This document shows positions 1 through 40,701 of a stretch of 40,701 nucleotides of DNA, in pieces. A program made the position numbers and the translations under genes. The stretch is taken from the NCBI GenBank assembly GCA_030531085.1, contig JAUNOM010000023.1, forward strand, positions 1 to 40,701, read 5' to 3'. The first letter of the stretch is position 1; every line of letters begins with the position of its first letter. The notes beneath the pieces were generated by a model. The model did not search any database. It was not told the DNA's origin and was given only the letters and a program-made list of their open reading frames with translations. The stretch is from Prevotellaceae bacterium. GTDB taxonomy: Bacteria; Bacteroidota; Bacteroidia; Bacteroidales; Bacteroidaceae.

Positions 1-81
1 TATCAAATTACCTTGTAATCTCTATCAAATTACACTGCAATCTCTATGCTTTTACTGGCTAATTTGATAGCTTTTACAGCG
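1..81. repeat. Interspersed repeat, family A copy 1 (runs off left edge)
   Basis: This AT-rich stretch repeats the word TATCAAATTAC at 1-11 and 23-33 and has its inverse, TAATTTGATA, at 60-70. It shares CAATCTnTATGCTTTTACTG (38-57) with a copy near 19364 (19 of 20 bases) and ATCAAATTACACTGCAATC with a copy near 30761. It has no coding potential. The family is defined only by comparison inside this window; the left boundary is outside it. Confidence 0.7.
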
Positions 82-170
82 CCCTTTATTTATTTCTGAT
101 TTTCAATAAGTTACAAAACTCATTCCAAATTAGGATTACGCCGTGAGTGGATGCCTTCTATATGGTTAAA

Positions 171-206
171 ATAAAAAGGGGAGAAGCCTGTGACAAGCCT
201 CTCCCC
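171..206 (-). terminator. Intrinsic terminator of the manA operon
   Basis: A GC-rich hairpin (GGGGAGA at 178-184 pairing with TCTCCCC at 200-206) is followed on the minus strand by a T-rich tract (complement of 171-177). It lies about 80 bases after the manA stop, as expected for the end of the MerR-HIT-lipoprotein-manA operon. Confidence 0.75.
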
Positions 207-286
207 ACTATTCCTTTTTTAACTGTTAATCTCACCGCTTATTATTACATCTCCATAGTACAATTATCGTCCACATCACTTTTACG

Positions 287-1360
287 CTATTTCCTTGTGA
301 TGTGCAGGAAACGTGTGAACTTGGACATGGCTGAACGGTCCTTGCGGTCTATGTGAGTCTCAAGAATGCGTGTGGAGGGGCTCAGTGGTATGATGTCGTA
401 GTCGGCGAGTGTTGCGGGAATAAGACAGGACGTACCGGCATGAAGCTCCACCGTCTGCTGCTCTCCCTCATAGCCGCGCAGTGACAAACGGCAGCCTCCC
501 TTGACACACATTGATATGACAAACGAGTCATACTTTATGAGGTTACGGTGGAAAGGCTCGTCGATGTCCATCACCCTTACATCAAAGAACGGTGTGTCTA
601 TGACCTGCGCCGCACGCGCCGTCACGTCGCCATAGTATGTGCGGTAATCCTTCTCCACATTATAATCTATCGCGTCAACGGCCAGATCTGTATGCAACTG
701 GCGCGGCTTGCCGTCAAGGCCGGGACGGTTATAGTCATATATGCGGTAGGTGACATCGCTTGACTGCTGCACTTCCGCCAGCAGGATGCCGCCACAGATG
801 GCGTGCACGCGGCCTGCCGGGATATAAAAGACGTCTCCGGCGTGCACCTCATGGCGTGCCAGGACATCGCAGATGGTACCGTCCTCCACTCGCTTCCTGT
901 ACTCGTATGGCGTTATGCTGTCCTTGAAGCCGGCATATAGGTATGCCCCGGGCTCCGCATCAATGACATACCACATCTCCGTCTTGCCGAACGTTCCGTG
1001 TCGCTCTGCCGCCAGCTTGTCGTCAGGATGCACCTGTATGCTTAGATCCTTTGCGGCATCAATTATCTTCACCAGCAGTGGCAGCTTGCCACCATATTGT
1101 TTGCAGACGGCATCACCAAGCAGAGCCGCGCCATACTCGTCTACAACGCTAATAAGATCGCGCCCCTTCAGCGGACCGTTCGCCACAATGCAGGGACTGC
1201 TCTCCACTGCCGACACCTCCCAGCTCTCGCCTATTGGTGTTTCTGTGGTAACGGAGTCCTGCAATGTTTTTACGTCAATGCCTTTATAAGGTATCAGCTT
1301 GTTGCCTCCCCATACGACTGTATGCAGGTTAGGCTGGAACAATAAAGGGTATAGATTCAT
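287..1360 (-). CDS. manA: Class I mannose-6-phosphate isomerase
   Basis: This cytosolic zinc enzyme interconverts mannose 6-phosphate and fructose 6-phosphate, feeding mannose into glycolysis or supplying GDP-sugar precursors. The cupin-type zinc site is visible: Q109 and H111 in SIQVHPDD, E128 in KTEMWYV and H186 in PAGRVHA. The N-terminus (YPLLFQPNLHTVVWGG) is typical of the family. At 357 residues it is somewhat longer than the short 320-residue forms. It is the last gene of a four-gene minus-strand operon, 29 bases after a lipoprotein gene, and is followed by a terminator. The family is clear; the exact in vivo substrate preference is inferred. Confidence 0.93.
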   Translation of the reverse strand: MNLYPLLFQPNLHTVVWGGNKLIPYKGIDVKTLQDSVTTETPIGESWEVSAVESSPCIVANGPLKGRDLISVVDEYGAALLGDAVCKQYGGKLPLLVKIIDAAKDLSIQVHPDDKLAAERHGTFGKTEMWYVIDAEPGAYLYAGFKDSITPYEYRKRVEDGTICDVLARHEVHAGDVFYIPAGRVHAICGGILLAEVQQSSDVTYRIYDYNRPGLDGKPRQLHTDLAVDAIDYNVEKDYRTYYGDVTARAAQVIDTPFFDVRVMDIDEPFHRNLIKYDSFVISMCVKGGCRLSLRGYEGEQQTVELHAGTSCLIPATLADYDIIPLSPSTRILETHIDRKDRSAMSKFTRFLHITRK

Positions 1361-1389
1361 GGGTATGTGGTTGGTTTATTTACATATTA

Positions 1390-2070
1390 TCATAACTTTG
1401 TCATCACCGTGTCCTTAACAAGGCGCAGATGATATAGAGTCTTCCTGCCCGCCGTGGACACCTTTGTATTCTCTTTAAGTGAGAACGTGTGTGTGCCATC
1501 CTCACACAGATAGCGGTATGCTGGAAGACTGTTACGCCGTTCCCATACCCTGAGCCCTACTCCTCGCAGCGATTCTATACGCGCGTTCAACGCCTTCAGG
1601 GTGTCTGACACGAGTGTTCCGTCATCCTTCACACCGCATTCATACAGGTCATGCAGGGTCTGTGCCTCATCCCTTGTAGGCATTCTCCATCCCCTGACTC
1701 CGCCCTCGCTGTACGCTTCTGCAAGTTTTTGGGCCTGCTGGCCGCCTTCTTCGCTCAATGCTGATGCCACGTCATGCCACTCGCATAATGATACAAAGAG
1801 GGCATGGTCCTTGCCGTCATCATTATGCGAAAGTAATATTATTGCATGGTCCTTGGCGTCATATAGCATCGTACCGTCAGGCTGCAGCTCCGGCTGTCTG
1901 TCATCATCGACACCGCCGCCGTGGCTGTTGTCGCCATCACCTCCGACAACGCCTGTTTTATCCTCTCCTTTCGGCAGTTCATAGTCGGAGGCATCAAACT
2001 TCTGGCATGCTGCCATTGAGAGCAGCATGCACAGAAGCGGTGGTACGCATAACGCTGTAAGTCTCATCAC
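1390..2070 (-). CDS. Putative lipoprotein with an FISUMP/DUF1566-like motif
   Basis: A 226-residue protein with a lipoprotein signal peptide (hydrophobic residues 4-20, lipobox LSMAAC with Cys22), so it is probably anchored in the cell envelope. The segment after the Cys is acidic and low in complexity (Gly/Asp/His-rich, about residues 30-60). The C-terminal half carries GGVRGWRMPTRDEA, which resembles the WRLPT motif of Fibrobacter-type and DUF1566 envelope proteins of Bacteroidetes; that assignment is tentative. It starts 7 bases after the HIT gene and precedes manA. No catalytic function can be assigned. Confidence 0.75.
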   Translation of the reverse strand: MMRLTALCVPPLLCMLLSMAACQKFDASDYELPKGEDKTGVVGGDGDNSHGGGVDDDRQPELQPDGTMLYDAKDHAIILLSHNDDGKDHALFVSLCEWHDVASALSEEGGQQAQKLAEAYSEGGVRGWRMPTRDEAQTLHDLYECGVKDDGTLVSDTLKALNARIESLRGVGLRVWERRNSLPAYRYLCEDGTHTFSLKENTKVSTAGRKTLYHLRLVKDTVMTKL

Positions 2071-2077
2071 CGCAGAC

Positions 2078-2503
2078 TTACAGGTTGGCCTTTATCTTTT
2101 CTATCATCTCCTTATACTCCTCGTCAGTGAGATACACCTCACCTGGATTCATACGGAACAGTCCGGGATAGTCCGGGCCTCCCTTATACTTAGGAGCAAG
2201 ATGAAAATGCAGATGTGACAATGTGTCCGAGAAAGCGCCATAGTTTATCTTTTCCGGATTGAATGCCTTCTGCATGGCGCGTGTGGTCTGGGCCACATCT
2301 GCCATGAAGTCATTGCGCTGCTGGTCGTTCAGTTCGTTAAGGTCGTTCACGTGCCCGTCGTATGCCACGAGGCAACGTCCATGGTATGTTTGTTCTTTAA
2401 AGAGAAATACACGAGACACGCGGAGATGCGTTATCTCTATCATCAAATTGTGCAGTGTCTCATTGTTTGTACAATAGAGGCAGTCTTTTGGATCGCTGTA
2501 CAT
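2078..2503 (-). CDS. HIT family hydrolase
   Basis: A 141-residue histidine-triad protein. The nucleotide-binding motif is H97-L-H99-F-H101 in SHLHFHLAPK, and an N-terminal CLYC pair (C8, C11) may bind zinc. HIT proteins hydrolyse or transfer nucleotidyl groups, such as AMP from amides or dinucleoside polyphosphates; the substrate here is unknown. It lies 47 bases after the MerR gene and 7 bases before the lipoprotein gene in the same operon. Cytosolic, with no signal peptide. Confidence 0.85.
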   Translation of the reverse strand: MYSDPKDCLYCTNNETLHNLMIEITHLRVSRVFLFKEQTYHGRCLVAYDGHVNDLNELNDQQRNDFMADVAQTTRAMQKAFNPEKINYGAFSDTLSHLHFHLAPKYKGGPDYPGLFRMNPGEVYLTDEEYKEMIEKIKANL

Positions 2504-2550
2504 AGTATTGAATTAAGTTTTAATTGTTATATGGTTATTATTTAAATGTG

Positions 2551-2898
2551 TCACACTATCTTGTCGAGGGCTTCCTTCAGTTCCATCAGTTGTCTCTTCA
2601 CATCCACCAGCTGCTCCAGAACCTTCGTGCTCTTGTCCACACCGTCGCGGTTCGAGCTTATAATCTTGCGTGCCGCTGCTATCTTGAAGCCTCGCACCTT
2701 TACAAGATTATGTATGTAGCGTAGTTCCTCTATATCCTTCTCGGTGTACTGTCTGACGTTGTTGCCTGTGGTGCGCGGCTTCAGATACGGAAACTCCGAC
2801 TCCCAATAGCGCAGCGTGGACTCCGAAAGCGAGAACATCTTGGCCACTTCCTTTATGCTGTAATATGTCTTCAGGTTCTTATCAGTGTTCAAAGCCAT
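2551..2898 (-). CDS. MerR family transcriptional regulator
   Basis: A 115-residue DNA-binding protein with a MerR-type winged helix-turn-helix at about residues 12-75 (SIKEVAKMFSLSESTLRYWE, then RQYTEKDIEEL) and a short C-terminal helix (about 85-113) suited to dimerisation. No Cys-rich effector site is visible, so it does not look like a metal sensor. First gene of the operon, preceded by a good Bacteroidetes promoter, so it may control its own operon; that is inference. Confidence 0.88.
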   Translation of the reverse strand: MALNTDKNLKTYYSIKEVAKMFSLSESTLRYWESEFPYLKPRTTGNNVRQYTEKDIEELRYIHNLVKVRGFKIAAARKIISSNRDGVDKSTKVLEQLVDVKRQLMELKEALDKIV

Positions 2899-2934
2899 CT
2901 TGATGGTATGTTATTTTATATATGTTTATTTTTG

Positions 2935-2968
2935 CAAAAATACTAATTATTTTTTTATCAGGCAAGAA
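2935..2968 (-). promoter_or_regulatory. Bacteroidetes-type promoter upstream of the MerR operon
   Basis: On the minus strand a -7 element TATTTTTG (2942 to 2935) is preceded, after 20 bases, by TTG of a -33 element. The leader to the MerR start is about 30 bases and AT-rich. Confidence 0.6.
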
Positions 2969-3017
2969 AAAGCTACAATAAAAGTGTTTATGACTTGTTT
3001 TTAAGGACATGAACGTA

Positions 3018-3067
3018 TAAAAAACGGACAGTCGGCAGCCATGGAGTTGTCATGGTCTGCCGACTGT
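3018..3067 (-). terminator. Strong intrinsic terminator after the symporter gene
   Basis: A perfect 11-bp stem (ACAGTCGGCAG at 3028-3038 with CTGCCGACTGT at 3057-3067) is followed on the minus strand by a six-T run (complement of 3019-3024). It closes the long recA-pepT-antiporter-symporter transcript. Confidence 0.85.
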
Positions 3068-3100
3068 TATCGCTGTCCACCTTAATATATAAGGTGTGCT

Positions 3101-4489
3101 TTAGTATAATCCGAACGCTCCAAGCAGCAGGATGAAGAGCAGCACAGGAGCGATATATCGCAGCATGATGATGTAAAGGGTCTTGCGGCGGAATGGATAT
3201 CCGTTAAGACGCATCTCGCCGATAAGCAGACGAGGCTTAACAATCCAGCCGAAGAGTACACAGGTAAGTATGGAGGTAATTGGCATGAGAATGTTATTGC
3301 TGAGATAGTCGAAGATGTCGAGTATCTGTGCCACCGCTCCATTAGGCAGTGTGAACTCAAAGTACCACTGGTTATAGCCAAGGCACACAACAAGTGAAAG
3401 GATAAAGCCACAGCTTGCCATGGCAAGAACGGACTTGCTGCGAGACCACTTGAACTTGTCCATCACACTGACAGTGGTGGCCTCAAGAATAGACACAGCA
3501 CTGGTAATGGCGGCAAATAGCACCATAATGAAGAATATGAGACCAAGCACGTTGCCAGCGAAGCCCATTGAGTCAAAGACCTTTGGCAGTGCGACGAACA
3601 TCAGGCCCGGGCCGGCAGACATTCCCTCTGTACCCATGAAGACATACACGGCAGGTATAATCATGAGGCCGGCAAGGATAGCTATTGAGGTGTCGAAGAT
3701 CTCAATGCGGTCAACAGCCTTACCAAGATTAACATTCTTCTTCATATATGAGCCGTATGCCACCATGATACCCATAGCGATAGAAAGGGAGTAGAACAGC
3801 TGTCCCATCGCATCAAGAACCACCATGAGGAACTTGCGCAGCGTTATGCCCTCAAAGTTCGGAATGAAATAAACGCCTGCGCCCTCCAGTCCGGTACGTG
3901 TCACACCATTTGCATCTGTATGTGTAATGGTAAGCGAATAGCCGCAGATAAGTATCACAAGCAGAATAAGGGCTGGCATGATTATACGTGAGTATTTCTC
4001 TATGCCTTTCTCTACTCCTTTATATACAATATAGAAGCAAGCTGCGGCAAATATGGCCGTAAACAGAATAGGCATCCACTGGGCTGTGATGAAACTCGTA
4101 AAGTAATCATCTGCTGTGGCCGCCTTGCCTTCAAATGTTGCATAGGTAGCGAGATACTTCAACACCCATCCGCCTATCACACAGTAGTATGGATAGATGA
4201 TGAACGGCACAATGAATGAGAAGAGTCCGAGAAACTTCCATTTCTTGTTGAAATAGCCATAGGCTGTAAGCGGACCTTGTGCCGAACGGCGACCTATCGC
4301 CACCTCTGTTATCAACAGTGTGAATCCGAAAGTCACTGTAAGGATTATATATATAAGGAGGAACAGTCCCCCCCCATCCCTTGCGGCGAGGAATGGAAAA
4401 CGCCAAATGTTTCCAAGTCCCACGGCGCTACCTGCCGCTGCAAGCACAAAACCCATGGAACCACTGAATGAGTTACGGTTCTTTTTCAT
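3101..4489 (-). CDS. Sodium-dependent symporter, NSS (SNF) family
   Basis: A 462-residue inner-membrane protein of the neurotransmitter:sodium symporter family (LeuT fold), which couples sodium entry to uptake of amino acids or related amines. Residues 11-30 contain the characteristic unwound first helix, GSAVGLGNIWRFPF, with the Gly/Asn region that contacts sodium in LeuT. About eleven or twelve hydrophobic segments follow. The substrate cannot be read from the sequence; tyrosine, tryptophan and other amino acids are possible by family. It lies 37 bases after the antiporter gene and ends just before a strong terminator, so it is the last gene of the unit. Confidence 0.9.
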   Translation of the reverse strand: MKKNRNSFSGSMGFVLAAAGSAVGLGNIWRFPFLAARDGGGLFLLIYIILTVTFGFTLLITEVAIGRRSAQGPLTAYGYFNKKWKFLGLFSFIVPFIIYPYYCVIGGWVLKYLATYATFEGKAATADDYFTSFITAQWMPILFTAIFAAACFYIVYKGVEKGIEKYSRIIMPALILLVILICGYSLTITHTDANGVTRTGLEGAGVYFIPNFEGITLRKFLMVVLDAMGQLFYSLSIAMGIMVAYGSYMKKNVNLGKAVDRIEIFDTSIAILAGLMIIPAVYVFMGTEGMSAGPGLMFVALPKVFDSMGFAGNVLGLIFFIMVLFAAITSAVSILEATTVSVMDKFKWSRSKSVLAMASCGFILSLVVCLGYNQWYFEFTLPNGAVAQILDIFDYLSNNILMPITSILTCVLFGWIVKPRLLIGEMRLNGYPFRRKTLYIIMLRYIAPVLLFILLLGAFGLY

Positions 4490-4526
4490 TTCTTTATGTT
4501 TTTATTGTTTTAGTTTAGTATTTTTC

Positions 4527-6782
4527 TTAAACGACCTCTGCGAGTCTCTGTATGTCAACATCGTCACCTACTATCCATAAGATGTCTCCAACCTCAAAGA
4601 TATATGTGGGCGATACGGCAGAGAGATTGTCATGCCCCTCCTCCATCCCGACAAGCATACAGTTATACTTGTCGCGCAGACCACTCGTGACAAGTGACTT
4701 GCCAAGCAGCATACTGCCTCCGGTAATGGCGAAACGTCTCAACTTCATCTCGTGCCTCTCTATGTCCAGATCAGCAGAAGCCTGTTCACTCTGCAGTACG
4801 GCATTAAGGCTGCTGAGCTGTTCATCAGTGCCTATCACATGAAGACGGTCTCCTGGAAATATCATATCGCCTCCTGAAGGAATATGTATGTGCTGACTGC
4901 CGCGCTGTATGCTACTGACGTGTACTCCAAAACGTTTAGCAAGGTTCAGTTCTGCCAACGTCCTTCCTGCCCACAATGAGTCTGCCGGTACATCAACCTC
5001 CGAGATGTGTATGTTACGGTCAAGCAGCCTGCCCTCAAATAACGGTCTGCGCTTACCGGCAACACGTGCGGCAATCTCCTTGGAACGCAGGTTCTGGATA
5101 AAGAGACGCTCCAGCCTTATGCTGCTATTCTTCATGCTGCGCGAATAGACTATTGCCGATACTGCCGCTATCGCTATGCATATCATAATGGCATCGGAAT
5201 AATGCAGCAGATGATTGCATATATAGAAGATGTACATTATGGCAAGCACTCCACGCGCAATGATGGTAAACACCAGTGGGGCACGGTTGTGACGGCTGCC
5301 CGTCCACAACGCCTTGAACTCCTCGCTCCTGTTCTTCTTCATGACCATGGCACGCAGAAAAGGAGCCACAAGTATTATTGTAAGCAGGGCACACAATGGA
5401 TTGGAGATATTTACAGGCATCAGACTCGCCAGGAACTCCTCGCCTACAGTCAGCATCATCAATGTGACGGCAATGGTGAGCACAGAATATATAAGTACAT
5501 TGACCGCCATCTGTGTGAGCAGCGGCTTCCAGTTGTTGCCGGAACGGTCATAGTTCTGCGGAGCTATGTCCGACAGCTTGTTTATCCTCCTTATCCATAC
5601 CTTTGGCAGATGTCGCTCTATTGTATTATAGATAGGCACCGCCCCACGTATCATATAAGGTGTAAGGAACGTTGTTATCACCGAAACCGTCACCACAACA
5701 GGATATAGGAAGTCAGACACAACGCCGAGTGACAATCCAAGTGTGGCAATAATGAATGCGAACTCACCTATCTGCGCCATGGAGAAACTGCAGCGCATGG
5801 CTGTCTTCAACGTCTGTCCGGAAAGCATAAAGCCAAGAGTACCGAGTACTGTCTGACCGAAAATGATGGCAAAGGTTATCACCAAGACCGGCAACCACTG
5901 GCTCATCACCACCTGTATGTCAACAAGCATACCAACAGACACGAAGAATATAGCGCCGAAAAGATTCTTCACCGGCTCTATGAGCTTCTCAATTTTTTTC
6001 GCCTCAATGGTCTCAGCAAGAATACTTCCCATGACAAAGGAGCCGAATGCCGGACTGAACCCAGCCCATGATGCACACACTGCCATACCGCAACAGAGGG
6101 CAAGTGACACTATCAGCAACACCTCATCGTTGATTATACTGCGCATCTTACGAAGAAAGAGCGGAACGAAAAACAGCCCCACAACAAACCACAGCACAAG
6201 GAAGAACACAATGCTGAGCAGACTGGACAGCATCTGGGCGCTGTCACCGGAACCGCCCTTGGCGATAGTTGTCAATACAACCATCATGACAATGGCAAGC
6301 ACATCCTCAAGAATAAGTACGCTCATCACGAGCGATGAGAACTGCTGTTGTCTTAATCCAAGATCATCAAACGCCTTGTATATTATCGTGGTTGATGACA
6401 TGGCAAGCATTCCTGCGAGGAAAAGGCCATTCATGGACGACCAGTCAAATATTTTACCTATGGTGACTCCTATAGTCATCATGGAGAATATTATAGTCAG
6501 GGCGGCTATGGCAGGCGCTATGCCCATCTTCAGTATCTTCTTGAACGAGAAGTCGAGACCGAGCGCAAACAGCAGGAACATGACTCCGATGTCCGCCCAT
6601 ACCTTTATATTGGCATTGTCTATGACAGACATGGTGAGTTCAAGATTGGGCGACACTATAAAGCCCGCCATGATATATCCCAATACCAGCGGTTGCCGCA
6701 GCTTCTTGAACAGTAGAGTCACAACACCGGCGGTGACAAGTATCAGCGCCAGATCCTGTATCAACGATGGTATGCCGTGCAT
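4527..6782 (-). CDS. Kef/CPA2-type cation:proton antiporter with C-terminal TrkA-C domains
   Basis: A 751-residue inner-membrane protein. Residues about 5-390 form a Na+/H+ exchanger (CPA2) domain with roughly a dozen membrane segments, starting GIPSLIQDLALILVTAGVV. A further hydrophobic block lies around 425-545. Two soluble TrkA-C-like modules follow at about 590-665 and 670-751 (PADSLWAGRTLAEL; PGDRLHVIGTDEQL; FEVGDILWIVGDD), as in regulated potassium efflux systems. The predicted role is potassium or sodium efflux in exchange for protons. Its start overlaps the end of pepT by 22 bases, indicating translational coupling. Confidence 0.88.
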   Translation of the reverse strand: MHGIPSLIQDLALILVTAGVVTLLFKKLRQPLVLGYIMAGFIVSPNLELTMSVIDNANIKVWADIGVMFLLFALGLDFSFKKILKMGIAPAIAALTIIFSMMTIGVTIGKIFDWSSMNGLFLAGMLAMSSTTIIYKAFDDLGLRQQQFSSLVMSVLILEDVLAIVMMVVLTTIAKGGSGDSAQMLSSLLSIVFFLVLWFVVGLFFVPLFLRKMRSIINDEVLLIVSLALCCGMAVCASWAGFSPAFGSFVMGSILAETIEAKKIEKLIEPVKNLFGAIFFVSVGMLVDIQVVMSQWLPVLVITFAIIFGQTVLGTLGFMLSGQTLKTAMRCSFSMAQIGEFAFIIATLGLSLGVVSDFLYPVVVTVSVITTFLTPYMIRGAVPIYNTIERHLPKVWIRRINKLSDIAPQNYDRSGNNWKPLLTQMAVNVLIYSVLTIAVTLMMLTVGEEFLASLMPVNISNPLCALLTIILVAPFLRAMVMKKNRSEEFKALWTGSRHNRAPLVFTIIARGVLAIMYIFYICNHLLHYSDAIMICIAIAAVSAIVYSRSMKNSSIRLERLFIQNLRSKEIAARVAGKRRPLFEGRLLDRNIHISEVDVPADSLWAGRTLAELNLAKRFGVHVSSIQRGSQHIHIPSGGDMIFPGDRLHVIGTDEQLSSLNAVLQSEQASADLDIERHEMKLRRFAITGGSMLLGKSLVTSGLRDKYNCMLVGMEEGHDNLSAVSPTYIFEVGDILWIVGDDVDIQRLAEVV

Positions 6783-7987
6783 GTTGTCCTTATGATATTT
6801 ACTATTACTTGCGCCGCCTTATTCATCACCTGTACAGAGACAAACTCATGCGGCCCGTGAAAATTCACCGCTCCCGTGAAAAGATTAGGGCAAGGCAGAC
6901 CACGGAATGAAAGTTGTGCCCCATCCGTACCGCCTCTGATCGGCTGTACCTTTGGCACTACTCCTGCCTGTGACATAGCCTGCTGTGCTATATCCACGAT
7001 GTGTGGCAAAGACCGCAGCTTATCCAGCATATTATAATACTGGTCCTGCAGCACGATGTCACACACGCCCTCACCATACTTGGCGTTTATCCTCTCAGCC
7101 ACCTGCATTATCAGAGTCTTACGCTCTGCAAATCTTTCACTGTCATGGTCACGTATAATGTAGCTAAGCCGCGCCTTCTCGCAACATCCCTCAACAGAAG
7201 TGAGATGAAAAAAGCCCTCGTATCCCTCTGTACGCTCCGGTATGTCATTATCCGGCAGCATGGACGCGAACTCCATCGCCACCCTTGCGGCATTCAGCAT
7301 CTTGCCCTTGGCATAGCCTGGATGCACACTGACTCCTGTGAATGTCACTACTGCTCCGGCGGCATTGAAGTTCTCATATTCCAACTCACCGATATCGCCT
7401 CCGTCAACAGTGTATGCCCACTCGCATCCAAAAGCGTCCACGTCAAAATGATGTGCACCCATCCCTATCTCCTCATCGGGATTAAAGGCTATGCGCACAC
7501 TGCCATGCTCTATCTCGGGATGCTCCAGCAGATATTTCATGGCGTGCATTATCTCCGCTATGCCGGCCTTGTCGTCCGCTCCAAGCAATGTGGTGCCGTC
7601 AGTGACTATAATATCCTCACCAACATGGCACAGCAGCTCGGGAAACTTATTCACAGTGCTCCATACACCCGGCCGCAACTCTATGTCACCGCCATCATAA
7701 CTGTGTATCACACGCGCCTTGACACCACAGCCGGAACAGTCGGGCGATGTATCATAATGACTGATAAAGCCTATCACGGGCACATCCCTGTCAGTGTTGG
7801 CAGGCAGTGTGGCGTATAGATAGCCTTTATCATCAAGCATGACATCATCCAGTCCCATCGCCAGCATCTCATCCCTAAGGAAGTTGGCGAACACCAACTG
7901 CTTCCGCGTACTCGGTACAGTACCCGTATTTTCCGCCGACTGTGTGTCAAACGTCGTGTAACGTATAAAGCGTTCCTGTATATCCAA
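6761..7987 (-). CDS. pepT: Peptidase T (tripeptidase, M20B)
   Basis: A cytosolic dinuclear zinc aminopeptidase that releases the N-terminal residue of tripeptides. Visible metal and catalytic residues: H77 and D79 in SHYDTSPD, D138 in GADDKAG, and E172/E173 in NPDEEIG. At 408 residues it matches the family length. The stop lies inside the next gene (22-base overlap) and the start is 4 bases after the recA stop, so the gene is tightly packed between recA and the antiporter. The assignment is secure; peptide use fits the saccharolytic-proteolytic habit of Prevotella. Confidence 0.93.
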   Translation of the reverse strand: MDIQERFIRYTTFDTQSAENTGTVPSTRKQLVFANFLRDEMLAMGLDDVMLDDKGYLYATLPANTDRDVPVIGFISHYDTSPDCSGCGVKARVIHSYDGGDIELRPGVWSTVNKFPELLCHVGEDIIVTDGTTLLGADDKAGIAEIMHAMKYLLEHPEIEHGSVRIAFNPDEEIGMGAHHFDVDAFGCEWAYTVDGGDIGELEYENFNAAGAVVTFTGVSVHPGYAKGKMLNAARVAMEFASMLPDNDIPERTEGYEGFFHLTSVEGCCEKARLSYIIRDHDSERFAERKTLIMQVAERINAKYGEGVCDIVLQDQYYNMLDKLRSLPHIVDIAQQAMSQAGVVPKVQPIRGGTDGAQLSFRGLPCPNLFTGAVNFHGPHEFVSVQVMNKAAQVIVNIIRTTCTAYHR

Positions 7988-7991
7988 TGTT

Positions 7992-9005
7992 CTATGACTG
8001 TTTTTCTGTGGCTATGGCCTCACGGACCTTAGCCTCCAGTTCCTCACACAATTCAGGATTATCCTTCAGCAATGCAAGCACCGCATCGCGTCCCTGCGCC
8101 AGCTTTGACTCTCCGTATGAGAACCAGGAGCCGCTCTTCTTCACTATATTACGGTCCACAGCAAGGTCCAGTATCTCCCCGACCTTTGATATGCCCTCAC
8201 CGAACATTATGTCAAACTCACACTTGCGGAACGGTGGCGCTACCTTGTTCTTGATAATCTTCACCTTTGTGAGGTTGCCCACCACCTCATCGCCGTTCTT
8301 GATAGCAGTAGACTTACGCACGTCAATACGCACAGAGGCATAGAATTTCAAGGCGTTTCCGCCAGTAGTAGTTTCAGGATTACCGAACATCACACCTATC
8401 TTTTCCCTCAACTGGTTTATAAAGATACAGGTTGTCTTTGTCTTTGAGATAGTGGATGTCAGCTTGCGCAGTGCCTGCGACATCAGACGCGCCTGCAGAC
8501 CTACCTTGTTGTCACCCATGTCACCCTCTATCTCCGCCTTCGGTGTCAGTGCCGCCACAGAGTCTATCACAATGATGTCCACAGCAGCGCTTGATATCAG
8601 CTGGTCGGCAATCTCCAGAGCCTGCTCACCGTTATCCGGCTGTGATATGAACAGGTTGTCCACGTCCACACCAAGGTTTGCAGCATAGAAACGGTCAAAG
8701 GCGTGCTCCGCATCAATGAATGCCGCTATGCCTCCGAGTTTCTGCGCCTCGGCAATGGCGTGTATTGCCAAGGTTGTCTTACCGGAAGACTCCGGACCGA
8801 ATATCTCTATAATACGTCCTTTAGGATAACCTCCAACTCCAAGGGCAATATCCAGTCCCAGAGAGCCAGTAGGTATGACCTCGACATTCTCCACTTTCTC
8901 ATCACCGAGCTTCATCACCGAGCCCTTGCCGAAGTCCTTCTCTATCTTTGCCATTGCAGCCTGCAATGCTTTCAGTTTTGCTTCTTTCTCGTCCATGTGT
9001 TTCAT
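7992..9005 (-). CDS. recA: Recombinase A
   Basis: DNA-dependent ATPase for strand exchange and recombinational repair. With the start chosen at 9005 it has 337 residues. The Walker A GPESSGKT is at about 70-77, Walker B is [11 protein letters not shown], and the DNA-binding loop regions and the MSQALRKLT segment are intact. The longer reading frame to 9044 would begin inside the preceding gene and lacks family similarity; an ATG at 8996 is the alternative. No LexA-type SOS box is visible. It lies 19 bases after the dehydrogenase gene and 4 bases before pepT, so it is transcribed within a metabolic operon. Confidence 0.96.
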
Positions 9006-9024
9006 TTTTAAGGTTAAACAAGTA

Positions 9025-10269
9025 TTAAAGTTCCAAATCACCATCGAACACCTCTACCCATGGCAGTCCCTGCCTGTTGAGCTGTTCCATAAATGGATCC
9101 GGGTCAAAGTCCTCCACATTCCACACACCAGGTTTGCGCCACAGTCCCTTAAAGAACATCATGGCACCAATCATGGCCGGCACACCCGTGGTGTAAGACA
9201 CGCCCTGCATCCCAGTCTCCTTGTATGCTTCCTGATGCTTACAGTTATTATAAACATAATATGTTCTCTCCTTTCCGTCCTTCACGCCACGGATACGACA
9301 GCCTATGCTCGTTTCTCCGTCATAGTTCTCGCCGAGATCCTGCGGATTAGGCAGCACCGCCTTTAGGAACTGCAGCGGCACAATCTTCACCTTTACGGTC
9401 TTGCCGGAGCCGTCAGCAAGCGGAGCCTCATACTCCATCTCGTCTATACGGGACATACCGAGGTTCTGTATCACGTCAAGATATGTAAGGTACTGCTGTC
9501 CGAAAGTCATCCAGAAGCGTGCCTGCTTAATGGTAGGATAGTTCTTGACGAGTGACTCCAGTTCCTCATGGTGCATCAGATAACTCTCGCGCGGGCCGAT
9601 ATTAGGATATGTCAGCGCCTTGTGCACTTCCAATGGCTCCGTCTCTATCCATTCACCATCCTTATAATACAGTCCCTTCTGCGTTATCTCACGTATGTTT
9701 ATCTCCGGATTGAAGTTTGTGGCGAATGCCTTATGATGGTTTCCGGCATTGCAGTCCACTATATCGAGATAATGTATCTCATCAAAATGATGCTTGGCGG
9801 CATAGGCCGTATACACACCTGACACCCCTGGATCAAAGCCACAGCCCAGTATGGCCGTCAGTCCCGCATCCTCAAAGCGTTGCTTGTAAGCCCACTGCCA
9901 TGAATACTCAAAGTGTGCCTCGTCCTTAGGCTCATAGTTGGCCGTATCAAGATAGTTCACGCCACAGGCCAGACAGGCGTCCATAATGGTCAGGTCCTGA
10001 TACGGCAATGCAAGGTTCACACACAGTTCCGGCTTAAATTCATTGAACAGTGCCTTCAGCTGCTCCACGTCATCAGCGTCCACCTGCGCCGTTGATATAT
10101 TCATGTTCTTACCACTTCCGGCCTTGCGTATAGCCTCAACGATAGCATCGCACTTCTCCTTACGGCGGCTTGCTATCATGAAATCGGTGAACACATCATC
10201 GTTCTGCGCTATCTTGTGAGCGGCGACAGTAGCAACACCGCCTGCTCCAATCATTATTACTCTTGACAT
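9025..10269 (-). CDS. Saccharopine dehydrogenase family protein, probably carboxynorspermidine dehydrogenase
   Basis: A 414-residue NAD(P)-dependent oxidoreductase with an N-terminal Rossmann motif ([14 protein letters not shown], residues 6-19) and the saccharopine-reductase-type body ([44 protein letters not shown]). This subgroup condenses a polyamine with aspartate semialdehyde to carboxy(nor)spermidine in the alternative spermidine pathway found in gut Bacteroidetes. A saccharopine or lysine dehydrogenase role is the alternative. The matching decarboxylase is not in the window. It sits directly upstream of recA, 52 bases after the lipoprotein gene. Confidence 0.85.
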
Positions 10270-10321
10270 TATTTCCTTTATTATTCTATACTTGTACCTA
10301 AAAAATTACATTCTCTGCCTA

Positions 10322-11143
10322 TTATCTCTCCATTCTCTCCTGTCTCTCCACAGCCCTTTCCGCAGCCTCATTGGCTTTCATGCCGTTCTGCTTACGATGG
10401 AATCCACAACGCACGCCATCAGCCTCCAGCACGAGCGAGTCATTGTCCATGTACACAAGGTCAAGGGTATCCACAACATACGATACCGTCTGACTTGCGC
10501 CATCATGAAGCGTCCCTGCGCCTGACACCAGCAGCAACCGTCCGTTGCTCATGTGCCACTGTCTGTATCTCTTCACCTCCGGATACACCACGGGCGAGTC
10601 ATCCTCCAGCGTATTACGCCTCATCACACGACCAACAGCCTCCGCCTTATGCCCACGTTTCAAAGTAAAACCGTATTCACGCGGAACAAAAAACGTCTCC
10701 TTCACCGAGTCCGGAACATTCGCCATCATGCGCCTCTGCATTCTCTTGCTCATATTCTGCAAGTCTTTCATCACAGGCATTACGGTGTATGTCCACGTAC
10801 CCTTCAGCTGGTCAAGGTCAACCACCATTGTTACCTCTGTTGTATCTTCGGGATTCACCATCACCCCTGTCCAGTCCCCAATCTCCGGCTTACCTATAAT
10901 ACGCCCGTCCTGCCTTGCTTCCACACAGCTGTAAGCCACAGGGTCACCATGAAAGGGCCACAATACCACAACGGAGTCGGAAGTGCCATCGCAGACAAGC
11001 CCGTAGAGCATGGAATCGTTCTTCACAACAAACTCCTTCTCAACAGGTATCGTCTCACCACCGTCAGCCCCGTTGCTGCGGTGTCCGCAGCCCCACAGGG
11101 CGGCAAGGGCCACTGTTATTCCTAATATATTTATATGTCGCAT
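10322..11143 (-). CDS. Hypothetical lipoprotein
   Basis: A 273-residue protein of unknown function. It has a lipoprotein signal peptide (INILGITVALAALWGC, Cys19) and a mostly beta-rich, polar body containing a basic, Met-rich helix (MSKRMQRRMMANVP). The ATG at 11143 is chosen because the upstream GTG at 11152 overlaps the promoter -7 box and adds nothing to the signal peptide. It is the first gene of the minus-strand series leading to the dehydrogenase and recA, with only about 50 bases to the next gene and no terminator between. No domain was recognised. Confidence 0.75.
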   Translation of the reverse strand: MRHINILGITVALAALWGCGHRSNGADGGETIPVEKEFVVKNDSMLYGLVCDGTSDSVVVLWPFHGDPVAYSCVEARQDGRIIGKPEIGDWTGVMVNPEDTTEVTMVVDLDQLKGTWTYTVMPVMKDLQNMSKRMQRRMMANVPDSVKETFFVPREYGFTLKRGHKAEAVGRVMRRNTLEDDSPVVYPEVKRYRQWHMSNGRLLLVSGAGTLHDGASQTVSYVVDTLDLVYMDNDSLVLEADGVRCGFHRKQNGMKANEAAERAVERQERMER

Positions 11144-11151
11144 TGTGCCCA

Positions 11152-11183
11152 CAAAGGTACTTAATTTTTCTTAAACCACCAAA
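11152..11183 (-). promoter_or_regulatory. Consensus promoter just upstream of the lipoprotein-recA series
   Basis: On the minus strand TACCTTTG (11159 to 11152) is preceded by TTTG (-33 element) with a 20-base spacer, an exact match to the Bacteroidetes promoter pattern. The lipoprotein ATG lies only 8 bases beyond the -7 box, so the leader would be a few bases at most. Confidence 0.75.
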
Positions 11184-11382
11184 CTTTTGCTTTCTTTTCT
11201 GTCTGTACGCTGCGTTTTCATGACTACTCAGAAAACAACTCAATAATATGTCACAAAGCAATTTCAAGACACAGACATTCTTCATAGACAGAGAAAATAA
11301 AGTTTCATTGAAAAAGGTATTTTTACATACACTTTGATTAATGCAGAATGATGGAAACAGAACTGTCCTGTACCACATGACA

Positions 11383-11441
11383 ACGACAGCTCCGGCACTC
11401 CCCTGTGCACATTGTGAACAGAGGAATACCAGAGCTGTCGT
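11383..11441. repeat. Inverted repeat in the 333-base gap after the outer-membrane gene
   Basis: ACGACAGCTC (11383-11392) is perfectly inverted at 11432-11441, with a partly self-complementary interior. No T-run follows on either strand, so it may be a weak or factor-assisted terminator or another RNA structure. The rest of 11160-11476 is AT-rich, with no convincing gene. Confidence 0.45.
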
Positions 11442-11476
11442 ATCATGCGGAAGACAGTATGCCTTGAAAAAGAATA

Positions 11477-14400
11477 TCAGAATCTTCCGCCCATACCGCC
11501 GCGTGGACCGCCACCCATACGCGGTCCACCGTATGGTGCGTCACCTCGAGGCTCGCCGCCACGGCGTTCCATGCGCGCATTCTTACCTCCAAAGGCATTA
11601 AAGCGGTATATGGCATGGAACATGGCATAAGAGTTTATACTGTTATAATAAACGTCCGAACGCTGTGTTGCAGAGATTGAACGTGAGAAAGAACTCTTCT
11701 GCTGCAGAATGTCGTAAAGCTGGAGTGACAGGGTAAGCGGTTTGCCCTTCAGCAGGCTTTGTGAGAGTTGCGCATTCCACACAAACTCATTGGTGTTCAT
11801 GGACTCATCACTGTATCCACGGCGTGACTGCATGTGCGCACCGGTAGAGAAACTCATGTTCCAAGGCATATTTATCGTTATGTCCGTACCGTAATTATAG
11901 TTCCATGTATCGAGGTTGGCATTGGGCTGCAGCTTGTTTCGGCTTATGGAGTAGTTCACATTTCCGTTCAGCTCCACCTCCAGCCACTCGTTACGGTAAC
12001 TGAAACCGAGACGTTCTGACAACCCTGTTGAGCGAGTATAGTTCTTATCCGGTATCTCTGACCTGTTCAGGTTCACGTAGCTTGCACGGTTATTGTAGGA
12101 AATCTGCGTGAATGAGTTCATGGACCATACGCCTACCGTGTCAAGGGAGGTGTTGTACATGAAGGCACTATGCACATTCCAGTTGCCGTTGATGTTCATT
12201 GGCTGCGAGGTGCGTCCGCCGGTATTGGGATCATAGCGCACCATGTTGGCAACACTGTTGCGTGTGTTCTGGTAATTGATAAATGCCATGATGGCGTTCT
12301 GCCTGTGCTGGCGGTAATTGTTATACTCAAGGTTAAACCTGTTGGTGAAGGAAGGCTTCAAGTCGGGGTTACCCTTGGTGATGTTCAGCGGATCTGTATT
12401 GTCTGTTATCGGCATGAGGTCTGTCATTGAAGGCTGATCCGTGTAGCCACGATAGTTCAGACGGATGTTCTTCTGCTTGTTAAAGCGGTAGCGGAAGTTG
12501 AATGTCGGCGTGAAATTGCTGACTGAACGCTTCGACACAGTGTCTATTCCAAGGTGCTTGTAGTGCAGTTCTGAGGTCTGCGGCTGTACCATCACGCCTA
12601 AGTTGAGGTTATAGTTGTTCGTAGTGCGGCGCAGTGTCAGCTCCACCTCGTGTATATAATTGTCATATTCTGAGAAACGGCTCTGGTTTCTGTCAAGATA
12701 TGATGACAGCGGATGCTCCGCATCGACGTATGGAGCGAGATAGGAGGCGAAGTCACGGTATGCAGGTACCAGTCCGTTACCAAAGCCCTGAACATCGCTG
12801 AAGTCATGGGTCTGACGGTCACTCCTGCGGTTCTGGAAGCGGTACTGATAGCGCAGCTGCAGGAATGTGGCCAGAGCTATAGGCTCGCTATAAGTGGCCG
12901 AGAGCTGATATGACGAGTTCTTGTTAGGAGTCACATTGTACCTGTTGCGGTAATATATAGAATCTTCCGTGGTAGTACGGAACAATGTCACGAACTGAGT
13001 GGAGAGACTCTCGTTGTCACTGTTGTTTATAGAGTAGCGTCCCTGCACGGTTATGTTGCGGCCCATCCTTGACAGGCGGCGCGACAGGATGCCCTGAACG
13101 TTGAAGTTGGTAGAAGTGCCGTATGACAGGGAACTGTTCACCCTCCTGTTTACCAGTATTGAGTCCAGAGTGCGTGTAGGGTCCAGCTCCTGCTGTTCCT
13201 TTGAGTGGCGGTACAGGGCCTCGTTCAACTCGGCCATCACTGTGGCGTCAAGCGGATCACTAACCGTTGCGCCCGTATATGGATTGACGGTGGTATAGGG
13301 ATCCTGATTGAACGATGCGTTCATACTCGTGGAACGTGAGTCATTTGATGAGGTGGACAGGTTTGGCCTGATAGAGATTGTTGTCAAAGTGTCTGGTTTC
13401 CACTCCAACCGTCCTGTAAAGTTCCATGAATTGCTGCGCGAATAGCTTTGCGAGCGGCCGTTGGAGAAAGAACCGACTGTAGAGATGAAGTTCTCACTTG
13501 CCGATGTCGTGGCGTTGTCTGTATTCCTGTGGTTCCAGCGCATGGAAAAGTCTATCCTCAACTTGTCCTTCTTATCATAGTTATAGTTCATTCCCGCCAT
13601 CTTGTTTGTCATCAGTCCGTTGCCACCGCCGCCTCCGCCACGGCCGCCGGTGCTGAAACCTCGGTTGCCCGTATTGTTGACATTGCCCATGACCATGATA
13701 CGGCTGTTGTCCTTCATGTAGGCTCCCATGGCACGTTCCGCATAGCGTGACTCCGTACCAACGCCAAAGTCGGCGTTAATCATTGTGCCCTTGTTCATTC
13801 CCTTCTTTATGCCAAAGTCGAGAACGGTGCTCTCCTCACCGTCGTCTATGCCAGTCATCTTGGCAAGGTCGCTCTTCTCCTGATACGCCTTAACCTTCTC
13901 CACAATGGATGTAGGCAGGTTCTTCAAGGCAGTCTCGGTGTCTCCTGTCATGAACTCCTTACCGTCCACCATGATTTTCTTCACCTCCTTGCCATTGATG
14001 GTTATCTTTCCGTCATCGTCTATCTGCGCTCCCGGCAGACGCTTCACGAGTTCCTCGATGACCGAACCCTCCGGAGTGCGGTATGCGGCGGCATTATATA
14101 CGAAGGTATCCTCCTTAACCACCACCTTTGCGGCAACGCCATTGGCCACTACTTCCTTTAGCAGCACGGCATCGGTCTCAAGGTTTACCTTTCCAAAAGC
14201 AAAGTCCTTGTCCTCGCTTATAGTGAGATTGCGTGCCACACCCTTATAGCCCACACTCGTCATCTTCACGATATACTTTCCGTTCTCCGGCGCCTTCAGG
14301 GTGAAAAGTCCGTTCTCGTCAGTCACTACTCCGGCCACATATACCGAGTCCGCGGCCTTCAACAGTTGGATTGTAGCCTGCATCACGGGCTCGCCCGTAG

Positions 14401-14500
14401 TCTTGTCGGACAGTGCGCCTGTGATCTTTCGCTCTTGGGCCACTGCTGCAATGACGGAGAATGCCATTAGCAGTATTGTGGCAACGATGTTTTTCTTCAT
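11477..14500 (-). CDS. TonB-dependent-receptor-like outer membrane beta-barrel protein
   Basis: A 1007-residue outer membrane protein with a signal peptide (residues 1-21, cleavage near AVAQ|ER), an N-terminal carboxypeptidase-regulatory-like domain (about 23-110; ITGALSDKTTGEPVMQATIQ), a plug-like section (about 110-230; TPEGSVIEELVKRLPGAQI) and a long beta-barrel rich in alternating aromatic and polar residues. A Gly run (STGGRGGGGGGNG, about 285-297) is inserted before the barrel. The C-terminus ends in an unusual Arg/Gly-rich tail and a final Phe. It resembles the outer-membrane beta-barrel family that lacks a SusD partner, and no susD gene adjoins. The ligand is unknown. Single-gene unit downstream of the HK terminator. 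Confidence 0.85.
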   Translation of the reverse strand: MKKNIVATILLMAFSVIAAVAQERKITGALSDKTTGEPVMQATIQLLKAADSVYVAGVVTDENGLFTLKAPENGKYIVKMTSVGYKGVARNLTISEDKDFAFGKVNLETDAVLLKEVVANGVAAKVVVKEDTFVYNAAAYRTPEGSVIEELVKRLPGAQIDDDGKITINGKEVKKIMVDGKEFMTGDTETALKNLPTSIVEKVKAYQEKSDLAKMTGIDDGEESTVLDFGIKKGMNKGTMINADFGVGTESRYAERAMGAYMKDNSRIMVMGNVNNTGNRGFSTGGRGGGGGGNGLMTNKMAGMNYNYDKKDKLRIDFSMRWNHRNTDNATTSASENFISTVGSFSNGRSQSYSRSNSWNFTGRLEWKPDTLTTISIRPNLSTSSNDSRSTSMNASFNQDPYTTVNPYTGATVSDPLDATVMAELNEALYRHSKEQQELDPTRTLDSILVNRRVNSSLSYGTSTNFNVQGILSRRLSRMGRNITVQGRYSINNSDNESLSTQFVTLFRTTTEDSIYYRNRYNVTPNKNSSYQLSATYSEPIALATFLQLRYQYRFQNRRSDRQTHDFSDVQGFGNGLVPAYRDFASYLAPYVDAEHPLSSYLDRNQSRFSEYDNYIHEVELTLRRTTNNYNLNLGVMVQPQTSELHYKHLGIDTVSKRSVSNFTPTFNFRYRFNKQKNIRLNYRGYTDQPSMTDLMPITDNTDPLNITKGNPDLKPSFTNRFNLEYNNYRQHRQNAIMAFINYQNTRNSVANMVRYDPNTGGRTSQPMNINGNWNVHSAFMYNTSLDTVGVWSMNSFTQISYNNRASYVNLNRSEIPDKNYTRSTGLSERLGFSYRNEWLEVELNGNVNYSISRNKLQPNANLDTWNYNYGTDITINMPWNMSFSTGAHMQSRRGYSDESMNTNEFVWNAQLSQSLLKGKPLTLSLQLYDILQQKSSFSRSISATQRSDVYYNSINSYAMFHAIYRFNAFGGKNARMERRGGEPRGDAPYGGPRMGGGPRGGMGGRF

Positions 14501-14608
14501 GTTATTGTATAGCTTTTGGTTGATGTTTTCTTGTTATGTGACGTAAATAATCGACAAAAGTTTATACAAAGTGTCATTTTTTGAAAAAATATTGTACTTT
14601 TCATGTAT

Positions 14609-14650
14609 AAAAAACTCATGGGGCGCATGGTTCCATTCACGCGCCCCATG
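14609..14650 (-). terminator. Intrinsic terminator after the histidine kinase gene
   Basis: A perfect 10-bp GC-rich stem (CATGGGGCGC at 14617-14626, GCGCCCCATG at 14641-14650) is followed on the minus strand by GAGTTTTTTATAC. It ends the lysS-gpsA-receiver-kinase series. Confidence 0.85.
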
Positions 14651-14717
14651 CCAGTGGGATATATCTCAAAATAAAAGAACAGCAGACGCATTCCGCCACT
14701 GTTCATATCTGTACATA

Positions 14718-15560
14718 CTATTGTATCGGCATACAGAACACGAAACGTGCCCCACCCTTTATATAAGATGTGTCAAGGAATACGCTGCCACCCAACTTCT
14801 CCGCCAGATGCAGACATATATTCAGTCCCAGACCTATTCCCGGCACCATGTCATTCAGCTTTGTGAAACGGTGGAACACGTTCTTGGCCTGCCCTACCGG
14901 CACACCCTCGCCCGTGTCTGTGACGGCGAATGTAAGCATACCCTTATGCTCTGTGAGCGATGTAGAGAGCACTATGCTGCCAATACGTGTGTGCTTTATG
15001 GCGTTGGTAAGATAGTTGATCAGTATCTGCTGCACACGTCGCGCATCCGTATGAACCACAAAATCCTCTGGGATGTCCGTGTCATACCTCAGCTCTATAC
15101 CGCTCTTCACACGGTACTTCACCGATGACATGGCGGCATCGCATATCTCGCTGAGCAGACAGTCCTTCTTGTTTATGGAGTAGTTGCGCCCCTTCACATC
15201 CGATATGGTCAGGATATCATCAACCAGCATTGTCAGCATAGTGCAGTTAATCTGTATATGCTTGGAATACTCGTCACGCTCCTCCTGTGTAAGACACTCG
15301 GGAGGCATGGCTAAAAGCTGTGCGAAACCCACTACCGCATTCAGTGGTGTGCGCACCTCATGACTCATGTTCTGCACATAAATGTCCTTTGCCTCCGACT
15401 CACGCTTGGCCTCATCACGCTCACAGAGCGCAGCCTGCTCACTGCTACGCGTCTCCTGCATCTCGTTTTTCAGTTTCTTCAAAGCGAAACGTGTACGACT
15501 CAATGATATAGCGAGTCCAAGCACCGCACATACAAGTACGGTCAAAACGATTAATAGCAT
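14718..15560 (-). CDS. Membrane-anchored sensor histidine kinase without a periplasmic domain
   Basis: A 280-residue kinase. Residues 1-20 form a single membrane segment, followed by a coiled-coil-like linker (about 22-60). The H-box YVQNMSHEVRTPLNAVVGF has the phosphorylated His67. The ATP-binding part has the N-box NYLTNAIKHT, G1 DTGEGVPVG and G2 GIGLGLNI. No extracytoplasmic or PAS sensing domain is present, so the signal probably comes from the membrane or a partner. It follows a stand-alone receiver gene and a 27-residue small ORF that ends 19 bases upstream. Probable cognate pair; the output is unknown. Confidence 0.9.
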   Translation of the reverse strand: MLLIVLTVLVCAVLGLAISLSRTRFALKKLKNEMQETRSSEQAALCERDEAKRESEAKDIYVQNMSHEVRTPLNAVVGFAQLLAMPPECLTQEERDEYSKHIQINCTMLTMLVDDILTISDVKGRNYSINKKDCLLSEICDAAMSSVKYRVKSGIELRYDTDIPEDFVVHTDARRVQQILINYLTNAIKHTRIGSIVLSTSLTEHKGMLTFAVTDTGEGVPVGQAKNVFHRFTKLNDMVPGIGLGLNICLHLAEKLGGSVFLDTSYIKGGARFVFCMPIQ

Positions 15561-15579
15561 AATAATCCAGATTTTCTAA

Positions 15580-15663
15580 TTATTGTTGTTTCTTACCTTT
15601 AGAACTCCATCTGTCTTTCACATAATTACCATTAAAACCAATAAGCACAGCGTATTGCCTCAT
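15580..15663 (-). CDS. Small ORF (27 aa) between receiver and kinase
   Basis: An ATG-initiated 27-codon frame beginning MRQYAVLIGFNGNYVKDRW and ending in a Lys/Gln-rich tail. It begins 19 bases after the receiver stop and ends 19 bases before the kinase start, spacing typical of a real operon gene. The composition (aromatic and aliphatic front, basic back) looks protein-like, but no family is recognised. If real it could be a small partner of the kinase or receiver. The only support is position and composition; conservation in relatives is the deciding test. Confidence 0.45.
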   Translation of the reverse strand: MRQYAVLIGFNGNYVKDRWSSKGKKQQ

Positions 15664-15682
15664 TTAATCATGCAAGCCCTCC

Positions 15683-16105
15683 CTACTTCTGGCGGTTCTC
15701 CCATATCATGTTCACCATTGAGGCCACACATGACAGCAGACGCTCCATGATGATAGGCTTTGTGATGAAGGCGTTGGCACCAAGGTCCAGGCCTTTCTTC
15801 ACCTCCTCGCTCGAGTTCAGGGCCGAGAGGATAACTATCGGCAGCTGACTGTGCTTCTCACTGCCCCTTATCTGCTCTATAACCTCGTATCCGCCAACAC
15901 CGGGCATCATCAGGTCAAGCAACATCAGGTCAACAGGCTTCTCCTCAACCATGTCAAGTGCGGCCTGACCGTCATTAGCCGTCATTATATTAAATTTGAA
16001 CCTGCCAAGCATTTTCTGTATAAGCAGAACGTTCAGCGGAATGTCATCGACGATGAGGACGTTAATCTGTGACTGGTCCACATCAGGGTTGATCTGTGTA
16101 TTCAT
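15683..16105 (-). CDS. Stand-alone response regulator receiver
   Basis: A 140-residue protein made almost only of a CheY-like receiver domain: acidic pocket D20/D21 (LIVDDIPLN), phospho-acceptor D64 (LMLLDLMMPGVGG), S94 (VILSA) and K116 (ITKPI). There is no DNA-binding or enzymatic output domain; residues 1-12 are polar. It would act by protein contact or as a phospho-relay element for the kinase encoded 122 bases downstream. It lies 46 bases after gpsA on the same strand. Confidence 0.92.
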   Translation of the reverse strand: MNTQINPDVDQSQINVLIVDDIPLNVLLIQKMLGRFKFNIMTANDGQAALDMVEEKPVDLMLLDLMMPGVGGYEVIEQIRGSEKHSQLPIVILSALNSSEEVKKGLDLGANAFITKPIIMERLLSCVASMVNMIWENRQK

Positions 16106-16151
16106 ATCATTAGAAGGTTTATGATTAGTAGATACAATTATTATTTGTTTA

Positions 16152-17147
16152 TTATCTGAAAGAGTCCACGAGCAGCTTTATCTCCACCTGTGGCGCTATG
16201 CGCTCATACAGTATATTGTAAACCGCATCGAGTATCGGCATATTGACGTGCATGTGTCTGTTTATCTCCTTCATGCACTTCGTGCCGAAATATCCCTCGG
16301 CTATCATCTCCATCTCTATTTGGGCGGACTTCACCGAGTATCCTTTTCCTATCATGGAGCCGAATGTGCGGTTACGCGAGAAGTTCGAGTATCCCGTCAC
16401 GAGCAGGTCACCTATATACACACTGTCCTCCATGTGCCTCTCTATCGGCCTCACACACTGCAGAAAGCGTGACATCTCCTGCAGGGCGTTGGACATGAGC
16501 ACCGCCTGGAAGTTGTCTCCGTATTTCAGGCCGGAGCATATACCTGCGGCTATGGCGTAGACATTCTTCAACACCGACGAGTACTCAATGCCTATCACAT
16601 CGCATGAGGTCTTGGTCTTGATGAAGCGTCCGCTTAACACCTTTGCAAAAGCCTCCGCTTTGTCCACATCCGAGCAGCCGATGGTGAGGTACGAGAGCCT
16701 CTCCAGCGCCACCTCCTCCGCATGACTCGGCCCTCCAATGCACGCCAACCTGTCGTATGGCACATCCATCACCTCATGGAAGTATTCCGAGCACACCAGA
16801 TTCTCGTCAGGCACCACTCCCTTTATCGCCGTGACTATGAACTTGTCACGCAGACGGGACTTGAGTTTCCGCAGATGGCTCTTGAGGTATGGCGACGGCA
16901 CCACGAACACGAGCGTGTCGTATGTCTGTACAATTCTGTTGATGTCAGAGGTGAAGAAGATCTCGTCCATGTTGAAATGCACACCTGTGAGATATGCGGG
17001 ATTATGTCCAAGACGGCGGAACTCCTCTATCCTGTCATCACGGCGCATATACCACCCTATATGATGCGTGCTGCCTACAAGTATCTTCGCGATAGCTGTC
17101 GCCCAGCTACCACCTCCGATAATCGCTATTTTGCCACAGTCAAACAT
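16152..17147 (-). CDS. gpsA: Glycerol-3-phosphate dehydrogenase [NAD(P)+]
   Basis: Reduces dihydroxyacetone phosphate to sn-glycerol 3-phosphate for phospholipid synthesis. With the start at 17147 (MFDCGKIAIIGGGSWATA) it has 331 residues, matching the family; the frame stays open up to 17183 but the extra residues are not family-like. The Rossmann loop GGGSWATA is at about 9-16, the catalytic-lysine region is TAIKGVVPDE, and the second conserved lysine is in YSSVLKNVYAIAAG. It lies 68 bases after lysS and is followed by the two-component genes instead of the glucose-6-phosphate isomerase gene that often follows gpsA in Bacteroides. Confidence 0.93.
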   Translation of the reverse strand: MFDCGKIAIIGGGSWATAIAKILVGSTHHIGWYMRRDDRIEEFRRLGHNPAYLTGVHFNMDEIFFTSDINRIVQTYDTLVFVVPSPYLKSHLRKLKSRLRDKFIVTAIKGVVPDENLVCSEYFHEVMDVPYDRLACIGGPSHAEEVALERLSYLTIGCSDVDKAEAFAKVLSGRFIKTKTSCDVIGIEYSSVLKNVYAIAAGICSGLKYGDNFQAVLMSNALQEMSRFLQCVRPIERHMEDSVYIGDLLVTGYSNFSRNRTFGSMIGKGYSVKSAQIEMEMIAEGYFGTKCMKEINRHMHVNMPILDAVYNILYERIAPQVEIKLLVDSFR

Positions 17148-17215
17148 TATAAAGCCATGCAGCCTCTCCCGCGCTGTCCGCATTATGCCAGTTCAGGAGA
17201 GGCTCTGTTCCGTTT

Positions 17216-18994
17216 TTATTGTAACTTATCTATATAGCTCTGGAACTCCTCCACCTTCGGGTTCTCCAGTCCCAGCTTGTACTTCTTGTTCACTCCGCAG
17301 ACATCCTGCTGCAGCTTCTGCGCCTTCACATCCTTCAGGTCAGACAGCAGGTAATAGCCTGCCTTGTTGAACAGGGGCACCCACTCTTCAGGAACGCCTA
17401 TTGACGCCCACTCCTCCATGCTGGCCTTGGGCTGCTTTGGCTCCGGCTTCATCTGTGGGAAGAACAGCACCTCCTGTATGAAGGCGTTGCCTGTCATCAG
17501 CATCACGAGACGGTCTATGCCGATGCCGATGCCACTTGTGGGAGGCATACCATACTGCAGGGCGCGCAGGAAGTCATGGTCTATCACCATAGCCTCGTCA
17601 TCGCCCTTGTCCGCAAGGCGCATCTGCTCCACAAAACGCTCCTCCTGGTCTATCGGGTCGTTAAGCTCTGAATAGGCGTTGGCCAGCTCCTTGCCGTTAA
17701 CCATCAGCTCAAAGCGTTCCGTCAGTCCCGGCTTGCTGCGGTGTTTCTTTGTAAGTGGCGACATCTCCACAGGATAATCCGTGATGAATGTCGGCTGTAT
17801 GAAGGTGCCCTCGCAAGTCTCGCCGAATATCTCGTCTATAAGTTTGCCGCGGCCCATCGTCTCGTCCACCTCGATGCCAAGGCTCTTCGCCGTGGTGCGC
17901 ATCTCGTCCTCGCTCATACATGACAGGTCATAGCCGGTCTTTTCCTTTATCGCGTCCAGTATAGGCAGCCGTTTGAACGGAGCCTTGAAGGATATGGTCT
18001 TGCCGTCGATGACCGTCTCGGGCTTTCCGTTCACAGCCACACAGACTTCCTCGAGCAGCTTCTCCGTGAAGCTCATCATCCAGTTATAGTCCTTATAGGC
18101 CACATACAGCTCCATGCAGGTGAACTCCGGGTTATGGTTCTTGTCCATTCCCTCGTTGCGGAAGTTCTTGCCTATCTCATAGACGCCCTCGAATCCGCCT
18201 ACGATTAGGCGCTTCAGGTACAGCTCTGTGGCGATACGCATATACATGGGGATGTTGAGTGCATTGAAATGTGTGATGAACGGGCGCGCGCTGGCTCCTC
18301 CCGCAATGCTCTGCAGCGTAGGAGTCTCGACCTCCGTGTATCCTGCCTCATCGAGCACACGGCGCAGCGTGCGCACCACAGTGGCCCTTTTCAGGAATGT
18401 GTCCTTGACACCATCGTTCACCACAAGGTCCACATAGCGCTGGCGGTAGCGCAGCTCCGGATCCTCGAACTTGTCGTACGCCACTCCGTCCTTATACTTC
18501 ACTATTGGCAGTGGCTTGAGTGATTTGGACAACAGCGTAAGTTCCTTTGCATGAACAGATATCTCACCCGTCTGCGTGCGGAACACATAGCCCTTGACCC
18601 CGATGAAGTCACCGATGTCAAGGAGTTTCTTGAACACCTTATTATATAGGTCCTTGTCCTCGCCCGGACAGATGTCGTCACGGGTGATATACACCTGTAT
18701 GCGGCCCTTGGAGTCCTGCAGTTCCACGAAAGCGGCCTTGCCCATGATGCGCCTGCCCATCATACGGCCGGCAATGCAGACATTGCGGCTGTTCTCGGCA
18801 GTGGCCTTGGCCGGCACCTCATTGCCTTCCACGTCCTTCTCCGTAGGCAAGTCAACGAAGCTCGCAGCTATCTCTGTCGAGAAAGCGTCTGTTGGATATT
18901 CCGCCGCAGGATATGGTTCTATGCCCATATTGCGCAGTTCCTGCAGACTCTCGCGTCTGCCTATTTCCTGTTCGCTAAGTTCGAGTATGTTCAT
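17216..18994 (-). CDS. lysS: Lysyl-tRNA synthetase, class II
   Basis: Charges tRNA-Lys with lysine. The 592-residue protein has an OB-fold anticodon-binding domain (about 65-180) and the class II core, with motif 2 around [15 protein letters not shown] and motif 3 [12 protein letters not shown]. After the core there is a C-terminal extension of about 75 residues (from [10 protein letters not shown] on), which is common in Bacteroidetes and absent from the E. coli enzyme of about 505 residues. First gene of the lysS-gpsA-receiver-kinase series. A TAACTTTG -7-like element is present on the minus strand at 19103-19096 without a clear -33 element. Confidence 0.95.
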
Positions 18995-19226
18995 CTCTGT
19001 ATTTTTGGTCTTTTATGCACAAGCCTCTCCTATGCCATTTAGTCTCTTTGAGGGGGACACGGCAACGCATGGAAAAGGCTGGCGTTAATTCGGTGCAAAG
19101 TTAATAATAAATTCTGATAAAAACGAAAAATTCAAGAAAAAACATTTCTTTTATAAAATATAGCCGCTAATTATGCGCTCATCCCTTACAACGCCATATT
19201 TCGCGCGCCGGTAGAGGCCCATGACA

Positions 19227-19320
19227 GAAAACTCATTCTAACGTGTTAAATCAGTGTCTGTGGGACATTGTGCCACAGGCGCGGTGACCTCGCCAGAGAG
19301 CCCGTAAGGCGGCAAAAACG
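19227..19320. repeat. Interspersed repeat, family R copy 1
   Basis: This 94-base segment (GAAAACTCATTCTAACGTGT ... CCGTAAGGCGGCAAAAACG) recurs at 40439-40533 with roughly 88% identity by eye, in the same orientation. It contains a small inverted repeat (CTGTGG ... CCACAG). No ORF. The differences between copies are scattered and not codon-like. Confidence 0.8.
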
Positions 19321-19363
19321 GGAGGCGGTTTCCTTGGATTTCAAAAGCGCAGCCTTCTGCGCG

Positions 19364-19430
19364 CAATCTGTATGCTTTTACTGTGCAATAGCTACCTGAT
19401 TACAAGGTAATGTGATAGTGATTGCAGCGC
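19364..19430. repeat. Interspersed repeat, family A copy 2 (degenerate)
   Basis: CAATCTGTATGCTTTTACTG matches copy 1 at 38-57 in 19 of 20 bases. It also has ATTACAAGGTAAT, GATAG and TTGCAGCGC words like the other copies. It lies 44 bases after a family R copy. Confidence 0.65.
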
Positions 19431-19582
19431 AATATGGCATTAATCGCAGCGCTAAAAGGCCTGTTTGCACGCCAAAAGAACATTTCCGCGCGCCAATACC
19501 GCCAAGACTAAGGAAACTTTAACATTTGAACGGGCTGAATTTTAACATTTAAAACAGTCCAAAACGATGGGATGCCGTCCCC

Positions 19583-19634
19583 AAAAACGACAGATGACAG
19601 ACTGGAGGAAAGCGTCCTGCCAGCCTGTCATCTG
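19583..19634 (-). terminator. Intrinsic terminator after the PAP2 gene
   Basis: A long stem (19591-19605 with 19620-19634, one mismatch, extended by AGGA/TCCT inside) is followed on the minus strand by a T run (complement of 19584-19588). It ends the nhaD-PAP2 operon. Confidence 0.8.
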
Positions 19635-19648
19635 CCTGTACATTTATA

Positions 19649-20281
19649 TTATAATGAAGCCCAAGCCATAAGTGCAAAGGCAGTCAAAGTAAGTGACACC
19701 ACCGCAGCAGGCACCCATATATGGCGCGGAGAGCGGACATGATGGAAATGCAGGTGATCCTCATGCACCCATGTTATCAGCCATGTGACAATGAGCGCGA
19801 GAACAAAGCCGCCAAGGATGTCGCCAGGATAATGGAAGCCGAGGTACACACGTGAATAACATACCAGAACGGCTGTCAGCACCATGACAAGGGACAGCAG
19901 CCCGTCACGGAACCAGTGTATCATGAGCAGCGTCAGCAGCCAGATATTGGCGGAATGGGCAGAGGGGAAGCCGCAACCTCCACCATGCCGTCCATGCACC
20001 ACGTGCACAAGATGGGCTATAGGGTTATCAGGATTGCTGGGACGAAGGCGTCCTATATACGGGCGGAGCAGGTGGGCATTGGCCCAATCCGTGACAATCA
20101 TGCCCGCACCGACCATGAGCAGCACCGTAAGCACGCCGCGCCACGAGTAGTTACGCCATACGACATAAAGCAGACTGACATAAAGTGGCACCCACACCGC
20201 CTTCTGACTGACAAGATAGAAGAACTCATCCAGAAAGAGTGTATGGTGGCCGTTAACAAGGAAGAACAGTTGTGTGTCCAT
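19649..20281 (-). CDS. PAP2 family membrane phosphatase
   Basis: A 210-residue integral membrane phosphatase. The three acid-phosphatase motifs are present: RPYIGRLRP (motif 1, near 73-81), PSAH with H109 (motif 2) and SRVYLGFHYPGD with R144, H150 and D154 (motif 3), arranged around about five membrane helices. By family it could dephosphorylate undecaprenyl pyrophosphate, phosphatidic acid or phosphatidylglycerophosphate. The start at 20281 (MDTQLFF) is chosen over an upstream ATG at 20389 that would lie inside nhaD. It is 35 bases after nhaD and followed by a terminator. Confidence 0.88.
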   Translation of the reverse strand: MDTQLFFLVNGHHTLFLDEFFYLVSQKAVWVPLYVSLLYVVWRNYSWRGVLTVLLMVGAGMIVTDWANAHLLRPYIGRLRPSNPDNPIAHLVHVVHGRHGGGCGFPSAHSANIWLLTLLMIHWFRDGLLSLVMVLTAVLVCYSRVYLGFHYPGDILGGFVLALIVTWLITWVHEDHLHFHHVRSPRHIWVPAAVVSLTLTAFALMAWASL

Positions 20282-20316
20282 AGCTTTTATCCAGAAACTC
20301 CTGATACATATTAATA

Positions 20317-21630
20317 TTACATGGCTAATACTGTCTTTTCGAGCCAGTAGCACAGCATACCGGCGATATATCCCACGAAGGCTATCCACGTGACATTACG
20401 CATATACCATCCGAAGGATATGTTCTCCAGACCCATCACCACCACTCCGGCGGCAGAACCGATGATGAGCATGGAGCCGCCCACACCGGCACAATATGCC
20501 AGAAGCTGCCAGAAAATGCCGTCAACGGCAAAGCTGGCACTTGCAGGGTCTATCACATACATCTTCATGGCGCCTGCCACAAGAGGCACATTGTCCACGA
20601 TGGAGGAGAGGATACCGATGGCTCCGGTGACGAGGTAGTTGTTACCTACGGTCTCATCGAGCCACTGTCCGATGGCGGTAAGCACGCCTATCTCCGAGAG
20701 TGTGGCAACGGCCATGAGGATACCGAGGAAGAACATGATGGTAGCCATATCGATACGGCTCAGCATACGGGTGACACGCTTTGCCATGGGGTCGTGCTCC
20801 TCATTCTTGCGGTATATAATCTCGGTGACACACCATAGGATACCGAGGACTCCAAGGATGCCCACGAAGGCCGGAAGCTCTGTGAGTGTATGGAAGACGG
20901 GCACGCAGCACAGGCCGCCCACGCCAAGGGCGAATATCATGTTACGCTCAAACTTGGTGACTTCGCTGATGCTTTCCTCGCGCTTGCTGACGACCTGCGG
21001 CAGCTCTCCCTTGAGATGCATCTGCAACACGGCTGTAGGCACAATGAAAGCGACAAACGACGGGACGATAATCTCCTTGATAACGCCGAGAGCCGTTATC
21101 ATCTTGCCGTTCCAGAGCATGATGGTGGTTACGTCACCTATCGGCGAGAAGGCGCCGCCGGCATTGGCGGCGATGATGACACAGACCGCATACCAGATGC
21201 GATCGGACTTGTCATGAACCAGCTTGCGTAGTATCATGATCATCACTATTGATGTGGTCAGGTTGTCAAGCACCGCGGAAAGGATGGCTGTCATGAAGGC
21301 TATCTTCCATAACAGGGAGCGCTTGGTCCTGGACTTGAGCACGCCGCGCACCCAGTTGAAGCCGCCATGCTGGTCCACTATCTCCACGATTGTCATGGCA
21401 CCCATAAGGAAGAACAGCGTGGTACCGGCCTCACCGAGATTGCGCTCGATGGCTTCGCCAAGCTCAAAGCCCGGCATACTAAGCTCGCCATGACCCAAGG
21501 CAAGGAGGGTCCAGCATACTACACACATCAATATGGCTACTGCTGCCTTATTGATCTTTGTGACACTCTCAAGCGCTATGAAGGCATAGCCGATGACGAA
21601 AGCGACACAGATGGCTGTAAAGAAACTCAT
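20317..21630 (-). CDS. nhaD: NhaD-type sodium:proton antiporter
   Basis: A 437-residue inner-membrane protein of the ion transporter superfamily. Conserved NhaD segments are visible: TTLFFLMGAMTIVEIVD, SAVLDNLTTSIVMIMIL, NAGGAFSPIGDVTTIMLW and SSIVDNVPLVAGA. It is predicted to expel sodium or lithium in exchange for protons. About 11-12 membrane helices fill the length with a short loop near 205-225. It is first in a two-gene operon with the PAP2 phosphatase. A -7 element lies about 118 bases upstream on the minus strand. Confidence 0.93.
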   Translation of the reverse strand: MSFFTAICVAFVIGYAFIALESVTKINKAAVAILMCVVCWTLLALGHGELSMPGFELGEAIERNLGEAGTTLFFLMGAMTIVEIVDQHGGFNWVRGVLKSRTKRSLLWKIAFMTAILSAVLDNLTTSIVMIMILRKLVHDKSDRIWYAVCVIIAANAGGAFSPIGDVTTIMLWNGKMITALGVIKEIIVPSFVAFIVPTAVLQMHLKGELPQVVSKREESISEVTKFERNMIFALGVGGLCCVPVFHTLTELPAFVGILGVLGILWCVTEIIYRKNEEHDPMAKRVTRMLSRIDMATIMFFLGILMAVATLSEIGVLTAIGQWLDETVGNNYLVTGAIGILSSIVDNVPLVAGAMKMYVIDPASASFAVDGIFWQLLAYCAGVGGSMLIIGSAAGVVVMGLENISFGWYMRNVTWIAFVGYIAGMLCYWLEKTVLAM

Positions 21631-21747
21631 AATTCTGTTGATTTAATAGTTATAGTTAGTTTTTATTAGTTAGTCTCAATCATTATGTATGGTTTATTAG
21701 GCTTGTCAATGAATGACATTTTTCACGAAAATGACATCATTCAAATG

Positions 21748-21755
21748 CAAAGGTA
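21748..21755 (-). promoter_or_regulatory. -7 promoter element (TACCTTTG) upstream of nhaD
   Basis: TACCTTTG on the minus strand at 21755-21748; no good TTG -33 element at the usual distance. It would give a leader of about 110 bases before nhaD. Together with the rhaB promoter it makes the 350-base gap 21631-21980 a divergent control region; nothing else is evident in that gap. Confidence 0.5.
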
Positions 21756-21847
21756 ACAAAATATCACTACACCTACACTCAAAAAACATATTTTTTAGCA
21801 ATAAAGGCTAAAATTATCACAAAATGAAAAAGTTTTTATGATTATTT

Positions 21848-21878
21848 ATTGGCAAATAAAAAAAAAAGTGTACCTTTG
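21848..21878 (+). promoter_or_regulatory. Promoter of the L-rhamnose operon
   Basis: TTG at 21849-21851 and TACCTTTG at 21871-21878, separated by 19 bases, match the Bacteroidetes -33/-7 pattern. The expected start lies near 21884, giving a leader of about 97 bases before the rhaB ATG at 21981. No clear operator dyad for a Rha regulator is visible. Confidence 0.72.
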
Positions 21879-21980
21879 CCTATGAAATATGCTATGCGAA
21901 CACACAGGCCGCCGTTAACCGCGGAATGCAGAGCGTATGGAAAAGGAAAACTAAAACTAACTACTACTTCATCAAACACT

Positions 21981-23456
21981 ATGGGAAAGAAATATTTCTT
22001 CGCAGTGGATCTGGGAGCCACCAGCGGACGTACCATTATCGGAGGTCTTAACGACGGAAAGATTGAACTGGAGGAGCTGACACGCTTTGACAATAACCTC
22101 ATTGAGGTGAACGGACACTTCTACTGGGACATCTATGCACTGTACTTCGAGATCATAAAGGGACTGAAAGCTGCGAAAAAGCAGAACATTGACATCACAA
22201 GCATAGGCATAGACACTTGGGGTGTGGACTTTGTATGCGTAGCAGAGGACGGAAGTGTAAGCCAGCCGATAGCCTATCGCGACCCACACACCTTTGACGC
22301 CATGGATGATTATCTGGAAAACGTGATATCAAAGGAGAAGGTATATGATGTGACTGGCATCCAGTTCATGAACTTCAACTCCATATTCCAGCTGTATGCC
22401 ATGAAGCGCGCAGGCAACTCGGCACTGAAGAACGCACAGAAGATTCTCTTCATACCTGACGCTCTCAGCTATATGCTTACAGGAAACATGGTGTGCGAAT
22501 ATACCATTGCATCAACGGCACAGCTGCTTGACCCGCGCACCAAGCAGCTTGACCCACGGCTTCTGGCCTCTCTCGGCCTGACACAGTCCAAGTTCGGACG
22601 TATGGTGAACCCCGGTGACCTCGTGGGAACACTGACAGACGCAGTACAAAAGGAGACTGGTCTGGGAGCTATCCCTGTGGTTGCGGTGGCCGGACATGAC
22701 ACAGGCTCTGCGGTAGCCGCCGTACCTGCCAAGGACGAAAACTTCGCATACCTGTCAAGCGGCACATGGTCTCTGATGGGCATAGAGACGAAGGACGCTA
22801 TTATAAATAAGGTGTCATACGAACGTAACTTCACAAATGAGGGAGGAATAGAGGGCACTACACGTTTCCTGAAGAACATCTGCGGAATGTGGCTGTATGA
22901 GCGCTGCCGTAAAGAATGGACTGACGCGCCGAAATCACATCCGGAACTGATAGCGGAGGCCATGAAGCAGCCCGCTTTCCAAAGCATTATAAACCCAGAT
23001 GACGCAATGTTCGCCAACCCTTCATCCATGGTGGAGGCCATACAGTCATACTGTCAGCAGACTGGACAGCACGTGCCGCAGGGATATGCGGAGACCTGCC
23101 GCTGTATATTTGACTCCCTGGCACTGCGTTACCGTCAGGTGTTCAGCTATCTTACAGAAATGGCCTCATTCCCAATCAATGTGCTACACATTATCGGAGG
23201 CGGCTCTCTGAACAATGATCTCAACCAGTTCACGTCCAATTCACTTGGCGTGGAGGTTCTGGCAGGACCGCAGGAGGGAACGGCACTGGGCAACATCATG
23301 GTACAGGCAAAGGCGGCCGGCGAGGTGAAGGACCTTTGGGATATGCGCCGCGTCATAGCGAACAGCCTTGAGCTGAAGCGCTTCACTCCGACAGACAAGG
23401 AGCAGTGGGATGCGGCATACCTGAAATTCCTTGACATTGTAAACAGGAAAGGATAA
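21981..23456 (+). CDS. rhaB: Rhamnulokinase
   Basis: ATP-dependent kinase of the FGGY family that converts L-rhamnulose to L-rhamnulose 1-phosphate. It has 491 residues from the ATG at 21981 (MGKKYFFAVDLGATSGRTI), equal to the family length. The frame is open further upstream to about 21849 but runs through the promoter and is not family-like. Visible features: the N-terminal phosphate-binding loop DLGATSGR, GIDTWGVDFV, the central AVAGHDTGSAVAAVP and C-terminal HIIGGGSLN. First gene of rhaB-rhaI-rhaT-rhaD. Confidence 0.95.
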   Translation: MGKKYFFAVDLGATSGRTIIGGLNDGKIELEELTRFDNNLIEVNGHFYWDIYALYFEIIKGLKAAKKQNIDITSIGIDTWGVDFVCVAEDGSVSQPIAYRDPHTFDAMDDYLENVISKEKVYDVTGIQFMNFNSIFQLYAMKRAGNSALKNAQKILFIPDALSYMLTGNMVCEYTIASTAQLLDPRTKQLDPRLLASLGLTQSKFGRMVNPGDLVGTLTDAVQKETGLGAIPVVAVAGHDTGSAVAAVPAKDENFAYLSSGTWSLMGIETKDAIINKVSYERNFTNEGGIEGTTRFLKNICGMWLYERCRKEWTDAPKSHPELIAEAMKQPAFQSIINPDDAMFANPSSMVEAIQSYCQQTGQHVPQGYAETCRCIFDSLALRYRQVFSYLTEMASFPINVLHIIGGGSLNNDLNQFTSNSLGVEVLAGPQEGTALGNIMVQAKAAGEVKDLWDMRRVIANSLELKRFTPTDKEQWDAAYLKFLDIVNRKG

Positions 23457-23505
23457 GAAAAGATACAACTATCTAAACATAATCATAAAAACTATCTTAA
23501 AAACA

Positions 23506-24759
23506 ATGAAAGCAGAACTTATTTCTAAGGCTTATGAAGTAGCTAAAGAACGCTACGCGGAGATCGGTATTGACACAGAAGCGGTGTTAAAACAGTTACA
23601 GGACTTCCATCTTTCACTGCACTGCTGGCAGGCTGACGATGTGAAAGGCTTCGAGGTACAGGCAGGTGCCATGTCCGGCGGCATACAGTCTACAGGTGAC
23701 TTCCCCGGTGCAGCACGCAATATCGACGAGCTGCGTCAGGATATTCTCAAGGCTAAGAGCCTCATACCTGGTAACCACCGTCTGAACCTGCACGAGATAT
23801 ACGGTGACTTCAAGGGTAAGGTAGTGGACCGTGATGAGGTTACAGTGGAATATTTCCAGTCTTGGATTGACTGGGCTAAGGAGAACAACACTCTTCTTGA
23901 CTTCAATTCCTCTTCATTCTCTCACCCAAAGTCTGGCAGTCTGTCACTGGCTAACCCAGATGAAAGCATACGCAAGTTCTGGGTTGAGCACACAAAGCGC
24001 TGCCGTGACATAGCAAACGCCATGGGTGAGGCGCAGAATGACCCATGTATCATGAACCTCTGGGTACACGACGGATGCAAGGACGTGTCTGTAAACCACG
24101 CTCTCTACCGTAACACCTTGAAGAAGTCTCTGGACGAGATATTCGAGAAGAAGCAGCCAATGATGAAGGACTGCATCGAGGGTAAGGTATTCGGCATCGG
24201 ACTTGAGTCCTTCACAGTAGGCTCTCACGACTTCTACACAGCGTATGCTGCACAGAATGACAAGCTGCTCACTATCGATACAGGCCACTATCACCCGACA
24301 GAGTCACCGGCAGACAAGGTTTCTGCTGTGCTACCTTTCCTCAAGGAGCTCATGCTTCACGTGTCACGTCCTGTACGCTGGGACTCTGATCACGTTACAA
24401 TCATGGACGATCCAACGCAGGAACTGTTCTTCGAGATTGTGCGCGCAGGTGCTCTTGACCGCGTTCACTATGGTCTTGACTTCTTCGATGGCTCTATAAA
24501 CCGTATCGGTGCATACGTTATCGGCTCACGCGCAGCACAGAAGTGTATGCTTCGCGCATTGCTTGAGCCACGTGAGGCCATCAGCAAGCTGGAGCTCGCA
24601 GGCGAGGGTTACAAGGTACTGGCACTCATCGAGGAGCAGAAGGCTATGCCTTGGCAGGCTGTATACGACGAGTTCTGCGTACGCAACAATGTACCTGTAG
24701 GTCAGGAGTTCATCGCTGACATCGACAAGTATGTTGCAGACGTGACTTCAAAGCGCTAA
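23506..24759 (+). CDS. rhaI: L-rhamnose isomerase
   Basis: Converts L-rhamnose to L-rhamnulose (the gene is also called rhaA). 417 residues, matching the family; TIM-barrel with metal-site segments such as LWVHDGCKDVSVN, SFTVGSHDFYTAYA, DTGHYHPTESPADK and RPVRWDSDHV. It lies 49 bases after rhaB. Codon choice appears more biased (many CGT, GTA and CTC codons) than in neighbours, which fits high expression. A terminator-like hairpin follows before rhaT. Confidence 0.96.
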   Translation: MKAELISKAYEVAKERYAEIGIDTEAVLKQLQDFHLSLHCWQADDVKGFEVQAGAMSGGIQSTGDFPGAARNIDELRQDILKAKSLIPGNHRLNLHEIYGDFKGKVVDRDEVTVEYFQSWIDWAKENNTLLDFNSSSFSHPKSGSLSLANPDESIRKFWVEHTKRCRDIANAMGEAQNDPCIMNLWVHDGCKDVSVNHALYRNTLKKSLDEIFEKKQPMMKDCIEGKVFGIGLESFTVGSHDFYTAYAAQNDKLLTIDTGHYHPTESPADKVSAVLPFLKELMLHVSRPVRWDSDHVTIMDDPTQELFFEIVRAGALDRVHYGLDFFDGSINRIGAYVIGSRAAQKCMLRALLEPREAISKLELAGEGYKVLALIEEQKAMPWQAVYDEFCVRNNVPVGQEFIADIDKYVADVTSKR

Positions 24760-24779
24760 TATTACGAACACATTATATT

Positions 24780-24830
24780 TGTTCTATATACCTCGGAAGC
24801 ATTTTGGGGTATATAGAACATATATTGTTT
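24780..24830 (+). terminator. Terminator-like hairpin inside the rha operon
   Basis: A perfect 13-bp stem, TGTTCTATATACC (24780-24792) with GGTATATAGAACA (24808-24820), is followed by TATATTGTTTTTATC. It sits in the 117-base gap between rhaI and rhaT. It could partly terminate transcription or protect the 3' end of the rhaBI message. Confidence 0.6.
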
Positions 24831-24876
24831 TTATCTGCCTGCGGGCAACGTTCATTCTCAAACCTACATTATAACA

Positions 24877-25914
24877 ATGGAAATCATAATAGGACTTTTA
24901 ATAATAGCTATCGGCGCCTTCTGCCAGTCAAGCTGTTATGTGCCAATAAACAAGATAAAGGACTGGTCATGGGAGTCATACTGGATTATACAGGGCGTGT
25001 TTGCATGGCTCATACTGCCATTCCTCGGCGCACTGCTTGCCGTACCTGAGGGCCATAGCCTGTGCGAACTGTTCGGCGCTGACAACTCCTTCAACATCTG
25101 GATGACCATCCTCTTCGGTGTGTTATGGGGAGTTGGCGGACTGACATTCGGCCTGTCCATGCGCTATCTCGGAGTGGCCTTAGGACAGTCCATAGCTCTC
25201 GGCACCTGCGCCGGCCTCGGAACAATCATGGGTCCGGTGCTGCTTAACGTGTTCTTCCCAGAACTTGACGCGCTATCCTCACTAACCTTCGCCGTCATAC
25301 TCGGCGTGGTTGTGACACTCGCGGGTATTGCCATAATCGGTATTGCAGGCTCAATGAAGGCCGCTTCACTGTCTGAAGAGGAGAAAAAGGCCGCCGTTAA
25401 GGACTTCAACTTCCCCAAAGGCCTCGCCATAGCACTACTCGCCGGCTTCATGAGCGGATGCTTCAACGTTGGTCTGGAGTTCGGCAAGGGCATAAACTTC
25501 GGTGACCTTACACCGGATATGTACAAGACTCTGCCCGCAACATTCCTCGTAACACTTGGAGGTTTCGTAACAAACGCCATATACTGCTTCTATCAGAACA
25601 GCAAAAACAACACATGGGGAGACTACAAGAAGACTGATGTATGGGCAAACAACCTTATATTCTGCGCTCTTGCAGGCGCACTGTGGTACAGCCAGTTCTT
25701 CGGTCTGTCAATGGGTAAGGGCTTCCTGACAGAGTCTCCTACACTCATGACACTCTCTTTCTGCATCCTGATGGCGCTGAATGTGGTGTTCTCTAATGTA
25801 TGGGGCATAATACTGAAAGAGTGGAAAGGCTGCTCGCAGAAGACAATTGTGGTACTCATAACCGGTATCATAGTGCTGATAGTGTCCAGCTTCCTGCCAC
25901 AGCTTATAGGATAA
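24877..25914 (+). CDS. rhaT: L-rhamnose:proton symporter
   Basis: A 345-residue inner-membrane transporter of the RhaT family (drug/metabolite transporter superfamily), bringing L-rhamnose into the cytoplasm with a proton. About ten membrane helices are visible; family-like segments include AIGAFCQSSCYVPINK near the N-terminus, LFGVLWGVGGLTFGLSMRYL and GLAIALLAGFMSGCFNVGLE. It lies between rhaI and rhaD, so the whole import and catabolic route is encoded together. Confidence 0.93.
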   Translation: MEIIIGLLIIAIGAFCQSSCYVPINKIKDWSWESYWIIQGVFAWLILPFLGALLAVPEGHSLCELFGADNSFNIWMTILFGVLWGVGGLTFGLSMRYLGVALGQSIALGTCAGLGTIMGPVLLNVFFPELDALSSLTFAVILGVVVTLAGIAIIGIAGSMKAASLSEEEKKAAVKDFNFPKGLAIALLAGFMSGCFNVGLEFGKGINFGDLTPDMYKTLPATFLVTLGGFVTNAIYCFYQNSKNNTWGDYKKTDVWANNLIFCALAGALWYSQFFGLSMGKGFLTESPTLMTLSFCILMALNVVFSNVWGIILKEWKGCSQKTIVVLITGIIVLIVSSFLPQLIG

Positions 25915-25959
25915 AGATACGCATTAACAAAAAACAAACATCAATATTAATCAATAATC

Positions 25960-26781
25960 ATGAAGAGTATACTTAAAGGCCGCCCGGGACTGGAGGCCGT
26001 TGTAAACCAGATTGCCGAGGTAACAGGCTATCTTTGGGAAAAAGGATGGGCAGAGCGCAATGGTGGTAACATCACTGTCAATGTCACAGAGTTCATGGAT
26101 GACGAGTGCAAGGCCATGCCTGCCATCGCTCCTGTAAAGCAAATAGGCATGACACTGCCAATGCTTAAAGGTAAATACTTCTACTGTAAGGGCACAGGAA
26201 AGCGTATGCGCGACCTCGCACGATGGCCTATGCAGAACGGTTCCATAGTTCGTATATGCGATGACTGCGCAAGTTATGAGATCATTGCAGACGAACCAGT
26301 GGCACCAACATCAGAGTTACCGACACACCTCGCACTGCAGAACTATCTCCTTGAGACGGGTTCCTGCTACAAGGCCACACTGCACACACACCCAATAGAG
26401 CTGGTTGCCATGTCACACATAGAGCGTTTCCTGCGTGGTGACGAGATGACACGCGTGCTGTGGTCCATGATTCCCGAGACACTTGCATTCGCTCCGCTTG
26501 GCATAGGCATAGTACCTTACGGCCTGCCATCATCTGTAGAGCTGGCAAAGGACACTCTGGAGAAGATTAAGAAGCACGATGTAGTGCTCTGGGAGAAGCA
26601 CGGCACTGTAGCAGTAGGTCAGGATATCATGGACGCTTTCGACCAGACTGACGTACTCTGCAAGGCTGCCAACATCTATATGTGTGCCCGCAACATGGGC
26701 AGTGAGCCTGATGGAATGACACCGGAGGCTATGAAGGAGGTACAGGACGTATTCAACCTCCCCAAGACCCGTCCATGCTAA
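25960..26781 (+). CDS. rhaD: Rhamnulose-1-phosphate aldolase
   Basis: Class II zinc aldolase that splits L-rhamnulose 1-phosphate into dihydroxyacetone phosphate and L-lactaldehyde. 273 residues. Catalytic and metal residues can be placed: E119 (TSELPTH), H142 and H144 (LHTHPIE) and H214 (WEKHGTV), plus the phosphate-binding ERNGGNIT near 32-39. It lies 45 bases after rhaT and is the last gene before a strong terminator. Enzymes for lactaldehyde use are not in the window. Confidence 0.95.
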   Translation: MKSILKGRPGLEAVVNQIAEVTGYLWEKGWAERNGGNITVNVTEFMDDECKAMPAIAPVKQIGMTLPMLKGKYFYCKGTGKRMRDLARWPMQNGSIVRICDDCASYEIIADEPVAPTSELPTHLALQNYLLETGSCYKATLHTHPIELVAMSHIERFLRGDEMTRVLWSMIPETLAFAPLGIGIVPYGLPSSVELAKDTLEKIKKHDVVLWEKHGTVAVGQDIMDAFDQTDVLCKAANIYMCARNMGSEPDGMTPEAMKEVQDVFNLPKTRPC

Positions 26782-26837
26782 ACAGCCAGAAAACTAAGCA
26801 TCGGCACAATCATCACATAGTGCCCGACTCACAATAA

Positions 26838-26882
26838 GAATACACCTGCGCCTCAACATAGCGCAGGTGTATTCTTTATTTA
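26838..26882 (+). terminator. Intrinsic terminator of the rha operon
   Basis: A perfect 14-bp stem, GAATACACCTGCGC (26838-26851) with GCGCAGGTGTATTC (26861-26874), is followed by TTTATTTAAT. Confidence 0.88.
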
Positions 26883-26913
26883 ATGCTACTATTCTTATTT
26901 GACGACAACAAGG

Positions 26914-26953
26914 AAAAGAAAAAGGGCTGATACCTACAACTTGGTATCAGCCC
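26914..26953 (-). terminator. Hairpin with minus-strand T tract
   Basis: GGGCTGATACC (26924-26934) pairs with GGTATCAGCCC (26943-26953); on the minus strand it is followed by CTTTTTCTTTTCC. It faces the minus-strand cassette that ends at 27293, about 340 bases away. A second small hairpin (GAATGAC ... GTCATTC) lies at 26967-26989. The 26954-27243 stretch between shows no convincing gene. Confidence 0.6.
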
Positions 26954-27243
26954 CCACCTTTGTAAGAATGACATACCTTTAGTCATTCCTCATACACATT
27001 ATTACCATAATTCTTTTGACAATCTCAACAAGGAAAGCAATCAAACTATGTAAGAACGGGATGAGCGCCCCTCTCTTTTATATAATTGCTATTCCTATTT
27101 CGGCTCTTCTCCATCTATTTATTGCTGTTTTTATATTGTTCAACAATCAATTTACCCTATGCGTACATCGAAGTATAAGTAGTGCTTTATATGTCGATGA
27201 CACTTAGAATATATATCTATATATGAAGATAGAACGGTTTTTG

Positions 27244-27264
27244 TAACCATTTCTATCAATAAAA
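27244..27264. repeat. Imperfect direct repeat, copy on the 3' side of the phosphatase/ADP-ribosylglycohydrolase cassette
   Basis: TAACCATTTCTATCAATAAA and one further A match 29731-29751 in 19 of 21 bases, same orientation. The two copies enclose the PP2C - ADP-ribosylglycohydrolase - phosphatase genes exactly. The core TCTATCAA also occurs in family A repeats, so it may be a decayed member of that family. Confidence 0.45.
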
Positions 27265-27280
27265 GTTGCTTTTTTAGCAA
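27257..27280 (-). terminator. Possible weak terminator after the phosphatase gene
   Basis: TTGCT/AGCAA (27266-27280) forms a small AT-rich hairpin; the minus strand continues CTTTTATTG. It is only 13 bases past the stop of the low-molecular-weight phosphatase. Confidence 0.35.
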
Positions 27281-27292
27281 AATAAAATCATT

Positions 27293-27751
27293 TTAATTCT
27301 GTTTCCACCGCTCAACCAGTCTCTTGCAGCCGTCCTCAATGTGCCGCGCCACTCTCCGATATACAGCAGCCGTCTGGTAATGCGGGTCCTCCACATTGCC
27401 ATCTTCATTCAGTGCAATCCTGTTGAACAGCACTATCCGGTTCCAATGGCCGAAGTCCAAGACTCGAGTCACAGCATCACGGTGCCGCTCGTCGAACACT
27501 ATTATAACATCCGCCGTCATCAATCGTTCGCGAGTCATTACCGTAGTAGAACCCAATAACTCATATCCCAGTTCCTTAGCGACATCTACCATGGCGGCAT
27601 CACGAGGGTTCTCGCCCCAGTCCAGTGTGCCAACAGAGAACACCTCGACATCATTTATCCCTTCGTCTGCCAACAGTTTCCTCAGCACACACTCTGCAAA
27701 CGGTGACCGGCAGGCATTACCAGTACACACAAAACATACTTTATAGCTCAT
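27293..27751 (-). CDS. Low-molecular-weight protein phosphatase
   Basis: A 152-residue cytosolic phosphatase with the full active-site loop C9-TGNAC-R15-S (VCFVCTGNACRSPFAE) and the general acid D122 in EDPHYQTA. The family removes phosphate from protein tyrosine, and in some members from arginine. Its start overlaps the end of the ADP-ribosylglycohydrolase gene by 11 bases, which points to translational coupling. Arsenate reductases share the fold, but the DPHY segment and the lack of the extra redox cysteines favour a phosphatase. Confidence 0.9.
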   Translation of the reverse strand: MSYKVCFVCTGNACRSPFAECVLRKLLADEGINDVEVFSVGTLDWGENPRDAAMVDVAKELGYELLGSTTVMTRERLMTADVIIVFDERHRDAVTRVLDFGHWNRIVLFNRIALNEDGNVEDPHYQTAAVYRRVARHIEDGCKRLVERWKQN

Positions 27752-28853
27752 GTTCTCTTCTTTCTTTTAGCTGTTTATGATATAGATATTTTGTCGTCTC
27801 GCCTCTCCATAGGTCATCAGCTATATGCAGACTCACGTCATGGAGTTCAAGATCGTCCTTGAAAAACTGTGGGATAGCATCATACCCAACGGCTGCGCCA
27901 AGAATGTTACCAGTAACAGCGCCAGTAGAATCGCTATCACCATTATGGTTGACAGCAGCTATCATGGCCTTCTCGAAGTTGTCAAAGTAAGCCAAAGAAC
28001 AATAGATGGCAATGGCAACAGTCTCCTCTGCCACCCAGCCTCCACCAAGTTCGTCCTCAATAGTTCTCACATCATCAGCCGAGGTGTCAGACAATCGTAT
28101 GGCAGTATCTATCAGACGGGAAAACTCCATTACCTCTTTTGGATTACCGGGGAACAATTCCGCTATCACACCGAGACCCTCACGAATATAATTCTTGTAG
28201 TTATCACGTTCCGGAGATTCATCTTGTACCAACTTATAGATAACGTATGCCACAAGAGCTGACGGTATGTAACCTAATGGATGCTGATGAGTCAGCTCTG
28301 AAACATCAGCGGCCAGCAGACAAATCTCACGGATATCAAGCCTGCCATCCACCACTCCATACAGGGGGATTGGGGCTATTCGCATTACCCCACCACATCC
28401 TTTACTGTTGTTAATGGGCTCACGTCCCATCAGAATATCATTCAACGAGGTAATGCAGGTATTGCCAGGAGCCCTGCGCACATTCAATTCTGGCAGTTCT
28501 CTTATCCAGCATTTGTCAAAGCCTCTCTTTCTTTTTCCTGTCTGAGTAAGAAGCCACTCTATGTAAGCTCTGCATATTGAAGGCAGAAAGGGAACTTCAT
28601 ACTTCTTCGCATTCAGCAGTCCACAGGCTGTAAACAGCGTCATCTGCGTATCATCAGAGATGACAGCCTTTCCGTTACTATTGTCTCCCTCCTGCCACCA
28701 TTGGCGCTTGTCCAAGCGTGTAATGCCCTCCGCTCCATATCTTCTATGAATTTCCACGTCATTCATAAACTCCACAGGATACCCCAAGGCATCTCCAACA
28801 GCCCCACCTATGAGCGAGCCTCTTACTCTGTCTCTTACTTTATTCTCGTCCAT
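27741..28853 (-). CDS. ADP-ribosylglycohydrolase family protein
   Basis: A 370-residue DraG/ARH-type hydrolase, predicted to remove ADP-ribose from proteins or other ADP-ribosylated molecules using magnesium. Metal-site motifs are visible: GGAVGDALGYPVEF (16-29), SDDTQMT (66-72; D67, D68) and near the C-terminus HNGDSDSTGAVTGN. A central KGCGGVMRIAPIPL is also family-like. It is preceded by a short ORF whose strong Shine-Dalgarno sequence is unusual here and which overlaps its start. No ADP-ribosyltransferase is encoded nearby, so the target is unknown. Confidence 0.9.
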   Translation of the reverse strand: MDENKVRDRVRGSLIGGAVGDALGYPVEFMNDVEIHRRYGAEGITRLDKRQWWQEGDNSNGKAVISDDTQMTLFTACGLLNAKKYEVPFLPSICRAYIEWLLTQTGKRKRGFDKCWIRELPELNVRRAPGNTCITSLNDILMGREPINNSKGCGGVMRIAPIPLYGVVDGRLDIREICLLAADVSELTHQHPLGYIPSALVAYVIYKLVQDESPERDNYKNYIREGLGVIAELFPGNPKEVMEFSRLIDTAIRLSDTSADDVRTIEDELGGGWVAEETVAIAIYCSLAYFDNFEKAMIAAVNHNGDSDSTGAVTGNILGAAVGYDAIPQFFKDDLELHDVSLHIADDLWRGETTKYLYHKQLKERREHEL

Positions 28854-28900
28854 AATATTAATTCTTTTGCCGACATACCTTTATTATTGCGCAGAGACAT
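28835..28900 (-). CDS. Possible 21-aa leader ORF overlapping the ADP-ribosylglycohydrolase start
   Basis: The frame MSLRNNKGMSAKELILWTRI (21 codons plus stop) starts 5 bases after GGAGG at 28910-28906 (AGGAAAGGAGG), a Shine-Dalgarno sequence far stronger than elsewhere in the window. It ends 16 bases after the ATG of the next gene, so it could couple translation. The frame is open further upstream, giving LELYVIGKEVS before the Met, so it could be the tail of a decayed gene. Position and ribosome site are the only evidence. Confidence 0.35.
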   Translation of the reverse strand: MSLRNNKGMSAKELILWTRIK

Positions 28901-28977
28901 TGATACCTCCTTTCCTATCACATAAAGCTCCAGGCATTTCACGTTGCGACATCTTTGTTCCTTGCTGTCTTTATGGA

Positions 28978-29670
28978 TTAGACTTCTATCAATATCGCCG
29001 TATAGTTATCATCACCCTGCTTCTCACAAATAGAGTCGTAGGCATCAAGTGCCTCCGCAAGAGACTTGTTGTCCATCATAATTGACAGAAGAACATCCGG
29101 TTTCATGCTTTTATGCAGGCCATCGGAGCAGAGTAACAGACGGTCAGCCGGCTGTAATTCATACTGCACCACATCAGGAACAGTAACATCCGGACGGTAG
29201 GAGAAGAAACATTTTGTAACAACCTCCCAACCAAAGTCAAGACGCACATGGTCTTTCGTCTGATATAACAGCCCCGCACCAGGCCTCAACAAGTAGCAAC
29301 GGCTGTCACCGACATACGCTATAGTCACCCTATTGCCCTCTATGCTTGCCATAACCATTGTCGTCCCCATCTCCAGATGTCCCATAGAGTGAGACCGTTC
29401 ATCTAAAGCCGCACAAGCCTGTCGGCAGACTTCTTCCACCTTTTCCTTACTATCAGGCTCATTTGCCTGCGTCTTCCAGAAGTCAGTGATGATGTTTACA
29501 ACCGTCTCACTTGCCACTTCTCCCATGGCATGACCTCCCATACCATCGCAGACAATACCCATGAAGCGTTTATTAACGGGCAGTTCCACAACCCCAAATG
29601 CGTCTTCATTGTTTCCACGTCTGCCTTTTTTGCTTATCGTTGCGTACTTAACATTCATTTTATCCACCAT
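28978..29670 (-). CDS. PP2C family protein serine/threonine phosphatase
   Basis: A 230-residue metal-dependent phosphatase. Family motifs: RRGNNEDAF (18-25, D23), VCDGMGGHAMGE (40-51, D42), AYVGDSRCYLLR, LLLCSDGLHK and GDDNYTAIL near the C-terminus. It acts on phospho-Ser/Thr proteins in the cytoplasm. The start could be 29670 (MVDKMNVKY) or 29658 (MNVKY). No cognate kinase or FHA protein is in the window. First gene of a three-gene cassette, 124 bases before the ADP-ribosylglycohydrolase. Confidence 0.92.
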   Translation of the reverse strand: MVDKMNVKYATISKKGRRGNNEDAFGVVELPVNKRFMGIVCDGMGGHAMGEVASETVVNIITDFWKTQANEPDSKEKVEEVCRQACAALDERSHSMGHLEMGTTMVMASIEGNRVTIAYVGDSRCYLLRPGAGLLYQTKDHVRLDFGWEVVTKCFFSYRPDVTVPDVVQYELQPADRLLLCSDGLHKSMKPDVLLSIMMDNKSLAEALDAYDSICEKQGDDNYTAILIEV

Positions 29671-29730
29671 ATTTATATTGATTGAACTTCGCTTTCCATT
29701 TAATTCTCACAGCCCCTTATACAAGATTTA

Positions 29731-29751
29731 TAACCATCTCTATCAACAAAA
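29731..29751. repeat. Imperfect direct repeat, copy on the 5' side of the cassette
   Basis: TAACCATCTCTATCAACAAA and one further A match 27244-27264 in 19 of 21 bases. It lies 60 bases upstream of the PP2C start. Confidence 0.45.
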
Positions 29752-29810
29752 ACCGCACCAACTTCTTTTTTGAAATACTTTATATGACATGACATCATGC
29801 TAAAGACTAA

Positions 29811-29862
29811 GAAAAAAGGATGCCCGGGTATTCCAAATTGAAAACCCGGGCATCTTTATTGC
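29811..29862. terminator. Bidirectional terminator hairpin
   Basis: GATGCCCGGGT (29819-29829) pairs perfectly with ACCCGGGCATC (29844-29854). It is flanked by CTTTATTGC on the plus side and by a T-rich run on the minus strand (complement of AAGAAAAAAG). On the minus strand it lies just after the decayed gene fragment and ncRNA candidate. Confidence 0.75.
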
Positions 29863-29918
29863 TATGCTATACATCTACAGTCTGCCCATCCCTAAGGCAT
29901 CTACCATCTTTAGTGGCA

Positions 29919-30155
29919 TCAATAAGCATCGTTAACAAAGAACTTCTTACCACCTTTTATAATTATAGAACGTAAATGCGGACTGACTAAACGTCGCCCT
30001 TGCAGGTCATAAACAGTCCCATTACCATGTATAAAACAACCCTCCGAGATCCATAGTATATATACTTGCATAAACCTCCATTCCACCTAAGCGCGTTTCC
30101 TTGGACACAACCACCCTATCATCTCTATCGCTTAGATAAAATGAATTGTGATATA
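29919..30155 (-). pseudogene. Remnant of a secreted protein, C-terminal tail only
   Basis: On the minus strand the frame ending at 29919 reads NGTVYDLQGRRLVSPHLRS, then IIIKGGKKFFVNDAY and stop. This resembles the conserved tail (YDLQGRR ... NGKK) of many secreted Prevotella proteins. Upstream, a different frame reads SFYLSDRDDRVVVSKETRL and MEVYASIYTMDLGGLF before a stop near 30023. Together they look like one C-terminus split by a frameshift, with the rest of the gene missing. The upstream end merges into the ncRNA candidate. Tail recognition is by eye. Confidence 0.5.
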
Positions 30156-30160
30156 CACAA

Positions 30161-30487
30161 CAAAAAGAACGTGGGCCCACACCTTAACTCGTCTGTAACT
30201 TTAGGTCGTAGGAAACCCCAATAACATAAACGAGAAGATGTATGCCCACGTTAATATGATACACGTACCCGAAAAGCGTGCAGGAGGGCATGATGACTGC
30301 CCTCTGCACACTCCGGATAACATAGTGTCATATCCGCCAGCACTCACCTTACACTTAGTCTTGTGTTATTGTTTTGAATTTCCTACGTTCAAAGTTACAC
30401 TGACAAAGCGTTAGTGACGCTTGATTATTATGTATCGTTCCGTCCACACAGCCATAAACCGTTATGGCAACGGCTGCCGATTGAAAC
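30161..30487 (-). ncRNA. Structured non-coding RNA candidate (about 325 nt)
   Basis: The minus-strand transcript from the promoter at 30493-30524 would be highly structured. A long closing rod forms from GTAACTTT (30398-30391) with AAAGTTAC (30202-30195), CGTAGGAAA (30387-30379) with TTTCCTACG (30215-30207), and CAATAACA (30371-30364) with TGTTATTG (30226-30219), 25 bp in all. Inside are hairpins CGGATA/TATCCG, a stem of about 17 bp around GTGCAG/CTGCAC (about 30280-30320), and GTGTAT/ATACAT, whose loop holds AACGTGGGC (30252-30244). That loop can pair with GCCCACGTT (30176-30168), directly followed by CTTTTTG. Two further hairpins lie at the 5' end. There is no ORF. The rod suggests a 6S-like or other Bacteroidales-specific RNA; the class is not certain. 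Confidence 0.6.
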
Positions 30488-30492
30488 TGCAA

Positions 30493-30524
30493 CAAAGGTA
30501 AAAATAATTTCTGAATAAATCAAA
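30493..30524 (-). promoter_or_regulatory. Consensus promoter for the ncRNA candidate
   Basis: TACCTTTG (30500 to 30493, minus strand) with TTTG at 30524-30521 and a 20-base spacer: an exact match to the Bacteroidetes pattern. No protein gene starts downstream. Confidence 0.75.
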
Positions 30525-30590
30525 GAAAACTGCAAAAAACTTTCTTTTGGCCGAAAAAAAGTTTTTCATGACACTTCCGGACGCAAAAAC

Positions 30591-30644
30591 ATCAAATTGA
30601 CAAATTGTCACAAAAACGGCCTTTTTTGTGACAATTTGATTTTT
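30591..30644. repeat. Long hairpin repeat, family C copy 1
   Basis: CAAATTGTCACAAAAA (30601-30616) pairs perfectly over 16 bp with TTTTTGTGACAATTTG (30623-30638), followed by ATTTTTG. The outer word ATCAAA and the 3' ending TTTGATTTTT match copy 2 at 30975-31020. Confidence 0.7.
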
Positions 30645-30730
30645 GAAAATGTCGACTTTACTTTGCAAAATAGAAAGGAGATATGTCTGTTTCTGGCACT
30701 TTTCTGAACGGGAAATATGCTATGGGCCGC

Positions 30731-30818
30731 AATTTGATAGCTATTACACTGCAAAAGCTATCAAATTACACTGCAATCTCTATCCTTTCACAAGGTAAAA
30801 GCTATCAAATAGGAGCGC
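30731..30818. repeat. Interspersed repeat, family A copy 3
   Basis: AATTTGATAGCT (30731-30742) is perfectly inverted as AGCTATCAAATT (30756-30767), with ATTACACTGCAA between. It then continues ACACTGCAATCTCTAT like copy 1, and AAGCTATCAAAT again at 30799-30810. An 8-bp inverted repeat, TAGGAGCG/CGCTCCTA (30810-30853), adjoins. Confidence 0.75.
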
Positions 30819-30974
30819 AAAAACGCCCATTTCGTGGCATTTTCACGCTCCTATTTATCGCCTATATTCATAAAACACTAACAGTCAGACGGTTCCATTT
30901 TAGCGAAAAACTGCGTTATTTTGAACCGAAGGAAAATAATTTTCAAATACGCGATTCTCCGAGTACCACGAAAT

Positions 30975-31020
30975 ATCAAAGTGTCAGAAAAAGAAGGGTT
31001 TTCGTGACACTTTGATTTTT
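30975..31020. repeat. Hairpin repeat, family C copy 2
   Basis: ATCAAAGTGTCA (30975-30986) pairs perfectly with TGACACTTTGAT (31005-31016), followed by TTTT on the plus strand. It lies about 60 bases past the stop of the minus-strand S4 gene and could serve as its terminator as well. A partial echo, TTTTTCATGACACTT, lies near 30562. Confidence 0.65.
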
Positions 31021-31081
31021 CACCCCTACTCTACGGGAACACTCCTGCCCTACATTTACACTGTGACCAAAACAGCAGACA

Positions 31082-31543
31082 CTACTCGTCGTCATCGTTC
31101 CAGTCCTCGTCATCCTCATCCTCGTCATCCCATCCGAAGAGCACGGGCTCCACGAACGAGTCCATCGCACGGCGGTCCTTCTTTGTAGGCCTGCCGGTAC
31201 CGCGGGCACGGTCAACGAAACCGCTGATGCGTGACATCTCGAGCAGTTCGTACTGTTTGGGGTCTGTGACATTCTCGTAAACCTGTCCTATCAGCTTTGC
31301 CCCTACCCTCGACTCTATGGCGTTTATGATTTTGAATGAATAAGTCACAGGTGCCTTCTTCACGCTCACTGTCTCGCCAAGCTTCACCGTTCTTGAAGGT
31401 TTTGCATTGGCACCATTCACTGTCACGCGGCCGTTCTTGCAGGCATCTGCGGCCATGGTGCGTGTCTTGAATATGCGCGCCGCCCACAGCCATTTGTCCA
31501 GGCGCGCGGTTTCCTGAAGTTTCAGTCTCTTCTCTTCCATCAC
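31082..31543 (-). CDS. S4-domain RNA-binding protein, Hsp15-like
   Basis: A 153-residue protein with an N-terminal S4 RNA-binding domain (about 12-60; RLDKWLWAARIFKTRTMAAD, CKNGRVTVNG), as in heat-shock protein 15, which binds stalled 50S subunits carrying peptidyl-tRNA. The C-terminus is a very acidic tail of Asp/Glu/Trp (about 138-153). It lies 8 bases after pth. This pairing makes sense, because both proteins handle peptidyl-tRNA on failed ribosomes. Hsp15 identity is inferred from domain and context. Confidence 0.87.
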   Translation of the reverse strand: MMEEKRLKLQETARLDKWLWAARIFKTRTMAADACKNGRVTVNGANAKPSRTVKLGETVSVKKAPVTYSFKIINAIESRVGAKLIGQVYENVTDPKQYELLEMSRISGFVDRARGTGRPTKKDRRAMDSFVEPVLFGWDDEDEDDEDWNDDDE

Positions 31544-31551
31544 TCTGAAAG

Positions 31552-32115
31552 CTATTTCTTGTTAAACTGGTTCATGGTGATGTCCACACCGGCCAGTGCG
31601 AATGACTTTATCACCTCGCAGGCAGTGTCAACAACGGGCTTCAGTGTGGCTTTCTCTTCGTCAGAGAAGCGGCCCAGCACCCAGTCCACCTGCTGTCCCC
31701 TGTTGAAATCCGCACCGATGCCTATGCGCAGCCGCGCGTACTTCTGTCCTATCAGCTGCTGTATATGTCCCAGTCCATTGTGTCCGCCGTTACTTCCGCT
31801 GCCCTTCAGACGCATCTTGCCGAGTGGCAGTGCAAGGTCGTCAACAATGACAAGGAGATGTTCCGTCGGTATGTTCTCCTTTTCGAGCCAGTAACGCACG
31901 GCATTTCCACTGAGGTTCATGAAGGTAGTCGGCTTCAGCAGGAACATCTTACGCCCCCTCACACTTGTCTCAGCCACAAATCCGTAACGCTTGTCGGCAA
32001 AGACGGCTCCCTGCGCACTGGCGAAAGCGTCTATCACCATCCATCCCGCATTGTGTCGTGTCTCGTGATATTCCGGCCCGGGATTGCCAAGACCCACTAT
32101 CAGATACTTTTCCAT
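31552..32115 (-). CDS. pth: Peptidyl-tRNA hydrolase
   Basis: Releases peptide from prematurely dropped peptidyl-tRNA. 187 residues from the ATG at 32115 ([16 protein letters not shown]); the frame extends upstream to 32145 but crosses a terminator hairpin. The active-site N11 and H21 are in [18 protein letters not shown], and [11 protein letters not shown] contains the conserved Asp. The conserved SGGNG-like segment reads GSNGGHNGL. It lies between rplY and the S4-protein gene. Confidence 0.95.
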
Positions 32116-32128
32116 ATATGCTAACTGT

Positions 32129-32168
32129 AAAAAGGATAGGGACACCCTTGGTAATCAAGAGTGCCCCT
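32129..32168 (-). terminator. Terminator between rplY and pth
   Basis: On the minus strand AGGGGCACTC (32168-32159) can pair along its full length, with wobbles, with GGGTGTCCCT (32147-32138), followed by ATCCTTTTTAC. It ends 14 bases before the pth start. The preceding 90 bases (32165-32255) are low in complexity and GT-rich on the plus strand, with TTGGTTGTTTTGT occurring twice. Confidence 0.65.
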
Positions 32169-32311
32169 GGTTGGTTGTTTGGTTGTTTTGTGGTTAGTGG
32201 TTTTGGTTATTGCCACTAAACTTGGTTGTTTTGTCGTTTTGTGGTTTGTGGGTTACCTAAGCATCATAAACCGCTTAAAGCGCAATCAACGCAGCAACGT
32301 AACCCTAAAAC

Positions 32312-32914
32312 TTACTTGCCAGATGCGACAGCTGCTGCGGCAGCCTGTGCGGCACGTGTCATCTTCACAGAGCATACTACAACCTCAGCAGGAGTTACAA
32401 GCTCAAGACCCTCGAATGAGAGGCTGCCAACCTTGATGCTCTTGCCTATCTCAAGGCTTGTAACATCGATTTCCAGCTTCTCTGGTATCTGTGTGTAAGG
32501 GGCCTTAACCTTCAACTGGCGTACAGAAAGGCTCATGCGTCCACCGAGACGCACACCGGCAGCAAGACCATTCAGCTTGACTGGGATAGCCACAACGATA
32601 GGCTTCTCTGGAGTTATCTCGAAGAAGTCCACGTGGAGCACTGCGTCTGTAACAGGCTCAAACTGCATCTCCCTGATTACGGCTGTGTGCTTCTCGCCAT
32701 CAATGTCAAGATTTACTACGTATACGTGTGGAGTATAGATAGCCTTGCGAAGCTCTGAGAATGGAATAGCGAATGCGAGAGCCTCTGGCAGACCGTTCTC
32801 ACCCCTCTTCTCACCATAAAGGTTACATGGTACCAGACCCTCCTTACGCATCATCTTTGAAGCCTTCTTGCCAATCTCGGTACGCTTCTTTCCTGAAAGA
32901 TTAATTTCTAACAT
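32312..32914 (-). CDS. rplY: Large-subunit ribosomal protein bL25 (CTC/TL5 form)
   Basis: Binds 5S rRNA in the 50S subunit. 200 residues: N-terminal L25 domain (about 1-92; LSGKKRTEIGKKASKMMRKE, VPCNLYG) and a C-terminal beta domain (about 95-190), i.e. the two-domain CTC/TL5 type and not the 94-residue E. coli protein. It ends in an Ala-rich tail (AAQAAAAAVASGK). It has its own promoter and a structured leader of about 170 bases, with a terminator before pth. Confidence 0.95.
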   Translation of the reverse strand: MLEINLSGKKRTEIGKKASKMMRKEGLVPCNLYGEKRGENGLPEALAFAIPFSELRKAIYTPHVYVVNLDIDGEKHTAVIREMQFEPVTDAVLHVDFFEITPEKPIVVAIPVKLNGLAAGVRLGGRMSLSVRQLKVKAPYTQIPEKLEIDVTSLEIGKSIKVGSLSFEGLELVTPAEVVVCSVKMTRAAQAAAAAVASGK

Positions 32915-32965
32915 TTTTGTGTTACTCTAAATTAAGTTTGTTAATAAATTCCTTTTTGCTTAATT

Positions 32966-33065
32966 CGCCATCACACCGTGAAATGTATTGGCGGCATTGC
33001 CGTTCGGTCTGCAAGTCCCTGGATTTTGAAAGGAAAGACATTCCAACCGCCAAAGCGCCATCACC
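32966..33065 (-). promoter_or_regulatory. Structured 5' leader of rplY (candidate autoregulatory element)
   Basis: In the leader RNA TTGGCGG (33053-33047) pairs perfectly with CCGCCAA (32994-32988), enclosing about 52 bases with an internal hairpin GGAA/TTCC. The element is flanked by two copies of GTGATGGCG. The leader has no start codon used by a known gene. A ribosomal-protein gene with a long folded leader suggests feedback control; this is inference. Confidence 0.4.
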
Positions 33066-33096
33066 ATTTCTGAGTCTATGTGCTCAAAAGCGTGTG

Positions 33097-33127
33097 CAAA
33101 GGTAGTGTTTTTTCCTGACATACACAA
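33097..33127 (-). promoter_or_regulatory. Promoter of the rplY-pth-S4 operon
   Basis: TACCTTTG (33104 to 33097, minus strand) with CTTG 20 bases upstream. The start would be near 33090, about 175 bases before the rplY ATG. It is divergent from the nusB promoter about 95 bases away. Confidence 0.7.
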
Positions 33128-33175
33128 GATTTTGCATAAAATAACACAAAAAAGCATCAAAAACCACATACGTTC

Positions 33176-33206
33176 TTTGCAAAACCACCTTTTTTGTATA
33201 ACTTTG
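33176..33206 (+). promoter_or_regulatory. Promoter of the nusB operon
   Basis: TTTG at 33176-33179 and TAACTTTG at 33199-33206 with a 19-base spacer. Expected start near 33212; leader of about 40 bases. Confidence 0.75.
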
Positions 33207-33253
33207 CAGACGTTATTTCAATATTAACACAGCGCTCTTAACAAAAGAATAAA

Positions 33254-34201
33254 ATGATAAACCGGGAACTAATACGTATTAAGGCGGTTCAGTTAACCTA
33301 CGCTTATTTTCAGAACGGCAACAACAAAATAGACAATGCGGAGAAAGAACTGCTGTTCTCTCTCTCAAAAGCCTATCACCTTTACAACAACCTGTTGCTG
33401 CTCATCGTCGCCACCACACGGATGTCACGCAAACATTATGACTTCGCCGTTGCCAAGGCGGAACGCGAGGGGGGCGAGATGCCGTCGCCACGCTTTGCCT
33501 TCAACAAGTTCGCAGTGCAGCTTGAAGAGAACAAGGAACTCCGCACCTTTGCCGAGGAGCAGAAGGATATCTGGGAGGACCGCACCGAATTCGTGAAGAA
33601 TCTCTTTGTGCGCATAGAGCAGAGCGAGACATACAATGAGTTCATGGCATCGGAAGACGATGACTATGAGACACACCGCGAGGTATGGCGCAGGATATAC
33701 AAGCAGTTCATACAGGGCAATCCGGAGCTGGACAGCATCCTGGAGGAGGTCAGCCTGTACTGGAACGACGACAAGGATGTGGTGGACACCTTCGTGCTCA
33801 AGACCATAAAGCGCTTTGATCCAAAGAAGAACAACAAACAGGAGCTGCTTCCGGAATACACGGACGAGGAGGACAAGGAATATGCAAGGAAGCTGTTTCG
33901 GGCCACAATACTTAACGCCGAGCAGTATCAGCGGTACATGACGGAGGCCAGCCGCAACTGGGACTTCAAGAGACTGGCATACATGGATGTGGTGATAATG
34001 CAGCTGGCCATCGCCGAGATGCTCACATTCCCGAACATTCCAATCAATGTCACCATCAACGAGTATGTGGAACTGGCAAAGCTGTACTCCACACCGCGCA
34101 GCGGAGGCTATATTAACGGAATGCTGGACACCATAGCCCGACATCTCATCAGCAACGGAAAGATGATGAAGCAGATGCCGGAGAAGAAGGTGAAGCAGTA
34201 A
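33254..34201 (+). CDS. nusB: Transcription antitermination factor NusB (long form)
   Basis: Partner of NusE/S10 in rRNA antitermination. The 315-residue protein has the NusB domain at the C-terminus (about 170-300; YMDVVIMQLAIAEML, PINVTINEYVELAKLYS, GGYINGMLDTIARHL). An N-terminal region of about 170 residues, rich in charged helices, is absent from the E. coli protein of 139 residues but usual in Bacteroidetes. First gene of nusB-yajC-ybbR-coaE-DUF5606-queF. Confidence 0.93.
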   Translation: MINRELIRIKAVQLTYAYFQNGNNKIDNAEKELLFSLSKAYHLYNNLLLLIVATTRMSRKHYDFAVAKAEREGGEMPSPRFAFNKFAVQLEENKELRTFAEEQKDIWEDRTEFVKNLFVRIEQSETYNEFMASEDDDYETHREVWRRIYKQFIQGNPELDSILEEVSLYWNDDKDVVDTFVLKTIKRFDPKKNNKQELLPEYTDEEDKEYARKLFRATILNAEQYQRYMTEASRNWDFKRLAYMDVVIMQLAIAEMLTFPNIPINVTINEYVELAKLYSTPRSGGYINGMLDTIARHLISNGKMMKQMPEKKVKQ

Positions 34202-34241
34202 CATAACATCAGGACAAACTAAAAAAACAGAATACATCACA

Positions 34242-34559
34242 ATGACAACAAACATTATTCTTGCCGCACAGGCAGCTGCAGGTGGCGGTTACTCTATGAT
34301 TATTATGATGGTAGCCATCTTTGCCATCATGTATTTCTTCATGATTCGCCCACAGCAGAAGAAGCAGAAGGAGATCAGAAACTTCCAGAACTCTATAACC
34401 GAGGGCACCAAGGTCATCACGGCCGGCGGAATGTATGGCACAGTGCGCCGCGTGATAATGGAGCAGAACGCACTGGAACTCGAAGTGGCTAAAGGTGTAA
34501 TCATCACCGTTGACCGCAACTACGTATTCGCAGACGCAGCCTCACAGCTGCAGAAGTAA
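34242..34559 (+). CDS. yajC: Preprotein translocase accessory subunit YajC
   Basis: A 105-residue single-pass membrane protein associated with SecDF. One membrane helix (about 16-37, IIMMVAIFAIMYFFMIRPQQ) is followed by the conserved RPQQKKQKE and the soluble YajC domain (GTKVITAGGMYGTVRR). It lies 40 bases after nusB. Confidence 0.94.
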   Translation: MTTNIILAAQAAAGGGYSMIIMMVAIFAIMYFFMIRPQQKKQKEIRNFQNSITEGTKVITAGGMYGTVRRVIMEQNALELEVAKGVIITVDRNYVFADAASQLQK

Positions 34560-34571
34560 TGACAACCACTG

Positions 34572-34593
34572 CGGATATGCGGTGACATATCCG
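34572..34593. repeat. Small perfect hairpin between yajC and ybbR
   Basis: CGGATATG (34572-34579) pairs with CATATCCG (34586-34593) around a 6-base loop, in a 68-base gap. No T-run follows, so it is not a terminator; it may be an RNA processing or stability element. Confidence 0.4.
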
Positions 34594-34627
34594 TGAACGG
34601 CAGCCAGGCCCTTAGCGACAACAAGAC

Positions 34628-35617
34628 ATGGACTCACTCCAATGGCAGCATAAATATAAGGATACCAAGGACTTCTTGTTAAGGTTACTGAACAAGGAGT
34701 TCTTGGTTTTCTTGTGCTTTCTCGCCGTAAGTACCGCATTCTGGTTCCTGACCACACTGAACGACACATACGAGAAAGAAGTAAAGGTGCCCATCACCAT
34801 ATCTGATGTGCCGCAGAACATAGTGATAACTGAACCGCTGCCGGACAGCATAAGGGTCACACTGAGGGACAAGGGCTTCAACCTGCTGAAATATATTTTC
34901 AAGGAGAACATAAGGCCTCTAAGACTTCCATTCTCCGCATACGCTAAGGACAAGAACAAGGGAAACGTAACACAGTCGGAACTTCACAAACTGCTAAGGC
35001 CAAGACTGAACGAGTCAACGGTCATTGTGTCCGTGAAGGCAGAGCACTGGGACTTCTATTACTGCCATGGCAACAAGAAGCGCATCCCCATTCTGATAAA
35101 CGGCAATATCTCGACAAAGCAGAACTACTATATCAGCCGCAGTTCACTGACTCCCGACAGCGTGACGGTACTGGCGGAGGCGGAAGCGCTGGACACGATA
35201 AAGGCGGCATACACCGACGTGGTAAACATTGAGGATCTTGACGAATCCACCACACAGGAGGTGCCGCTGCTGCGAATAAAGGGAGCGAAACTGGAGACGC
35301 AGCAGACAAGCATGAGCCTGATTGTGGACCAGCTGACGGAAGAAGTCATCAAGGTACCGGTAAAGACAGTGAACGTACCGGAAGGCATTTCGCTGAAGAC
35401 TTTCCCAGCACAGGTTGAGATAAGGGTGGCAGTGGGCGTGAGGAACAGCGGCATAGTGAAGCCGGAGCTGTTTCATGTGGTGGCGGACTATAACGAGCTG
35501 CCGGCATCACCCGATGACAAGCTGTACCTGAAAATAGTGTCACAGCCGCGGGGAATTGTCAAGGCATTCATGAAGCAGAACACCGTTGACTACCTGATAG
35601 AGACTTATAAGGAATAA
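34628..35617 (+). CDS. YbbR-domain protein (CdaR-like)
   Basis: A 329-residue protein with a short cytoplasmic N-terminus, one membrane helix (about 26-43, FLVFLCFLAVSTAFWFL) and a periplasmic part with YbbR-type beta modules (PDSIRVTLRDKG; VPVKTVNVPEGI; FPAQVEIRVAVG). In Firmicutes such proteins regulate the diadenylate cyclase; no cyclase gene is adjacent here. It lies 16 bases before coaE. Confidence 0.85.
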   Translation: MDSLQWQHKYKDTKDFLLRLLNKEFLVFLCFLAVSTAFWFLTTLNDTYEKEVKVPITISDVPQNIVITEPLPDSIRVTLRDKGFNLLKYIFKENIRPLRLPFSAYAKDKNKGNVTQSELHKLLRPRLNESTVIVSVKAEHWDFYYCHGNKKRIPILINGNISTKQNYYISRSSLTPDSVTVLAEAEALDTIKAAYTDVVNIEDLDESTTQEVPLLRIKGAKLETQQTSMSLIVDQLTEEVIKVPVKTVNVPEGISLKTFPAQVEIRVAVGVRNSGIVKPELFHVVADYNELPASPDDKLYLKIVSQPRGIVKAFMKQNTVDYLIETYKE

Positions 35618-35633
35618 AGAGACACTAACCACA

Positions 35634-36206
35634 ATGCGATACTGCATAACAGGCGGCATCGGGGCAGGCAAGTCCTACGTATGCCGGCGACTGGAGCAAA
35701 GGGGAATACGCATCTATGACTGCGACAGCGAGGCGAAAAAGCTGCTCCACTCATCACAGTCTCTCCGCCAGGCCATGACAAGCCTCATCGGCCCTGACGC
35801 ATATACCGCAGACGGAACACTCAACAAGCCTGCGGTAACGCGCTTTCTGCTGGAGTCAGAACAGAACAAGCAGAAGGTCAACGCCATTGTGCACCCTGCC
35901 GTCATGCGCCATTTCCATGACTCGGGATATGAGTGGATGGAGAGCGCAATACTATATGAGGCGCACCTTGAGCACTACGTGGACAGGGTCATTGCCGTCA
36001 CCGCGCCCGAGGAGGTGCGGATAAGGCGCATAATGCAGCGCGACAGTCTGACGGAGGAGGCCGCACAGGAATGGCTGAACAAACAGACAGACCAGGAAAT
36101 GGTGGCGCAGCGTGCGGACTATATAATAAGGAATGACGGCAGTGAGGACATCGAGACACAGATAGACAGACTGATGATGGCCCTGTACAACAGGACATCA
36201 CTGTAA
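35634..36206 (+). CDS. coaE: Dephospho-CoA kinase
   Basis: Last step of coenzyme A synthesis: phosphorylates the 3'-hydroxyl of dephospho-CoA. 190 residues with the P-loop GGIGAGKS (7-14), the conserved DCD-like YDCDSEAKKLL and the RRIMQRD lid segment. It starts 16 bases after ybbR and lies 35 bases before the DUF5606 gene. Confidence 0.93.
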   Translation: MRYCITGGIGAGKSYVCRRLEQRGIRIYDCDSEAKKLLHSSQSLRQAMTSLIGPDAYTADGTLNKPAVTRFLLESEQNKQKVNAIVHPAVMRHFHDSGYEWMESAILYEAHLEHYVDRVIAVTAPEEVRIRRIMQRDSLTEEAAQEWLNKQTDQEMVAQRADYIIRNDGSEDIETQIDRLMMALYNRTSL

Positions 36207-36241
36207 AAACAAAGACATAACATAAAAACATAACAAAGAAA

Positions 36242-36694
36242 ATGCAGAAAACTATTCTCGCCATCTCTGGCAAACCAGGACTTTACGAACTCGTTTCACG
36301 CGCAAAGATGAGCCTTATCGTCGAGGCTCTCGACGGCACACACAAGCGTATGCCGGCCTTTGCAAGCGACCGTGTAACCTCTCTCGCAGACATTGCTATG
36401 TACACAGAGGAGGAAGACCTCCCACTGATGAACGTCATGGTGGCGCTACGTGACATGGAGGAGGGCAAGAAGGCAAGCATAAACTGGCGCAAGGCCTCCG
36501 CAAAGGAGCTGCAGGACTACTTTGCCAAGTTCGTACCTAACTTTGACCGTGACCGGGTGCATAACAGCGACATCAAGAAACTGCTGCAATGGTATGACAT
36601 CCTTGTCGAGGCTGGCATCACAAACTTTGAGGAAGTGCTCAAGCCTACCAACGGTGACAACGTAGACGACAGGATGGAAGAGGCAGCCGAGTAA
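36242..36694 (+). CDS. DUF5606 family protein
   Basis: A 150-residue conserved Bacteroidetes protein of unknown function. It begins [20 protein letters not shown], followed by a small beta-rich domain (about 1-70) and a helical C-terminal part ([19 protein letters not shown]). No signal peptide, so cytoplasmic. Placement after coaE in the nusB operon is widely conserved, to my knowledge. No function is proposed. Confidence 0.85.
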
Positions 36695-36735
36695 CTACAC
36701 GGCTGAAACAACACTATCATAAAAATATAACGTAT

Positions 36736-37200
36736 ATGACAGACCGCTCGAATGAAGGACTGCAGCTTCTGGGCAACAAGACCGAGTACCGCACGGACTA
36801 TGCTCCGGAGGTGCTTGAGACTTTTGAGAACAAACACCCGGAAAATGACTACTGGGTACAGTTCAACTGCCCGGAGTTCACATCGCTGTGCCCAATAACG
36901 GGGCAGCCGGACTTTGCGGAGATAAAAATCTCGTACCTTCCTGACCGCAGAATGGTTGAGAGCAAGAGCCTGAAGCTGTACCTCTTCTCCTTCCGCAACC
37001 ACGGAGCCTTTCACGAGGACTGCGTGAACATAATCATGAAAGACCTCATCAGGCTTATGGACCCGAAGTATATAGAGGTGACGGGAATATTCCTGCCGCG
37101 CGGAGGAATATCAATATACCCTTATGCCAACTACGGGCGGCCGGGAACTAAATATGAGCAGATGGCCATACACCGCATGGAGAACATGACTACCATATAA
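36736..37200 (+). CDS. queF: NADPH-dependent preQ0 reductase (7-cyano-7-deazaguanine reductase)
   Basis: Reduces preQ0 to preQ1 in queuosine synthesis. 154 residues, the short (type I, unimodular) form. The thioimide-forming C52 and D59 are in [12 protein letters not shown], and the NADPH/substrate motif is [19 protein letters not shown] followed by HED. It is the last gene of the nusB operon, 41 bases after the DUF5606 gene; other queuosine genes are not in the window. Confidence 0.94.
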
Positions 37201-37246
37201 GTCCCAGGTGATATAATGCCCTGTCCACGCGGCAAGACAAACAAAT

Positions 37247-37290
37247 AACGCAATCTCCCCCACAGCATCCACTGTGGGGGAGATTGCGTT
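37247..37290. terminator. Shared bidirectional terminator
   Basis: A perfect 19-bp stem (37247-37265 with 37272-37290) with a 6-base loop CATCCA separates the convergent queF and GH105 genes. The plus side continues TTTTCC; the minus side continues TTTGTTTGTC. Confidence 0.88.
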
Positions 37291-37323
37291 TTCCGCGTTA
37301 TTAACAAGCCTTTGACAGCGGCG

Positions 37324-39642
37324 TTACTCGCCTACTGCCACCTCAAGGGGGTTGGCAAGACAGGTGGAGTAATGCTGAAGCACGGCTCTCCACACATCCA
37401 TGCTCGGAACATCATACTTGCTCCACGCTGAACCGGCATAATAGACGAATGGAGCCTTATCCGAATACTGCGCCTCGCCAAGCACATGGCCTATGCCGCC
37501 GGCCCTCTCCTCCGCGAGAGGCATATAGCGCAGGGACTTCATCTTATTCGGATACAGACAGGCTATGAACAGCTGTCCGTTCTGTCCCTGCGGAGTGTCA
37601 AGTGCGTCAGAATATGCCACATAGCGCCATTTCTTGTCTATCACATACGCGTCTGGCTGGCTCTTGTGCACCACAATGCCGCTGACAACGGGCGTTCCGG
37701 CCGCCACGCCGTCATACGTAACCTCCACACGCGCCAGATGCGTGCCCTTATCCTGCTGGAACACACGCGTCTCCCTCACGCCATCCTGCTCATACATCCG
37801 CATCTTCACGGCGAAGCGCAGCGGGCCGTTCTCAAGTATCTCCGCCTTTTCATAGACATCGGGCATCACAAGTGCGCCGTCATTCAGCAGCGCCGGAGCG
37901 CCCGCCCCGAGAGTACCGCCCACGGTGTACGCGTCCATTCCCTGTCCGCGGTCACGATGATAGGTGTACACATCACGGTGTATCTGCGCCCATTCGCCTC
38001 CCCTGCCCTGCTTCTTCAGCCTGGCGTTGACGGCATAGCTTGTCAGCTCATTGTGATACAGCACATCCTGAATGGGATATGTCACATTCTTGGCAAAGGT
38101 GTCAAAGCCGCTGACGCCCTTTGCGTGCATCTTTGGGCCGTACATACGCCACGCGCTCTTGTCATTCTCCCATGTCAGGTCGTCCTCACGGTTCGGATAT
38201 ATGCGTCCGTTGCAGTCAAGGCGCGCATCCTTAGGCTGTCCGCACACAAATTTGAACGTCACCGCAGCGCGTGGCGCCACGAAAGCCTGCACCAGCACCT
38301 TGCCGTCACGTGTTATCTGGTACGGCTGCTCAACATTATCCCCGTCAAGCACAATGAACTGCCTGCCGCCGCATATCCCTAACGTCTCAAATACCTTATC
38401 GGCAGGAACCTCCACCACGTCACACCTGTTGGCGTTCGTGCTGTTCCTCACGGTCACCGTCATGCTTTTCTCTCCTGCCGTGCGCGGTTTCCCCGTGAGA
38501 GTCTGCCGTGATGCCGTGCCATCAAGATAACGTACCCTCTCGCAGGCGGCCAGCAGCCACGCGCCGGTGCCGAACGGAGCCTGCGAATGCGCGTCAACAA
38601 TCTTTGTAGGGTCCGGTTTCTCGCCGATAGGCTGCACATATCCTATGCTGCCATCATCCTGCAGGGCCGTGGTGTACAGATAATTCCATGCCTTCTCTAT
38701 CACCGCGGCGTACTTGTCCCTGTCAAGGTATCCGTGGTTAACGCCCCATGTCAGGCCGTAGCAGAAGAAGGCCGTGCCTGATGTCTCCGGTCCGGGAGCG
38801 TCAGCCTCGCACAGCATCGAGCGGCTCCAGTAGCCCTGCGGCCTCTGACAGCGCGCCACGCCCTCCGCCAGCTGCACAAAACGCTTCACGAACACATCGC
38901 GGTGGGCATAGTCCTGCGGCATATCCGCCAGCACCTTTGCCAGTCCTGCCAGCACCCAGCCGTCACCGCGCGCCCAGAAACTCTTGCCTCCGTCACAGGA
39001 AGTCGTGACCTTGGGCCATATATACTTGCCGTCCCTGTAATACAGCTGCTCCTCCTTGTCCCACATCAGACTGTCGCTCCACAGGAAGTTCTCGTACAGC
39101 TTGTCGAGATATTTCACCTCTCCCGTGAGCAGATACAGCTTCGTCATGACGGGCATCACCATGTACAGCGCATCAGCCCACCACCAGAACTTGTTGTCCT
39201 CCATGCTGCACTCATGCGACATGACCTCTATGGCACGCGCAACCTTATAGTCCGCCGGGACAAGATTGTACATATCTATATATGTCTGGAAACAAATCTG
39301 CCAGTCGCCGAAGAGCACAAAGTCCTGACCCTCACCGTAAGTCTTGTAGCGCCACTTGCTCTTGTCATTGCTTGTGGCGCCCATCCAGTTGTTGTGGCGG
39401 CAGAACTTGTCGCTGTAGTCATAGTACTGGGGCTTGCCCGTCAGGCGGTAAACCTCCATGTTTCCAGTAAAATAGGCGGCATTGTCCCAGAAGCCGCGGC
39501 AGTACGGCGTGTTGTTGGCCTGCCAATAGTCATTAACTTTCTCGATGGTACGCAGCACATCGGCCGAGGTCTCGCCCCGCGCGGCCGTACATAACGGCAG
39601 CATACACAGCAGCAGGGCGAAGGTTAGATAGACATTTCTCAT
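37324..39642 (-). CDS. Secreted GH105 (unsaturated rhamnogalacturonyl hydrolase-like) plus DUF4861 protein
   Basis: A 772-residue exported protein with a signal peptide (1-21). Residues about 25-385 form an (alpha/alpha)6 barrel of the GH88/GH105 group: RGFWDNAAYFTGNMEVYRLT, WWWADALYM with probable catalytic D157, GGKSFWARGDGWVLAGLA and SGTAFFCYGLTWG. Residues about 400-772 match the DUF4861 type (YPNREDDLTWENDKSAWRMY; AGTPVVSGIVVHKSQPD). GH105 enzymes hydrolyse unsaturated galacturonic acid linked to L-rhamnose. The DUF4861 role is unknown. It is encoded alone, with a TAACTTTG element at 39742-39735. Confidence 0.88.
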   Translation of the reverse strand: MRNVYLTFALLLCMLPLCTAARGETSADVLRTIEKVNDYWQANNTPYCRGFWDNAAYFTGNMEVYRLTGKPQYYDYSDKFCRHNNWMGATSNDKSKWRYKTYGEGQDFVLFGDWQICFQTYIDMYNLVPADYKVARAIEVMSHECSMEDNKFWWWADALYMVMPVMTKLYLLTGEVKYLDKLYENFLWSDSLMWDKEEQLYYRDGKYIWPKVTTSCDGGKSFWARGDGWVLAGLAKVLADMPQDYAHRDVFVKRFVQLAEGVARCQRPQGYWSRSMLCEADAPGPETSGTAFFCYGLTWGVNHGYLDRDKYAAVIEKAWNYLYTTALQDDGSIGYVQPIGEKPDPTKIVDAHSQAPFGTGAWLLAACERVRYLDGTASRQTLTGKPRTAGEKSMTVTVRNSTNANRCDVVEVPADKVFETLGICGGRQFIVLDGDNVEQPYQITRDGKVLVQAFVAPRAAVTFKFVCGQPKDARLDCNGRIYPNREDDLTWENDKSAWRMYGPKMHAKGVSGFDTFAKNVTYPIQDVLYHNELTSYAVNARLKKQGRGGEWAQIHRDVYTYHRDRGQGMDAYTVGGTLGAGAPALLNDGALVMPDVYEKAEILENGPLRFAVKMRMYEQDGVRETRVFQQDKGTHLARVEVTYDGVAAGTPVVSGIVVHKSQPDAYVIDKKWRYVAYSDALDTPQGQNGQLFIACLYPNKMKSLRYMPLAEERAGGIGHVLGEAQYSDKAPFVYYAGSAWSKYDVPSMDVWRAVLQHYSTCLANPLEVAVGE

Positions 39643-39734
39643 TATATTCTTTTGTTTAGTGTTATTTGTTTAGTTTCTTATTAATACGAACGGTCGCACC
39701 ATTCTGCGTAACGCCATACGCCTGATGCGGCATA

Positions 39735-39742
39735 CAAAGTTA
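39735..39742 (-). promoter_or_regulatory. -7-like element upstream of the GH105 gene
   Basis: TAACTTTG on the minus strand, about 93 bases before the ATG. No clear -33 TTG at 19-20 bases, consistent with an activator-dependent promoter. Confidence 0.4.
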
Positions 39743-39848
39743 AAGAAAAAATACCACATACGGTACATTAATGGCACATTAATTTGCCACATAGAGATTA
39801 TTTTTGTAATTTCGCGGGCAATCTGACAAAAAACAAGAACGCACAACT

Positions 39849-40424
39849 ATGAATATCGAGAACTTCAAGGCAACAGAAAAGGCCACTGTACGCCATCTTG
39901 TAAGGCAGGATGCCAAGGGAGAGATGTTCCCCGTGGTGGACGAGGACGGCAATATCACCGACGCAATGACGCGCGGAGAGGCCCACAGCGGTACCAAGCG
40001 CCTGCATCCCGTGGTGCATCTGCACGTGTACAACAGCCGGGGCGAGCTGTACCTGCAACACCGCGCCGTATGGAAGGAGGTGCAGCCCGACAAGTGGGAC
40101 ACCGCAACCGGCGGACACATAGATTACGGAGAGAGCGTGAACGAGGCTCTGGAAAGGGAGGTGTACGAGGAGATAGGCCTTGCGCCGGAAAGTTACAGGC
40201 CGCTGTTCCTAAGAAAATATGTGTACGAAAGCAGCATAGAGCGCGAGCTGGTGTATGTCTATACCGCCGTTTGCGACGCGCCGCTGTCACCCTCGCCCAC
40301 CGAGACCAGCGGCGGACGATACTGGACCATGCAGGAGATACGCGACAATATGGGCAAGGGAGTGTTCACACCCATGTTCGAGCAGGAGTTCACACGCTGC
40401 CAACTGGACAACATCGTGAAATAA
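39849..40424 (+). CDS. NUDIX hydrolase
   Basis: A 191-residue protein with a full Nudix box, GHIDYGESVNEALEREV followed by YEEIGL (89-111), and the RLHPVVHLHVYNSRGELYLQ beta-strand region typical of the isopentenyl-diphosphate-isomerase-like/YfcD subgroup. The substrate, probably a nucleoside diphosphate derivative, is unknown. The first 45 residues form an N-terminal segment (FPVVDEDGNITDAMTRGEAH) seen in YfcD-like proteins. A TATTTTTG element lies at 39799-39806 but without a -33 box. Confidence 0.9.
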   Translation: MNIENFKATEKATVRHLVRQDAKGEMFPVVDEDGNITDAMTRGEAHSGTKRLHPVVHLHVYNSRGELYLQHRAVWKEVQPDKWDTATGGHIDYGESVNEALEREVYEEIGLAPESYRPLFLRKYVYESSIERELVYVYTAVCDAPLSPSPTETSGGRYWTMQEIRDNMGKGVFTPMFEQEFTRCQLDNIVK

Positions 40425-40438
40425 ACAGTGGAAATAGA

Positions 40439-40533
40439 GAAAACTCATTCTAACGTGTTAAATCAATGTCCGTGGAGCATTGTGCCACAAACGGGATGAC
40501 CTCGTCAGAGAGGCCGTAAGGCGGCAAAAAACG
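40439..40533. repeat. Interspersed repeat, family R copy 2
   Basis: Second copy of the repeat at 19227-19320, about 88% identical by eye and one base longer (an extra A in the final A run). It starts 15 bases past the stop of the NUDIX gene. Non-coding. Confidence 0.8.
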
Positions 40534-40553
40534 AATCGGCCTTTTTAGAAATT

Positions 40554-40594
40554 TCTGTGGATGGGCTTGGGTGTTAAAAAAGTCCATCCACAGA
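40554..40594. repeat. Inverted repeat
   Basis: TCTGTGGATGG (40554-40564) and CCATCCACAGA (40584-40594) are perfectly complementary around a 19-base loop. No T-run follows. Confidence 0.55.
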
Positions 40595-40657
40595 GTTAAA
40601 AACACCATATTTTTACATTGAAAACACGATGTTTTTAAGAAAAATCATCGTTCTCAG

Positions 40658-40699
40658 GAAAAAATCTAACGTCCACAGAAAAAAATCTAACGTCCGCAG
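40658..40699. repeat. 21-bp tandem repeat at the right edge
   Basis: Two copies of AAAAAATCTAACGTCC(A/G)CAG with period 21 end at the window edge; more copies may follow. The word TCTAACGT also occurs in family R. Confidence 0.55.
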
Positions 40700-40701
40700 G
40701 A

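Follow-up and report, generated by a model that had tools for sequence, protein, structure and literature searches.

A structured RNA of a Prevotellaceae contig as one copy of a Bacteroidales family of 5' leaders that may attenuate transcription

A 40,701-nt stretch of DNA from a Prevotellaceae bacterium (assembly GCA_030531085.1, contig JAUNOM010000023.1; "the window" is this whole stretch) contains a promoter-like sequence followed by a long, strongly folded region that no annotation explains. Is this region a free-standing small RNA, as the original prediction made from these letters proposed, or does it belong to something larger? We searched for relatives of the RNA, evaluated its fold by covariation and asked what lies around the copies.

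The window RNA and its fold

The minus strand from 30487 to 30155 is a strongly structured RNA behind a Bacteroidetes-type promoter (all window features given here are on the minus strand). The promoter (30493..30524) is formed by TTTG (-33) at 30524-30521 and TACCTTTG (-7) at 30500-30493, and the 40.7-kb window has three occurrences of the pattern TTTG-N17-23-TA-N2-3-TTTG, counting both strands. The region 30490-30150 folds at -134.1 kcal/mol, compared with a shuffled mean of -92.1 (z -7.2), and none of 100 dinucleotide shuffles was as low. This fold and the promoter at 30524-30493 bear out the claim that a strongly structured RNA, absent from the annotation and served by a promoter of its own, lies here.

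The transcription start was placed by promoter spacing. From about this point extends a 5' hairpin, P0 (30437..30487), which in the window copy lacks the putative antiterminator strand of other copies. The core leader RNA (30155..30435) matches all 283 positions of our covariance model R1 with 185.2 bits, a score obtained by a copy that was also part of the R1 training set. It is closed by helix P1, whose 5' strand (30425..30435) pairs with 30160-30153 after the U run; P1 is paired in 66% of the cells of an alignment of 100 copies. Within it lie the hairpin P2 (AAGCGT...ACGCTT, 30406..30422; 99% of cells paired) and helix P3 (30355..30407, pairing 30407-30398 with 30365-30355; 94%), which encloses hairpin A, or P4 (30393-30373; 86%). 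A rod follows (30254..30335, pairing 30335-30306 with 30281-30254), capped by the hairpin GAGGGC...GCCCTC at 30304-30284 and missing from a compact subfamily described below. The stem of hairpin B (30182..30238) joins 30238-30225 with 30195-30182 and is paired in 92% of cells. A terminator-like helix, T (30161..30252), is formed by arm a (AACGTGGGC, 30252-30244) and arm a' (GCCCACGTT, 30176-30168) and is followed by CTTTTTG; the piece containing it folds at -38.7 kcal/mol.

The two arms of T had been taken for a 9-bp pseudoknot. The helix is present, but in the conserved structure it is nested and encloses one hairpin, as a terminator-like helix and not a pseudoknot. Covariation backs a different, 17-bp pseudoknot, PK1, in which GTAACTTT (30398-30391) and CGTAGGAAA (30387-30379; together 30379..30398) pair with strands in the loop of hairpin B (30195..30215), namely AAAGTTAC (30202-30195) and TTTCCTACG (30215-30207). 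Since P4 and the outer eight pseudoknot pairs overlap, they are in part mutually exclusive.

A dispersed family of leaders

The window RNA is one copy of a dispersed family of 5' leaders of about 280 nt. BLASTN found one further copy in the own genome and hit 22 of 200 genomes of a genus set and 63 of 301 of a family set (own genome counted). R1 was built from 23 copies of one subfamily (283 positions, 66 pairs). In the own genome it gave 16 matches at E 0.001, of which 14 stand at E 1e-8 or better; the two dropped were a match at E 1.1e-5 and one, at 32.9 bits, to the window copy's antisense strand. In the family set 189 of 249 genomes, the own included, matched at E 0.001, six of them with a best E above 1e-8, and copy numbers there are lower bounds because scoring was limited to the seven best candidates of each genome. 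Of the 247 genomes in an order sample, 33 matched at E 1e-10 (own included). In a phylum sample, where the filters were stricter and six candidates were scored for each genome, none of the 295 other genomes matched at E 1e-12 and the own genome was the sole match of 296.

Among the matches listed, records carrying the P2 motif include Bacteroides finegoldii DSM 17565, Phocaeicola coprocola DSM 17136, Xylanibacter ruminicola D31d and X. caecicola, and the corresponding loci (L121, L167, L157 and L146) match R1. Two exact-motif contigs with unlikely titles, one named Clostridia (L135) and one Bacillota (L161), also match R1 and are taken as putative mislabelled bins, and two others, titled Moraxella (L115) and Rhizobium (L175), gave no R1 match at E 1e-12. 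Low-scoring matches call for caution, as a true copy can score up to 32.9 bits on its antisense strand; for this reason promoter, pseudoknot and downstream partner were taken into account as well for the own-genome matches of 41-55 bits (L093-L100), although these features are not complete in every one. By eye, one of these matches (L094, C47:2710-2955) is just the 3' half of a leader, following immediately on a tRNA-like sequence as though the 5' half had been replaced, and another (L097) is a shorter copy. Three further copies (L013, L015 and L016) are truncated, with an abrupt sequence divergence inside the RNA.

We also considered plasmids or phages as the main carriers. The subfamily-1 query matched no phage and no plasmid record, the subfamily-2 query matched three records in a search of plasmid records, and one viral contig carries the P2 motif, ends 19 nt behind it and has no R1 match. 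With few plasmid records and one viral contig without a model match, this idea is unsupported.

Covariation was evaluated by counting cells changed on both sides of a pair. In 93 copies (91 distinct) there were 541 such cells against 183 in shuffles, a value reached by none of 500; P2 is invariant in this count because those copies had been fetched by an exact match to the P2 motif. In the 100 copies of two subfamilies the count was 646 against 188, none of 500 shuffles came as high on any of five measures, and slid controls were far lower. The weakest helices there are P1 (66%) and T (64% of cells paired), against 99% for P2. For the pseudoknot between hairpin A (30398-30379) and the loop of hairpin B (30215-30195), whose columns were chosen on the same sequences as tested, 257 double changes were found against 83 (0 of 500 on four measures), and its 13 pairs with a double change were reached by 11 of 500 shuffles. 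Pairing A with its own B scored 21.5, against 15.6 with swapped partners (105 copies). The alignments follow the structure of the model to which they were fitted, each helix score is a simple sum, and these shuffles preserve nothing beyond base composition. Compensatory changes in relatives had been named as a check on the original prediction; the RNA is kept in relatives, with the both-side changes just given.

No Rfam 15 family reached its gathering score in the window. A permissive scan of 29680-31080 (E up to 10) returned 26 weak matches, every one of them under its cut-off and none plausible inside the leader. Twenty homologue loci at curated score yielded only tmRNA, tRNA and abiF RNA, all outside the leaders; 14 loci at E 0.5 yielded two weak microRNA matches under cut-offs, one of them antisense to the leader (L027); and ten loci at loose E yielded a group II intron that lies well away from the leader of L167, along with below-cut-off matches outside leaders. 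The abiF RNA (RF03085) at 1306-1342 of the minus strand of locus L233 lies about 230 nt upstream of the leader match. As we take Bacteroidales-1 and 6S RNA to be among the 4227 models scanned, these and other Rfam families were rejected as identity, no covariance model matching inside a leader. The suggestion of a 6S-like or Bacteroidales-1 free-standing RNA is not supported, as the homologues are mostly 5' leaders before genes. Our literature search, which covered listings and text passages, found no description of this RNA, which may still exist unnamed in a list; such a leader is not named in the accessible portions of PMC10994844 and PMC8040213. Taken together, the sequence comparisons strongly support a real and apparently undescribed family of structured leaders.

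Position before genes and the competing pairings

Of 107 distinct copies, 93 have a -7 motif of the form TA-N2-3-TTTG at most 130 nt upstream of the model start (19.7 copies on average and at most 29 after shuffling). Behind the leader, 100 of the 107 copies have a same-strand open frame by a simple longest-frame rule, and in 68 of these 100 the start codon stands 50-70 nt past the model end; in the annotation of a Phocaeicola dorei plasmid, a CDS begins 62 nt beyond the BLAST match. In most copies the RNA thus lies on the strand of the gene, between promoter and start codon and at a nearly fixed distance from the latter, as a cis-acting 5' leader should. We dropped a conserved upstream open reading frame starting at a core AUG, because this AUG is CUG, GUG or absent in several copies, that of the window included.

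The genes behind the leaders are diverse, and their shares depend on sampling, mostly via one exact motif: of 82 downstream proteins, 11 match Dam-type DNA adenine methyltransferases (PADLOC agrees on these 11), five SPFH/Band 7, four GYF_2 and three N6_N4_Mtase proteins, and N6_Mtase, glycosyltransferase 2, CsgG, LRR_5 and NusG are matched twice each. A crude rule for signal peptides is satisfied by 32 of 84.

Among 122 full-length copies, 103 have five or more U in the eight nucleotides directly behind helix T, whereas 7.4% of all windows of these leaders are as rich in U. The family accordingly has a terminator-like helix and a U run behind it, with T paired in 64% of cells and a T score of 21.0, against 18.1 in the partner-swapped control. 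The U run is weak in some copies (three U only in L003 and L011, interrupted in L008).

Arm a has a second possible partner. In 60 of the 122 full-length copies a strand of P0 pairs with a at a score of at least 18 (with P0 shuffled, 11.05 copies on average and 16 at most), with 41 of 97 copies in subfamily 1 and 19 of 25 in subfamily 2. Where it exists, this pairing outscores T in 52 of 60 copies, so T alone need not be an efficient terminator. Partner swapping lowered the P0:a score from 19.8 to 17.4 in all 122 copies and from 26.8 to 22.3 in 52 copies picked by score and motif. The two strands change together, as in ATACCCACGCC/GGCGTGGGTAT, TGCCTACGCCG/CGGCGTAGGCA and CCTCACGCCGATA/TATCGGCGTGAGG. 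An antiterminator as a universal feature was rejected: it is seen in those 60 copies, and the other 62, that of the window included, have no 5' pairing with a above threshold.

Arm a' also has another partner. It pairs with the region before the start codon at a score of at least 16 in 93 of 122 copies, against 20.9 in shuffles, and falls below this threshold in 29; its partner-swapped control gave 14.5 against 17.3. The partner is often the loop of a hairpin, D, as in GGGTATC/GATACCC, GGATGTC/GACATCC and GGGCTTC/GAAGCCC.

Compact copies of 181-191 nt (L310-L319) were found in other Bacteroidales families. They lack the rod, and by eye all ten have a P2-like hairpin, the A-B pseudoknot and T, the U run being interrupted in L316 and L318. 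In these copies, again by eye, a hairpin stands directly before a; its 5' arm, CTCACGA in one example, can pair with a, there TCGTGGG. Three of the ten (L310, L312 and L313) have a GGGACTT further downstream, matching AAGTCCC of a'. One genome (G877) has six compact-subfamily matches. Our best argument for attenuation is that a competitor for a turns up again here, but in another position.

We consider it likely that these structured 5' leaders of Bacteroidales, the window RNA among them, act in cis as transcription attenuators. RNA polymerase would make the leader after initiation; pairing of a with a' would then stop it at the U run and release an RNA of about 325 nt, and capture of a by the 5' strand (or by the local arm in the compact subfamily) would let it read through, after which hairpin D would capture a' and latch the open state. 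The leader, which many Bacteroidales carry directly before defence, capsule and secreted-protein genes, would thus most likely decide between an early stop and transcription into the gene. The core of P2, P3 and pseudoknot, which contains conserved positions, is likely the sensor or factor-binding part. It is also conceivable, though we propose it tentatively, that one common signal acting via this core switches all the paralogous attenuators of a genome, about a dozen in the present one, as a single regulon; restriction-modification, capsule antiterminators, glycosyltransferases and secreted proteins would then be linked in one RNA-controlled surface-and-defence response across Bacteroidales.

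The leader could instead be a cis element in which T is structural and not a terminator, translation or mRNA stability being controlled through hairpin D and the pseudoknot near the start codon. The near-constant distance to the start codon, the pairing of a' with hairpin D just before it and the weak U run of some copies fit such an element; however, at least five U of eight stand directly behind the helix in most copies (103 of 122), and a competing pairing for its 5' arm has no obvious use if the helix is purely structural. We regard this explanation as rather improbable.

Another explanation concerns UpxY, which reportedly keeps transcription from ending early within the untranslated 5' leaders of capsule loci (PMC7819879, PMC7315117, PMC9409006; the accessible portions of these papers). 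The leader might mainly be a loading site for NusG paralogues of this type, which would carry polymerase through, the signal being the supply of UpxY. In favour of this, apart from the reported action in 5' leaders, a same-strand leader match at E 0.01 lies upstream in five of 30 upxY loci, each of which passes the family cut-off (one of the five is truncated at the contig end), and some leaders precede UpxY-like genes, with products over the NCBIfam cut-off behind L091 and L236 and below it behind L096 (cut by the contig end) and L019. However, 25 of the 30 upxY loci have no leader match, although some leaders may have been missed because the loci reach at most 1.5 kb per side and R1 comes from one subfamily, and the downstream proteins are mostly those of other genes, with UpxY matches in two of 82. 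As the main role of the leader this seems unlikely; it is compatible with attenuation, and both can be true. The UpxY-like proteins behind L091, L096 and L236 have a common N-terminal extension with a GGG(E/D)(F/I)PP motif.

Fate of the window copy and relation to known systems

The promoter of the window copy had been described as having no gene after it. This is right for an intact gene close by, but an open frame of 55 codons ending in KKFFVNDAY lies downstream in the open-frame list (29919..30086). The frame (30086-29919) has no Pfam or NCBIfam match, and its VYDLQGRRL...KKFFVN presumably resembles the ends of secreted Prevotella proteins; our guess is that it may be a remnant of the gene once behind the leader. 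A strong terminator-like hairpin with a T run (29812..29855) separates it from a PP2C-type phosphatase gene (28978..29670; Pfam/NCBIfam), about 490 nt from the leader. This phosphatase has a second copy in the same genome, 65% identical. No synteny of leader and PP2C neighbour was found, the top-scoring PP2C match in the other 59 genus genomes being 34% identical.

The switch parts of this copy are unequally preserved. Its T score of 24.0 is the highest of the twelve listed copies of its genome; its P0 scores only 11.2 with arm a, where eight of the other eleven reach at least 25, and the best downstream pairing with a' scores 13.4, below the threshold of 16. As the terminator is kept and the antiterminator strand, the hairpin D partner and a close intact gene are absent, the window copy most likely always terminates. 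It appears to have lost its gene, and is most likely an orphaned leader, permanently terminating and yielding a short orphan RNA.

This bears on the view from which we started, a free-standing small RNA acting in trans. The window copy, with promoter and terminator and no intact gene close behind, looks like one and may for this reason still make a terminated RNA of about 325 nt, and early termination at any other copy would also release an RNA of this kind. However, most homologues precede a gene at near-constant spacing, so that of the proposed regulatory RNA the free, trans-acting form is not upheld, and we judge it improbable.

Upstream of the leader, the window contains a composite palindromic intergenic repeat (30585-30860) with 80 matches in the own genome; 57 of the 80, when merged, give 40 places. 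It lies within 1.2 kb upstream of five of the 14 own-genome leaders and downstream of none, where 0.28 per side would be expected under a uniform spread, which ignores intergenic bias. A near-perfect hairpin palindrome is also found there in two 44-nt copies, 77% alike (30601-30644 and 30977-31020), the first falling inside the repeat. That the family itself is a dispersed DNA repeat or mobile element and not an RNA, as its many copies per genome before different genes and the separate palindromic repeat upstream of five of 14 copies might suggest, is hardly credible given the strand-specific order of promoter, RNA and start codon, the double-sided compensatory changes, pseudoknot included, the failure of the subfamily-1 query to match a phage record and the viral contig that ends 19 nt behind the motif.

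If the attenuator reading is true, the Bacteroidales, common gut and rumen bacteria, would have a layer of gene control that is missing from Rfam: a pseudoknotted leader of about 280 nt reused many times per genome before capsule, phage-defence and secreted-protein genes. It would give a testable account of how such genes stay off by default, and a new structured RNA core whose signal can be sought. Some orphan or '5' UTR-derived' small RNAs of these species would then be terminated leaders. In B. thetaiotaomicron, 13.5% of mRNAs are reported to have 5' UTRs longer than 100 nt, and UTR-derived sRNA candidates exist (PMC7366714, in its accessible portions).

How does the family compare with known systems? 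Among structured RNAs, 6S RNA has a long helical rod and Bacteroidales-1 is a structured Bacteroidales RNA with a promoter, and the present RNA shares with them both the promoter in Bacteroidales and the rod; unlike them, it is multi-copy, stands in cis-leader position and has no covariance-model match in the leader. Transcription-attenuating riboswitches and T-box leaders have mutually exclusive antiterminator and terminator pairings downstream of a folded core, and our leaders likewise have a folded core and, in about half of the full-length copies, candidate pairings of these two kinds that would compete. In contrast to riboswitches and T-boxes, the family has no Rfam match, its putative antiterminator strand is its own 5' end or a local hairpin, and an extra partner for the 3' arm of the terminator, hairpin D, follows the terminator. 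The capsule leaders of Bacteroides controlled by UpxY resemble the family in being long leaders between promoter and gene with a reported premature stop, and some family copies precede upxY-like genes, whereas most copies examined here precede other genes; the published leaders were compared by their description in the accessible text. LoaP of Bacillus, as described in the accessible part of PMC12691694, is a specialised NusG paralogue that works with a structured leader before terminator-laden operons. The pairing of such a paralogue with a structured leader is what would liken it, by description, to the family, with the difference that LoaP recognises a hairpin.
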